Both the position numbers and the translations under genes were made by a program. From a virus: a DNA stretch of 37,925 nucleotides. The stretch covers positions 1-37,925 of IMG/VR virus record IMGVR_UViG_3300044678_002266. The stretch is one strand, 5' to 3'. Positions 1-37,925 of the stretch are shown piece by piece. Under the pieces are notes generated by a model. It did not search any database. It was not told the DNA's origin and worked only from the letters and a program-made list of their open reading frames with translations. How positions within the stretch are numbered: position 1 is the stretch's first letter; each line of letters begins with the position of its first letter.

Positions 1-845
1 CCAACGGTATTACGATTCAGATTACCTTAAAGGGTAATCCCTGCACCAATCTTGGATACTTGGTCAGGCTTGGCACCCTTGGTGACAGTGGCAGTGAACA
101 CCTCGGACATACTGAACGCACCACTCCGTAGGAGTTTCGCACCATTCAGCGTAGCCCTAGGGGACACGATGACCTTCAGCCCCGACTCGGCAACATTTGC
201 CCGAGCCTTACGAACCGCTGTCAGCCACTTCGTGGCGATTATGGCATCCAAGCCAACCGATGCCAACATCGCATCCTCAACCTTCTCATCAATTGGAATC
301 TCCAATTGCACGAATCGGTCAATCGTTGCACCGTCAATCGGATTACGCCCCACATACTCCATCGTGGCACCGCTACCGTAGGTGTTGCCCGTGGCGATAG
401 CGACGAAGTCGGGATGCTTGGGGACGAGTTTGTCGGCGAATGCCATAAACCCGTTGGATAGTGCCGAGTTCAGAATGCCAAGGGCATTTGGGCTGGCGTT
501 ATCCACTTCGTCAATGACGAACACACCGCCACCCTCAAAAATGCGTCGGAATTCCGTAGAACGGAATACGCCCATCGCATCGTTGTAGCCAGTGAATTTG
601 CCCTCGGTCATCGCCGAAGTGCAATTGACCGCACTGAACGGTACCGCCAATGCCTCAGCGACCTGCTCACCGATGGTGGATTTGCCTGTCCCTGCCGAAC
701 CGACTAGCCACAAGTGAATCCCTTGGGATACTGCCCCAAGTACCTTGGGGAACATGAAGTGTTGCGTACCCTTTAGGGTACGAGGTGGCTTGTCCTTCAC
801 GACAATCGTATTTACGATTGGGCGATTGGCTTTCACCAATTCGGT
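1..845. repeat. Terminal redundancy, left copy
   Basis: This stretch recurs at 37082-37925 with an offset of 37,081 bases. The copies are identical for about the first 765 bases and then differ at roughly nine positions in the last ~80. Either the phage has circularly permuted or direct terminal repeats, or a circular genome was assembled with an overlap. It covers the 3' part of the AAA+ ATPase gene. The clustered differences at one edge look like strain variation entering at a contig end. Confidence 0.95.
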
Positions 846-1319
846 CATCTCGTGGCGTAAGCCATCCATAATCGGCGAGACAATCTCACCAACCTTGTCG
901 GCATCCACACCGCCAGTGAAGTCCTGCAAAGCAGAACCGACGACATCCGTAGCGATGCCACGAACAATCTCCTCCAACCCCGTAGGGGATGGTGTTGGTT
1001 TTGGTTGGGGCATTGGCTCCTCCTTCGGAGTCGTTGGTGTTGGTTTTCGTGTTGGTGACGGCGTGAATTCTGGTGCCTTTTCCACGAAGCGGACGACACG
1101 AATGTCGTTCACGATGGCATTGTGAATTTGCATCAATGGCATAGCCATCGGATTCTTGCCGACGAACCGAATACCAAGGTATTTGGCAACGGCGATGACT
1201 TCGGACTTCGGGAGCGACCCAAGAGGTAAAACCTCTTGACCGCCAAAGCGACCCGCTACGGTCACCATTTCTGTCCCCTTGTCGTATCCAAGGATACGAC
1301 GGGCTGGCTGTGCTGGCAT
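27..1319 (-). CDS. AAA+ ATPase, MoxR/CobS-like
   Basis: This 430-aa protein has a typical AAA+ core: Walker A GSAGTGKS at residues 207-214 and Walker B VFVIDE at 266-271, followed by the polar VDNASPNAL segment expected of dynein-related (AAA_5) or CobS/MoxR-type ATPases. Residues 1-80 form an N-terminal domain joined by a Pro/Thr-rich linker (85-113). Phage members of this group are thought to act as chaperone-like remodelling ATPases, often with a partner; the next gene (36168-37034) is a candidate partner, which is inference. The start is the ATG at 1319, which sits after a hairpin-borne Shine-Dalgarno, rather than the ATG at 1430 that has none. The coding sequence contains many perfect small hairpins. 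Its 3' part is duplicated at the other end of the window. Confidence 0.85.
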   Translation of the reverse strand: MPAQPARRILGYDKGTEMVTVAGRFGGQEVLPLGSLPKSEVIAVAKYLGIRFVGKNPMAMPLMQIHNAIVNDIRVVRFVEKAPEFTPSPTRKPTPTTPKEEPMPQPKPTPSPTGLEEIVRGIATDVVGSALQDFTGGVDADKVGEIVSPIMDGLRHEMTELVKANRPIVNTIVVKDKPPRTLKGTQHFMFPKVLGAVSQGIHLWLVGSAGTGKSTIGEQVAEALAVPFSAVNCTSAMTEGKFTGYNDAMGVFRSTEFRRIFEGGGVFVIDEVDNASPNALGILNSALSNGFMAFADKLVPKHPDFVAIATGNTYGSGATMEYVGRNPIDGATIDRFVQLEIPIDEKVEDAMLASVGLDAIIATKWLTAVRKARANVAESGLKVIVSPRATLNGAKLLRSGAFSMSEVFTATVTKGAKPDQVSKIGAGITL

Positions 1320-1322
1320 AAT

Positions 1323-1337
1323 CAACCTCCTAGGTTG
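1323..1337 (-). promoter_or_regulatory. RBS hairpin before the ATPase gene
   Basis: On the minus strand the arms CAACC and GGUUG enclose a UAGGA loop, with a further U-A pair possible inside. The AGGAGG Shine-Dalgarno spans the loop and the 3' arm, just upstream of the ATG at 1319. It is identical to the hairpin at 1695-1709 and belongs to the genome-wide RBS-hairpin class. Confidence 0.75.
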
Positions 1338-1467
1338 TGTTGTGTTGTCTCCGCAACCCTGCCAAGGGCAACGGATACTGCTACGAATGTAGCATAGTAG
1401 GCGATGACAGAATTGCACTGCCCATCCCACAAATGGGATGCTATTACCGCCCCAATCCCCTAGGGGA
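1338..1467 (-). other. Intergenic cluster of small hairpins
   Basis: This leader of the ATPase gene holds several perfect inverted repeats: 1454-1469 (arm AATCCCC, overlapping the upstream stop codon), 1423-1440 (arm CATCCCA, loop CAAA) and 1379-1394 (arm TGCTAC, loop GAAT). One copy of the recurrent 10-mer TTGTCTCCGC lies at 1345-1354. No U-tract follows any hairpin, so these are not classical terminators. No hammerhead core was found here. Confidence 0.6.
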
Positions 1468-1689
1468 TTATTGCAAATCGGTCAATTGCAATCCGATGGA
1501 ATCGGATACGCTATTGACATCGTCACCGCATAGCACCATACCACCGACGAGGCTACGAGTTTTGTTAGAAAACTCGGCGAGGTAAAGACTGCCACCACGG
1601 TAATCGTACGCCACGAACCACACCTCGCCCATACGCCGACCACGAGTGAATTTGACCGCCGTACCCTTCGGGTAAATAATTGCATCCAT
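1468..1689 (-). CDS. Small early protein, unknown
   Basis: This 73-aa protein is not recognised. Its first half is basic and rich in alternating hydrophobic and aromatic residues (YPKGTAVKF, GEVWFVAYDYRG), which would suit a small beta-barrel or SH3-like fold; that is inference only. The ATG at 1689 follows a hairpin-borne AGGAGG. A hammerhead ribozyme lies upstream, with the predicted cleavage 62 nt before this start codon, so the gene would be translated from a processed RNA with a structured 5' end. Confidence 0.7.
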   Translation of the reverse strand: MDAIIYPKGTAVKFTRGRRMGEVWFVAYDYRGGSLYLAEFSNKTRSLVGGMVLCGDDVNSVSDSIGLQLTDLQ

Positions 1690-1694
1690 AATCC

Positions 1695-1709
1695 CAACCT
1701 CCTAGGTTG
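1695..1709 (-). promoter_or_regulatory. RBS hairpin before the 73-aa gene
   Basis: The minus-strand arms CAACC and GGUUG close a UAGGA loop that contains most of the AGGAGG Shine-Dalgarno. The ATG at 1689 lies 6 nt downstream. The element sits between hammerhead A and the start codon. Confidence 0.75.
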
Positions 1710-1723
1710 TTGTGTTGCCGATG

Positions 1724-1779
1724 AGACTCATCAGGTACCGTTTTACGGTACGACACGGGGCAAGCCCCGTGTTTCGTCT
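1724..1779 (-). ncRNA. Type II hammerhead ribozyme A
   Basis: On the minus strand the order is AGAC (stem II 5' strand, 1779-1776), GAAA (1775-1772), stem III hairpin (7 bp, arm CACGGGG, loop CUUG), UC with the predicted cut between 1752 and 1751, stem I hairpin 1751-1735 (7 bp, arm GUACCGU, loop AAA), CUGAUGA (1734-1728) and GUCU (stem II 3' strand, 1727-1724). Every catalytic-core nucleotide of the hammerhead consensus is present, and the A-U pair next to the cleavage site is intact. Stem II is the open stem, which makes this type II, the form known from bacterial and phage sequences. It begins at the last base of the upstream stop codon and lies 15 nt before an RBS hairpin. Confidence 0.93.
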
Positions 1780-2084
1780 TAGCGTCGTTCGTAGCGAGCG
1801 TTGCCACCATTCCGACGATAGCACCATCCGAAGGATGCCAAAATTTTGTTCATACCCTGCTGGTCAGATGCACTACCCCAACCCGTAGAAGTTGGTACGA
1901 AGTACCAAAGACCCTCATTATCGTAAACGAATTGCCCCATCTCGGTACCATAATGGTACACCGTTCGCACCGCATCCAACATCCCAAGCCCAGATTCTTG
2001 GTCGTAAAACGACCAAGCACCAACCTTACGAACCTTACCCGACGACCTAAAGGTCGTGAGGTCACCAATGTCTGCCAATTTCAT
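1779..2084 (-). CDS. Small early protein, unknown
   Basis: This 101-aa protein has no assigned function. Its C-terminal half (TSTGWGSASDQQGMNKIL, then FGWCYRRNGGNARYE) resembles a motif I have seen in other phage hypothetical proteins, from memory only. The ATG at 2084 is preceded by a modest Shine-Dalgarno (GGTAGG). The TAA stop runs directly into hammerhead ribozyme A, so self-cleavage would leave only 27 nt after the stop codon, ending in the stem III hairpin. The coding sequence holds four perfect hairpins (1892-1908, 1945-1959, 1997-2017, 2042-2057). Confidence 0.7.
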   Translation of the reverse strand: MKLADIGDLTTFRSSGKVRKVGAWSFYDQESGLGMLDAVRTVYHYGTEMGQFVYDNEGLWYFVPTSTGWGSASDQQGMNKILASFGWCYRRNGGNARYERR

Positions 2085-2090
2085 AATCGC

Positions 2091-2231
2091 CTACCATTTC
2101 TGCCACTTCGTGGCGTTGTGTGTGTCATCCGACGATGACATCGTAGATGGTGTCGGAATTGCACCGACGAACCGCAACAACCATAGGTTGTGCAGGAGCA
2201 TACCTGCCCTCAGCGGTTCACGCACTGTCAT
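2091..2231 (-). CDS. Candidate 46-aa peptide
   Basis: An ATG at 2231 opens a 46-codon frame that stops 6 nt before the ATG of the next gene, which fits the tight packing of this operon. A short hydrophobic stretch (MLLHNLWLLRFVGAIP) is followed by a polar tail ending TKWQKW. No strong Shine-Dalgarno is visible and several perfect hairpins lie inside it. It may be a real leader peptide or a chance frame in a structured leader. Confidence 0.3.
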   Translation of the reverse strand: MTVREPLRAGMLLHNLWLLRFVGAIPTPSTMSSSDDTHNATKWQKW

Positions 2232-2239
2232 AGCAAATG

Positions 2240-2371
2240 CTATGAACGCATACCAACCCTAACACTTGGCGCAGACACCGATGCACACGATGCCGTAATC
2301 ACTGACGCAAGCAGTGACGCACTCCCTAGCAGCACACCGCCCAAAATTGCGACGATGCACCCAACGACCAC
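2240..2371 (-). CDS. Candidate 43-aa single-pass membrane peptide
   Basis: A GTG at 2371 opens a frame dominated by a hydrophobic segment (VVVGCIVAILGGVLLGSA and LLASVITA) with a short polar, Arg-containing tail. It ends 9 nt before the next candidate start. The hydrophobic pattern suggests a genuine membrane helix, but there is no clear Shine-Dalgarno and other frames are also open, so this remains a candidate. If real it would be the first gene of the early operon. Confidence 0.3.
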   Translation of the reverse strand: MVVGCIVAILGGVLLGSASLLASVITASCASVSAPSVRVGMRS

Positions 2372-2450
2372 AACACAAACGCATTATGCCCATCGTTGTC
2401 ACACTCAGACCACGCCACCTTGGCGCTAGTAGACCATACTCCCGACTGGG

Positions 2451-2471
2451 CACAATTACGGCGTAATTGTG
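2451..2471. repeat. Perfect 9-bp inverted repeat, possible operator
   Basis: The arms are CACAATTAC and GTAATTGTG around a GGC spacer. It lies upstream of the first early genes in non-coding DNA, so it could be a dimeric repressor operator or an RNA hairpin. It has no U-tract on either strand. Confidence 0.5.
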
Positions 2472-2724
2472 ACCGCTCCTAAACCGAGTGCGCTGTTCTT
2501 AGCAGGTCGCAGACTCGTTGCATCCCACGGATTGACCGTACCGTGACCTGAGCCACTTGGGATGCCTGACACTCCACGGGGCATCGTGTCCCCTGATTGC
2601 TGTGTGCCATTGGGCAATCGGAGCGTAATCGCTACCGTTGCCGCAACCCCACCGCTATTTGGGTGAGTCCCGTGGTTGATGCCACCGTGGCACCAATTGA
2701 CGATGCCAAAATGTCTAGCCGATG

Positions 2725-2757
2725 AAAAAAAAAATTGCAAGCACTGAATCACCTTGC
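2725..2757 (-). terminator. Rho-independent terminator, minus strand
   Basis: On the minus strand a 5-bp hairpin (arms GCAAG and CUUGC, 11-nt loop) is followed two bases later by ten consecutive U residues (the A-run 2725-2734 on the plus strand). It would end transcripts of the short minus operon before they enter the early operon. The stem is short but the U-tract is the longest in the window. Confidence 0.6.
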
Positions 2758-3089
2758 GATGATTTTCACGCAGGAGAATCGTAGATTCCACGCAAAACAG
2801 TTCTGCGCAGGAAAACCACGCCCACATAATGCACTGCGGTTTACGCACGCTACGCATTCAGCAAAATGCCGATTCACAAGCGCACAAGCATAATCGTTTC
2901 GGAGTCGTCGCCTCGCACGCCTTGCGTATGCGCAGGGGATACACCATCTGTCAAGCGAACAAGTGTTTGGGGTGCGATTATGGTGTGTGATTATGGGCAT
3001 GATTGGGGCGATTATGGCACAACTGCCACACACAAGGCAGGGGGGCATGGGGGGGCACGCCCGTGCATGTATTTATCTGTATAAGGGAC

Positions 3090-3141
3090 CCGAACCAGAT
3101 TGTGATGTTTTATGGTTCGGTGTGACGGCGGTCACATTTTT
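3090..3141 (+). terminator. Tandem hairpins ending in a plus-strand terminator
   Basis: An 8-bp hairpin (arms CCGAACCA and TGGTTCGG, 3090-3120) is directly followed by a 6-bp hairpin (arm TGTGAC, loop GGCG, 3121-3136) and TTTTTATTG. This is a good intrinsic terminator on the plus strand, yet no plus-strand gene lies upstream. A TATAAG box at 3080-3085 could start a ~50-nt RNA made only of these two hairpins. That is inference. Confidence 0.5.
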
Positions 3142-3157
3142 ATTGTTAGCGTTTGTG

Positions 3158-3421
3158 TTAACAGTCCCATTTACGCAAAGCCAACGCTTTGCGTGTAGGT
3201 CGCCCTTTGGAATCTTTCATCGGACCCTTAACACCACCCATGCGGGCGCAGAACGATTTGCGTCGTGCAGCCTTTTTAGGGGATTTGGCTGCGGCTTTGC
3301 GGGTGACAGGTGCCTTTAGGGTGCCACCTGTCTGCGCTTTATATGAGGCACGACCTTTGGCGTTTAATCCACCTTTAGGGTTCTTACCTTCTTTGCGTTG
3401 CCATGCTGCTGTCTTAGCCAT
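3158..3421 (-). CDS. Small basic protein, DUF6321-like
   Basis: This 87-aa, Lys/Arg-rich protein has the pattern WQRKEGKNPKGGLNAKGRASY near the start, then a basic linker, RKSFCARMGGVKGPM and a terminal ALRKWDC. The same order of motifs is known from a family widespread in marine phages (DUF6321-like, recalled, not searched). Its function is unknown; charge and size suggest nucleic-acid binding. The ATG at 3421 has AAGGAG upstream and overlaps the end of the preceding gene by 8 nt. It is the last gene of the short minus operon. Confidence 0.8.
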   Translation of the reverse strand: MAKTAAWQRKEGKNPKGGLNAKGRASYKAQTGGTLKAPVTRKAAAKSPKKAARRKSFCARMGGVKGPMKDSKGRPTRKALALRKWDC

Positions 3422-4070
3422 TTTCTCTCTCCTTAAATGTGTAAAAATATAGTTCTTCATCTGATGCACTTACCCAACGGGAACCTGTTGACTCGCAAGA
3501 AAACTCTTGACTAAACACTTTCCAATCTGGTTTGTCTAAAGGTTTCGTTATCCAAGAACCACCATCCATCCACAGGACACGGTTGTTGGGTTGTATAAAG
3601 TATTGTCCACCTTCTCCTACGAACACATGACCACATTTGTGTCCTGCAGCATATTCACCGTATCCGTTAGAATATTGTGGACCTAGACACCAATCAATGG
3701 TGAACAAATATTTGGCTTTGTGTTGTGTGTGGTCTTTAAGCCATATTAACGCTGAACGATTTTTGCAATACTCTATAATTGTTACTGACGCATAATAGGA
3801 TACAGAATCCCATAATTGTATCCAATCTAACGGATATGCAGTATAATCGGTGTGTTCTAACGAACGCAAATAATGCACAGGTACACGAGCGTGTTGACTG
3901 CCGTATTCTGTCATTACACTAAAAAGTCCGCATCGTTGAGGAATAGAAGTGAACATAAACACTTCAACAGGGACTATTTCGTTTGTTGGTGAAGCATCTT
4001 CATCATACAAAAATCCGCTATCCAAACCAGCAAAAAATGTGGGTATGTTTACATTTAAGTAGTTACTCAT
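3414..4070 (-). CDS. Conserved aquatic-phage protein, unknown function
   Basis: This 218-aa protein matches, from memory, a family seen in marine T4-like and other phages: N-terminal FFAGLDSGFLYD, a central LDWIQLWDSVSYYASVTIIEY, then YLFTIDW, AGHKCGHVF and a C-terminal QPNNRVLWMDGGSWITKPL plus ASDEELYFYTF. Its function is not established, and it has no transmembrane segment or known catalytic motif. The ATG at 4070 overlaps the stop of the upstream 41-aa gene (ATGAGTAA), which suggests translational coupling. Confidence 0.75.
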   Translation of the reverse strand: MSNYLNVNIPTFFAGLDSGFLYDEDASPTNEIVPVEVFMFTSIPQRCGLFSVMTEYGSQHARVPVHYLRSLEHTDYTAYPLDWIQLWDSVSYYASVTIIEYCKNRSALIWLKDHTQHKAKYLFTIDWCLGPQYSNGYGEYAAGHKCGHVFVGEGGQYFIQPNNRVLWMDGGSWITKPLDKPDWKVFSQEFSCESTGSRWVSASDEELYFYTFKERENG

Positions 4071-4188
4071 CGTTTTTAGACTTTTTATTTGAGGCACCCA
4101 CTGGCACACAATTAGGTACCTTTTTACCATTTTTTATTTTATATCCTTTTTGGACATAACCTTCCCAACAGGAACCTTGCTTAGCCAT
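4063..4188 (-). CDS. 41-aa mini-protein with GKKVPNCVP motif
   Basis: The protein begins MAKQGSCWEGYVQKG and continues with KNGKKVPNCVPVG and a Lys-rich tail. The KxGKKVPNCVP pattern is a hallmark of many small proteins in aquatic phages (recalled). Function is unknown; two Cys residues (7 and 27) are present. It is tightly coupled: its ATG shares an A with the upstream TAA (TAATG) and its stop overlaps the next ATG. Confidence 0.8.
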   Translation of the reverse strand: MAKQGSCWEGYVQKGYKIKNGKKVPNCVPVGASNKKSKNDE

Positions 4189-4589
4189 TACTTACCTCTT
4201 GCTTTACGACCAGCACGCTTCGCTGCTGGAGTGTTTGCCACAAACTGTTTACCTGCACGCATACCCGCACGCTTCTTAGCCGAAGTCGCAGCATACTCCT
4301 TACTAGACAAACTCTGAATAGCCTTCTTGGGTAGGTATCGTTCACCTGTAGCCTTAGGTCCTACGGTACTAGGTTTACCTGATTTTGTACCCCAATCTTC
4401 TTTAGCCCACTTCTTTAACGATTTCTGTTTACTGGTTTTAGGTCCCGTATATCCGCCACCTGCAGCCTTATATTGTTGCGCCACAAGTTGGGCTTTGCGG
4501 GCAGACCACTGCCCGCTTGCACCACCCTTAGTACCTGCCATTACACGCCGTTTAATCGCTTCACGCACAGACGGTTTAGTATAAGTCAT
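4188..4589 (-). CDS. Basic protein, DUF5872-like
   Basis: This 133-aa protein is strongly basic. Its core (KKWAKEDWGTKSGKPS, then GERYLPKKAIQSLSSKEYAAT and KRAGMRAGKQFV) matches the DUF5872-like pattern seen in phages and large DNA viruses (recalled). The N-terminus (REAIKRRVMAGTKGGASGQWSARKAQLVAQ) is a second basic module. Its function is unknown, with DNA association plausible. It starts at 4589 with an ATGA overlap with the upstream gene and ends in TAATG with the downstream one. Confidence 0.75.
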   Translation of the reverse strand: MTYTKPSVREAIKRRVMAGTKGGASGQWSARKAQLVAQQYKAAGGGYTGPKTSKQKSLKKWAKEDWGTKSGKPSTVGPKATGERYLPKKAIQSLSSKEYAATSAKKRAGMRAGKQFVANTPAAKRAGRKARGK

Positions 4590-4867
4590 TTCGGTTTCAC
4601 CTTTGACACTAGTTTCACAACCGACTTTATCATACCCAACGGGATGTGGGTCACTTGGGAAACCTGCCCCTGACCTTTCGTTGCCGCCAAAACAACATAA
4701 TCTGAAATATTAGCATTCGCCATATAATAGCCAACCGACTTAACAATTGCCTCAGTTTCCTTATAGCCATCAATCTCATACCACCCTGCTTGCGCATCAA
4801 AAGCATCCTGCCATTCCACTAACAGCAAATCCCAATTACGCAAACCTAGGGTGTGTTTACTGCTCAT
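4586..4867 (-). CDS. 93-aa protein, unknown
   Basis: This protein is not recognised. The N-terminal half is Trp/Asp-rich (LRNWDLLLVEWQDAFDAQAGWYEIDGY) and the C-terminal half is hydrophobic to basic (SDYVVLAAT, then IKSVVKLVSKVKPK). The ATG at 4867 lies inside the 3' end of the 43-aa membrane gene (11-nt overlap), and the stop overlaps the next ATG. Position and coupling make it a real member of the short minus operon. Confidence 0.7.
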   Translation of the reverse strand: MSSKHTLGLRNWDLLLVEWQDAFDAQAGWYEIDGYKETEAIVKSVGYYMANANISDYVVLAATKGQGQVSQVTHIPLGMIKSVVKLVSKVKPK

Positions 4868-4988
4868 AATCAGATTCTATCCGACGAACCTCACGAAAAA
4901 TGGCTCCCAACCCCAAAACAAGCAAAATGAGCGTAACAGCCAAACCCAAAAAAATTCCGCCAACAACCCTAAAGATATCCAACAGCAT
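4857..4988 (-). CDS. 43-aa single-pass membrane protein
   Basis: The ATG at 4988 follows an AAGGGG Shine-Dalgarno and opens MLLDIFRVVGG, then a strongly hydrophobic helix (IFLGLAVTLILLVLGLGAIF) and a charged tail REVRRIESDYEQ. This is a type of small inner-membrane protein with an unknown role. It is the first gene of the short minus operon, overlaps the next gene by 11 nt, and is divergent from the terminase operon. Confidence 0.75.
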   Translation of the reverse strand: MLLDIFRVVGGIFLGLAVTLILLVLGLGAIFREVRRIESDYEQ

Positions 4989-5146
4989 ACCAAAACCCCT
5001 TGACTGTTCTTGTCTCCGCCTACGCTATCGCTCGGCGGAAAAGAAACCAAACCTTAACCCCTCCCCCTATTATCCCCCTCCCCTGTTCCCTAACAGAGAG
5101 TGGTCAGTCCACCACTGTACGCACAGGAACCACTACACTATAAGCG
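4989..5146. promoter_or_regulatory. Divergent control region before the terminase operon
   Basis: This 158-nt gap must supply promoters in both directions. It holds one TTGTCTCCGC 10-mer (5010-5019), an imperfect hairpin with arms CCGCC/GGCGG (5016-5038), a 6-bp hairpin with arms AGTGGT/ACCACT (5099-5116) and a TATAAG box (5139-5144) only two bases before the TerS ATG. No Shine-Dalgarno precedes TerS, so a leaderless or near-leaderless start is possible. Because it adjoins TerS, a packaging site could also lie here. Confidence 0.4.
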
Positions 5147-5575
5147 ATGACAAACAACGAACTAGACGAACGCCAAGAAAAATATCTAAACTGGCTAATG
5201 ACCCCACCCCCATACCGAAACCCGAAAACAAAAACAGAATTCGCACAACAAAACGGACTAGATTCGTCTACGCTCCGTCGCTGGGATAAAAAACCTAGTT
5301 TTCGTGCTGAGTGGGAAGCCCGAGTGTCCGAATTACAAGGTTCGCCTGAGCGAACCCAACTACTATTGGATGCTTTATATGAGGCTGGGCTTAGCGGAGA
5401 CAACAAAGCAGCCCACCTGTATCTGCAGGCGACCAACAGGTTGGCTCCAACCCAAATAAAGGTTGAACATTCACAATCTTTGACGGAGTTGTCGGATGAA
5501 GAATTGAACGCTTTAATCAGTTATGAGGCTAAAGTGCTTCGTGCTGAGCGTCTTGGGGAACCAAAAGAACAATAG
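5147..5575 (+). CDS. Terminase small subunit (TerS)
   Basis: This 142-aa protein resembles the HTH-type terminase small subunits: residues 1-60 contain a helix-turn-helix (TEFAQQNGLDSSTLRRW) followed by FRAEWEARV, and the C-terminal half contains the family-like AHLYLQATNRLAP. TerS recognises the packaging site and recruits TerL to the portal. Unusually, TerL lies 2.7 kb downstream, after attachment and lysis genes. It carries one copy of the GCGGAGACAA 10-mer (5394-5403). No strong Shine-Dalgarno is visible. Confidence 0.75.
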   Translation: MTNNELDERQEKYLNWLMTPPPYRNPKTKTEFAQQNGLDSSTLRRWDKKPSFRAEWEARVSELQGSPERTQLLLDALYEAGLSGDNKAAHLYLQATNRLAPTQIKVEHSQSLTELSDEELNALISYEAKVLRAERLGEPKEQ

Positions 5576-5582
5576 TAGTAAG

Positions 5583-5861
5583 ATGACCACTATTAACGAC
5601 GCAATGTTTGCTGCTCTCAAGGTTTTGCACCCGACTGCGGGACATACTTTGGGTGATTTGTTGTACGCAGAGAATTTGTCCCCCCGTTTGGGGTCGTTTG
5701 AGTATTATAATGCGGTTGTGCCTGCGGGCACAACTTGGTCGGATGCCGCTTTCTTATATTGGACTGACCCTGATTATGTGGTTTCTAACCTTGAGTTGGA
5801 AGATGGGAACGACTTGCTATTAGAGGACGGGGCTTTTATGCTTTTGGAGGCAAATAACTGA
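5583..5861 (+). CDS. Small virion-associated protein, unknown
   Basis: This 92-aa protein begins MTTINDAMFAAL and ends with the repeat-like ELEDGNDLLLEDGAFMLLEA. Such L-E-D-G repeats occur in phage tail or fibre-associated proteins (recalled). It lies between TerS and a fibre-like gene, so a structural or assembly role is likely. The ATG at 5583 was chosen because the longer frame overlaps TerS and lacks a Shine-Dalgarno. Its stop shares an A with the next ATG. Confidence 0.6.
   Translation: MTTINDAMFAALKVLHPTAGHTLGDLLYAENLSPRLGSFEYYNAVVPAGTTWSDAAFLYWTDPDYVVSNLELEDGNDLLLEDGAFMLLEANN
5843..5854 (+). promoter_or_regulatory. Weak RBS hairpin before 5861 gene
   Basis: A 4-bp stem (UUUG/CAAA) encloses a GAGG loop, the core of the Shine-Dalgarno for the ATG at 5861. 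The stem is short, so this is a weak member of the RBS-hairpin class. It lies inside the upstream coding sequence. Confidence 0.3.
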
Positions 5862-6094
5862 TGGCTGACCTAAAAATTTCTCAACTAACCGCTTTGTTGG
5901 GGTCGGCTGCTGCCGACACCGATGTTATGCCAGTTGTGGACATTAGTGCCACTTCAACGAAGAAAATTACTTTGTCTGAGTTGGTGGAGTATATTGTGAA
6001 TAATAGTGTGTTTGATGGGGCTGTTCAGGCTTTGGCTCCTTCGGTGGATTTTGCCGATATTAATAATGTGTTAAGTAATGCAGTGTTTTCGTAA
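5861..6094 (+). CDS. Tail-fibre-type small structural protein
   Basis: This 77-aa protein has the pattern ADLKISQLTAL, then DTDVMPVVDISATSTKKIT and LSELVEYI. The same block forms the N-terminus of many phage tail-fibre and virion proteins (recalled). Here it is a stand-alone protein, perhaps an adaptor for the fibre encoded downstream. Confidence 0.6.
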   Translation: MADLKISQLTALLGSAAADTDVMPVVDISATSTKKITLSELVEYIVNNSVFDGAVQALAPSVDFADINNVLSNAVFS

Positions 6095-6107
6095 AAGGAA
6101 CAAATCT

Positions 6108-6120
6108 TCTAAGGAGTAGA
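6108..6120 (+). promoter_or_regulatory. RBS hairpin before 6122 gene
   Basis: The arms UCUA and UAGA enclose an AGGAG loop, with the ATG one base after the 3' arm. The stem is 4 bp and AU-rich, so it is weaker than the early examples but has the same loop size and location. Confidence 0.45.
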
Positions 6121-6121
6121 C

Positions 6122-6493
6122 ATGGCAACTTTCAGCAAATTAGCGTTACAACCAGCAGGTAGCACAGGTGATGGTTTGGGTATTCTTGTGGCTGCTACGG
6201 CAACCGCAGGTACAGCAATTCATACTGCGTCGGCAACGGCAACCACTATTGACGAAGTGTGGTTGTATGCGTACAATAATCATTCGGCGGATATTCTTTT
6301 GACGATTGAGTTCGGCGGCGTTACCGCCCCGAAAGATGTTATCAAACAGACGGTTACTACGCAAAGTGGTTTGGTTCTTGTTTGTGCGGGTTTGCTTGTT
6401 CAGGGTAATGCTACTCCGAAAGTTGTTCGTGCTTTTGCGGCTACTGCGAGCCAGATTTCCATTTTCGGTTATGTGAACCGTATCACCGTATAG
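6122..6493 (+). CDS. Virion-associated beta-rich protein, unknown
   Basis: This 123-aa protein is rich in Ala, Thr and Val and has alternating hydrophobic segments (DEVWLYAYNNHSADILLTIEFGG; LVLVCAGLLVQG), which suggests a compact beta-sandwich as in small head-decoration or fibre-base proteins. It has AAGGAG upstream, presented in a hairpin loop. The specific role is not recognised. Confidence 0.55.
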   Translation: MATFSKLALQPAGSTGDGLGILVAATATAGTAIHTASATATTIDEVWLYAYNNHSADILLTIEFGGVTAPKDVIKQTVTTQSGLVLVCAGLLVQGNATPKVVRAFAATASQISIFGYVNRITV

Positions 6494-6500
6494 GTGTTTG

Positions 6501-7400
6501 ATGTCTAGGTACGGTGACCGCACACGGGTAGGTGAACGCATTTCAGGTTTCGGGAAAAAGCCTGTCACGAATCTCTACGGTGTTGCCACAGGTGGCACTG
6601 ACTTGGGCGTGGTCAGCGTTAGCAGTACGAACTATCAGATACTTAGTTTCGCTAGTGACGCTACTTTGACGGTGACGAAGGCGGGACTATTTGATGTGTT
6701 GATGTTCGCTGGCGGCGGCGGCGCAGGTGGTTCCGAGAATGGTTCTGGTGGCGGTGGTGGTGGTGGTGGAAAGTTTCAAACAACTGTCTATCTATCGGCA
6801 AATCAAGCAATAACAATAGGTGCTGGCGGTGCGGGCAACGGAGGCAACTCGGGTGGAACAAATGGCGGTGGCGCATTTATGGGGTCAGTCGTTGCTTTGG
6901 CTGGCGGTGGTGGTGGTGGAGGAAGTTTTCGTGTTCCATTTGTAGGTTCCACAGGTGGCGGCGGTTCTGGTCAGCCAGGTGGCGGTTATGGTGGTGGTCA
7001 TACAGGAGCATTATCTGCGTATTCTTCATCAACCGATTTTGGTTTCTCGGGCGGAACAACTAGCGGAAGCAACGCTGCTGGTGGTGGCGGTGGTGGTGCT
7101 GGTGGTGCTGGTGGCAATAACTCAGGTGCAAACGGCGGCACAGGTGGCAATGGATTAGAAGTGAACACTTTTATTGGTGGAACATCAACTTTCAAGGGTG
7201 CTGGTGGTGGTGGGGGAAGTTATAGTGGAAGTGGTGGTGCCGCTGGTAGTGGTGGCGTTGCGGGTAAGAACTCTGGCAATGGCAATAATGCATCCGCTAA
7301 CACTGCTGGTGGTGGTGGTGGAACTAAGGACTACCTTTCAGGTGGCGGTTCTGGTGGCAATGGTGGCTCAGGCATCGTCTATGTAAGGTTCAAGGTCTAA
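6501..7400 (+). CDS. Glycine-rich tail fibre / adhesin
   Basis: This 299-aa protein has a ~75-residue N-terminal domain (TNYQILSFASDATLTVTKAG, DVLMFAGGGG) followed by about 200 residues of Gly-rich repeats with runs of up to eight Gly, interrupted by Ser, Asn and Ala, and a terminal GGSGIVYVRFKV. This matches the Gly-rich domain proteins of tailed phages, where polyglycine-type helices form receptor-binding tips. It is the best candidate for the host-attachment protein. ATG at 6501 was preferred over TTG at 6498. Confidence 0.75.
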   Translation: MSRYGDRTRVGERISGFGKKPVTNLYGVATGGTDLGVVSVSSTNYQILSFASDATLTVTKAGLFDVLMFAGGGGAGGSENGSGGGGGGGGKFQTTVYLSANQAITIGAGGAGNGGNSGGTNGGGAFMGSVVALAGGGGGGGSFRVPFVGSTGGGGSGQPGGGYGGGHTGALSAYSSSTDFGFSGGTTSGSNAAGGGGGGAGGAGGNNSGANGGTGGNGLEVNTFIGGTSTFKGAGGGGGSYSGSGGAAGSGGVAGKNSGNGNNASANTAGGGGGTKDYLSGGGSGGNGGSGIVYVRFKV

Positions 7401-7402
7401 CA

Positions 7403-7678
7403 ATGGCGCACTTCGCATGGCTTGACGCAAACAACACAGTCACGAATGTATCTGTCGTGGACAATGTGAACCTGCTTGATGAGAACGGTGACGAGTCAGA
7501 AGCAGTCGGCATCGCCTATCTGACGAGCGTTCACGGTGAAGGCAAAGTCTGGAAACAAACTTCGTACAACGGCAATTTCCGTGGCAGATACGCAGGTATC
7601 GGCTACACCTATGATGCTGACTTAGATGAGTTTGTAACACCACCAACAGAAAGCCCATCAGATGAAACTGAACTGTAA
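7403..7678 (+). CDS. Conserved small phage structural-type protein
   Basis: This 91-aa protein begins MAHFAWLDANNTVTNVSVVDN and contains WKQTSYNGNFRGRYAGIGYTYDADLDEF. This arrangement is common in cyanophage and other aquatic-phage proteins annotated as hypothetical or tail-associated (recalled). It follows the Gly-rich fibre gene by 2 nt, so a fibre accessory role is plausible. Confidence 0.65.
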   Translation: MAHFAWLDANNTVTNVSVVDNVNLLDENGDESEAVGIAYLTSVHGEGKVWKQTSYNGNFRGRYAGIGYTYDADLDEFVTPPTESPSDETEL

Positions 7679-7856
7679 ACACAAAGCCGCACTCCAGTCC
7701 TACGCCCGTAGCGTCGTCGGAGCAGTAGTCGCAGTTGCAGCCACGGGCAACTATGCGCCAGATGACTTAGCCAAGGCTGCTGTTGCTGCGTTGATTCCAC
7801 CTGTATTGCGTTGGGTTAATTCAAGCGACCCAGCGTTTGGTCGGGGTTCCCACTAA
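7662..7856 (+). CDS. Small membrane protein, holin candidate
   Basis: This 64-aa protein has one hydrophobic segment (SVVGAVVAVAATG) and a second amphipathic or hydrophobic one (AAVAALIPPVLRWV), ending NSSDPAFGRGSH. Its position just before a lysozyme-like gene and its size suggest a holin or other lysis membrane protein. It overlaps the preceding gene by 17 nt. Confidence 0.55.
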   Translation: MKLNCKHKAALQSYARSVVGAVVAVAATGNYAPDDLAKAAVAALIPPVLRWVNSSDPAFGRGSH

Positions 7857-7866
7857 CTCAAAGTGA

Positions 7867-7886
7867 CACAACCCTAGCGGGTTGTG
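7867..7886. repeat. 8-bp hairpin between holin candidate and lysozyme
   Basis: Arms CACAACCC and GGGTTGTG enclose TAGC. There is no U-tract, and the lysozyme Shine-Dalgarno (GGAGG) starts 8 nt later, so a regulatory or RNA-stabilising hairpin is more likely than a terminator. Confidence 0.6.
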
Positions 7887-7902
7887 CTATGCTGGAGGAA
7901 TG

Positions 7903-8307
7903 ATGAAACTGTTGATTGCTGCCATTTTGGCTGTAACACCTAGTAATAGTTCTGAGATGCGGAGACAAGCGCACTGCCCTCAGTATTCGTCTATTGTTGC
8001 GTATGTGGGGTTTCCGTTGGCTGAACGCCCGCAGGCGCACAGGGTGATGCACCGTGAGTCTCGTTGTTTGCCTTATGTGTTCAACTCCGAGGACCCGAAT
8101 GGTGGGAGTATTGGTTTGTTTCAGATTAATATGTTTTGGTGTAAACCGTCCCGCTATTTCAAGGATGGTTGGTTGCAGCATCAAGGTGTTGTTGATGATT
8201 GTTCCGATTTGTATAATCCTTTGACGAATATTGCTGCTGCTAAAGCAATTTTTGATTACAGTTCCGAACACAACGATAGTGGTTGGCATCCTTGGAGGGT
8301 TGGGTGA
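7903..8307 (+). CDS. Endolysin, lysozyme / transglycosylase-like
   Basis: This 134-aa protein has a short hydrophobic N-terminus (MKLLIAAILAV) that could be a signal peptide. The catalytic region reads HRESRCLP with the likely catalytic Glu, followed by GGSIGLFQIN, the hallmark of the goose-type/SLT lysozyme superfamily, and NPLTNIAAAKAIF. Several Cys may form disulphides, which suits an exported enzyme. It would cleave the glycan strands of peptidoglycan at lysis. Start 7903 is 4 nt after GGAGG; ATG 7900 is too close. The stop overlaps the TerL GTG (GTGA). Confidence 0.8.
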   Translation: MKLLIAAILAVTPSNSSEMRRQAHCPQYSSIVAYVGFPLAERPQAHRVMHRESRCLPYVFNSEDPNGGSIGLFQINMFWCKPSRYFKDGWLQHQGVVDDCSDLYNPLTNIAAAKAIFDYSSEHNDSGWHPWRVG

Positions 8308-9902
8308 ACATTCAGGAACTGCTGCAAGAAAAGGAATGGCGTTTGTGTCGTGGTTCAGATGCGGACAGTGTTGAGGAGCAAGTTGCTGCGTTTCAATATT
8401 TTTGTGAAAACTTTTGGATGATTAAACACCCCTCTAAGGGGCGTATCAAGTTTGTGTTGCGTCCTGCGCAGGTGGAGACTGTTCGTACTTGGATGACTGA
8501 CCGTTATACAGTCGTCTTAAAGGCTCGTCAGATTGGGTTTTCTACTTTGGCTGCTGCGTATGCGTTTTGGATGTGTTTCTTTTTTGCTGACAGGTTTGTG
8601 ATTATGTTGTCCCGTACGGAGCGTGAGGCAATGAAGTTGTTGTCTAAGTCTAAGTATGGTTACAAGTTTTTGCCGTTTTGGATGCGAGATAAGGGTCCTA
8701 GGCAAACAACTGACCATCAACTTAAGATGGTGTTTGAGAATGAGTCGGCTATTGAGTCTTTGCCGTCGGGTAGTGACCCTGCTCGTGGTGAGTCGGTGTA
8801 TGCGGTGTTTGTGGACGAGTGGGCGTTCTTACCTAATCCTGAGGAAGCGTGGGCTTCTATTGAGCCAATTGCAGACATTGGTGGTCGTGTAATGGGTTTG
8901 TCTACCGCTAATGGTTCTGGTAACTTTTTTCATAAATTGTGGGTTGGCTCCCAAACTGGAGCCAACAAGTTCACTGGCATTTTTTATCCGTGGGATGCAG
9001 ACGGTGAACGCAACGAAGATTGGTACAGTGACAAAAGTCGCAATATGTCCCAGTGGCAGTTACATCAAGAATATCCTCGCAGCCCCGATGAGGCGTTCAT
9101 CAAGTCAGGTAACCCCGTTTTTGATATTGATTTACTTAATGCGATTGTCCCCATTGAACCAGAATTGGGATACTATTATGAATATGCGGACGGTTCAACA
9201 CAGTTCATTCCGTCCGATGAGGGCGAGTTATCGGTGTGGGCGTTCCCTGACCTTGAGGGTGTTTATGTGATTGGAGGCGATGTTGCTGAAGGTTTGCAGC
9301 ACGGCGATTATAGTTCTGCCCACATAATTAACGCTAGGACCAATCAACTTGTTGCTCATTGGCACGGACATATTGAACCCGACCTATTTGGTGAAGTTTT
9401 AGCGGAATTGGGCTGGTGGTATAATGGGGCGTTGGTAGGTATTGAGAACAACAACCACGGTTTGACAAGCCTGAAGGCTGCCCAACGGGTCGGATACCGC
9501 AACCTGTACCGTACCCGCAAACTGGGTAATGTTCGTTCGGTTGCTACCGAACAGTTGGGTTGGCGCACAACCTCCACCAGTAAACCTTTGATGATTGACG
9601 AACTTGTCGCTGCCGTCCGTAATGAGGATGTGCAAATTTATTGTGATAAGACGATAGCCGAGTTGCGAACATTTGTTCGCAAAGCAAACGGCAAGATGGT
9701 CGGTAGTCCTTACGATGACAGAACTGTGTCATTGGCGATTGCTGTTCAGATGATGAAGTATGTTTGGTTGCCTGAGTATCAGAACCCGAATGTTATCCCC
9801 AAGAATAGTTTGGCTTGGTGGGAGGGTCATATTATGGGTAATCAAACGAAACAAAAGTTGCCTTTGGGGGCGTATAATACTCGTTCTACCATAAAAACTT
9901 GA
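8304..9902 (+). CDS. Terminase large subunit (TerL)
   Basis: This 532-aa protein has the ATPase domain first: an atypical Walker A KARQIGFST (residues 73-81), Walker B AVFVDE (167-172) and the coupling motif LSTANGSG. The C-terminal RNase H-like nuclease has VIGGDVAEG, then GIENNNHG and a final SPYDDRTVSLAIA providing acidic metal ligands. It powers DNA packaging and cuts the concatemer. The GTG at 8304 is preceded by GGAGGG and overlaps the lysozyme stop by 4 nt. Perfect hairpins occur at 8943-8966, 9535-9552 and 9663-9682. Confidence 0.93.
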   Translation: MNIQELLQEKEWRLCRGSDADSVEEQVAAFQYFCENFWMIKHPSKGRIKFVLRPAQVETVRTWMTDRYTVVLKARQIGFSTLAAAYAFWMCFFFADRFVIMLSRTEREAMKLLSKSKYGYKFLPFWMRDKGPRQTTDHQLKMVFENESAIESLPSGSDPARGESVYAVFVDEWAFLPNPEEAWASIEPIADIGGRVMGLSTANGSGNFFHKLWVGSQTGANKFTGIFYPWDADGERNEDWYSDKSRNMSQWQLHQEYPRSPDEAFIKSGNPVFDIDLLNAIVPIEPELGYYYEYADGSTQFIPSDEGELSVWAFPDLEGVYVIGGDVAEGLQHGDYSSAHIINARTNQLVAHWHGHIEPDLFGEVLAELGWWYNGALVGIENNNHGLTSLKAAQRVGYRNLYRTRKLGNVRSVATEQLGWRTTSTSKPLMIDELVAAVRNEDVQIYCDKTIAELRTFVRKANGKMVGSPYDDRTVSLAIAVQMMKYVWLPEYQNPNVIPKNSLAWWEGHIMGNQTKQKLPLGAYNTRSTIKT

Positions 9903-9930
9903 TTATGGGGAACAAACGGTTCATAATTGT

Positions 9931-10155
9931 ATGATTCTTGACTGCAAACAGTGCAAAAAACAATTTGAGGTGGATGAAACACCCCGTAGGGGTGCTGTTT
10001 GCTTTGGTTGCCACATCAAAACGGTTCGTTTAGGGTTCACTTACGGTCAGGAGGACTTTCACGGTCCTACGATTCGTGAACGGGCAGCCAAAACTGTTTC
10101 AGATGCAAAGATTAACGGGTATAACGCTGAACCTGTTGGGACTCGTTGGGTTTAG
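9931..10155 (+). CDS. Zinc-ribbon mini-protein
   Basis: This 74-aa protein opens with a CxxC pair (ILDCKQCKKQFEV) and a second pair (VCFGCHIKTV), forming a probable Zn ribbon, followed by HGPTIRERAAKTV and a basic tail ending GTRWV. It lies between TerL and portal genes. A nucleic-acid or protein-binding role is likely but unspecified. Confidence 0.65.
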   Translation: MILDCKQCKKQFEVDETPRRGAVCFGCHIKTVRLGFTYGQEDFHGPTIRERAAKTVSDAKINGYNAEPVGTRWV

Positions 10156-10158
10156 TGT

Positions 10159-10356
10159 ATGGAGCCGATGTGGATTCCCGTGATTGTTGCTGTCATTTCG
10201 GGTCCCGTTGTTGTCGTTGTTCAGAAGTTGCGTAAAGAAAACACTCAGCAACACGCCGAAGGTAGAGATTTGTTAGAAAGAGTTGCTGATAAGGTTGATG
10301 GTGTGGCTACCAAATTGGATGAACATATTGGATGGCACAAAGGCAGGGGCAAATAG
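10159..10356 (+). CDS. Membrane protein with coiled coil, possible holin or spanin-like
   Basis: This 65-aa protein has an N-terminal hydrophobic helix (MWIPVIVAVISGPVVVVVQKL) and a charged heptad-like C-terminal helix (RDLLERVADKVDGVATKLDEHIGW). The architecture resembles small holins or lysis accessory proteins of phages. Its stop overlaps the portal GTG by one base. Confidence 0.5.
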   Translation: MEPMWIPVIVAVISGPVVVVVQKLRKENTQQHAEGRDLLERVADKVDGVATKLDEHIGWHKGRGK

Positions 10357-12104
10357 TGGCAAAGAAATCTAATTTTGACCGTTTGGCAAGTTACCGTAAA
10401 AGTTTGGACACTTCTAAGCGTTGGCGCAAAGAAGAAGGTTTTGACCAAATCTGGAAACGGATGAGCGACCTCTATCGTGGTCGCCACTATGAATACTATA
10501 GCGATTCGGACCGTCTGCTGGTAAACATCTGTTTTTCAACAGTGAATGTGATTGTCCCATCGGTAACTGTTAACTATCCTCAGATTACTGTCAACGCCAA
10601 CAAACCCGAGCAGGCTGCCGAAGCGGTTATCGCTGAGGCTGTCGTAAACTATTGGTGGAGGCAACAAGGTATCAAGGACGAATTTAAGTCCGCTGTGAAG
10701 GATATGATTATATTTGGTCACGGGTGGATTAAAGTTGGTTACAGGTTCGTTGAAGAAGATGTGTACCCTGATGGTGAGGACGATTCAGACAATGTTCCAG
10801 ATGGTCAGGTGACTCCACGGACGATTGTTTTGGAGGATGGACCGTTTGCTGAACGGGTGTCCTGTTATGATGTGTTTGTTGACGCTGATGCTACTTCAAT
10901 GAAAGATATGCGTTGGATTGCTCAGCGTGTTCGTCGCCCGATGGGTGAAGTTAAAACAGATAAGCGTTACAATAAGGCTGCTCGTGAAGCGGTTTCTGCT
11001 ATGGCTGTAAGCCGTTACGCTGATGACCCTAGTGTGCGTAAGGTTCGTGATAAAGATGTGGGTTACGCAGAAATTTGGGAGTATTATGACATTAAGGGAC
11101 GCACTATGTGCGTCTTTGCTGAAGGCGGAGACAACTTCCTTGTGAAGCCGATGCCTATGCCGTATTCGTTTGGGCATCCGTTTGTTATGTTGCGGGATTA
11201 TGATGTTCCTGACCATTTTTATCCGATTGGTGAACTTGAGGCTATTGAGCCGTTGCAAAAAGAATTGAACGAAACTCGTACGCAAATGATGAATCATCGT
11301 AAGCGTTTTGCCCGCAAATGGCTTTATAAGGAGTCGGCGTTTGACCAGTTGGGTCGTACGGCTTTGGAGTCCGATGAGGACAATGTGATGGTTCCAGTTA
11401 TTGGCGATGATGCTATCGGTAATGTGATTTCTCCGATGCCTGCGGTTATTAACCCTGCCGATTTCTATAATCAGTCTAATATGATTTCTGCGGACATTGA
11501 CCGTGTTTCTGGTGTGTCGGAGTTTATGCGGGGTGGCATATCCGAGATACGCCGTACTGCTACGGAATCTGCGTTGATGCAGGATGCTGCTAATGCTAGA
11601 ACTGCCGATAAGTTGGCTACGGTTGAGCGTGCGATGGCTGAATGTGGTCGCCGTATGGTTAAGTTGGCTCAACAGTTTATGACAGGTGAGCAGGTTGCCC
11701 GCATCATTTCCAAAGAGGGTGACCCTGTTTGGATTAAGTATGACCGTGACTATTTGGCAGGCGATTTTGACTTTGATATTGTTGGTGGGTCAACTCAGCC
11801 TGTGAATGAGTCGTTTCGTCGTCAGACTGCTTTGCAGATTGTGGATGCTATGGCACCGTTTGCGGCTGCTGGGGTTGTGGATATGCAAAAGTTGGCTTCG
11901 TATGTATTGCAGTTCGGTTTCGGGGTCAAGTCCCCTCAACAGTTTATGCAGGCTCCACCACCCCCTGAGGGTCAGGGTGCGCCTGCTGGTATGCCACCGC
12001 AGATGTCTTTGCCTGCTGGGGTGCCAATTCCTCCAGAAAATCCTACCGTTCCGCAACAAGCGGAAGCGGGTATGGAAGGTTTTGAGCAAGGCATGAACAT
12101 CTAG
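10356..12104 (+). CDS. Portal protein
   Basis: This 582-aa protein has the features of a podovirus-type portal: an N-terminal helical stretch (RWRKEEGFDQIWKRMSDLYRG), a central wing and stem region, IEPLQKELNETRTQMMNHRKR, and GVSEFMRGGISEIRRTATESALMQ typical of the crown/stem helices, then a Pro/Gln/Met-rich C-terminal tail. It forms the dodecameric DNA gate at one capsid vertex. Context (TerL before, scaffold and capsid after) supports this. Its GTG overlaps the upstream stop. Confidence 0.88.
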   Translation: MAKKSNFDRLASYRKSLDTSKRWRKEEGFDQIWKRMSDLYRGRHYEYYSDSDRLLVNICFSTVNVIVPSVTVNYPQITVNANKPEQAAEAVIAEAVVNYWWRQQGIKDEFKSAVKDMIIFGHGWIKVGYRFVEEDVYPDGEDDSDNVPDGQVTPRTIVLEDGPFAERVSCYDVFVDADATSMKDMRWIAQRVRRPMGEVKTDKRYNKAAREAVSAMAVSRYADDPSVRKVRDKDVGYAEIWEYYDIKGRTMCVFAEGGDNFLVKPMPMPYSFGHPFVMLRDYDVPDHFYPIGELEAIEPLQKELNETRTQMMNHRKRFARKWLYKESAFDQLGRTALESDEDNVMVPVIGDDAIGNVISPMPAVINPADFYNQSNMISADIDRVSGVSEFMRGGISEIRRTATESALMQDAANARTADKLATVERAMAECGRRMVKLAQQFMTGEQVARIISKEGDPVWIKYDRDYLAGDFDFDIVGGSTQPVNESFRRQTALQIVDAMAPFAAAGVVDMQKLASYVLQFGFGVKSPQQFMQAPPPPEGQGAPAGMPPQMSLPAGVPIPPENPTVPQQAEAGMEGFEQGMNI

Positions 12105-12159
12105 GGAACAGCCCCCACTACTACTAGAGCAACCATTTAGGACTCTGGGAGAAAAAACA

Positions 12160-12945
12160 ATGAGTAATGAAGTCGTAGAACCGTCAGCGTCGGACACCAG
12201 CAGTGGTGCAACCCAAGAAACACAGACGGAAGTAAGCACAGAAGCATCCGTATTACCTGTTGACCAGTACGCCAATTATGTCGTACCAGTTAAGGTAGAT
12301 GGTGAGGAACTTCAAGTTCCGCTTTCTGAGGCTTTGAGTGGATATCAGCGACAAGCGGACTATACACGCAAAACGCAAGAGTTGAGTGAACAACGGCAGC
12401 AAATGGAATATGCCTCGTCCATTCAATTAGCGTTGGAGCGTAACCCTGAGGCTACTATTGACCTACTTGCTAGGCATTATGGTATCAGTCGTCAGCAAGC
12501 CGTTGATATGGTTAACGAATCCTCGGATGAACCGTTGGACCCAATTGACCAAAAGTTCCGAGATATGGAGCAGAGAGTTGCTTCATTTGAGGAATACCAG
12601 TCTCAGCAGCAGATTGAACGAGAAATTGCTTCTCTGCAAAACAAATATAACGACTTTGATGTAGCCGCAGTGGTCAACACCGCATTGCGGCTCGGCTCAA
12701 CAGACTTAGAGGGAACTTACAAGCAGATGATGTTTGACAAAATGTTTGACCGCCAGCGTCTGGAATCGGAAGCACAGAAAAAGAAACAGGAAACCGAGAA
12801 TGCTGTTGTCGCCGCAAAACGGCAAGCAGCAGTAGTTTCTGGTGGTTCTAATCCTAGTGCATCTGCTACCAGTGAGGGTTCTCAACCAATTACAAACATT
12901 CAAGATGCTTGGGCTGCTGCTAAGCGTTCATTAGGTGCAAATTAA
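12160..12945 (+). CDS. Capsid scaffolding protein
   Basis: This 261-aa acidic, Gln/Glu-rich protein has a disordered N-terminus (EPSASDTSSGATQETQTEV), the segment VKVDGEELQVPLSEALSGYQ often seen in phage scaffolds, and long coiled-coil regions (QSQQQIEREIASLQNKY; DRQRLESEAQKKKQE). It lies directly before the major capsid gene, the standard place for a scaffold. The Shine-Dalgarno is GGGAG. Confidence 0.82.
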   Translation: MSNEVVEPSASDTSSGATQETQTEVSTEASVLPVDQYANYVVPVKVDGEELQVPLSEALSGYQRQADYTRKTQELSEQRQQMEYASSIQLALERNPEATIDLLARHYGISRQQAVDMVNESSDEPLDPIDQKFRDMEQRVASFEEYQSQQQIEREIASLQNKYNDFDVAAVVNTALRLGSTDLEGTYKQMMFDKMFDRQRLESEAQKKKQETENAVVAAKRQAAVVSGGSNPSASATSEGSQPITNIQDAWAAAKRSLGAN

Positions 12946-12956
12946 CCAAACCAATA

Positions 12957-12975
12957 TTTTTCCTAGGAGGAAAAA
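12957..12975 (+). promoter_or_regulatory. RBS hairpin before the major capsid gene
   Basis: A perfect 7-bp stem (arms UUUUUCC and GGAAAAA) encloses a UAGGA loop, so that AGGAGG is half in the loop. The loop is identical to that of four early-gene RBS hairpins, but the stem is completely different. It lies 4 nt before the ATG at 12980. Confidence 0.8.
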
Positions 12976-12979
12976 CTAA

Positions 12980-13918
12980 ATGTCTAATCCAAATTTTGAT
13001 GCGTTGTTGTCAACAACGCTCGCAAACTATCGTGACCAACTCACGGACAATGTGTTCACGGCTCGTCCGTTGACATACTTCCTGCAGGACAAGGGTCGCA
13101 TCCGTATGCTTAACGGCGGAACCAAGATTGTTGAACCATTGATTTATGGTCAGAACAGCACGGTTGCATCGTACGCTGGATACGATTCGCTGTCACTGTC
13201 ACCGCAGGCGGGCATCACTGCCGCAGAGTACGACTGGAAGCAGTACGCTGCATCCATCTCAATCTCGGGCATTGAAGAAGCCAAGAACAACGGTGAACAG
13301 GAAATCATTAACCTTTTGGAAGCCAAAATTATGCAGGCTGAAGAATCGTTGCGTGAAGGTTTCAACCAAATGTTCTTCGCCGATGGCACTGGCAACAGTG
13401 GCAAAGACTGGAACGGTTTGGGCAACATCGTAGAGGCAAGCGGCACCGTTGGTGGTATCAACCGTGCAACTTCTGGAAACGAGTATTGGCGTTCGTACGA
13501 GGAAAACACCGCAACTGCGTTGACTCTTGCTCAAATGTCAACGGCATACAACACGGTATCGGTTGGCAATGACCACCCAGATATGATTCTTACGACTCAA
13601 ACCCTGTTTGAGAAGTATGAAGCACTTTTGGTTCCGCAACTTCGTTACACTGACACCAAGACTGCAGATGCTGGTTTCCAGAACCTGCTTTACAAGGCTG
13701 CTCCAGTGGCTTACGATGTTCACTGCCCAGCAGGAGTAATGTTCTTCTTGAACAGCAAGTACCTCACTTTGGTGGGTCACTCGGGTAAGTGGTTTGCACA
13801 AACAGCGTTCGTATCCCCTGAGGATGTGGATGCCCGTTATGCGCTCATTATGTGCTACGGCAACCTAACTTGCCGTAATGCAAAGAAGCAAGGCAAACTG
13901 ACCGCTAAGACCGCCTAG
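12980..13918 (+). CDS. Major capsid protein
   Basis: This 312-aa protein follows portal and scaffold genes and has the size and composition of an HK97-fold coat protein. Segments such as LTYFLQDKGRIRMLNGGTKI, YDWKQYAASISISG, a long helix INLLEAKIMQAEESLREGF and FADGTG resemble phage capsid families of this type. Gene regulation looks special: a 7-bp RBS hairpin in front and a strong GAAA-loop hairpin behind, which fits high expression. Confidence 0.87.
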   Translation: MSNPNFDALLSTTLANYRDQLTDNVFTARPLTYFLQDKGRIRMLNGGTKIVEPLIYGQNSTVASYAGYDSLSLSPQAGITAAEYDWKQYAASISISGIEEAKNNGEQEIINLLEAKIMQAEESLREGFNQMFFADGTGNSGKDWNGLGNIVEASGTVGGINRATSGNEYWRSYEENTATALTLAQMSTAYNTVSVGNDHPDMILTTQTLFEKYEALLVPQLRYTDTKTADAGFQNLLYKAAPVAYDVHCPAGVMFFLNSKYLTLVGHSGKWFAQTAFVSPEDVDARYALIMCYGNLTCRNAKKQGKLTAKTA

Positions 13919-13943
13919 GTTTTAGAACAATAACCATATTGCA

Positions 13944-13967
13944 GTGGGGGGACGAAAGTCCCCTCAC
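13944..13967 (+). repeat. Strong GAAA-tetraloop hairpin after the capsid gene
   Basis: Ten base pairs (inner arm GGGGAC, one G-U pair) are capped by a GAAA tetraloop. No U-tract follows, so it more likely protects the 3' end of the capsid message from exonucleases or slows read-through than acts as a full terminator. Confidence 0.65.
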
Positions 13968-13999
13968 CGCAAGTTCAACAACAAAGAAAAGAGATTATA

Positions 14000-14425
14000 A
14001 TGCCATTAGTAGCAAATGATACAGACGGAGCCGTCACACGCAAGCGTGTTGAGTCGTATGTTGCCGCATATGAAAAGGTTACTGCAGTAGCGGTAACCAA
14101 CGCAGCGACACCAACGGCAGCGCAACTGCTGACCAGCAAACTGTTTGTTGCAACCCCAACACAGGACACCACTTTCACCCTTCCAACGGCAGCAGATGTG
14201 CTTGCCGCTTTGACGGATGAAGTTGTGGGCACTTCGTTTGAGTTCACGATTGTGAACCTTGCGTCGTCCTTTGAGACGGTTGTTACAACCAACACTGGTT
14301 GGACGATTACGAATGGCGGTCTGATGACCGTGTTTGATGGAACTTCAGCAACTTTCCTTGCTGTTGTGACTTCGGCAACCGCAATTCAACTGTACCGCAA
14401 GTCCTCTGGCGGCGCAGTTAAATAA
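14000..14425 (+). CDS. Head decoration-type protein
   Basis: This 141-aa protein is rich in Thr, Val and Ala, and the region TKLFVATPTQ-like to FTLPTAADVLAAL followed by FEFTIVNLASSFETVVTTNTGWT suggests a beta-rich fold as in small capsid-decorating proteins. It directly follows the major capsid gene and is flanked by two strong hairpins, so it probably has its own expression level. Specific family not recognised. Confidence 0.6.
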   Translation: MPLVANDTDGAVTRKRVESYVAAYEKVTAVAVTNAATPTAAQLLTSKLFVATPTQDTTFTLPTAADVLAALTDEVVGTSFEFTIVNLASSFETVVTTNTGWTITNGGLMTVFDGTSATFLAVVTSATAIQLYRKSSGGAVK

Positions 14426-14433
14426 TATTATTG

Positions 14434-14466
14434 TTGTGTGGGTGGGGCGAACCCCCACCCACACAA
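14434..14466 (+). repeat. 14-bp perfect hairpin after the decoration gene
   Basis: Arm TTGTGTGGGTGGGG pairs perfectly with its complement across a CGAAC loop. It is the longest perfect stem in the window and has no U-tract. It ends 15 nt before the next start codon and probably isolates capsid messages from the downstream basic-protein genes. Confidence 0.75.
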
Positions 14467-14481
14467 ACAGAAGGAAGTATT

Positions 14482-14859
14482 ATGCCTAATTATTATGATG
14501 TTTTGGATAATGGGTTTATGGGTGACAGTCCCAAGCCGAAGCGTGGTGCCAAAAAGCGTGCTGCTGTCGCAGCCTATTTGGCTAAACAGGGTATTACTCC
14601 TGCTGGGGCTGGTCAGCCTCGTAGCGCAGCCGAAAAGGCTGCTCGTGCGGTTGGTCGTGAAAAGTTTGCGCAACGCAAAGCGGTGCGAAAATATGTGACT
14701 GCCAAGGGCGGCAAGTTGTCACCTGCTGGTGAGCGTGGTAAGCGTGAGATGCGTTTGCGTGCTGAGGGTCGTGCAGCGTACGCTGCTTCCCAAAAACCGA
14801 AGCCTGTTGTAAAGAAAGTTAAAGTTACCAGTGGCAGCCGTATGGCTCCAGTACGCTAA
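14482..14859 (+). CDS. Basic virion-cluster protein 1
   Basis: This 125-aa protein begins MPNYYDVLDNGFMGDSPKP and is otherwise Lys/Arg/Ala-rich (RGAKKRAAVAAYLAKQG; RAVRKYVTAKGGKLSPAG-like). The charge suggests binding to packaged DNA or to negatively charged capsid interiors. It starts at 14482 with AAGGA upstream. It is the first of a run of basic genes up to 16621. Confidence 0.6.
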   Translation: MPNYYDVLDNGFMGDSPKPKRGAKKRAAVAAYLAKQGITPAGAGQPRSAAEKAARAVGREKFAQRKAVRKYVTAKGGKLSPAGERGKREMRLRAEGRAAYAASQKPKPVVKKVKVTSGSRMAPVR

Positions 14860-15194
14860 TGGCTATGGGCAAAAAGCAGGATATTGGTGACATTATCCGT
14901 GGTGCCATTGACGCTATGGGTAAGCCGAAGCGTCGTGTTGGACCAAGAGTTCCTGCGAAACAACAGATAACAGTTTCGGAACTGCGCCGCCGTAGGCAGA
15001 TGCCGAAGCGCAAAGGCGCAAAGTCCGATGAGGGCACTCAAGATTTGCGTGATGTCCCTTATAGTATGCGCCCAAGACCAAAGCGAACACAACCTAAGCG
15101 GCGCACCACACCAGAAACAAAAATGGCTCCTAGTTTGAGGCAGATGCCGAAACAAAAGCCCAAGGCTGCACCCAAACGAGGAGCGAAGTATTAA
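14859..15194 (+). CDS. Basic virion-cluster protein 2
   Basis: This 111-aa, very Lys/Arg/Pro-rich protein begins MAMGKKQDIGDIIRGAIDAMG and then appears disordered (PKRRVGPRVPAKQQ; KRTQPKRRTTPETK). Function is unknown. It begins with a TAATG overlap with the previous gene and ends with the same overlap with the next one. Confidence 0.6.
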   Translation: MAMGKKQDIGDIIRGAIDAMGKPKRRVGPRVPAKQQITVSELRRRRQMPKRKGAKSDEGTQDLRDVPYSMRPRPKRTQPKRRTTPETKMAPSLRQMPKQKPKAAPKRGAKY

Positions 15195-15415
15195 TGGCTA
15201 AGAAACCTGCTATTACTGGTTTGGCACGCCCACAAGGATTTTGGGATGATGCTGCTAAAGCCACTGCTAAGTTGTCTGCGCCAGTAGCCAAGAAGGTTGG
15301 TTCGCAGTTCGCACGAACTGCTACCAAGAAACGGGAAATGGCTAAGACAAGTCGTATGGCTAAGAAGCATATGGATGTTATGAAACAATCAGGAAAGAAT
15401 TGGAGCGGAAAATAA
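15194..15415 (+). CDS. Basic virion-cluster protein 3 (GLARP paralog a)
   Basis: This 73-aa basic protein begins with KPAITGLARPQGFWDDAAK, nearly the same as the start of the next gene product (KPAIGGLARPEGFLDD). The two therefore look like tandem duplicates sharing an N-terminal motif, perhaps a docking signal for the capsid or portal. It is coupled by TAATG on both sides. Confidence 0.65.
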   Translation: MAKKPAITGLARPQGFWDDAAKATAKLSAPVAKKVGSQFARTATKKREMAKTSRMAKKHMDVMKQSGKNWSGK

Positions 15416-15699
15416 TGGCTAAAGGTCGTAAACCAGCAATCGGCGGGCTTGCCCGCCCCGAAGGTTTTTTGGATGATGTGGTTCGTCCTGTTGTCCAAAA
15501 GGCTGCGAAGGCTGTTGCCAAAAAAACTTTGTCGTCACAAAGAATGGCAACATATACCAAATTTCCAGCGGACACAACTATGGGTCGTGCTATTCGCAGA
15601 AGCAAACAACCGAAAATGGAAAAAGTTGGTCGTAAGGCTTTAGACATTAGCATAGCAACTGCTGCTAAAGGTGCCCGCCGACGACCAAACCCTCGGTAA
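15415..15699 (+). CDS. Basic virion-cluster protein 4 (GLARP paralog b)
   Basis: This 94-aa protein begins MAKGRKPAIGGLARPEGF and continues with a Lys/Ala/Val-rich helix and an Arg-rich tail. It shares the A-I-x-G-L-A-R-P-x-G-F-x-D-D motif with its upstream neighbour. ATG at 15415 was chosen because it forms the same TAATG junction as the neighbouring genes. Confidence 0.65.
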   Translation: MAKGRKPAIGGLARPEGFLDDVVRPVVQKAAKAVAKKTLSSQRMATYTKFPADTTMGRAIRRSKQPKMEKVGRKALDISIATAAKGARRRPNPR

Positions 15700-15701
15700 T
15701 T

Positions 15702-16178
15702 ATGGCTAAGGGTCGTAAATCCCAAGGCATTAATTTGGACGACCTAATGAACTATTTGAGTTCTATGACGGGTCAATCCGAAATGCCGACTAACGCTGTT
15801 GGTGCGCAGGGGCGTAGCGGCATTAGGTCTTCTATTGGGGCTATAGATGAGTTGAACCGAGGCGTAGTGGATTTTGTGTCTCCGTTGACTGCTGATGAAC
15901 TTACTAGGTTGCGGGACTCTGGTCCCGACAAAAACATTGCCGCATCACTTGCTTTATTTGCCGCCCTATCCAAGACTCCACAAGCCCTCAGGGCAGCCAA
16001 AACAGCCTATAAGGGAGCCAAAACAGCCTATAGGGATACCAAGAGCCTATTTAAGGATAAACAGGCTCCTACGGGGTCTAGGACGCAGCCCAAGAGAACG
16101 GCTACGACTAGTATGAGCGGAACTATTAACGACGATATGGCTAGGTACGCAGCGTATCTGGCAGCAACTAGGAGATAA
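15702..16178 (+). CDS. Basic virion-cluster protein 5
   Basis: This 158-aa protein begins MAKGRKSQGINLDDLMNYL, sharing the first six residues with the preceding gene product. It has a helical middle (ADELTRLRDSGPDKNIAASL) and two imperfect repeats YKGAKTAYRDTK-like, ending in a basic tail. It lacks a clear Shine-Dalgarno, so coupling to the preceding gene is likely. Confidence 0.6.
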   Translation: MAKGRKSQGINLDDLMNYLSSMTGQSEMPTNAVGAQGRSGIRSSIGAIDELNRGVVDFVSPLTADELTRLRDSGPDKNIAASLALFAALSKTPQALRAAKTAYKGAKTAYRDTKSLFKDKQAPTGSRTQPKRTATTSMSGTINDDMARYAAYLAATRR

Positions 16179-16180
16179 TT

Positions 16181-16621
16181 ATGGCTAAAGCACCCAAGAA
16201 TATGCGTCGCCCAAAGAACATTTCTAAGGATGATTGGGACCGTATGGGTATGAAGCAAAAGGCGCAGCAACTTCAGAAGGCTGGCGAACTTGAAGGCTAC
16301 AGGGTTATGTCTAGGGGTGCTGGTCGTTTGGGGCACGCCTCTAAGTCCGCTAAGCGTGCTAGTGAAGCAAAAACTGTTGAAAAAAATATGCGTGGTATGG
16401 CTTCTAAGTTAAATGACCCTATGGTTCGTGCCGAGATGGGTGGACGCAACATTGTTCGCTATAACAAAAAACAAAACCGTGCTGGTATGGCTAAGGGTGT
16501 TACCAAGGCTGGTTCTGATGCTGCCATTAGTGCGTTGCGTAAGACTATTAAAGAGGCTTTGGATTTCACTAAGAGTGAGTTGGCTAAAAATGCCACTAGG
16601 GCTGCTAAGCGTCTGAAGTAA
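16181..16621 (+). CDS. Basic virion-cluster protein 6
   Basis: This 146-aa protein is Lys/Arg/Met-rich (MAKAPKNMRRPKNISKDDW; RNIVRYNKKQNRAGMAKG) with a helical C-terminus (ALRKTIKEALDFTKSELAKN). Function is unknown. It closes the run of basic proteins before the tail genes. A role in DNA condensation or as minor head proteins is inference from charge and location. Confidence 0.6.
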   Translation: MAKAPKNMRRPKNISKDDWDRMGMKQKAQQLQKAGELEGYRVMSRGAGRLGHASKSAKRASEAKTVEKNMRGMASKLNDPMVRAEMGGRNIVRYNKKQNRAGMAKGVTKAGSDAAISALRKTIKEALDFTKSELAKNATRAAKRLK

Positions 16622-16632
16622 CCTAGTTTTGC

Positions 16633-16652
16633 GGGTTTTGGGAACAAAACCC
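16633..16652 (+). repeat. 8-bp GGAA-tetraloop hairpin
   Basis: Arms GGGTTTTG and CAAAACCC close a GGAA (GNRA-type) loop and are followed by TTAATT. It sits 11 nt after the last basic-protein gene and 9 nt before the next ATG. It may be a weak terminator or RNA-stabilising element. Confidence 0.55.
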
Positions 16653-16661
16653 TTAATTGTG

Positions 16662-16844
16662 ATGAACAAGAGAACTTTTGTGAACGCTCAAGCCTATTAT
16701 GGTGACCCTGTTTCTGGGCAAAGACAACCCGCCGTAGAAGGGGCAGCCGTGCAGGCTGGAGGTGTCCCGTTTGAGGGTGACGCTGTTGTGTCCCAGCCTG
16801 CTCAGGTTTCTAAGGGGCGTAAAGTTAAACCTAAGGGGGTATAG
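16662..16844 (+). CDS. 60-aa protein before the tail adaptor
   Basis: This small protein begins MNKRTFVNAQAYYGDPVSGQ and is Gly/Val/Gln-rich with a basic end (SKGRKVKPKGV). It is not recognised. The start at 16662 lies just after a hairpin; no strong Shine-Dalgarno is seen. It ends 2 nt before the next GTG. Confidence 0.5.
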   Translation: MNKRTFVNAQAYYGDPVSGQRQPAVEGAAVQAGGVPFEGDAVVSQPAQVSKGRKVKPKGV

Positions 16845-16846
16845 TT

Positions 16847-17557
16847 GTGGCTTATCAGACGATGACCGCAACGGTGTTGCGGTCTACTGTGCGTGACATT
16901 ATTGATTTGGATGCCGAGGATTTGTCGGACAGTTTGCTAAATCTGTATATTCGTGACGGCTACTACAGGATTTTGGATTTGGAGAAACGGTGGAATTGGT
17001 TGGAAACCAGTTTTACTTTTAATACGGTTGCTGAACAGCGGGCTTATTCTATTGCGGCTTTTACTGCTGACCCTATTTCTCAGGTGAGTTCTGTGGTTGA
17101 TGGGACTGGGGTTGGTGCCCGTTTGGATATGATTGGTTTTGATATGGCTGAGGAAACTTATATCGGGTCTTATGATGTGAGTGGTGAACCGTTGTTTTAT
17201 GCGGTTTGGCAGGGTTCTATTCATTTGTTTCCTAAGCCGAACAATGTGCGCACTTTGTCTGTGCGTGGTTATCGTGAGCCGATTGATTGGCAAACTTCGG
17301 GTGGTGCCGTGGATGCGGCACCCAGTTTGCATTTCCCTTTGGCGTATTATGCGTGTAGCCGAATATATCAAAAACTTGAGGACGCACAAATGGCTGCTGT
17401 TTATAAGCAGGCGTTTGATGAGGGTGTTTCTCTAGCCCGTCAAAACATTATGAAACCTACTAGCCACGGTCAGTTGATTATGGCGCACGGTCAAACCAAG
17501 GGTCGTCCTACTCTCAATGGTTGGGTTAACAGGTTGGGTCGGCAACTCGGTAACTAA
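16847..17557 (+). CDS. Head-tail adaptor, T7 gp11-like (tail tubular A)
   Basis: This 236-aa protein resembles podovirus adaptor proteins: an N-terminal helix with LLNLYIRDGYYRILDLEKRW, then WLETSFTF and beta-rich segments (IHLFPKPNNVRTLSVRGYREP), and a C-terminal helical part with FPLAYYACSRIYQKLEDAQMA. Such proteins join the portal to the nozzle. The GTG has AAGGGGG upstream, and the stop overlaps the nozzle ATG (TAATG). Confidence 0.8.
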   Translation: MAYQTMTATVLRSTVRDIIDLDAEDLSDSLLNLYIRDGYYRILDLEKRWNWLETSFTFNTVAEQRAYSIAAFTADPISQVSSVVDGTGVGARLDMIGFDMAEETYIGSYDVSGEPLFYAVWQGSIHLFPKPNNVRTLSVRGYREPIDWQTSGGAVDAAPSLHFPLAYYACSRIYQKLEDAQMAAVYKQAFDEGVSLARQNIMKPTSHGQLIMAHGQTKGRPTLNGWVNRLGRQLGN

Positions 17558-19167
17558 TGTCTCAATTACAAGTTTATCAGCAGCAGGATTTTACGGGTGG
17601 GTTGAACTTCCGTGCTGACCAGTTTCAGTTGGCTGATAACGAATCGCCTAAGATGCAGAATGTTGAAATTGACCCTAGGGGTGGCGTATTCAGTCGTGGG
17701 GGTTATGAGCGTATTAATGAGACTGCTGTTTCGGGGACTTGGTCGCCGAAGCGGTTGCATAAATTTACGGGGGCTACGCCCCGTATTATGTTGTCTACTG
17801 GTTCTCGGGTGTATCAGTCAACTGGCGGCAATTTTTCTGTATTGCAGTATTCGTCTGGCAACGACATAGTTGTTTCGTATGGGTATGGTGCTTCGTTTGC
17901 TAACTGGGGTAGCGATTTGTATATTGCTACTGGTGCTGCGGGTGCAGGGTCGTATAGTTGGGTTTCGTCTGCGCCTTATGCGACGGCAATTAATGTTTTG
18001 ACTTCTTCGCATTATAATAACAATTATAATTCTCCTGCCGCTAACTATTTCCCTAAGGCTAATTTGTTGATGGTTCACGCAAACAAAATGTTTGCGGCTG
18101 GGGTAAACATTAGTAGTGTTGATTATCCGAATCGTTTATATTGGTCGCACGAGGACTCCCCAAAGGATTGGGCTGAGGATGATTATATTGATATTGTTGG
18201 TGGGGGCAACGGTATTACTGGTTTGTCTGTTGTTAACGGTTCTCTAGTTATTTTTAAGCCAAGTTCTATATATATTTTGTTGGGATATTCGTCATCCGAT
18301 TTTAGGTTGGTTCAGTTGTCGGGGCATTTGGGTGCCCCGCATCCTTTGGCTATTGTCAATTCGGATTCCTCCGTATACTTCTATAGCAACCCTGAAGGGT
18401 TGTTTTCTTTTGATGGTTCTCGGATGGTTGATTTGTTTGACAATATTCGTCCGTCTACTGACTTGAATGAGTTTAATTTGTCTGCACCTAATGCGGTTAC
18501 TTTGTCGTGGGTTGGGCATCGTCTTTGGATGTCTGCTCCCTATAGCAAAAACACTACGGTAACTGACCCGAAGGTTAATTTTGTGTTTGACCCATCTATT
18601 GGTCAAGGTGGTGCTTTTACCATGTTTGAGTCTGCTGACGGTTTCGGGTTGGTTGGTGGCTGCGACTTTGAGGACACTTCTAGTAACAACATTTATTTGA
18701 TGATTCATCCGACACAACCTAGAGTTTTGCAGGTTGATAAATATAATTTGGATGCAGATAACATTACTGGTACACCTGCATCGTTTTCTAGTTATTATCG
18801 CACGAAGTGGTTTGATGGCGGTTCGTATATGCAGAAAAAAATGTTTCGTCGTCCCGACATTGTAACGAAAGAGCCGTCTACGAGTACGGTTATTAATGTT
18901 AAGGTGTTTCACGATTTTGAGGAGGGTGATGGCACTGAACGAAAGAACTTTGATTTGACTTTGACCCCTAGTGCTGCGGGACTTATTTATGGTTCTGGTT
19001 TGTGGGGCGAATTGTGGGGTTCTGGTGCAGCGAGTTCGGTTGTGGCAACTGGACGCAATTTGGGTTTGGCTAGGTGTATACAACTTCAGTTCACTGGTCC
19101 CTCATCCCAGTTTTGGGGCATAAACAGTATCGGATACAAATATCAAGGCAGGAGAGTAAAAGGATAA
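17557..19167 (+). CDS. Tail nozzle protein, T7 gp12-like (tail tubular B)
   Basis: This 536-aa protein starts QDFTGGLNFRADQFQLADNE followed by PRGGVFSRGGYERI, the typical N-terminal pattern of podovirus nozzle or stopper proteins, and continues as a beta-propeller-like, aromatic-rich chain (VYFYSNPEGLFSFDGSRM; RLYWSHEDSPKDWAEDDY). It forms the distal tube through which DNA exits. Its place right after the adaptor supports this. Confidence 0.82.
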   Translation: MSQLQVYQQQDFTGGLNFRADQFQLADNESPKMQNVEIDPRGGVFSRGGYERINETAVSGTWSPKRLHKFTGATPRIMLSTGSRVYQSTGGNFSVLQYSSGNDIVVSYGYGASFANWGSDLYIATGAAGAGSYSWVSSAPYATAINVLTSSHYNNNYNSPAANYFPKANLLMVHANKMFAAGVNISSVDYPNRLYWSHEDSPKDWAEDDYIDIVGGGNGITGLSVVNGSLVIFKPSSIYILLGYSSSDFRLVQLSGHLGAPHPLAIVNSDSSVYFYSNPEGLFSFDGSRMVDLFDNIRPSTDLNEFNLSAPNAVTLSWVGHRLWMSAPYSKNTTVTDPKVNFVFDPSIGQGGAFTMFESADGFGLVGGCDFEDTSSNNIYLMIHPTQPRVLQVDKYNLDADNITGTPASFSSYYRTKWFDGGSYMQKKMFRRPDIVTKEPSTSTVINVKVFHDFEEGDGTERKNFDLTLTPSAAGLIYGSGLWGELWGSGAASSVVATGRNLGLARCIQLQFTGPSSQFWGINSIGYKYQGRRVKG

Positions 19168-19400
19168 TGGCTACTTTATCAATTCCAAACACATTCATCA
19201 ACGGCACAACTGCTGTTGCTACTGAGGTGAACGCAAACTTTACGGCGGTTAAAACTTTCGCTGAAGGTATTTCTGCTGGAACAAACCTAGATGATGGGTC
19301 TATCGTTTTTTCTAAACTGGATGCTGGTGTTACTACTTCTTTGTTGGCTACTGCTGGCGAATCTTCGCAAATTATTTTGGGTTCTCAGGTGTTTGCGTAA
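19167..19400 (+). CDS. Small fibre/structural protein
   Basis: This 77-aa protein contains PNTFINGTTAVATEVNANFT followed by VKTFAEGI, a block frequent in phage tail-fibre and baseplate-like proteins (recalled). It lies right after the nozzle gene with a TAATG overlap, so it may be a fibre or nozzle-cap accessory. The longer upstream frame was rejected because it overlaps the nozzle gene without a Shine-Dalgarno. Confidence 0.65.
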   Translation: MATLSIPNTFINGTTAVATEVNANFTAVKTFAEGISAGTNLDDGSIVFSKLDAGVTTSLLATAGESSQIILGSQVFA

Positions 19401-19555
19401 TGCGTCAACCTTTTCAACTTCCTGCAATTAACGCTCTTGTCTCCGCCGACAAAGATGTGTTGCGTCAAGTGTTGACGCAACTTGTTGCCGAGTTGAATGA
19501 GTTGCGTAGACAGGTGGATTCGTTGCGTTCTGTTTCAGGAAAGGGAGGTTACTAA
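19400..19555 (+). CDS. 51-aa coiled-coil mini-protein
   Basis: An ATG sharing an A with the upstream TAA opens a 51-codon frame. The region VLRQVLTQLVAELNELRRQV has regular hydrophobic spacing for a coiled coil and is followed by DSLRSVSGKGGY. The next gene starts 2 nt after its stop. It contains one copy of the TTGTCTCCGC 10-mer (19437-19446). Perfect fit in the gene train makes it convincing despite its size. Confidence 0.7.
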   Translation: MRQPFQLPAINALVSADKDVLRQVLTQLVAELNELRRQVDSLRSVSGKGGY

Positions 19556-19557
19556 TT

Positions 19558-19968
19558 ATGGCTGGATTGGCTGGTGCCAAGGCTAGACGGCAACGACTTA
19601 GCGAGTCGTTGGCTAATCAACAGGCTGCCACTATGGGGCAAATGCGTGGTAAGCGCAACATTCAGGACATTACCCGTAATTATACGGAGCAGTTTCGTCC
19701 GATGCAGGAATCTTATGGTGTTCGTGGTTTTGGTGGACCCAATGTTAAGAGCGGTGTTCGTCGTCGGGGTTTGGCTAGGTTTGCGGAGACACTGCAACGG
19801 GAGTTGGGTCGTGAAACCGAAAATATGCAAACAGAATTAAATAGCATTGCGGCTATGGAGGCTGGGCAGCAGACTAGTTTGGACTCGTATCTGAACGAAC
19901 TGCAGTTATCCAAGGCGCAGCAGATTATGGCTGATGCTGCGGCTTTGCGTGAGTTTCAGGGCTATTAG
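19558..19968 (+). CDS. Internal/ejection-type virion protein A
   Basis: This 136-aa protein is helical and basic at its N-terminus (AGLAGAKARRQRLSESLANQ) with a central RGFGGPNVKSGVRRRGLARF and a long C-terminal helix (ALREFQGY end). Location between nozzle and the two large internal proteins suggests an ejected core protein. A specific family was not recognised. AGGGAGG upstream acts as its Shine-Dalgarno. Confidence 0.55.
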   Translation: MAGLAGAKARRQRLSESLANQQAATMGQMRGKRNIQDITRNYTEQFRPMQESYGVRGFGGPNVKSGVRRRGLARFAETLQRELGRETENMQTELNSIAAMEAGQQTSLDSYLNELQLSKAQQIMADAAALREFQGY

Positions 19969-19988
19969 GAACAGAATCGGTATAGGTG

Positions 19989-21062
19989 ATGGCTAAGAAT
20001 CCCCAAAAACGCAAAGCGTCAATTGGCTCGTTGACTCCAGCCCAACAGAAAGCGTTTCAGGCTCAGTTAGACCTTCAAGAGCGTGTCCTTAAAATGGCTA
20101 CTGCTCAGGCTGACCGTGAGCAACAAGCCTACGAGTCCAGTATTGCCCGCCAGCAGGAAAGGGCTGAGCGTGAAGCACAGTTTAATGCGCTGAACGAAGT
20201 TGCCAAAATTTATTCTGGTCAGGCAGGAAAATATGGTAAACAGTTTGATGATTATTCGTCCGCTGCTACTGGAACAAGAGATGCGGCTTTGCGCCAATTA
20301 ATGGAATCAGCGGGTCGTAGCGAAAAAGCAATTACTGGTGCCGAAACTGATACATTGGCTAATTTGATTGCAACGAAAGCATATCGTGATATTCCAGTGC
20401 TTGAGTTGGGGCAGCAGCAAAATCCGTTGTTGGCTGGGTTGGCTGCCGAAGGTGCGTCAACGGCTGGTGTTGAACAGCAGTCCGCACAGGATGCCCAAAT
20501 TGCTGCACAGTTGGCTGCTATGACTCGTGGTGCCATGGGGCAATTAAATCTCGGTGAGGAAAATTATCTTAAGGCGTTACAGAACGCTGTGCGTTATGAG
20601 GGCGGTCTTGCCCGTCAAGATTTGGCTGGTCGCCAGTTTGGCATACGCCAAGGTATCGGTTCGGAATATGACCAGTTGGCTCAACGGATTGCCCAGCAGC
20701 GTTTGGAGTCTGTGTCTGGTGCTGAAAGCAAGTCTGCGGAAGCGTTGGCGCAAGCCCAAGGCTTCGCACCCATTGAAGAAGGTGAGGCTCCTGCGGCGTT
20801 TGATTATAATGCGGCTTTGGAAAATGCTCGCCGACTGGCAATGCAGCAAGTCAACAAGTCTTTGCCATTTAGAAGTAGCGGCAATAAGACTCCGACTACG
20901 AATGTTTCTCAGCCAACTGGTTTGGGTAGGGTTTCTGATTTGTTTGGCAAAGTTACTGTTCCGTATCAGAAATTGCCCAAGGGTGCAACATTGACCGACC
21001 AACAAATTAAACGCCTAGCGGAGGCACAGGATATTCAGGCACTTCGTCAACGAGGTTTGTAA
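19989..21062 (+). CDS. Internal/ejection-type virion protein B
   Basis: This 357-aa protein is Ala/Gln/Glu-rich and largely helical (QLDLQERVLKMATAQADREQ; ERAEREAQFNALNEVAKIY), with a Lys-rich start and a C-terminal flexible part. Such composition is typical of podovirus internal virion proteins that leave the capsid with the DNA. The ATG at 19989 follows a weak AGG; GTG at 19986 is the alternative. Confidence 0.6.
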   Translation: MAKNPQKRKASIGSLTPAQQKAFQAQLDLQERVLKMATAQADREQQAYESSIARQQERAEREAQFNALNEVAKIYSGQAGKYGKQFDDYSSAATGTRDAALRQLMESAGRSEKAITGAETDTLANLIATKAYRDIPVLELGQQQNPLLAGLAAEGASTAGVEQQSAQDAQIAAQLAAMTRGAMGQLNLGEENYLKALQNAVRYEGGLARQDLAGRQFGIRQGIGSEYDQLAQRIAQQRLESVSGAESKSAEALAQAQGFAPIEEGEAPAAFDYNAALENARRLAMQQVNKSLPFRSSGNKTPTTNVSQPTGLGRVSDLFGKVTVPYQKLPKGATLTDQQIKRLAEAQDIQALRQRGL

Positions 21063-21065
21063 CCC

Positions 21066-24000
21066 GTGGCAGTAGTCCCTAGTCCTTTTAGTAAGACGAG
21101 TGGCGGTAATCAGCCGATTCCGCCACGACCTCCCAGTCCAGAACAAACCGCTAGTCAGCGGCGTGCTAAAGAGTTTTTGGAATTGGATAAGAGTGTTGAT
21201 TCGGCTATTCAGCGTGTTCGGGCGCAACCGCCCGAACGAATGTCCGAAAAGGAAAAACAGTTAGTAATAGCAGAAATTGAAAAGTTGGCAAAGACAGGCA
21301 AGAGTACGGCTGAGTTGCCTGAGTTTAATCGTTTTGCTAAGTTGACTGGGGTAGCCAAGTCGGTTGCTTCTGCTGTCATTGCACCGTTTTCTCCTAAGTA
21401 TAATCAGGTTAGCGATGTAGCAGCGAAAGCATTTAGAGGGGTTACTCGTGTTGGTCAGTCTGCAATTAAAGAAGGTGTTGCAGATGTTCGTGTTTCGCAG
21501 GGTATGGACCCATTTCAGTTGCAGGATGCGTTGTCTTTTCTGGGTGCTGGACAGTTTTCTCCCGCTGGTCTGATTCAGAAAGGCGCAGAAAAGATTGGTG
21601 TTTATGACAGCAAACTTGACCCAAAACTTAAGGCTGCGTTAGACAAACAGGGCAAGGCAATGAAGGATGATTATAAGCCTTCGTTTAAGCAGTTTGTTTC
21701 TCAAGTTGCTGATTCTGATTGGAAATATAAGAATACGGCAACGGCAGCAGCCGTTAGAGAAACTAATCCGATTGTTGGTTTTGCTTCGGAGTTGGGTGTT
21801 GATATTGTTGCAGACCCAACGACTTATATAACTGGTATTGGAAATGTAAAATATATTGGGCGTGCTGGCAAGTTAGCACTTGCCCAAAGGTTGATGACTA
21901 CTGAAAAAGTTGCACAATATCCGCAATTGGCTGGTAGAACGCAGGATATTATTCGTTTTGGTCAGAATGCACCAATCCCAGGATTTAAGGACATTCTTAA
22001 GGCTGAAGGCATTGAGACTGGTGTACGAGTATTGGGAAATATCGTTAAGGGCAGTGAGCGTGTTTCTAAGCCCGCTGGTCTTGCTGTTTCGGCTACTTGG
22101 GAAAGTATGATGGACCTTGCGACCAAGATTAGAAGCACAGAGAAGTTGTCTAATTCGCCTGCCAGCCGTTCGTTTATGATTGATGCTGGTCGCATGACCA
22201 AGGGCGCGTATCGTGTAGATGACGCTACGGCATTACAGCAAGTTGCGAATTGGTCTGCCCGTCAATACGCCAAAGGTTGGACACCATCTTTTGCTCGTAA
22301 GTATTCCGCCGAAATAGCAAAAACGGTTGATGCTGCACGAGCGCAGGGTCTTGGCGATGATTTGGCTGATTTGGTAGAGCGTGCAAATCCAGACAATTTT
22401 GCTGGCAAAGTTATTTTTGATTCGTTGCCAACACCGCAACAAGACCTTGTTCGGGAGTATTTGGATTGGCAAAACAAGATTTATAAAGAAACCGAATCGG
22501 TTTATAAGAAGTTTGGTGTTGACTTTGGCACCGATGTTGCAGATTTCTCATTTGTGGAAAATTATATTTTCCACAAACTAAGCAAAGAGGCTGCCGATTT
22601 TATTGCACAAAACACTGGCAAAACAAGCCGATTCAGTAAATTCTTTGATGGTGGGCTTGATGTTGCCGACATCACGGACTTGTCTGCGCCATTGCGTTTC
22701 CGCAAGTATCGCAAAGGCAGCGAATTCATGGGCGAGGAAGTCAAAGAGGGAACTATTCGTGAACTCAACGAAATCTTTAAGCGTCAAACTGGCACCGATA
22801 TTAAGTTTTTTGAGACTGATATCGGTCAGATTGCGGAATCATATTCATATTCGTTGGCTAAAATGCAGGGTCGTGAACGGTATATTCGCCGCTTGATGGA
22901 TTATGGGGATGTTGGCGCAGCCAAACTGTTGGACAAAACTATTCCAGACCCCGTTCTCCGAGCGGCAACAAAAACGGAAATTGACAAATGGCTTGAGGTT
23001 CGCAATACTGTTCGTGGCAGTTTGGCACGAGGTATGAATGACTTGAAGCAGGTCGTTCGTCGTGGAATCAACGATGCTCAAAACATCGTTGATGGTAACC
23101 TTCGCAAACTTGGTACACCAACCACCAAAGGAACTAATCAACTTGCACGAGAAAAGATTATTCGTCGTATTGAGGAGTTGCAGGATAACATTGTTAAGTT
23201 GCGTGACAAAGCCGAGACTGTTGGCGTAGACAGGCGGGGAGAGTTTGATACGATAAACTCTGGGTTGTTGCAGAATTTGCAGAACCTTAAACTTAGTTTG
23301 CAAAATGGAACTGAGGAACTGGACGAAATTCTGTTGGGTCTTAAAACGACCTATCAGGCTATGTATCCGAATAAGACGAATATTCCTGACGACATTGATA
23401 TTTTGGCTGACCGAATTATGGCTGTAAAGGGTATTCCTTCTTCTCGTGAGGGTAGGGCTATTAATACGCAGATTAATGCTTTGCGTGCACAATTGTCTGA
23501 TTTGTCTCCGTCTAGCGAGGAGGCAACGGAGTTGGGTGCTGAGATTGCACGCCTGAAGGATTTGGATAACGGGTTCCGTGTTGCTTCCGAATATAGGGCT
23601 GCGCAGGATTATGCGCCTGATAACGGGTTCTTGTTTATTTCTGGTCGTGAAATGGCTGAAACGGATGAGATGCAGATTGGTGTAAAGTTGTTGCGCACTA
23701 GCGCAAATGGTTTGCCTGACCCGAATGATGTTATGGCTGTGCGTGTGTTTGGCAACGACGAATTAATTGATACTCGTACTACTGGTGGTGTTGCTAGGAC
23801 TTTTGGTGTGTTTGATTTTGGTGACGGTTTGCTTGACCAAATGGATTTGGCTGGAATAGACGCTGCTCCGCTGCGAGATGGTTTGGATGCTGTGCGTGTT
23901 GGGTTGCCGATTGACCCAGAGTTGGAACAAGCGTTCCCTGAGGTTGCTGATTTGATTAAGTTGCTTGAAGGCAATACTGCGAGAGAAATTTTGCCGTATG

Positions 24001-26720
24001 GCGACCCGCAGTTGATTAAAGCAATTTACGAGGAAATTGTTGACGCTACGGTTGGCATACTTGTGAAGGTCGGCGTTGATAACGCCGACTTGGTGGCACG
24101 CAGTATGGTTGATGGTTCAATTGGTTGGGTTGCCGATATTGGTGTTGAAACCAATTCGGCACGAGGCATTTTGTTGCCTGCACAACTGTTTGACGACTCA
24201 GCCGAATTGGATGATATTGTCGTCGCCTTGGCTCCTCGGGTGTCTTTGCGTGCCACCGACTCGGTGACAGGTCCAGTTCAAGACTCCACCAGCCCACTGG
24301 TTCAAGCGATTATGCGCACGGATTCCGAAAGTGCCGCTAATGCGGCACGAGCAAAATTGAACGAGTTGCGTGCCCGAGAAGCAGAAATAAATGACACTGG
24401 TGCAGCAATTAGGCAAGAGTTGATTCGGTTGGCTCGTAGCAAGGGTGGCTACAAGGCAACTGCTACGAAGCGAAAGAACGCCGCTGCGTTGGCAAAAGAG
24501 CGTGCTGGAAAAGTGCGTAACACACCCCGTGAAATCATAATTGACGGCAAGCCAGTCACTTTGACTCCCGCTCAAATTGAAAGGCGTTTTGAGAAGTTAA
24601 CGGCAACCGAACAGCGGTTGCGTAACAATATGGAGCGTACGCTGGCTGCCGAACAGACAAACCTGCGAGAAGGCGGATTAACTTTAAGTGGTTCGCAAGC
24701 CAAGTTGGCTGCAAACACAGACCGTTTGCGTGTCTTGTTTGATGAGGCGTTGGCGTTGCACGCTTGGGATACTGGCACAGGAATGATGATACGGGACGAT
24801 ATCGCTGCAGGTATTGACTTGATTGCGTCTATGCCTCCTGAGGGTGTTGCTGGTGATGCGACGAGGGCTTGGCTTGCCAGCGTTCAGCGTGGCGTTGAAG
24901 CCAGCAGCCTAATTAAAAATGAGTCAATTAAGACTGCTTATCAGCGGTTGCACGACTTGGTTAAATATGATGAGTGGAATTTGTCTTTGGCAGATGAGGC
25001 TTTGACTACCGCTCAAACAAAGTTGGAAGATTTAGACGCAGGCAAATTTGGTGCCATTTTGGACACGGTTAAAAACCGTGTCCTTGAAGGTTGGGAACCA
25101 ATTGAAGGTTTAGGTGTTCAAGTCCCCAAAGAGGTGTTGGATGTTTGGAAGCCCAACTTGGAGAAGTTGTTAGCCAAACAGAATCGTGGGCGTATAATGA
25201 AATCAATGGATTACATAAACAAAGTCTTTAAGACCTATGCGATTGGAACCCCAGGGTTTGTTGTTCGCAACCTTTATAGCGCATTGTTTACAAATGGTAT
25301 TGCTGGTGTTGATGCGCAGACAATGTTGGACGGTTATAGGGCTGCGAATTACTACAATAAGTTTGGTCCAGCACGCTGGTTGGATGAGATGGGTGTAACC
25401 AACCCGACTCTGCGTGATGAATATGAAAAGGCTATATTGGCTGTTGAAGCCTCGGGTCGCCGAGGCGACTTCTCTGACTTGGTTGAACCAGTCGTAGGTG
25501 GTACTCGTCGTGAAAAAATTGCTAACGGAGTCTTGAATAACTATTGGACAAAATCGCTTCGTAATGTAAACAGTCGTGTTGAGGATGCGGTGCGTTTGCC
25601 GTTGGCTCTGAAGTCAATTCGCAACGGCGATGATTATGTCACCGCCGCACAGCAGGTGACTCGCTACCACTTTGATTATACAGATTTGTCAAATTTTGAC
25701 GAAAGTGCCCTCAGGTTTATTCCGTTTTGGATTTGGACGACACGCAACATTCCTAACCAGTTGGCAAACCAGTGGATGCGCCCACAGGTGTATTCGTTGT
25801 ATGAGAGCCTGCAGGAGTCGCTGCCTGTTGACGACAGCGTGCTAATGCCTTCTTGGATGAAGGATTATGAGCCTCTCGGGTTTAGCCGTTTCGGGGCAAG
25901 CCCAAACATGATTTTGCGTCCAGACTTGCCACATCAGCGGTTGGAGCGTACGATTCGTGACTTGACCAGCGAACGCATAATTGGTCAAATGTATCCTGTT
26001 CCGAAATTGATTGCGGAAAAAATTGCTAGACGGAATACGGCTTTGGACATTCCTTTTAAGGATGATGCACGAGAGGCGAAGGGGATAGACAAGCCGATTG
26101 CTGAGTTGATAAATATGTTGGGCAATCCATTGAATTTGGCTCCGATGGAGCGCACAGAAACTGGTGCCAACGAGGTTGGCACCACAGATTTTCTGCAGTA
26201 TGCGACGGGAAACATTTTGCCTTTTATTGCTCAACTCCAGGGTTTGGCTGGCGGTAAGTTGGGTGGCAAAACTTCGTATGAGGACCGTCAAGCATCCAAA
26301 ATAGCAACATTTTTGGGTATACCAGTAGACTTTGTTACCGACAAAATTCAGGGTTCGGAAGCGATTGGCAGACAGTTTAATATTGCGGAATACATCAAAG
26401 AACTTAACAGGGTGGGGTATGTTGAGAACAAAGATGTTACCAACAAGCGTGTTAGCGACCTTAAGAAGGCTAACGAGGCTGCGTCAGATAAAGTAAAGAA
26501 TGACCGAATCAATCAGTTGCTTTTGGAGAGATTGCGAATCAAGGACCGATACGGAGAGAAGTCGCCCGAATATAAGGCTCTTACCAAACAGATTAATGAT
26601 GCTAGGAATCCAACTTCACGGCAAAAACAACTTGATGAGAACTATATAATTTTGAGGTACGGTAAAGATTCTCCAGAACACAAACTGTTCATAGCAAAAC
26701 AAAAAAGGAAAAAACCGTAA
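21066..26720 (+). CDS. Giant internal virion / ejection protein
   Basis: This 1,884-aa protein is the longest in the genome, comparable in position and role to T7 gp16-type core proteins. It has coiled-coil segments near residues 700-720 (KIIRRIEELQDNIVKLRDK) and 1,110-1,260, and a conserved-looking region at about 1,380-1,600 including TPGFVVRNLYSALFTNG and RFIPFWIWTTRNIPNQL, a motif recalled from large internal proteins of other phages. No transglycosylase motif was recognised. It starts with GTG. The coding sequence contains outstanding perfect hairpins, including a 12-bp stem at 22551-22577. Confidence 0.75.
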   Translation: MAVVPSPFSKTSGGNQPIPPRPPSPEQTASQRRAKEFLELDKSVDSAIQRVRAQPPERMSEKEKQLVIAEIEKLAKTGKSTAELPEFNRFAKLTGVAKSVASAVIAPFSPKYNQVSDVAAKAFRGVTRVGQSAIKEGVADVRVSQGMDPFQLQDALSFLGAGQFSPAGLIQKGAEKIGVYDSKLDPKLKAALDKQGKAMKDDYKPSFKQFVSQVADSDWKYKNTATAAAVRETNPIVGFASELGVDIVADPTTYITGIGNVKYIGRAGKLALAQRLMTTEKVAQYPQLAGRTQDIIRFGQNAPIPGFKDILKAEGIETGVRVLGNIVKGSERVSKPAGLAVSATWESMMDLATKIRSTEKLSNSPASRSFMIDAGRMTKGAYRVDDATALQQVANWSARQYAKGWTPSFARKYSAEIAKTVDAARAQGLGDDLADLVERANPDNFAGKVIFDSLPTPQQDLVREYLDWQNKIYKETESVYKKFGVDFGTDVADFSFVENYIFHKLSKEAADFIAQNTGKTSRFSKFFDGGLDVADITDLSAPLRFRKYRKGSEFMGEEVKEGTIRELNEIFKRQTGTDIKFFETDIGQIAESYSYSLAKMQGRERYIRRLMDYGDVGAAKLLDKTIPDPVLRAATKTEIDKWLEVRNTVRGSLARGMNDLKQVVRRGINDAQNIVDGNLRKLGTPTTKGTNQLAREKIIRRIEELQDNIVKLRDKAETVGVDRRGEFDTINSGLLQNLQNLKLSLQNGTEELDEILLGLKTTYQAMYPNKTNIPDDIDILADRIMAVKGIPSSREGRAINTQINALRAQLSDLSPSSEEATELGAEIARLKDLDNGFRVASEYRAAQDYAPDNGFLFISGREMAETDEMQIGVKLLRTSANGLPDPNDVMAVRVFGNDELIDTRTTGGVARTFGVFDFGDGLLDQMDLAGIDAAPLRDGLDAVRVGLPIDPELEQAFPEVADLIKLLEGNTAREILPYGDPQLIKAIYEEIVDATVGILVKVGVDNADLVARSMVDGSIGWVADIGVETNSARGILLPAQLFDDSAELDDIVVALAPRVSLRATDSVTGPVQDSTSPLVQAIMRTDSESAANAARAKLNELRAREAEINDTGAAIRQELIRLARSKGGYKATATKRKNAAALAKERAGKVRNTPREIIIDGKPVTLTPAQIERRFEKLTATEQRLRNNMERTLAAEQTNLREGGLTLSGSQAKLAANTDRLRVLFDEALALHAWDTGTGMMIRDDIAAGIDLIASMPPEGVAGDATRAWLASVQRGVEASSLIKNESIKTAYQRLHDLVKYDEWNLSLADEALTTAQTKLEDLDAGKFGAILDTVKNRVLEGWEPIEGLGVQVPKEVLDVWKPNLEKLLAKQNRGRIMKSMDYINKVFKTYAIGTPGFVVRNLYSALFTNGIAGVDAQTMLDGYRAANYYNKFGPARWLDEMGVTNPTLRDEYEKAILAVEASGRRGDFSDLVEPVVGGTRREKIANGVLNNYWTKSLRNVNSRVEDAVRLPLALKSIRNGDDYVTAAQQVTRYHFDYTDLSNFDESALRFIPFWIWTTRNIPNQLANQWMRPQVYSLYESLQESLPVDDSVLMPSWMKDYEPLGFSRFGASPNMILRPDLPHQRLERTIRDLTSERIIGQMYPVPKLIAEKIARRNTALDIPFKDDAREAKGIDKPIAELINMLGNPLNLAPMERTETGANEVGTTDFLQYATGNILPFIAQLQGLAGGKLGGKTSYEDRQASKIATFLGIPVDFVTDKIQGSEAIGRQFNIAEYIKELNRVGYVENKDVTNKRVSDLKKANEAASDKVKNDRINQLLLERLRIKDRYGEKSPEYKALTKQINDARNPTSRQKQLDENYIILRYGKDSPEHKLFIAKQKRKKP
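22551..22577. repeat. Perfect 12-bp hairpin inside a coding sequence
   Basis: Arm TTTGTGGAAAAT pairs with its exact complement across a TAT loop, in frame inside the giant internal-protein gene (encoding FVENYIFHK). It is the longest coding hairpin found and an example of the genome-wide class listed in the findings. Confidence 0.8.
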
Positions 26721-27199
26721 TGGCTGAAAACAAAACAAAGTTTTATAATTGGCAGAAAGCCGCCGCTGGCGATTATGTTAAGTTCCGCAAAGAGTCCCCG
26801 AATATGGTTGCCATCAAAGACTATTTGTGTAAGCGTTGGGGTGGCACCAGTGTCGGAATTCTAAACAAGCGACCCATTCGTGGGGGTTCGTCACCGTCAT
26901 CGCACACCTTCGGTGCTGCGCTGGATTGGCGTTACGGTGATACCGCTGTGCATAGACAGAAGATTGAGAAGGAAGTTATCCCTTGGCTGATTGAGAACTC
27001 GGAGGAGTTGGGCATTCAAGCAATTCACGATTATGTCGGTTCACGCATTTGGATGTCTGTGCGTGTTGGTGGGCAGCGTGGTTGGCGTGCGCAACCTGCA
27101 AAGGATGCAATGGGCGCATCGTGGGCTAAATGGTTGCATATTGAAACAACTAAAGAGTCGTGGAGGAATCGTATCCGTGTTGATGAACGATTCAGTTAA
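26720..27199 (+). CDS. Peptidase M15-like cell-wall hydrolase
   Basis: This 159-aa protein has the M15 signature: SSHTFGAALD (residues 60-69) supplying His62 and Asp69, and WLHIE (138-142) supplying His140, the three expected Zn ligands of D-Ala-D-Ala carboxypeptidase/VanY-type enzymes. It would cut peptide cross-links in peptidoglycan. No signal peptide is seen. It sits next to the internal protein genes rather than with the lysozyme, so it may be virion-borne and act at entry. It starts with a TAATG overlap. Confidence 0.8.
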   Translation: MAENKTKFYNWQKAAAGDYVKFRKESPNMVAIKDYLCKRWGGTSVGILNKRPIRGGSSPSSHTFGAALDWRYGDTAVHRQKIEKEVIPWLIENSEELGIQAIHDYVGSRIWMSVRVGGQRGWRAQPAKDAMGASWAKWLHIETTKESWRNRIRVDERFS

Positions 27200-27284
27200 A
27201 ACCTGTGGCTGTCTGAAGGACAGAACTATTCCCAAGTCTAGGGATGTGTATTGCGCTCAGTTAGACGAGTACGACGAGGATTAG
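27183..27284 (+). CDS. Candidate 33-aa Cys-containing peptide
   Basis: An ATG at 27183, overlapping the peptidase gene by 17 nt, opens a frame with KTCGCLKDRTIP, one more Cys and an acidic end (QLDEYDED). It ends within 4 nt of the convergent early operon's stop. No Shine-Dalgarno is seen; the fit between the two operons is the main support. Confidence 0.4.
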   Translation: MNDSVKTCGCLKDRTIPKSRDVYCAQLDEYDED

Positions 27285-27532
27285 TTTTCTCGTTTTAATG
27301 CTTGTTCTAGTTCGGCAACTATTTTTCCGAACTCACCCAGACATAGGGCGATGGATAGTTTGTCGCCTCGTTTTGCTGCTGCCCAACAGGCAGACATTTC
27401 TTTTGCGTCGGCTTTACTGATTATGAATTCCATAACATAACCTTCGTCGGAATCTTTGATGATTCCTGAGAACCGTGCAGACATTTCTGCTAGGTCGTCT
27501 GGGTCAAACGGGTCGTCGCCTGTGCTGTTCAC
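27281..27532 (-). CDS. Last early-operon protein, unknown
   Basis: A GTG at 27532 overlaps the upstream stop (GTGA) and gives an 83-aa protein: acidic start (STGDDPFDPDDLAEMSARF), then a compact helical and sheet part (FIISKADAKEMSACWAAAKR) and GEFGKIVAELEQALK. It is not recognised. The longer 133-aa reading was rejected because it overlaps the upstream gene by 154 nt. The stop overlaps the late operon's last stop by 3 bases. Confidence 0.55.
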   Translation of the reverse strand: MNSTGDDPFDPDDLAEMSARFSGIIKDSDEGYVMEFIISKADAKEMSACWAAAKRGDKLSIALCLGEFGKIVAELEQALKREN

Positions 27533-27717
27533 AAGTTTTTTTCTCTGTGTTTCTTTAAGGCTACGATACCTAACTTTGCTTGAACCAAGTCGGCGACCCT
27601 TGCCCAAGGTAGCCCGTTTTTTGCTTCGGCTATGATATCGTCCAACATTTCGGAAAATATGTCCAAATCCGCTGTTGAACATTTAGGTTGTGGATTTGTT
27701 TTTTTGGATTTCGTCAT
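27529..27717 (-). CDS. Small early protein, unknown
   Basis: This 62-aa protein has a Lys-rich start (MTKSKKTNPQPK) and a helical part (LDIFSEMLDDIIAEAKNG, LPWARVADLVQAKLG), which could be a small HTH-like fold. It overlaps the upstream gene by 35 nt and the downstream one by 4. Start at 27717 was chosen over a longer frame with no Shine-Dalgarno. Confidence 0.5.
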   Translation of the reverse strand: MTKSKKTNPQPKCSTADLDIFSEMLDDIIAEAKNGLPWARVADLVQAKLGIVALKKHREKNL

Positions 27718-27877
27718 AAATTTTGCTCGCTGTCGCTGATGCCATATCGTCAAATTTGGGGATTATCTGTTGCATAAGACCTACTATTGCTAGAAGTGTA
27801 GCCAGTATGAACTCGTCGTCCACCTTGAGGGGTGTTCCTCCGATGTTGTATTCTTTGCCGTTTTCACCGTATTTCAT
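27683..27877 (-). CDS. Small early protein, unknown
   Basis: This 64-aa protein begins MKYGENGKEYNIGGTPLKVD and has a hydrophobic middle (EFILATLLAIVGLMQQIIPKF) followed by a helical polar tail. It could be membrane-associated. ATGA overlap with the upstream DUF1599-like gene supports it. Confidence 0.55.
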   Translation of the reverse strand: MKYGENGKEYNIGGTPLKVDDEFILATLLAIVGLMQQIIPKFDDMASATASKIYDEIQKNKSTT

Positions 27878-28392
27878 CGGTTGTATTCTTTCGCTTCTAG
27901 GTGCAGATTGAAGGTGTCTGCGTCTAACATTAAGGCAATTACGGCGTAGCCGATGATGTCCTCGTAGGTATCTATTACGGTTTCGTTCCTTACGGCGTTT
28001 GATTCTCGGTGCCTCAGGTTTTCGGCTCGGGCTATCTTGTCACATATCCGTACGGCTACTCCGATGAGTCCGAAGTTGTTTATGTTTTCGTGCCCATAGT
28101 CGTGTTGTTTGCGACACAACAGATTGTAAAGGTCCTCATAGTCTGGTGGGGTTCCTTTGGATTCCAGCACACCTAACGCCAGCAGGGCAGCGTTGCTCAT
28201 GGCTGCGATTGCTAGTGTGGTGTTGTCTGAGCGTGAGCGAACGAAAGCCCCCAAAGAGTTGGAGATGATTTGTAACGCCAACGAGGCTTGTTCCTCGTTC
28301 ATGTCTTTAGACCCCATAGGGCTAAATTGTTTCATTAGTTTCAGTTCTGATAGTGCTTGTGCGCATCCATCATTCCAAGTATTTGGCACCAT
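27874..28392 (-). CDS. DUF1599-like (nucleotide-modification-associated) protein
   Basis: This 172-aa protein has a C-terminal block DYGHENINNFGLIGVAVRI, then CDKIARAENLRHR and a final TYEDIIGYAVIALML, matching the pattern of DUF1599-type phage proteins (K-x-H-D-Y-G, D-K-x-x-R, D-x-x-x-Y). These are associated by genomic context with modified nucleotides, although the activity is unproven. TAGGAG precedes the ATG at 28392. No base-modifying enzymes were recognised nearby. Confidence 0.7.
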   Translation of the reverse strand: MVPNTWNDGCAQALSELKLMKQFSPMGSKDMNEEQASLALQIISNSLGAFVRSRSDNTTLAIAAMSNAALLALGVLESKGTPPDYEDLYNLLCRKQHDYGHENINNFGLIGVAVRICDKIARAENLRHRESNAVRNETVIDTYEDIIGYAVIALMLDADTFNLHLEAKEYNR

Positions 28393-28699
28393 ATTTGCTC
28401 CTAAAGTTGTTGTCCGCAACCAACTGGTTGCGGAGATTTTCTAACGCTTTAGCGGTTTTACGCCAAGCGTGAGACTTTGCTTTTATCCCAATGTTCTCTG
28501 CAGTTTCCTCGTATGTGGAGCGTGCGTAGAACACTTCGTGTAACACTTCCTTGTCTCCGTCACCAAGTCTATCATACGCTGCGGAGACAATGTCAATCAG
28601 TTCCCAATCTGTGTCCAGTTGTGTGTCCGAGAACGGTTGCATCAACCGCTCAAAGAAGTCCTTACCTACGGGAGAGGTGGGTTCATACCTCATCGTCAT
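28370..28699 (-). CDS. Sigma-region-4-like HTH protein
   Basis: This 109-aa protein contains AYDRLGDGDKEVLHEVFYA and STYEETAENIGIKAKSHAW followed by RKTAKALENLRNQL, the layout of sigma-70 region 4 (two helices plus HTH). It lacks other sigma regions. It could steer host RNA polymerase to late promoters, which would suit a phage without its own polymerase; this is inference. It overlaps the upstream gene by 17 nt, with ATG 28693 as the alternative start. Confidence 0.6.
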   Translation of the reverse strand: MTMRYEPTSPVGKDFFERLMQPFSDTQLDTDWELIDIVSAAYDRLGDGDKEVLHEVFYARSTYEETAENIGIKAKSHAWRKTAKALENLRNQLVADNNFRSKYGAKYLE

Positions 28700-29129
28700 A
28701 ATCGGGACTTGTCATCAAGTCCGCCACTTCATTCGGTTCTAACAGGATTCCTTTTGACGGATTTTGTGATTGGCGGGCAAACATTTTATAATCCTCTGGC
28801 TTTATTTGCCGCTGCTCAATGTAGCGGCGTATACGGTCAGTGGATACCATAATGAACGCACCGTCCAATGTGAACACATATACCCACCATTTTGCTTTCG
28901 TAACTTGCAGACCGCTAGGTTTCCATTCGCCTGAACGCCTCGGGTTTTGTTCCATCTCAATTACCATACGCCCGTTGCGATACCTGTCAGTTTTCACCTC
29001 AAAGGAACCTGATTCCATAGAATCCAAGAAATCGGATACAAGTTTCTCTCCCTTGTGTCCGTATGCTAGGTCTGTACGGAAATCAAACTTTCGTGCAGGT
29101 AAGTCAAAGTCTGAGAACTTTTTGCTCAT
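28683..29129 (-). CDS. PD-(D/E)XK-type endonuclease candidate
   Basis: This 148-aa protein has the core SFEVKTDRYRNGRMVIEMEQ, in which E-V-K and the later E resemble the metal-binding E-x-K/D motifs of PD-(D/E)XK nucleases, preceded by a conserved GHKGEKLVSDFL helix. A role in recombination or DNA degradation is plausible next to RusA. AAGGGG precedes the ATG at 29129, which overlaps the RusA stop (TGATG). Confidence 0.6.
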   Translation of the reverse strand: MSKKFSDFDLPARKFDFRTDLAYGHKGEKLVSDFLDSMESGSFEVKTDRYRNGRMVIEMEQNPRRSGEWKPSGLQVTKAKWWVYVFTLDGAFIMVSTDRIRRYIEQRQIKPEDYKMFARQSQNPSKGILLEPNEVADLMTSPDYDDEV

Positions 29130-29500
29130 CACGACCCCTTCTCAGCCACAAGATAGGTGACTTGTTTGTCGTCGTCCCACGCTTTACCGTTAAGACCATC
29201 CATAATTGTTTTAACATAGTTATCAATGTCTCCTCGTAATTTTTGTGGTTCTGATTCGTGTGGAAATACTGTGATTAGGGTTCCGTCCGACCCGAGTAGC
29301 ATCACTACTCCTACTGAGCCAACAAACTTTTTGTTGTCGCCCCACGCTTCGGCTACCAGTGTCTCTGCATCTAATGTGCGTTTGGGGGTGAATACACGCC
29401 CTCGGCGTGTCATTCGTGGGCGACCTTTCGGTACGGGTTTATGCGGTACGAATACCGTAACCCCGTCAAGAAATTGGTCTTGGTTTTTCTTTTTTCGCAT
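29129..29500 (-). CDS. RusA-like Holliday-junction resolvase
   Basis: This 123-aa protein has the RusA layout: N-terminal KPVPKGRPRMTRRGRVFTP, a central strand region, and the catalytic block GDIDNYVKTIMDGLNGKAW followed by DDD. Asp91, Asp93, Asp101 and Asp110/111 are the likely metal ligands. It resolves four-way junctions before packaging. Start ATG 29500 (GGAAG upstream); GTG 29503 is possible. It overlaps the upstream membrane gene by 35 nt. Confidence 0.85.
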   Translation of the reverse strand: MRKKKNQDQFLDGVTVFVPHKPVPKGRPRMTRRGRVFTPKRTLDAETLVAEAWGDNKKFVGSVGVVMLLGSDGTLITVFPHESEPQKLRGDIDNYVKTIMDGLNGKAWDDDKQVTYLVAEKGS

Positions 29501-29702
29501 CACGCTTCCAAACTATGGCGTTAGCCATATTGAGAGTACCATAAACGGCGGAGCCGACTATGAATCCGTACTGTCGTGTGGTTACTGCGAACGCCACCCA
29601 CAGGCATTCGTTACCCCAAGCGATGAGCCATCCGTACCAGTGTTTGCGACCTATCAACCATAAGGCTGATACGCCGATTGCGCTGAGGATGTATGGCATC
29701 AT
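29466..29702 (-). CDS. Small membrane protein, unknown
   Basis: This 78-aa protein has hydrophobic segments (PYILSAIGVSALWLIG; GWLIAWGNECLWVAFAV; GFIVGSAVYGTLNMANAIVW), so two to three membrane helices, and a basic tail (KRDAKKEKPRP). Function is unknown. Its ATG overlaps the primase stop (ATGATG), with no Shine-Dalgarno, suggesting translational coupling. Confidence 0.6.
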   Translation of the reverse strand: MMPYILSAIGVSALWLIGRKHWYGWLIAWGNECLWVAFAVTTRQYGFIVGSAVYGTLNMANAIVWKRDAKKEKPRPIS

Positions 29703-30616
29703 TTGGAGAACACTCTGATTATAAGTTTATCAATCTCTAGGTCGCCGTTAGTCCTCAAATGGTATTTGCCCCAACGGCGGTCTGCGTCCGCCACAAGCAC
29801 CTTGGAGGCGGATGGGGACATACCTGACTTGACACATTCGTACGCAAGTTTGGTGAGGGTGCTGGAGCGGTCACGCTCGGGGAGCGGACCATCTCGCCAT
29901 ATTACTTTGCCGAGCGGAGACAACTCCCTGAGTGCGTCTGCTAGTGACTCGTTGGCACTGAGGTCTATGTGTCGTGGTGGGACAACGGCAACTGCTGGTG
30001 GTCGCCAGTAGCCTGCCAGTGTGGCGATGAGGTGGGCTGGGGTGCGTGTGGCTACGGCACGACCCACGAACTCCTCCAATGGCATCGGGATGTCTGTGTC
30101 ATCCCATACTCGTCGTCGTACGGTGTCGTTGTCGTTGGTGGCGTTCCAATACGGTAGGCGAACATAGTTGCCAAACTGGGATGGTTCCAATGTTTCCTGT
30201 TTCGGGTTCACTTCTCGTGCAGGGTAATCGGCAACCTGATGGGCACATAATAGCATCCGTCGCATATTTGCGGCGGGCACTGGTTCGGCTGCAAAGACCC
30301 AAATGTGGTATCCTTTGGAGCGTGACCGTTCCAAATATGATACAACGCCAGCGGAACGCAACGCTTCTTGGATGCTACGGGCACCCTGCAGGTCATCTAT
30401 GTCTATGTCTGAGCATCCCCATAAACACATCCATTCGCCGTTCTGTTGGAACATCGGGTACACACCGATAGGTGTGACCCCGTTGAGGTGCCCTCTGATG
30501 AGTTGTGTGTCCCACGATGTTTTGACACAACCGCCCTCCTCGGAGCCGTATGCGTCAGACCGCCCCTTAAACAGGGCAGCGAATCGTAGTTCCAGTAACG
30601 AATATGTTTCACTCAT
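29699..30616 (-). CDS. Primase-polymerase (archaeo-eukaryotic primase type)
   Basis: This 305-aa protein has AEP-type motifs: CSDIDIDD with Asp70 and Asp72 (motif I), SKGYHIWVF with His104 (motif II) and GNYVRLPYW around 149-156. The C-terminal ~100 residues are helical and end KLIIRVFSK. It would make primers, and as no DNA polymerase is visible it may hand over to host polymerase. It follows the helicase gene by only a few bases and its Shine-Dalgarno lies in a hairpin loop inside the helicase 3' end. Confidence 0.75.
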   Translation of the reverse strand: MSETYSLLELRFAALFKGRSDAYGSEEGGCVKTSWDTQLIRGHLNGVTPIGVYPMFQQNGEWMCLWGCSDIDIDDLQGARSIQEALRSAGVVSYLERSRSKGYHIWVFAAEPVPAANMRRMLLCAHQVADYPAREVNPKQETLEPSQFGNYVRLPYWNATNDNDTVRRRVWDDTDIPMPLEEFVGRAVATRTPAHLIATLAGYWRPPAVAVVPPRHIDLSANESLADALRELSPLGKVIWRDGPLPERDRSSTLTKLAYECVKSGMSPSASKVLVADADRRWGKYHLRTNGDLEIDKLIIRVFSK

Positions 30617-30619
30617 AAT

Positions 30620-31693
30620 TTACCAATCCTCCAGATTGACCATTTCTAACTTGGGTTGTGGCTCCACTGTAACCGATGTTTCTTGCCCGAATTGGGACGG
30701 GCTGTGACCGTCCTGCAATCGCATTAGGCGACCAGTACCGAACTCAATTTCGTAATCCATATCGTCTAGCAGAACGCTTGCTGGGCGTTTGCATTTGACA
30801 AGGTTCACGGTGAGCGTGTCTTGGTGTATTCGTTGCGACCATTTAAGCGTATCTAACCGCTCCAATAGCCGTTCCGTATTCGTAGCCCTGTCTAGTTTTT
30901 CCTCAATCTCACGAATCTGTGCTTCAATCTCAAACCGTTTACGGCGAACACCGATTATGTGGGTAGCCTGTTGTTCACCGCCGTACGCTCCTGAGGAAAT
31001 CGTTTGGCGTTTACCGTCCGCACCTGAGGTTCGTGACGATTGGTGCAACACAAGTAGTGGAATGTTGTGGCGTTTGCCGAACGCTTTGATTGTGTTCGCT
31101 TTGTCGGGGACGGTTTCACCGCCACCTGTAAGCAAATCCAAATAGTCATAAACGAGTAAGGCTGGCTGCCCCCATAGTTCTTTGACTTCTGCCAATGCCC
31201 GTTCCATATTTGCCAAACTCAATGTTTGGTCAAACACGGCAAGGTTCGGATAGTCCTTCGTTGCCGTGCTTTTGAGTAGGTCAATGGCGGTTGATTTGCC
31301 TGCGGACACTTCTTGTTCCAACATATTTGCGTCCACACCGTGGGTGATGCTGACCAGTTTGATGAGCGTCAGTTGGCGTGGTTCGTCGGGACAGAAGTAG
31401 ATTACGGGCTTGTCTTTGTTCGTGTTCAGAATTTGCAACAGGAACAGCGTTTTGCCTGAGTGACTGTATCCGTTTATGAGACACATTTCTGATGGTGCGA
31501 TGCCTCGCATTTGTGCATCTATCTCAGGGAATCCCAGATAGACACGCTCGTCAGGTGATTGTGCCCAGTGTACGAACTCGTCGGCTGCTCCAACCAAAGG
31601 TTGGAAATATTGGTGGGTGGGCATAAACGAATCAGGGACGGGGTTTTCGCCCCGTCCCAAACTCGCCCAGCGTCCCGAATAGTCGGGAGCCAT
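30620..31693 (-). CDS. DnaB/RecA-like replicative helicase ATPase
   Basis: This 357-aa protein has a RecA-type core: Walker A GYSHSGKT (74-82), Walker B ALLVYDYLDLL with Asp183, and HQSSRTSGADGKRQTISSGA-like sensor loop. It resembles phage DnaB-family helicases without the long N-terminal domain. It should unwind DNA at the fork together with the adjoining primase. The C-terminal region is flexible, ending EMVNLEDW, the coding of which also forms the RBS hairpin of the primase gene. Shine-Dalgarno AGGAAG. Confidence 0.82.
   Translation of the reverse strand: MAPDYSGRWASLGRGENPVPDSFMPTHQYFQPLVGAADEFVHWAQSPDERVYLGFPEIDAQMRGIAPSEMCLINGYSHSGKTLFLLQILNTNKDKPVIYFCPDEPRQLTLIKLVSITHGVDANMLEQEVSAGKSTAIDLLKSTATKDYPNLAVFDQTLSLANMERALAEVKELWGQPALLVYDYLDLLTGGGETVPDKANTIKAFGKRHNIPLLVLHQSSRTSGADGKRQTISSGAYGGEQQATHIIGVRRKRFEIEAQIREIEEKLDRATNTERLLERLDTLKWSQRIHQDTLTVNLVKCKRPASVLLDDMDYEIEFGTGRLMRLQDGHSPSQFGQETSVTVEPQPKLEMVNLEDW
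30624..30638 (-). promoter_or_regulatory. RBS hairpin before the primase gene
   Basis: On the minus strand arms CAAUC and GAUUG enclose UGGAG. It lies within the last codons of the helicase gene, so the hairpin sequence is shared with coding for NLEDW. The primase ATG at 30616 is 7 nt past the stem. Confidence 0.65.
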
Positions 31694-31695
31694 AA

Positions 31696-32142
31696 TTATC
31701 GCTTCCTAGGTGCCCAGAACGCATCCTCGGAGTTCGTGGACTTAAACCACGGACGCTTCGGGTTCTCTTGCAACTTGTCACGGTTGTCCCACACCTCGGT
31801 CACACCCTTCGCCATACACGCTGACGAGAGCCACTCGGGTACGGGTCCGTGTTGCTGACCACGAATACGGACGCTGAAACCGCCCGAGGTTTGTGCCACG
31901 GGTTGAGCCATTGGTGTAATCGTTGCGGTTGGGAACGCTTCGGTCACTGCGGTGGCGAACTGCTGTTCGTCGGTGATGGCGTTCATCCCGTGCGCTTTGA
32001 GCAGTGCTTCCGTTGTGACCTCAAACGCCACCAAGAAGTCGGCAAGGTTCTTGCTGACATCCTCCGTTTTCGGTGTCAAGTCTGCAGCAATTTTTGCTGC
32101 AACCTGCGTGATGATTGATTGGTCTTTGCTGATGGTATTCAT
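31696..32142 (-). CDS. Early DNA-metabolism protein, SSB-like candidate
   Basis: This 148-aa protein has an acidic helical N-terminal half and a C-terminal block PEWLSSACMAKGVTEVWDNR and RPWFKSTNSEDAFWAPRKR. Similar W-F/W-rich C-termini occur in phage proteins next to primase and helicase (recalled), so single-strand binding or primase assistance is possible. It is transcribed immediately upstream of the helicase gene. Its ATG is preceded by a hairpin-borne AGGAGG. Confidence 0.5.
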   Translation of the reverse strand: MNTISKDQSIITQVAAKIAADLTPKTEDVSKNLADFLVAFEVTTEALLKAHGMNAITDEQQFATAVTEAFPTATITPMAQPVAQTSGGFSVRIRGQQHGPVPEWLSSACMAKGVTEVWDNRDKLQENPKRPWFKSTNSEDAFWAPRKR

Positions 32143-32145
32143 TTC

Positions 32146-32160
32146 ACACCTCCTAGGTGT
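32146..32160 (-). promoter_or_regulatory. RBS hairpin before the 148-aa gene
   Basis: Minus-strand arms ACACC and GGUGU enclose UAGGA, with an inner U-A pair possible. Compared with the copies at 1323 and 1695, both sides of the stem have changed together (CAACC/GGUUG to ACACC/GGUGU). Confidence 0.75.
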
Positions 32161-32311
32161 TGGTTGGTATTGCTGTTGTTTGGTATTGCGGTATTACAAA
32201 TCGGCTCCCCGAGGGAGGTCACCCACGAAGCCACACAACGAATTCCGTGGGGCACGAGGAGCCTTGACATCTGATGTAAGTATAGCGGAGACAAAACGGA
32301 AACGGTGGACT
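32161..32311 (-). promoter_or_regulatory. Structured intergenic leader with possible promoter
   Basis: This 151-nt gap contains the 10-mer GCGGAGACAA (32285-32294), with TATACT next to it on the minus strand (a possible -10), and a 61-nt element (32203-32263) closed by arms GGCTCC/GGAGCC with an inner CCCACG/CGTGGG stem. It is not a tRNA (no T-arm consensus) and has no hammerhead core. A promoter plus structured leader would let the helicase-primase genes be expressed separately. Confidence 0.4.
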
Positions 32312-33133
32312 TCACTCGTCGTCGCTTGCTGTGATGAACGCACCTTTGCAGTTTGCCCAATGGTCGCACCATTTGGGCGAACATAGGTTGCCTTGGTCAT
32401 TTTTGAGCCACGGTGTGTCCACGGTAAGTCTGTGAGCCATAATTACTACGGACTCAATTTGGTCACGCAACCAGTTCCGATGTTCCGCTGTGCGGATAAC
32501 TGAAACAATCTGTGCTTTGGCAACGGTTGACCGCATCATAATTCCGAAACGGAAATCCACATTGTTTGGGTCGGGGCACAAACCCATTTCGCCAACAGCC
32601 ATCGCATAAACAGATGCTTGCACCGATTGAGCCTGTTTGTCTTTCTGGTTGTAGGCACGCTTTGCTGTTTTCCAATCCCAAATCACACCGCTGGGGGCAA
32701 CATAATCCATAGTTCCTTTCAGAAAAACATCGTACCCATCTACCGATAACCCTGTGGGGCTGGTGAACTTCATTTCGGTTTTGCCACCACGCTCAACGCT
32801 GGGGGCGATGAACTTCATAAACCCTTGTGTCATCGCCTCAATCAGACGAGGAGCATCAGCAGGATTTATGCCACTAGATTTCTTGTGCGGTTCCTCGGAC
32901 AACTTGTTCCACTCCTTGACGGATGTGGCGACCACTTCAGAAAAATCCATTTGTTCGGTATTGAGAAACTTCTCAATACCAGAATGAACTGCTGTGCCCA
33001 TAATCGTCGCATCGGATGCGCCTCGCCGTTCAGGGTGAATCAACCCAAGTCGTGCCCGTTCAGGGCACATAAGAGCATCCCCTAACCAAGATTGACGAAC
33101 GAAAATTCTTTTGTTTTGATTGTCGTATTCCAT
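32312..33133 (-). CDS. Cas4/RecB-like PD-(D/E)XK nuclease with Fe-S cysteines
   Basis: This 273-aa protein matches the Cas4/AddB-like exonuclease pattern: Cys23 (MCPERARL), the His50 motif (GTAVHSGIE), Asp143 (GTMDYV), D153-W-K155 and QAQSVQASVYAM, with three more cysteines at the end (CSPKWCDHWANC). Four Cys suggest an Fe-S cluster. It likely resects DNA ends in recombination; no CRISPR array is present. It has an RBS hairpin upstream of ATG 33133. Confidence 0.85.
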   Translation of the reverse strand: MEYDNQNKRIFVRQSWLGDALMCPERARLGLIHPERRGASDATIMGTAVHSGIEKFLNTEQMDFSEVVATSVKEWNKLSEEPHKKSSGINPADAPRLIEAMTQGFMKFIAPSVERGGKTEMKFTSPTGLSVDGYDVFLKGTMDYVAPSGVIWDWKTAKRAYNQKDKQAQSVQASVYAMAVGEMGLCPDPNNVDFRFGIMMRSTVAKAQIVSVIRTAEHRNWLRDQIESVVIMAHRLTVDTPWLKNDQGNLCSPKWCDHWANCKGAFITASDDE

Positions 33134-33137
33134 TACG

Positions 33138-33150
33138 CACCTCCTAGGTG
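33138..33150 (-). promoter_or_regulatory. RBS hairpin before the Cas4-like gene
   Basis: Minus-strand arms CACC and GGUG enclose UAGGA, with an inner U-A pair possible. AGGAGG is partly in the loop, and the ATG is at 33133. Confidence 0.7.
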
Positions 33151-33205
33151 TTTAGTTGTTAATTACATACTATCACAATTGGCGGAGACAATAGTGTCTA
33201 TGCCA

Positions 33206-33970
33206 TTAGTAAACGATTCTCTTCTTCTTACGCACGATGTTGTCTCTGCTGTCTGTTCTTATTTTGGACGCACGAGATTTGCCGTACATTACCCCAGTGG
33301 CATCATAAACCATTTGGAGAATTACATCCGTTTTATGTTCGCCAGCCAACACAAGTTGGCGTAGCAACTCGGGTGCCCTGTCCACCTTCAGCGCATTCTC
33401 GCCGTGTACCTTTATGCGTCGTTTACGAAACGGCGCACTAAGAGTATCAAAAGTTTTCCGTGACACACCCAATGAAGCCATCATTTCCTTGACCTGAGTA
33501 GGAGCAACAATTTGCAAATTCCAATCCTCAACCTCATCTACCTGCTCATAGGTCAAGGTTGCGTCACGATACTGGCTACCTTGCAGCGATTGCAGCCACA
33601 TAGTTGGCTCAACGCCAAGATGACGCAACAAGTCCGACATCCTGACATCGTACCGCTCGTACGCTTTTGCAATAAAGTCACGCAGTTCGTGACACCTGTT
33701 GTAGCCAGTGTGACGCACATCGGGAGGGAGAACCAACTGTTGGAAATCGTCGGGCATAATCCACGGAGCCTTGGAATCACACCAAGCGTCATAAACACGA
33801 CACAAATCGGTGAAATAATCCAACATCTGTTCCGTAGTCCACCCCTTATCGCCGTAGCCCTGAATCTCGCAGATACGGCGACCCATCCACATCTCCTGCA
33901 CACCATCGGTAATACCGATGGTCACACCGATAGGGAACACATCGCTCAGGTCATCGCTATCCGATAACAT
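33206..33970 (-). CDS. HTH-containing early protein, unknown
   Basis: This 254-aa protein starts MLSDSDDLSDVFPIGVTIGI and has an N-terminal half with many Trp and Asp, a middle helical part (LRDFIAKAYERYDVRMSDLL) and a C-terminal segment PTQVKEMMASLGVSRKTFDT resembling a helix-turn-helix, followed by basic residues (RKRRIKVHGE; RKKKRIVY). DNA binding is likely and a regulatory or recombination role is possible. Start 33970 was chosen, overlapping the upstream 53-aa gene by 14 nt. Confidence 0.55.
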   Translation of the reverse strand: MLSDSDDLSDVFPIGVTIGITDGVQEMWMGRRICEIQGYGDKGWTTEQMLDYFTDLCRVYDAWCDSKAPWIMPDDFQQLVLPPDVRHTGYNRCHELRDFIAKAYERYDVRMSDLLRHLGVEPTMWLQSLQGSQYRDATLTYEQVDEVEDWNLQIVAPTQVKEMMASLGVSRKTFDTLSAPFRKRRIKVHGENALKVDRAPELLRQLVLAGEHKTDVILQMVYDATGVMYGKSRASKIRTDSRDNIVRKKKRIVY

Positions 33971-34118
33971 AATACCCGCCCTTTCTGCGAATCCCCATAA
34001 TGTCGCAATCCAAATCATCCGCACAATCTAGGCATACCAGAAACGGTGCTTTGACCACGGTTGCTTCCCACTCGCCGTCGCAACCAACGGTCAGGCAATC
34101 TAGTATTTCGTTATTCAT
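33957..34118 (-). CDS. 53-aa zinc-ribbon mini-protein
   Basis: GGAGG precedes the ATG at 34118, which overlaps the upstream stop (ATGA). The product has Cys8, Cys13 and a CxxC pair (VCLDCADDLDC), ending GGYYVIG. It looks like a small Zn-binding protein. Shine-Dalgarno, coupling and Cys pattern together make it convincing although it is short. Confidence 0.7.
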   Translation of the reverse strand: MNNEILDCLTVGCDGEWEATVVKAPFLVCLDCADDLDCDIMGIRRKGGYYVIG

Positions 34119-34312
34119 TTTGTTTCCTCCATGTTTGGGAATAGAATTTCTTTCATTCGTTGCGCTGATTTCTCACGCTCTAATTTTCTTCGCTGTTTCG
34201 TGACGCTTCTCTGTTCGGGTGTGAGAAAAGCATCCTTCGGATTCCATTTTCCAGATTGCGGTTTAGGTTTTCTGGGTTTTGGAATTCCACGCATACGCTC
34301 TATACGAGGCAT
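34115..34312 (-). CDS. 65-aa basic protein, unknown
   Basis: This protein starts MPRIERMRGIPKPRKPKPQS and continues with WNPKDAFLTPEQRSVTKQRR and a helical, charged end. It is not recognised; basic charge suggests nucleic-acid or ribosome contact. GAGGAG upstream is enclosed in a weak 5-bp hairpin (34313-34332). Confidence 0.55.
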   Translation of the reverse strand: MPRIERMRGIPKPRKPKPQSGKWNPKDAFLTPEQRSVTKQRRKLEREKSAQRMKEILFPNMEETK

Positions 34313-34332
34313 AATCAGTTCTCCTCGTGATT
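34313..34332 (-). promoter_or_regulatory. Weak RBS hairpin before the 65-aa gene
   Basis: Arms AAUCA and UGAUU enclose a 10-nt loop containing GAGGAG. The loop is larger than in the other members, so inclusion in the class is uncertain. Confidence 0.3.
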
Positions 34333-34629
34333 CCAGTATTCGTTGGAACACTCAACACACATACCGAGTTCCTCGGCGTGAATGTCCGCTTGTATCGGTG
34401 TACCGCACTCATCGCACGGCACCTTGTCCTCATCCACCGCAAACCAAAGCATCACGGTTCGCAACAGATTATCGTAATCACCAGATGTGGCTTCCTTGTG
34501 GAACTCCTCCCACTCGGAATCCTCCAAGCCTGCTCGTCGCATTATGCGCTTCACACGCCCAAGGATTGAGAACGCATTACCGTCCTCACCAACCAACGGG
34601 ACATTTATGTCTTTGTGCTTCGGTATCAT
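34315..34629 (-). CDS. 104-aa protein with C-terminal zinc ribbon
   Basis: The N-terminal block VPLVGEDGNAFSILGRVKRI and EFHKEATSGDYDNLLRTVM matches a protein family recalled from many phages, here followed by a Zn-ribbon: CDECGTPIQ and MCVECSNEYW. It seems a fusion of both. Function unknown. The ATG at 34629 overlaps the upstream stop and has AGGAGG inside a hairpin. Confidence 0.65.
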   Translation of the reverse strand: MIPKHKDINVPLVGEDGNAFSILGRVKRIMRRAGLEDSEWEEFHKEATSGDYDNLLRTVMLWFAVDEDKVPCDECGTPIQADIHAEELGMCVECSNEYWNHEEN

Positions 34630-34805
34630 TTTGCAGCCTCCTGCATTTGTGTTTCTCCGCCACCGTGCCGATTGCACACTGGTCGGAATTCTAACGGAAT
34701 GTGAACCTGAACCCAAGTGGAACACTTGGGGCACACAAACCTAGTACCTGAACGGAACTTCTGGGTGGGGGGCTTACGCCCCTCACCCGTCTGCGAATCC
34801 TGCAT
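34626..34805 (-). CDS. 59-aa zinc-ribbon mini-protein
   Basis: A TAATG junction with the upstream DUF3846-like gene opens a 59-codon frame: a polar start, then TRFVCPKCSTWVQVHIPLEF followed by RPVCNRH. The CxxC and C-x-x-H pattern indicates a small Zn ribbon. The stop overlaps the next ATG. It fills exactly an otherwise empty 175-nt gap. A 10-bp hairpin (34763-34788) lies in its coding sequence. Confidence 0.75.
   Translation of the reverse strand: MQDSQTGEGRKPPTQKFRSGTRFVCPKCSTWVQVHIPLEFRPVCNRHGGGETQMQEAAK
34632..34645 (-). promoter_or_regulatory. RBS hairpin before the 104-aa gene
   Basis: Minus-strand arms UGCAG and CUGCA enclose GAGG, so the AGGAGG Shine-Dalgarno fills the loop. It lies in the last codons of the 59-aa gene, 2 nt before the ATG at 34629. 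Confidence 0.6.
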
Positions 34806-35422
34806 TACTCATCATCTCCTTCGTTTTCGTTGCCCATCATAGAGTGCATAAACGCACGCTTCAGTATGTCCTGCAACTCCTTCGGCATTGACCCGATGGT
34901 GTCGTACGCCAAGCCCTCATCCCTGCCCTTCTCGCAGTACGCTATAATCTTGTTCGCCTCGGACATAGACACCACTTCGTCCGCAACCGCTCGGGAAAGA
35001 GCCGAAGCCAGCATCTTGGAAAACATCAGCGACATACTCACCTCCTCGTGCAAACTGGTCGTAATGTAATCCGTGAAATCCGCAGGGACATCATAGTTCT
35101 CACCGTCATACTCGCCAGTCTCAGGATTCGTACCCGACACCAACAGCACATCGCCATAAATGTTCTGCTCAAACAAAACCGTAGCAACGGGATTCAGGGG
35201 CAGGTCAATAATTCTGCCTTCGTCGTGGACATAGCCAACAAGAATGAAATTCTTGTTTTTGCCTGAAGTATCCAGACAGCCACGGCGAACAGCGTCAATC
35301 GTGCCACCGACGACCTCCTGAATCTCCGTGAGTGTGTCTTTGTCTCCGCCACCGATAAGCAGTGGCTCGGGAGCCACGGCATTATCCGCTTTGATTACCA
35401 CTGCGCTTGTCATTCCAAACAT
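34805..35422 (-). CDS. DUF3846-like early protein
   Basis: This 205-aa protein contains LTEIQEVVGGTIDAVRRG and DEGRIIDLPLNPVATVLFEQ followed by IYGDVLLVSG, a layout like the DUF3846-type phage proteins (recalled), whose function is unknown. The C-terminal half is helical. ATG 35422 follows GGAGG by 5 nt; the GTG at 35428 overlaps the Shine-Dalgarno and was rejected. Hammerhead B would cut 59 nt upstream of the start. Confidence 0.65.
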   Translation of the reverse strand: MFGMTSAVVIKADNAVAPEPLLIGGGDKDTLTEIQEVVGGTIDAVRRGCLDTSGKNKNFILVGYVHDEGRIIDLPLNPVATVLFEQNIYGDVLLVSGTNPETGEYDGENYDVPADFTDYITTSLHEEVSMSLMFSKMLASALSRAVADEVVSMSEANKIIAYCEKGRDEGLAYDTIGSMPKELQDILKRAFMHSMMGNENEGDDE

Positions 35423-35440
35423 AAACACCTCCAGTGTTTA
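35422..35440 (-). promoter_or_regulatory. RBS hairpin before the DUF3846-like gene
   Basis: Minus-strand arms UAAACAC and GUGUUUA (7 bp) enclose UGGAG, so GGAGG is half in the loop and the A of the start codon is in the stem. It lies 13 nt after the 3' edge of hammerhead B. Confidence 0.8.
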
Positions 35441-35452
35441 CAAGTCGTTTCT

Positions 35453-35518
35453 GGACTCATCAGCACCACTATTTAGTGGTGGACATCGGGGTATCACCCG
35501 TACCCCGATGTTTCGTCC
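35453..35518 (-). ncRNA. Type II hammerhead ribozyme B
   Basis: Minus-strand order: GGAC (stem II 5' strand, 35518-35515), GAAA (35514-35511), stem III of 10 bp (arm CAUCGGGGUA), UC with the predicted cut between 35482 and 35481, stem I 35481-35464 (7 bp, arm CACCACU, loop AAAU), CUGAUGA (35463-35457) and GUCC. All core residues match the consensus, and stems I and III differ in sequence from copies A and C while keeping perfect pairing. It lies between the 80-aa membrane gene and the DUF3846-like gene. Confidence 0.94.
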
Positions 35519-35558
35519 TGCAATCCATCATAGCACCAGCCACGGCGCAAATGGTGGA

Positions 35559-35801
35559 CTATCGGTATCGCCTACGGCGAGAGAGTTTCCGCAACTCAGC
35601 CCGTTGATAAGCGTCCCATTCCCGTTTCACCTCATAGCAACTCACAATGAACGGAAACCAACCAATCACAACCACCGCCAATGCGAACATCGCACCAGCA
35701 TACGGCAACCCGTTTATGTTCACGAAAACCAGCGCACTAATCGCCAGCCCACTCAAAGCACAAACCGTGGACATAACACACGATGTGACAAAATACTTCA
35801 T
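35559..35801 (-). CDS. Small membrane protein, unknown
   Basis: This 80-aa protein has two hydrophobic segments (VMSTVCALSGLAISALVFV; GAMFALAVVVIGWFPFIV) and a basic C-terminus (ELRKLSRRRRYR) that would stay in the cytoplasm. Function unknown; a membrane-active early protein is possible. It starts 2 nt after the preceding stop. Hammerhead B follows 40 nt after its stop codon. Confidence 0.65.
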   Translation of the reverse strand: MKYFVTSCVMSTVCALSGLAISALVFVNINGLPYAGAMFALAVVVIGWFPFIVSCYEVKREWDAYQRAELRKLSRRRRYR

Positions 35802-35803
35802 AA

Positions 35804-36058
35804 TTATTCACCCCCTTCCGTATCCAACCAACTCTGAAGCGCATAGACGATGTCATCGTGGATGGCGGACAACTCCCACTCCTGAATGCCATAATCACCG
35901 ACGACTGCGTTCCACGCATCCAACGGACACGAATCTAATTCATCGTCACCTTTGGTGAGAATACTGTCACCAAAATGTTCACGCCCCCACCAAGCGATTA
36001 CGATTTCCTCATCAGGTGGCATCTCTTGTAAATAATTAATTGCTTGACTCACTCGCAT
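35804..36058 (-). CDS. Small acidic early protein
   Basis: This 84-aa, acidic protein starts MRVSQAINYLQEMPPDEEIV, a layout seen in small phage and bacterial proteins of unknown function, and ends IHDDIVYALQSWLDTEGGE. The start ATG at 36058 is base-paired within an 8-bp RBS hairpin; GTG 36064 was rejected. Hammerhead C would cut 58 nt upstream of this start. Confidence 0.65.
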   Translation of the reverse strand: MRVSQAINYLQEMPPDEEIVIAWWGREHFGDSILTKGDDELDSCPLDAWNAVVGDYGIQEWELSAIHDDIVYALQSWLDTEGGE

Positions 36059-36077
36059 AAACACCTCCAGTGTTTAT
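36057..36077 (-). promoter_or_regulatory. RBS hairpin before the 84-aa gene
   Basis: Minus-strand arms AUAAACAC and GUGUUUAU (8 bp) enclose UGGAG. The first two bases of the start codon are in the stem, so translation should need opening of the hairpin. Confidence 0.8.
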
Positions 36078-36087
36078 AAGCCGAACT

Positions 36088-36154
36088 GGACTCGTCAGCA
36101 CAAGCATCTACTTGTGGACACGGAGCGCACACAACCACACTCCGTGTTTCGTCC
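36088..36154 (-). ncRNA. Type II hammerhead ribozyme C
   Basis: Minus-strand order: GGAC (36154-36151), GAAA (36150-36147), stem III (7 bp, arm CACGGAG, extendable with G-U pairs), UC with the predicted cut between 36117 and 36116, stem I 36116-36099 (6-7 bp, arm CACAAG), CUGACGA (36098-36092) and GUCC. The variable core position is C instead of U, which is allowed (CUGANGA). It lies 13 nt after the 288-aa gene. Confidence 0.93.
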
Positions 36155-36167
36155 TACGCTGTCGCTC

Positions 36168-37034
36168 TCACAGCACACCCAACCCACTGAGCGTTGACAT
36201 CACCCAATCCACTGGCTGGTGTCCCTCGTACTCATCCTTGCCCGATTGCAACATTTCGCAGGCAACATCGGCACCGAGTCGCTCCGCCGACTCCAACGAT
36301 GCAGGATACCCGTAGGAGTTCTTGACACAATACTCGGCACGCTCCCAATCGGAACGCTCCAACATTGAGAATTGCACTCGGCGAAACATACTCGGATGAC
36401 ACAACGCAAACATCAGGTTGTTTATGTCCAACATCTGTTGCGAGTCGTGCAATTTCACCACCGACGAATACACCTTGCCATCTCGGGCATTTATCCCCGA
36501 GTCGTTTATGGGATACTCAACATACGCCTCAACACCCATCCCCAATTTGTGGACAGCATCAATCAGGGCACACACAACCACACCCCTTCTGATTATGCGT
36601 TTCGGGTCAACATACGCCGAACACGAGCCATTGACAACGATTCGGACAACACGCCCCATCCTTTGGGATGGTTCAGGTACGAAGTCAATCATACACTCAG
36701 GTTCACCGCTCAAGAAACGCCCAACATCCACCTGCACACCCTGATAGTCGTAGCGTGACTGGAATGCGGACTCCAACCGCTCCGCCAATTGCGACTCCAA
36801 TTCTGTGAACATACGCTCCACTTCGGGACGAATCTCCTCGTACCCTTTGTGCCCCAATGTCACCGCCTCGGATAGCGTTCTGGTGTTGCCTGCCCAATCC
36901 CCATCGCCTGAGCGGTTGGATGATTTCGGGTCGGGATTTTTGCCTGCATAATCCAATGCTTCGTGCAGTGAATCAAATTGCTCAATCCATAAGGATTTTG
37001 CGTAGCGTGAATTGGCTTTTTTCGTGACTTGCAT
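36168..37034 (-). CDS. ATPase-companion protein, unknown function
   Basis: This 288-aa protein begins MQVTKKANSRYAKSLWIEQF and has a helical N-terminal half (YEEIRPEVERMFTELESQLAE) and a C-terminal mixed domain (RRGVVVCALIDAVHKLGMGV; KVYSSVVKLHDSQQMLDINN). The VVVCALIDAVHKLG stretch recalls von Willebrand-like or CobT-type partners of MoxR/CobS ATPases, and its gene follows the ATPase gene, so a joint role is proposed by inference. Start 37034 was chosen for its RBS hairpin; the longer frame starts without one. Hammerhead C follows its stop. Confidence 0.6.
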   Translation of the reverse strand: MQVTKKANSRYAKSLWIEQFDSLHEALDYAGKNPDPKSSNRSGDGDWAGNTRTLSEAVTLGHKGYEEIRPEVERMFTELESQLAERLESAFQSRYDYQGVQVDVGRFLSGEPECMIDFVPEPSQRMGRVVRIVVNGSCSAYVDPKRIIRRGVVVCALIDAVHKLGMGVEAYVEYPINDSGINARDGKVYSSVVKLHDSQQMLDINNLMFALCHPSMFRRVQFSMLERSDWERAEYCVKNSYGYPASLESAERLGADVACEMLQSGKDEYEGHQPVDWVMSTLSGLGVL

Positions 37035-37037
37035 AAT

Positions 37038-37054
37038 CAACACCTCCAGTGTTG
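37038..37054 (-). promoter_or_regulatory. RBS hairpin before the 288-aa gene
   Basis: Minus-strand arms CAACAC and GUGUUG (6 bp) enclose UGGAG. The ATG at 37034 is 3 nt past the stem. Confidence 0.75.
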
Positions 37055-37062
37055 GTAGTTGT

Positions 37063-37088
37063 CCGTTGGGGCAGGATTGCCCCAACGG
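37063..37088 (-). repeat. 10-bp hairpin between ATPase and companion genes
   Basis: Perfect arms CCGTTGGGGC and GCCCCAACGG enclose a 6-nt loop. A second hairpin (arm GATTACC) overlaps the ATPase stop codon (37100-37119, same as 19-38). There is no U-tract, so these may stabilise the 3' end of the ATPase message rather than terminate it. Confidence 0.6.
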
Positions 37089-37925
37089 TATTACGATTCA
37101 GATTACCTTAAAGGGTAATCCCTGCACCAATCTTGGATACTTGGTCAGGCTTGGCACCCTTGGTGACAGTGGCAGTGAACACCTCGGACATACTGAACGC
37201 ACCACTCCGTAGGAGTTTCGCACCATTCAGCGTAGCCCTAGGGGACACGATGACCTTCAGCCCCGACTCGGCAACATTTGCCCGAGCCTTACGAACCGCT
37301 GTCAGCCACTTCGTGGCGATTATGGCATCCAAGCCAACCGATGCCAACATCGCATCCTCAACCTTCTCATCAATTGGAATCTCCAATTGCACGAATCGGT
37401 CAATCGTTGCACCGTCAATCGGATTACGCCCCACATACTCCATCGTGGCACCGCTACCGTAGGTGTTGCCCGTGGCGATAGCGACGAAGTCGGGATGCTT
37501 GGGGACGAGTTTGTCGGCGAATGCCATAAACCCGTTGGATAGTGCCGAGTTCAGAATGCCAAGGGCATTTGGGCTGGCGTTATCCACTTCGTCAATGACG
37601 AACACACCGCCACCCTCAAAAATGCGTCGGAATTCCGTAGAACGGAATACGCCCATCGCATCGTTGTAGCCAGTGAATTTGCCCTCGGTCATCGCCGAAG
37701 TGCAATTGACCGCACTGAACGGTACCGCCAATGCCTCAGCGACCTGCTCACCGATGGTGGATTTGCCTGTCCCTGCCGAACCGACTAGCCACAAGTGAAT
37801 CCCTTGGGATACTGCCCCAAGTACCTTGGGGAACATGAAGTGTTGGGTACCTTTGAGGGTGACGGGTGGCTTGTCCTTCACGACAATCGTATTTACGATT
37901 GGGCGATTGGATTTGACCAATTCGG
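37082..37925. repeat. Terminal redundancy, right copy
   Basis: Matches 1-844. The window edge cuts the ATPase gene. Differences from the left copy cluster in the last ~80 bases and change two residues (R to V after KPP, A to S in VKAN), with further silent changes. Confidence 0.95.
37108..37925 (-). CDS. AAA+ ATPase, partial second copy
   Basis: This is the same gene as 27-1319 seen again through the terminal redundancy; only the C-terminal ~270 residues are in the window. It should not be counted as a separate gene. Confidence 0.9.
   Translation of the reverse strand, partial: ELVKSNRPIVNTIVVKDKPPVTLKGTQHFMFPKVLGAVSQGIHLWLVGSAGTGKSTIGEQVAEALAVPFSAVNCTSAMTEGKFTGYNDAMGVFRSTEFRRIFEGGGVFVIDEVDNASPNALGILNSALSNGFMAFADKLVPKHPDFVAIATGNTYGSGATMEYVGRNPIDGATIDRFVQLEIPIDEKVEDAMLASVGLDAIIATKWLTAVRKARANVAESGLKVIVSPRATLNGAKLLRSGAFSMSEVFTATVTKGAKPDQVSKIGAGITL

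Follow-up and report, generated by a model that had tools for sequence, protein, structure and literature searches.

Three sites on the minus strand of the window, as the whole analysed stretch of 37,925 nt of phage DNA is called here, are confirmed by core, stems and topology as type II hammerhead ribozymes for which self-cleavage is predicted. Each predicted cut falls between two genes, at a nearly constant distance before the start codon of the downstream one, and the same position is found in many unrelated phages. The best explanation of this arrangement is probably a cut between genes which leaves the downstream gene with an insulating leader, locked by a second hairpin (H2 in the following) and similar to that produced by RiboJ.

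Hammerheads of the window and of its relatives

The plus strand of the window carries structural genes (terminase, portal, capsid), and a block of genes on the minus strand contains replication genes (AEP primase, DnaB-type helicase and others), with the genes for an AAA ATPase, DUF7192 and DUF3846 towards its upstream end. All three hammerheads are situated within this one-direction block, such that all features given below are on the minus strand. Hammerhead A (35453..35518) lies between an 80-aa gene (35559..35801), whose stop codon is 40 nt away, and a DUF3846-like gene of 205 aa (34805..35422; PF12957, phrog_3777). Hammerhead B (36088..36154) follows the DUF7192 gene (36168..37034; 288 aa, PF23822) at a distance of 13 nt from its stop and precedes an 84-aa gene (35804..36058). 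Hammerhead C (1724..1779) is situated between a 101-aa gene (1779..2084), whose TAA stop overlaps the first base of the hammerhead, and a 73-aa gene (1468..1689). The predicted cuts are at 35482/35481 in A, 36117/36116 in B and 1752/1751 in C, and the distances of 59, 58 and 62 nt to the ATG, which the preliminary description had given, are exact when counted from the first base after the cut (35481 to 35422, 36116 to 36058 and 1751 to 1689). All three sites exhibit an intact core (CUGANGA, GAAA and a GUC cut site) and type II topology, with helices I and III closed by loops and helix II open; stems III, I and II comprise 11, 8 and 4 bp in A, 12, 8 and 4 bp in B, and 9, 7 and 4 bp in C. The ends of the window overlap, positions 37082-37925 matching positions 1-844 with 9 mismatches, all of them after base 764, and a separate contig (L124) continues through the junction with hammerhead C, the 73-aa gene, the AAA ATPase gene and the DUF7192 gene; the third site had therefore rightly been placed across the circular junction. 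Near the three hammerheads, neither intrinsic terminators nor sigma-70 promoters are in excess over shuffles, and no RNA repair genes are found among the Pfam matches or PHROG families listed for the window.

The strict descriptor by which the three sites were detected gave 0 matches in 100 Markov shuffles of the window, and no hammerhead of type I, II or III was detected when 1.06 Mb of shuffled loci were scanned. Exactly the three sites (46.8 bits for A, 51.7 for B, 56 for C) and nothing else in the window are found by a covariance model derived from 32 sites of phages outside the window's clade. Among the 32 aligned sites all 15 pairs are kept, and in 13 of these both partners vary; the 100% pairing is partly by construction, since the rows were picked by a descriptor that requires the stems.

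A search with the DUF7192 protein led to four genomes of about 70% protein identity (L120-L123), all of which possess a hammerhead before the DUF3846 gene, orthologous to A, and one after DUF7192, the counterpart of B. The gene after hammerhead B varies (58, 86, 56 and 55 aa in L120 to L123, 84 aa in the window), and L122 and L123 contain an extra gene-hammerhead unit as well as a hammerhead directly before the AAA gene. In the window, the AAA ATPase gene (27..1319; PF07728, phrog_249) has a hairpin at its RBS and no hammerhead of its own. The preliminary description had proposed to look for the spacing in related phages; there it is conserved, with 57-62 nt from cut to start at 17 of 17 sites with a located start (window, L120-L123 and L019), despite stem sequences and several downstream genes that differ among these six genomes. 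Nearly all leaders at these sites fold into three successive hairpins, i.e., stem I, H2 and the RBS hairpin. The equivalent early region of MW202803, a named podovirus-like genome with a terminase 49% identical to that of the window, contains one hammerhead of different sequence, for which H2 (CUGAC...GUCAG) is clear.

Concerning the RBS, a hairpin enclosing the SD (AAACACUGGAGGUGUUU or CAACCUAGGAGGUUG, -6 to -9 kcal/mol) lies before each of the three starts in the window, at 35421..35441 before the DUF3846 gene, at 36057..36077 before the 84-aa gene and at 1695..1709 before the 73-aa gene. It hides part of the SD, such that the RBS in the leader is not fully exposed. Within the window's clade, the hairpin stands before early genes lacking a hammerhead as well. 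Among other phages, 13% of the genes downstream of hammerheads have it, compared with 9% of other genes and 8.5% in shuffled sequences. It is a trait of the clade and not a general part of the unit. The repeated architecture that had been described, with an RBS hairpin between hammerhead and gene, thus holds for the three sites of the window, whereas the hairpin had to be rejected as a general component outside its clade.

Position between stop and start codons across phages

For a wider comparison, IMG/VR contigs were searched with an exact core pattern; all counts are lower bounds, and genes were taken from a simple purpose-written caller and not from curated annotation. In the first set of at least 183 hammerheads, the cut-to-start distance has a median of 55 nt (quartiles 49-61); among the matches listed, 176 of 183 hammerheads are followed by a gene on their own strand, and the upstream stop lies at a median of 2 nt before the ribozyme (between -2 and +2 in 94 of 177). 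An independent set from a second scan, comprising 67 hammerheads with GUA cut sites, exhibits the same geometry, and the spacing analysis run without gene calling gave the same picture. When hammerheads are divided by the length of the stem I hairpin into class A (16-19 nt, the window included) and class B (20 nt or more), the non-redundant set of class A (at least 228 sites) has a median cut-to-start distance of 54 nt, with 74% within 38-70 nt. Among the class A matches listed, the stop codon ends most often at -1 or 0 relative to the ribozyme, and at 69 of 191 listed class A sites the conserved A(-5) is inside the stop codon. The lower limit near 40 nt reflects packing, since 28 nt of downstream ribozyme, the SD and a spacer have to be accommodated; the informative parts of the spacing are its narrow upper side and the 57-62 nt of the window's clade.

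The genes downstream of the hammerheads are diverse across phages. The same stop-to-start position is also occupied by at least 127 type I hammerheads, with a median cut-to-start distance of 41 nt and often only 20-30 nt. In a collection of bacterial and archaeal genomes of 257 Gb, the strict pattern has only 17 matches. Position and geometry are observed features, as is their conservation, and the earlier idea that the ribozymes cut an early polycistronic message gains from the conserved spacing, from the one-direction block and from the stop-to-start position in unrelated phages; its part concerning the RBS hairpin did not stand, and the resulting messages, as it also proposed, might be regulated separately.

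A pseudoknot, taken as a helix of at least 4 pairs between loop I and the 3' tail, is present at 35 of 41 class B sites (13.0 in shuffles) and at 27 of 228 listed class A sites (27.3 in shuffles), i.e., at chance frequency in the window's class, for which it was rejected. In class A, an A stands immediately 5' of stem II at 96% of the sites, and at 97% where no stop codon explains A(-5), and loop I usually starts with U. Class A would seem to possess a loop I contact similar to the reverse Hoogsteen pair of type I and III hammerheads (PMC6155905). The Rfam model RF02276 (Hammerhead_II) detects class B sites but has no match in the window, neither at the gathering threshold nor at E up to 10, and in 15 other loci it reports one of 62 class A sites found by the descriptor (L084, 5236-5300), its other two matches there belonging to class B. 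Being nearly absent from the standard RNA library, class A is probably under-annotated in phage genomes.

The H2 hairpin and its possible roles

The downstream linker, directly after stem II, is often complementary to the 3' half of the catalytic core, and the resulting hairpin H2 occurs in two registers, one pairing CUGAN with NUCAG and the other NGAGUC with GACUYN. At site A (H2 at 35440..35460), AUGAGUC pairs with GACUUGU, joining the core from A6 to 10.3 with the linker, and at site C (1718..1734) CUGAUGA pairs with UCAUCGG; H2 of site B (36078..36093) is weak, GAGUC facing GGCUU with two G-U pairs, and scores below the cut-off used in counting. The calculated probability of H2 in the downstream product is 0.96 at site A and 0.99 at site C, and contig L124 carries H2 at the site equal to C. 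H2 was not among the observations of the preliminary description.

Counted within the first 16 linker bases and with loops of 4-9, H2 is found at 48 of 139 listed sites, compared with 11.7 +/- 3.0 with shuffled linkers, and in an independent set from the later scans at 17 of 52 sites, compared with 4.1 +/- 1.9; since this restriction was chosen after viewing the sequences, the independent set is the fair test. H2 is 4-7 times commoner than in shuffled linkers; the influence of phage kinship was reduced only by dropping similar linkers. A shuffle test of core-linker pairing over the whole linker had little power. Present at about a third of the sites, H2 is not essential. Further evidence comes from N7, a core base that is normally free and not expected to be constrained, yet covaries with the tail of the linker (with U at N7, the tail is AUCAG at 17 sites and GUCAG at 2; with C, it is AUCAG at 1 and GUCAG at 14; Fisher p 1.6e-6). 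Both combinations exist within one genome (L097; also in L015, with a G-U variant), and variants of stem II are accompanied by matching tails at three sites. The UUCAG or CUCAG tail predicted for sites with A or G at N7 was found at none of 41; at most of these purine sites the linker is short and the SD follows stem II immediately. As a structure, H2 is statistically supported and exhibits covariation. The median cut-to-start distance is 56.5 nt at sites with H2 and 49 nt at sites without it (p 0.001), and H2 accounts for much of the spacing of about 60 nt. Together with the fixed stop-ribozyme-RBS geometry in many unrelated phages, the covariation of H2 with N7 provides a short list of testable mutations.

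According to the reading preferred here, the ribozyme would be complete once stem II is transcribed and would cut the early polycistronic transcript in an intergenic gap, downstream of one gene's stop codon and shortly ahead of the RBS of the next. Of the two products, the upstream message would be left ending in the stem III hairpin, and the downstream message would possess a short leader starting at the stem I hairpin, with H2 ahead of the RBS. Cutting would remove the other strand of stem II, and H2 would then lock the product apart. The downstream gene would gain a fixed folded leader, independent of the sequence transcribed earlier, and the fates of the two messages would be separated, with stability and translation of neighbouring genes uncoupled. 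We infer cutting in the cell, this order of events and a benefit of the uncoupling.

H2 uses the catalytic strand CUGANGAGUC and can therefore form only at the expense of the ribozyme; excluding the active fold, it is either a lock after cutting or an off-state. Base-pair probabilities calculated for the RNA before cutting have a median of 0.94 for H2 at H2 sites, compared with 0.01 for stem II, which has a median of 0.42 elsewhere, all of these being derived from secondary-structure energies that ignore tertiary contacts, including the loop I contact that favours the ribozyme. In this calculation H2 would be favoured before cutting, which agrees better with a switch than with a lock acting purely after the cut and makes a regulated off-state a serious rival, if a rather unlikely one. 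The RNA would then be a two-state switch with H2 as its true off-state, and cutting would be regulated by transcription speed, by a ribosome at the upstream stop covering the GGACGAAAC strand, by ribosome loading on the downstream RBS or by a factor. Besides the strongly disfavoured stem II, the overlap or direct contact of the stop codon with a ribozyme strand at a large share of sites and the transcription of H2 only about 5-15 nt after completion of the ribozyme agree with such a switch; however, the energies omit the loop I contact, H2 is absent from two thirds of the sites, no ligand or protein site is known, and sites A and B of the window have their upstream stops at 40 and 13 nt from the hammerhead. 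Since the upstream stop is often within the ribozyme and the downstream RBS directly after H2, the choice of the catalytic strand between hammerhead and H2 might be set by translation of the neighbouring genes. We consider a natural switch of this kind unlikely; if true, cutting would report or set the translation state of the operon gene by gene.

That hairpin-capped ends, whose resistance to exonucleases or RNase E had been proposed in the preliminary description, serve message stabilisation alone appears improbable. Type II topology does leave a hairpin at both new ends, and RiboJ raises transcript abundance, for which the terminal hairpin has been suggested as the reason by its authors (PMC6206723), but the type I hammerheads in the same position have no hairpin at the downstream 5' end, so that protection of this end can explain the arrangement at most in part. 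These hammerheads rather suggest that the point common to types I and II is the cut between stop and RBS and not a hairpin-capped 5' end. The differing genes after hammerhead B, the extra gene-plus-hammerhead unit in L122 and L123 and the diversity of downstream genes across phages would also be expected if hammerheads were mainly boundary marks or recombination anchors of exchangeable small-gene cassettes, with cutting secondary; this is very improbable, since the stems diverge strongly while pairing is kept, which leaves little shared sequence to recombine, and selection on cutting accounts for the invariant core bases, which recombination does not. Motifs that are inactive, having arisen by chance or decayed, would accord with the silence of Rfam on the window sites, but hardly with the absence of matches in shuffles and with orthologous sites that keep all stems with different sequences.

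Comparison with known systems

Type II hammerheads have been reported in clusters flanking single genes of bacterial prophages (Perreault et al. 2011, PMC3088659; RF02276). That paper already suggests a division of long phage transcripts into mRNAs of single genes and describes three native hammerhead arrays, tested with cleavage in vitro and in E. coli, native tandem hammerheads of A. tumefaciens self-cleaving in E. coli. The window subclass shares the core and the open stem II with the type II hammerheads as presented there, whereas the published consensus contains a pseudoknot linking loop I to the 3' tail that is not above chance in the subclass, which differs furthermore by the near-invariant A before stem II and by being missed almost entirely by RF02276. 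Neither the stop-to-start geometry nor H2 is described in the accessible part of the 2011 paper, and in the accessible literature as a whole the geometry, the pseudoknot-free subclass as such and H2 are undescribed. They are additions to the dicing idea of 2011, and H2, as a hairpin capturing the core, is apparently new to the literature. The function of bacterial and phage hammerheads has been described as an open question (PMC6155905).

The hammerhead variant of the haloviruses HF1 and HF2 is similar in that it belongs to the early region and immediately precedes a start codon, at a distance of 13 nt, and the 5' end of a transcript has been mapped to within 3 nt of its cut site (PMC3088659); it differs in its variant core, in belonging to an archaeal virus and in occurring at one site. 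Theta ribozymes of gut phages (PMC10879173) are likewise phage-encoded, self-cleaving and process a phage transcript at a defined place, but they possess an HDV-like fold and cut at tRNA 3' ends, not between protein genes.

An engineered counterpart is RiboJ, which consists of the sTRSV hammerhead (type III) and a hairpin of 23 nt (PMC6206723, PMC7536230); in E. coli it increases mRNA roughly twofold and protein 2-10 fold (PMC6206723). In both, the downstream gene receives a fixed hairpin leader through the cut, which for the phage unit is predicted. The order hammerhead, hairpin, RBS is found at sites A and C of the window (weakly at B) and at about a third of class A sites elsewhere. Despite this similarity, there are differences: RiboJ is of type III, carries a separate, added hairpin and is placed after a promoter, whereas in the phages the catalytic strand itself forms part of the hairpin, and the unit is situated between genes. 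With the subclass, natural counterparts of a synthetic insulator in wide use become available.

Hairpin around the Shine-Dalgarno sequence

Ahead of many early genes in the phage clade to which the window belongs, the Shine-Dalgarno sequence is enclosed in a perfect hairpin (of the CCUAGGAGG type), examples in the window being those of the minus-strand early genes with starts at 1319, 1689 and 37034. A further hairpin of this kind, TTTTTCCTAGGAGGAAAAA, belongs to the plus-strand gene at 12980. At early genes of the clade the hairpin is found both with and without a hammerhead, and possibly it acts by itself to control translation.

Overlapping ends and RNA ligase

The overlapping ends of the window differ at 9 positions, all situated within the final 80 nt (37846-37925 vs. 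765-844), a pattern suggestive either of variation between strains or of an artefact of assembly where the contig ends. Among the Pfam matches and PHROG families listed for the window no RNA ligase was found, such that there is no obvious phage enzyme in it for joining the cut ends; in the named relative MW202803, an RNA ligase is annotated at 20569-21669.

Hammerheads in other phages

Run against the phage loci L002-L122, the Rfam type II model RF02276 missed almost all pseudoknot-free type II hammerheads. One phage group (L049, L088, L314 and L317) carries as many as seven hammerheads in a stretch of about 8-13 kb; mostly these have a purine as the variable core base N7, a very short linker and no hairpin H2. 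Intervals between stop and start codons are also occupied by type I hammerheads (phage contigs L178-L255); their predicted cut often lies just 20-30 nt ahead of the start, and in several of them a TAA is situated within stem I, adjoining the core (GGUUAA-CUGAUGA).
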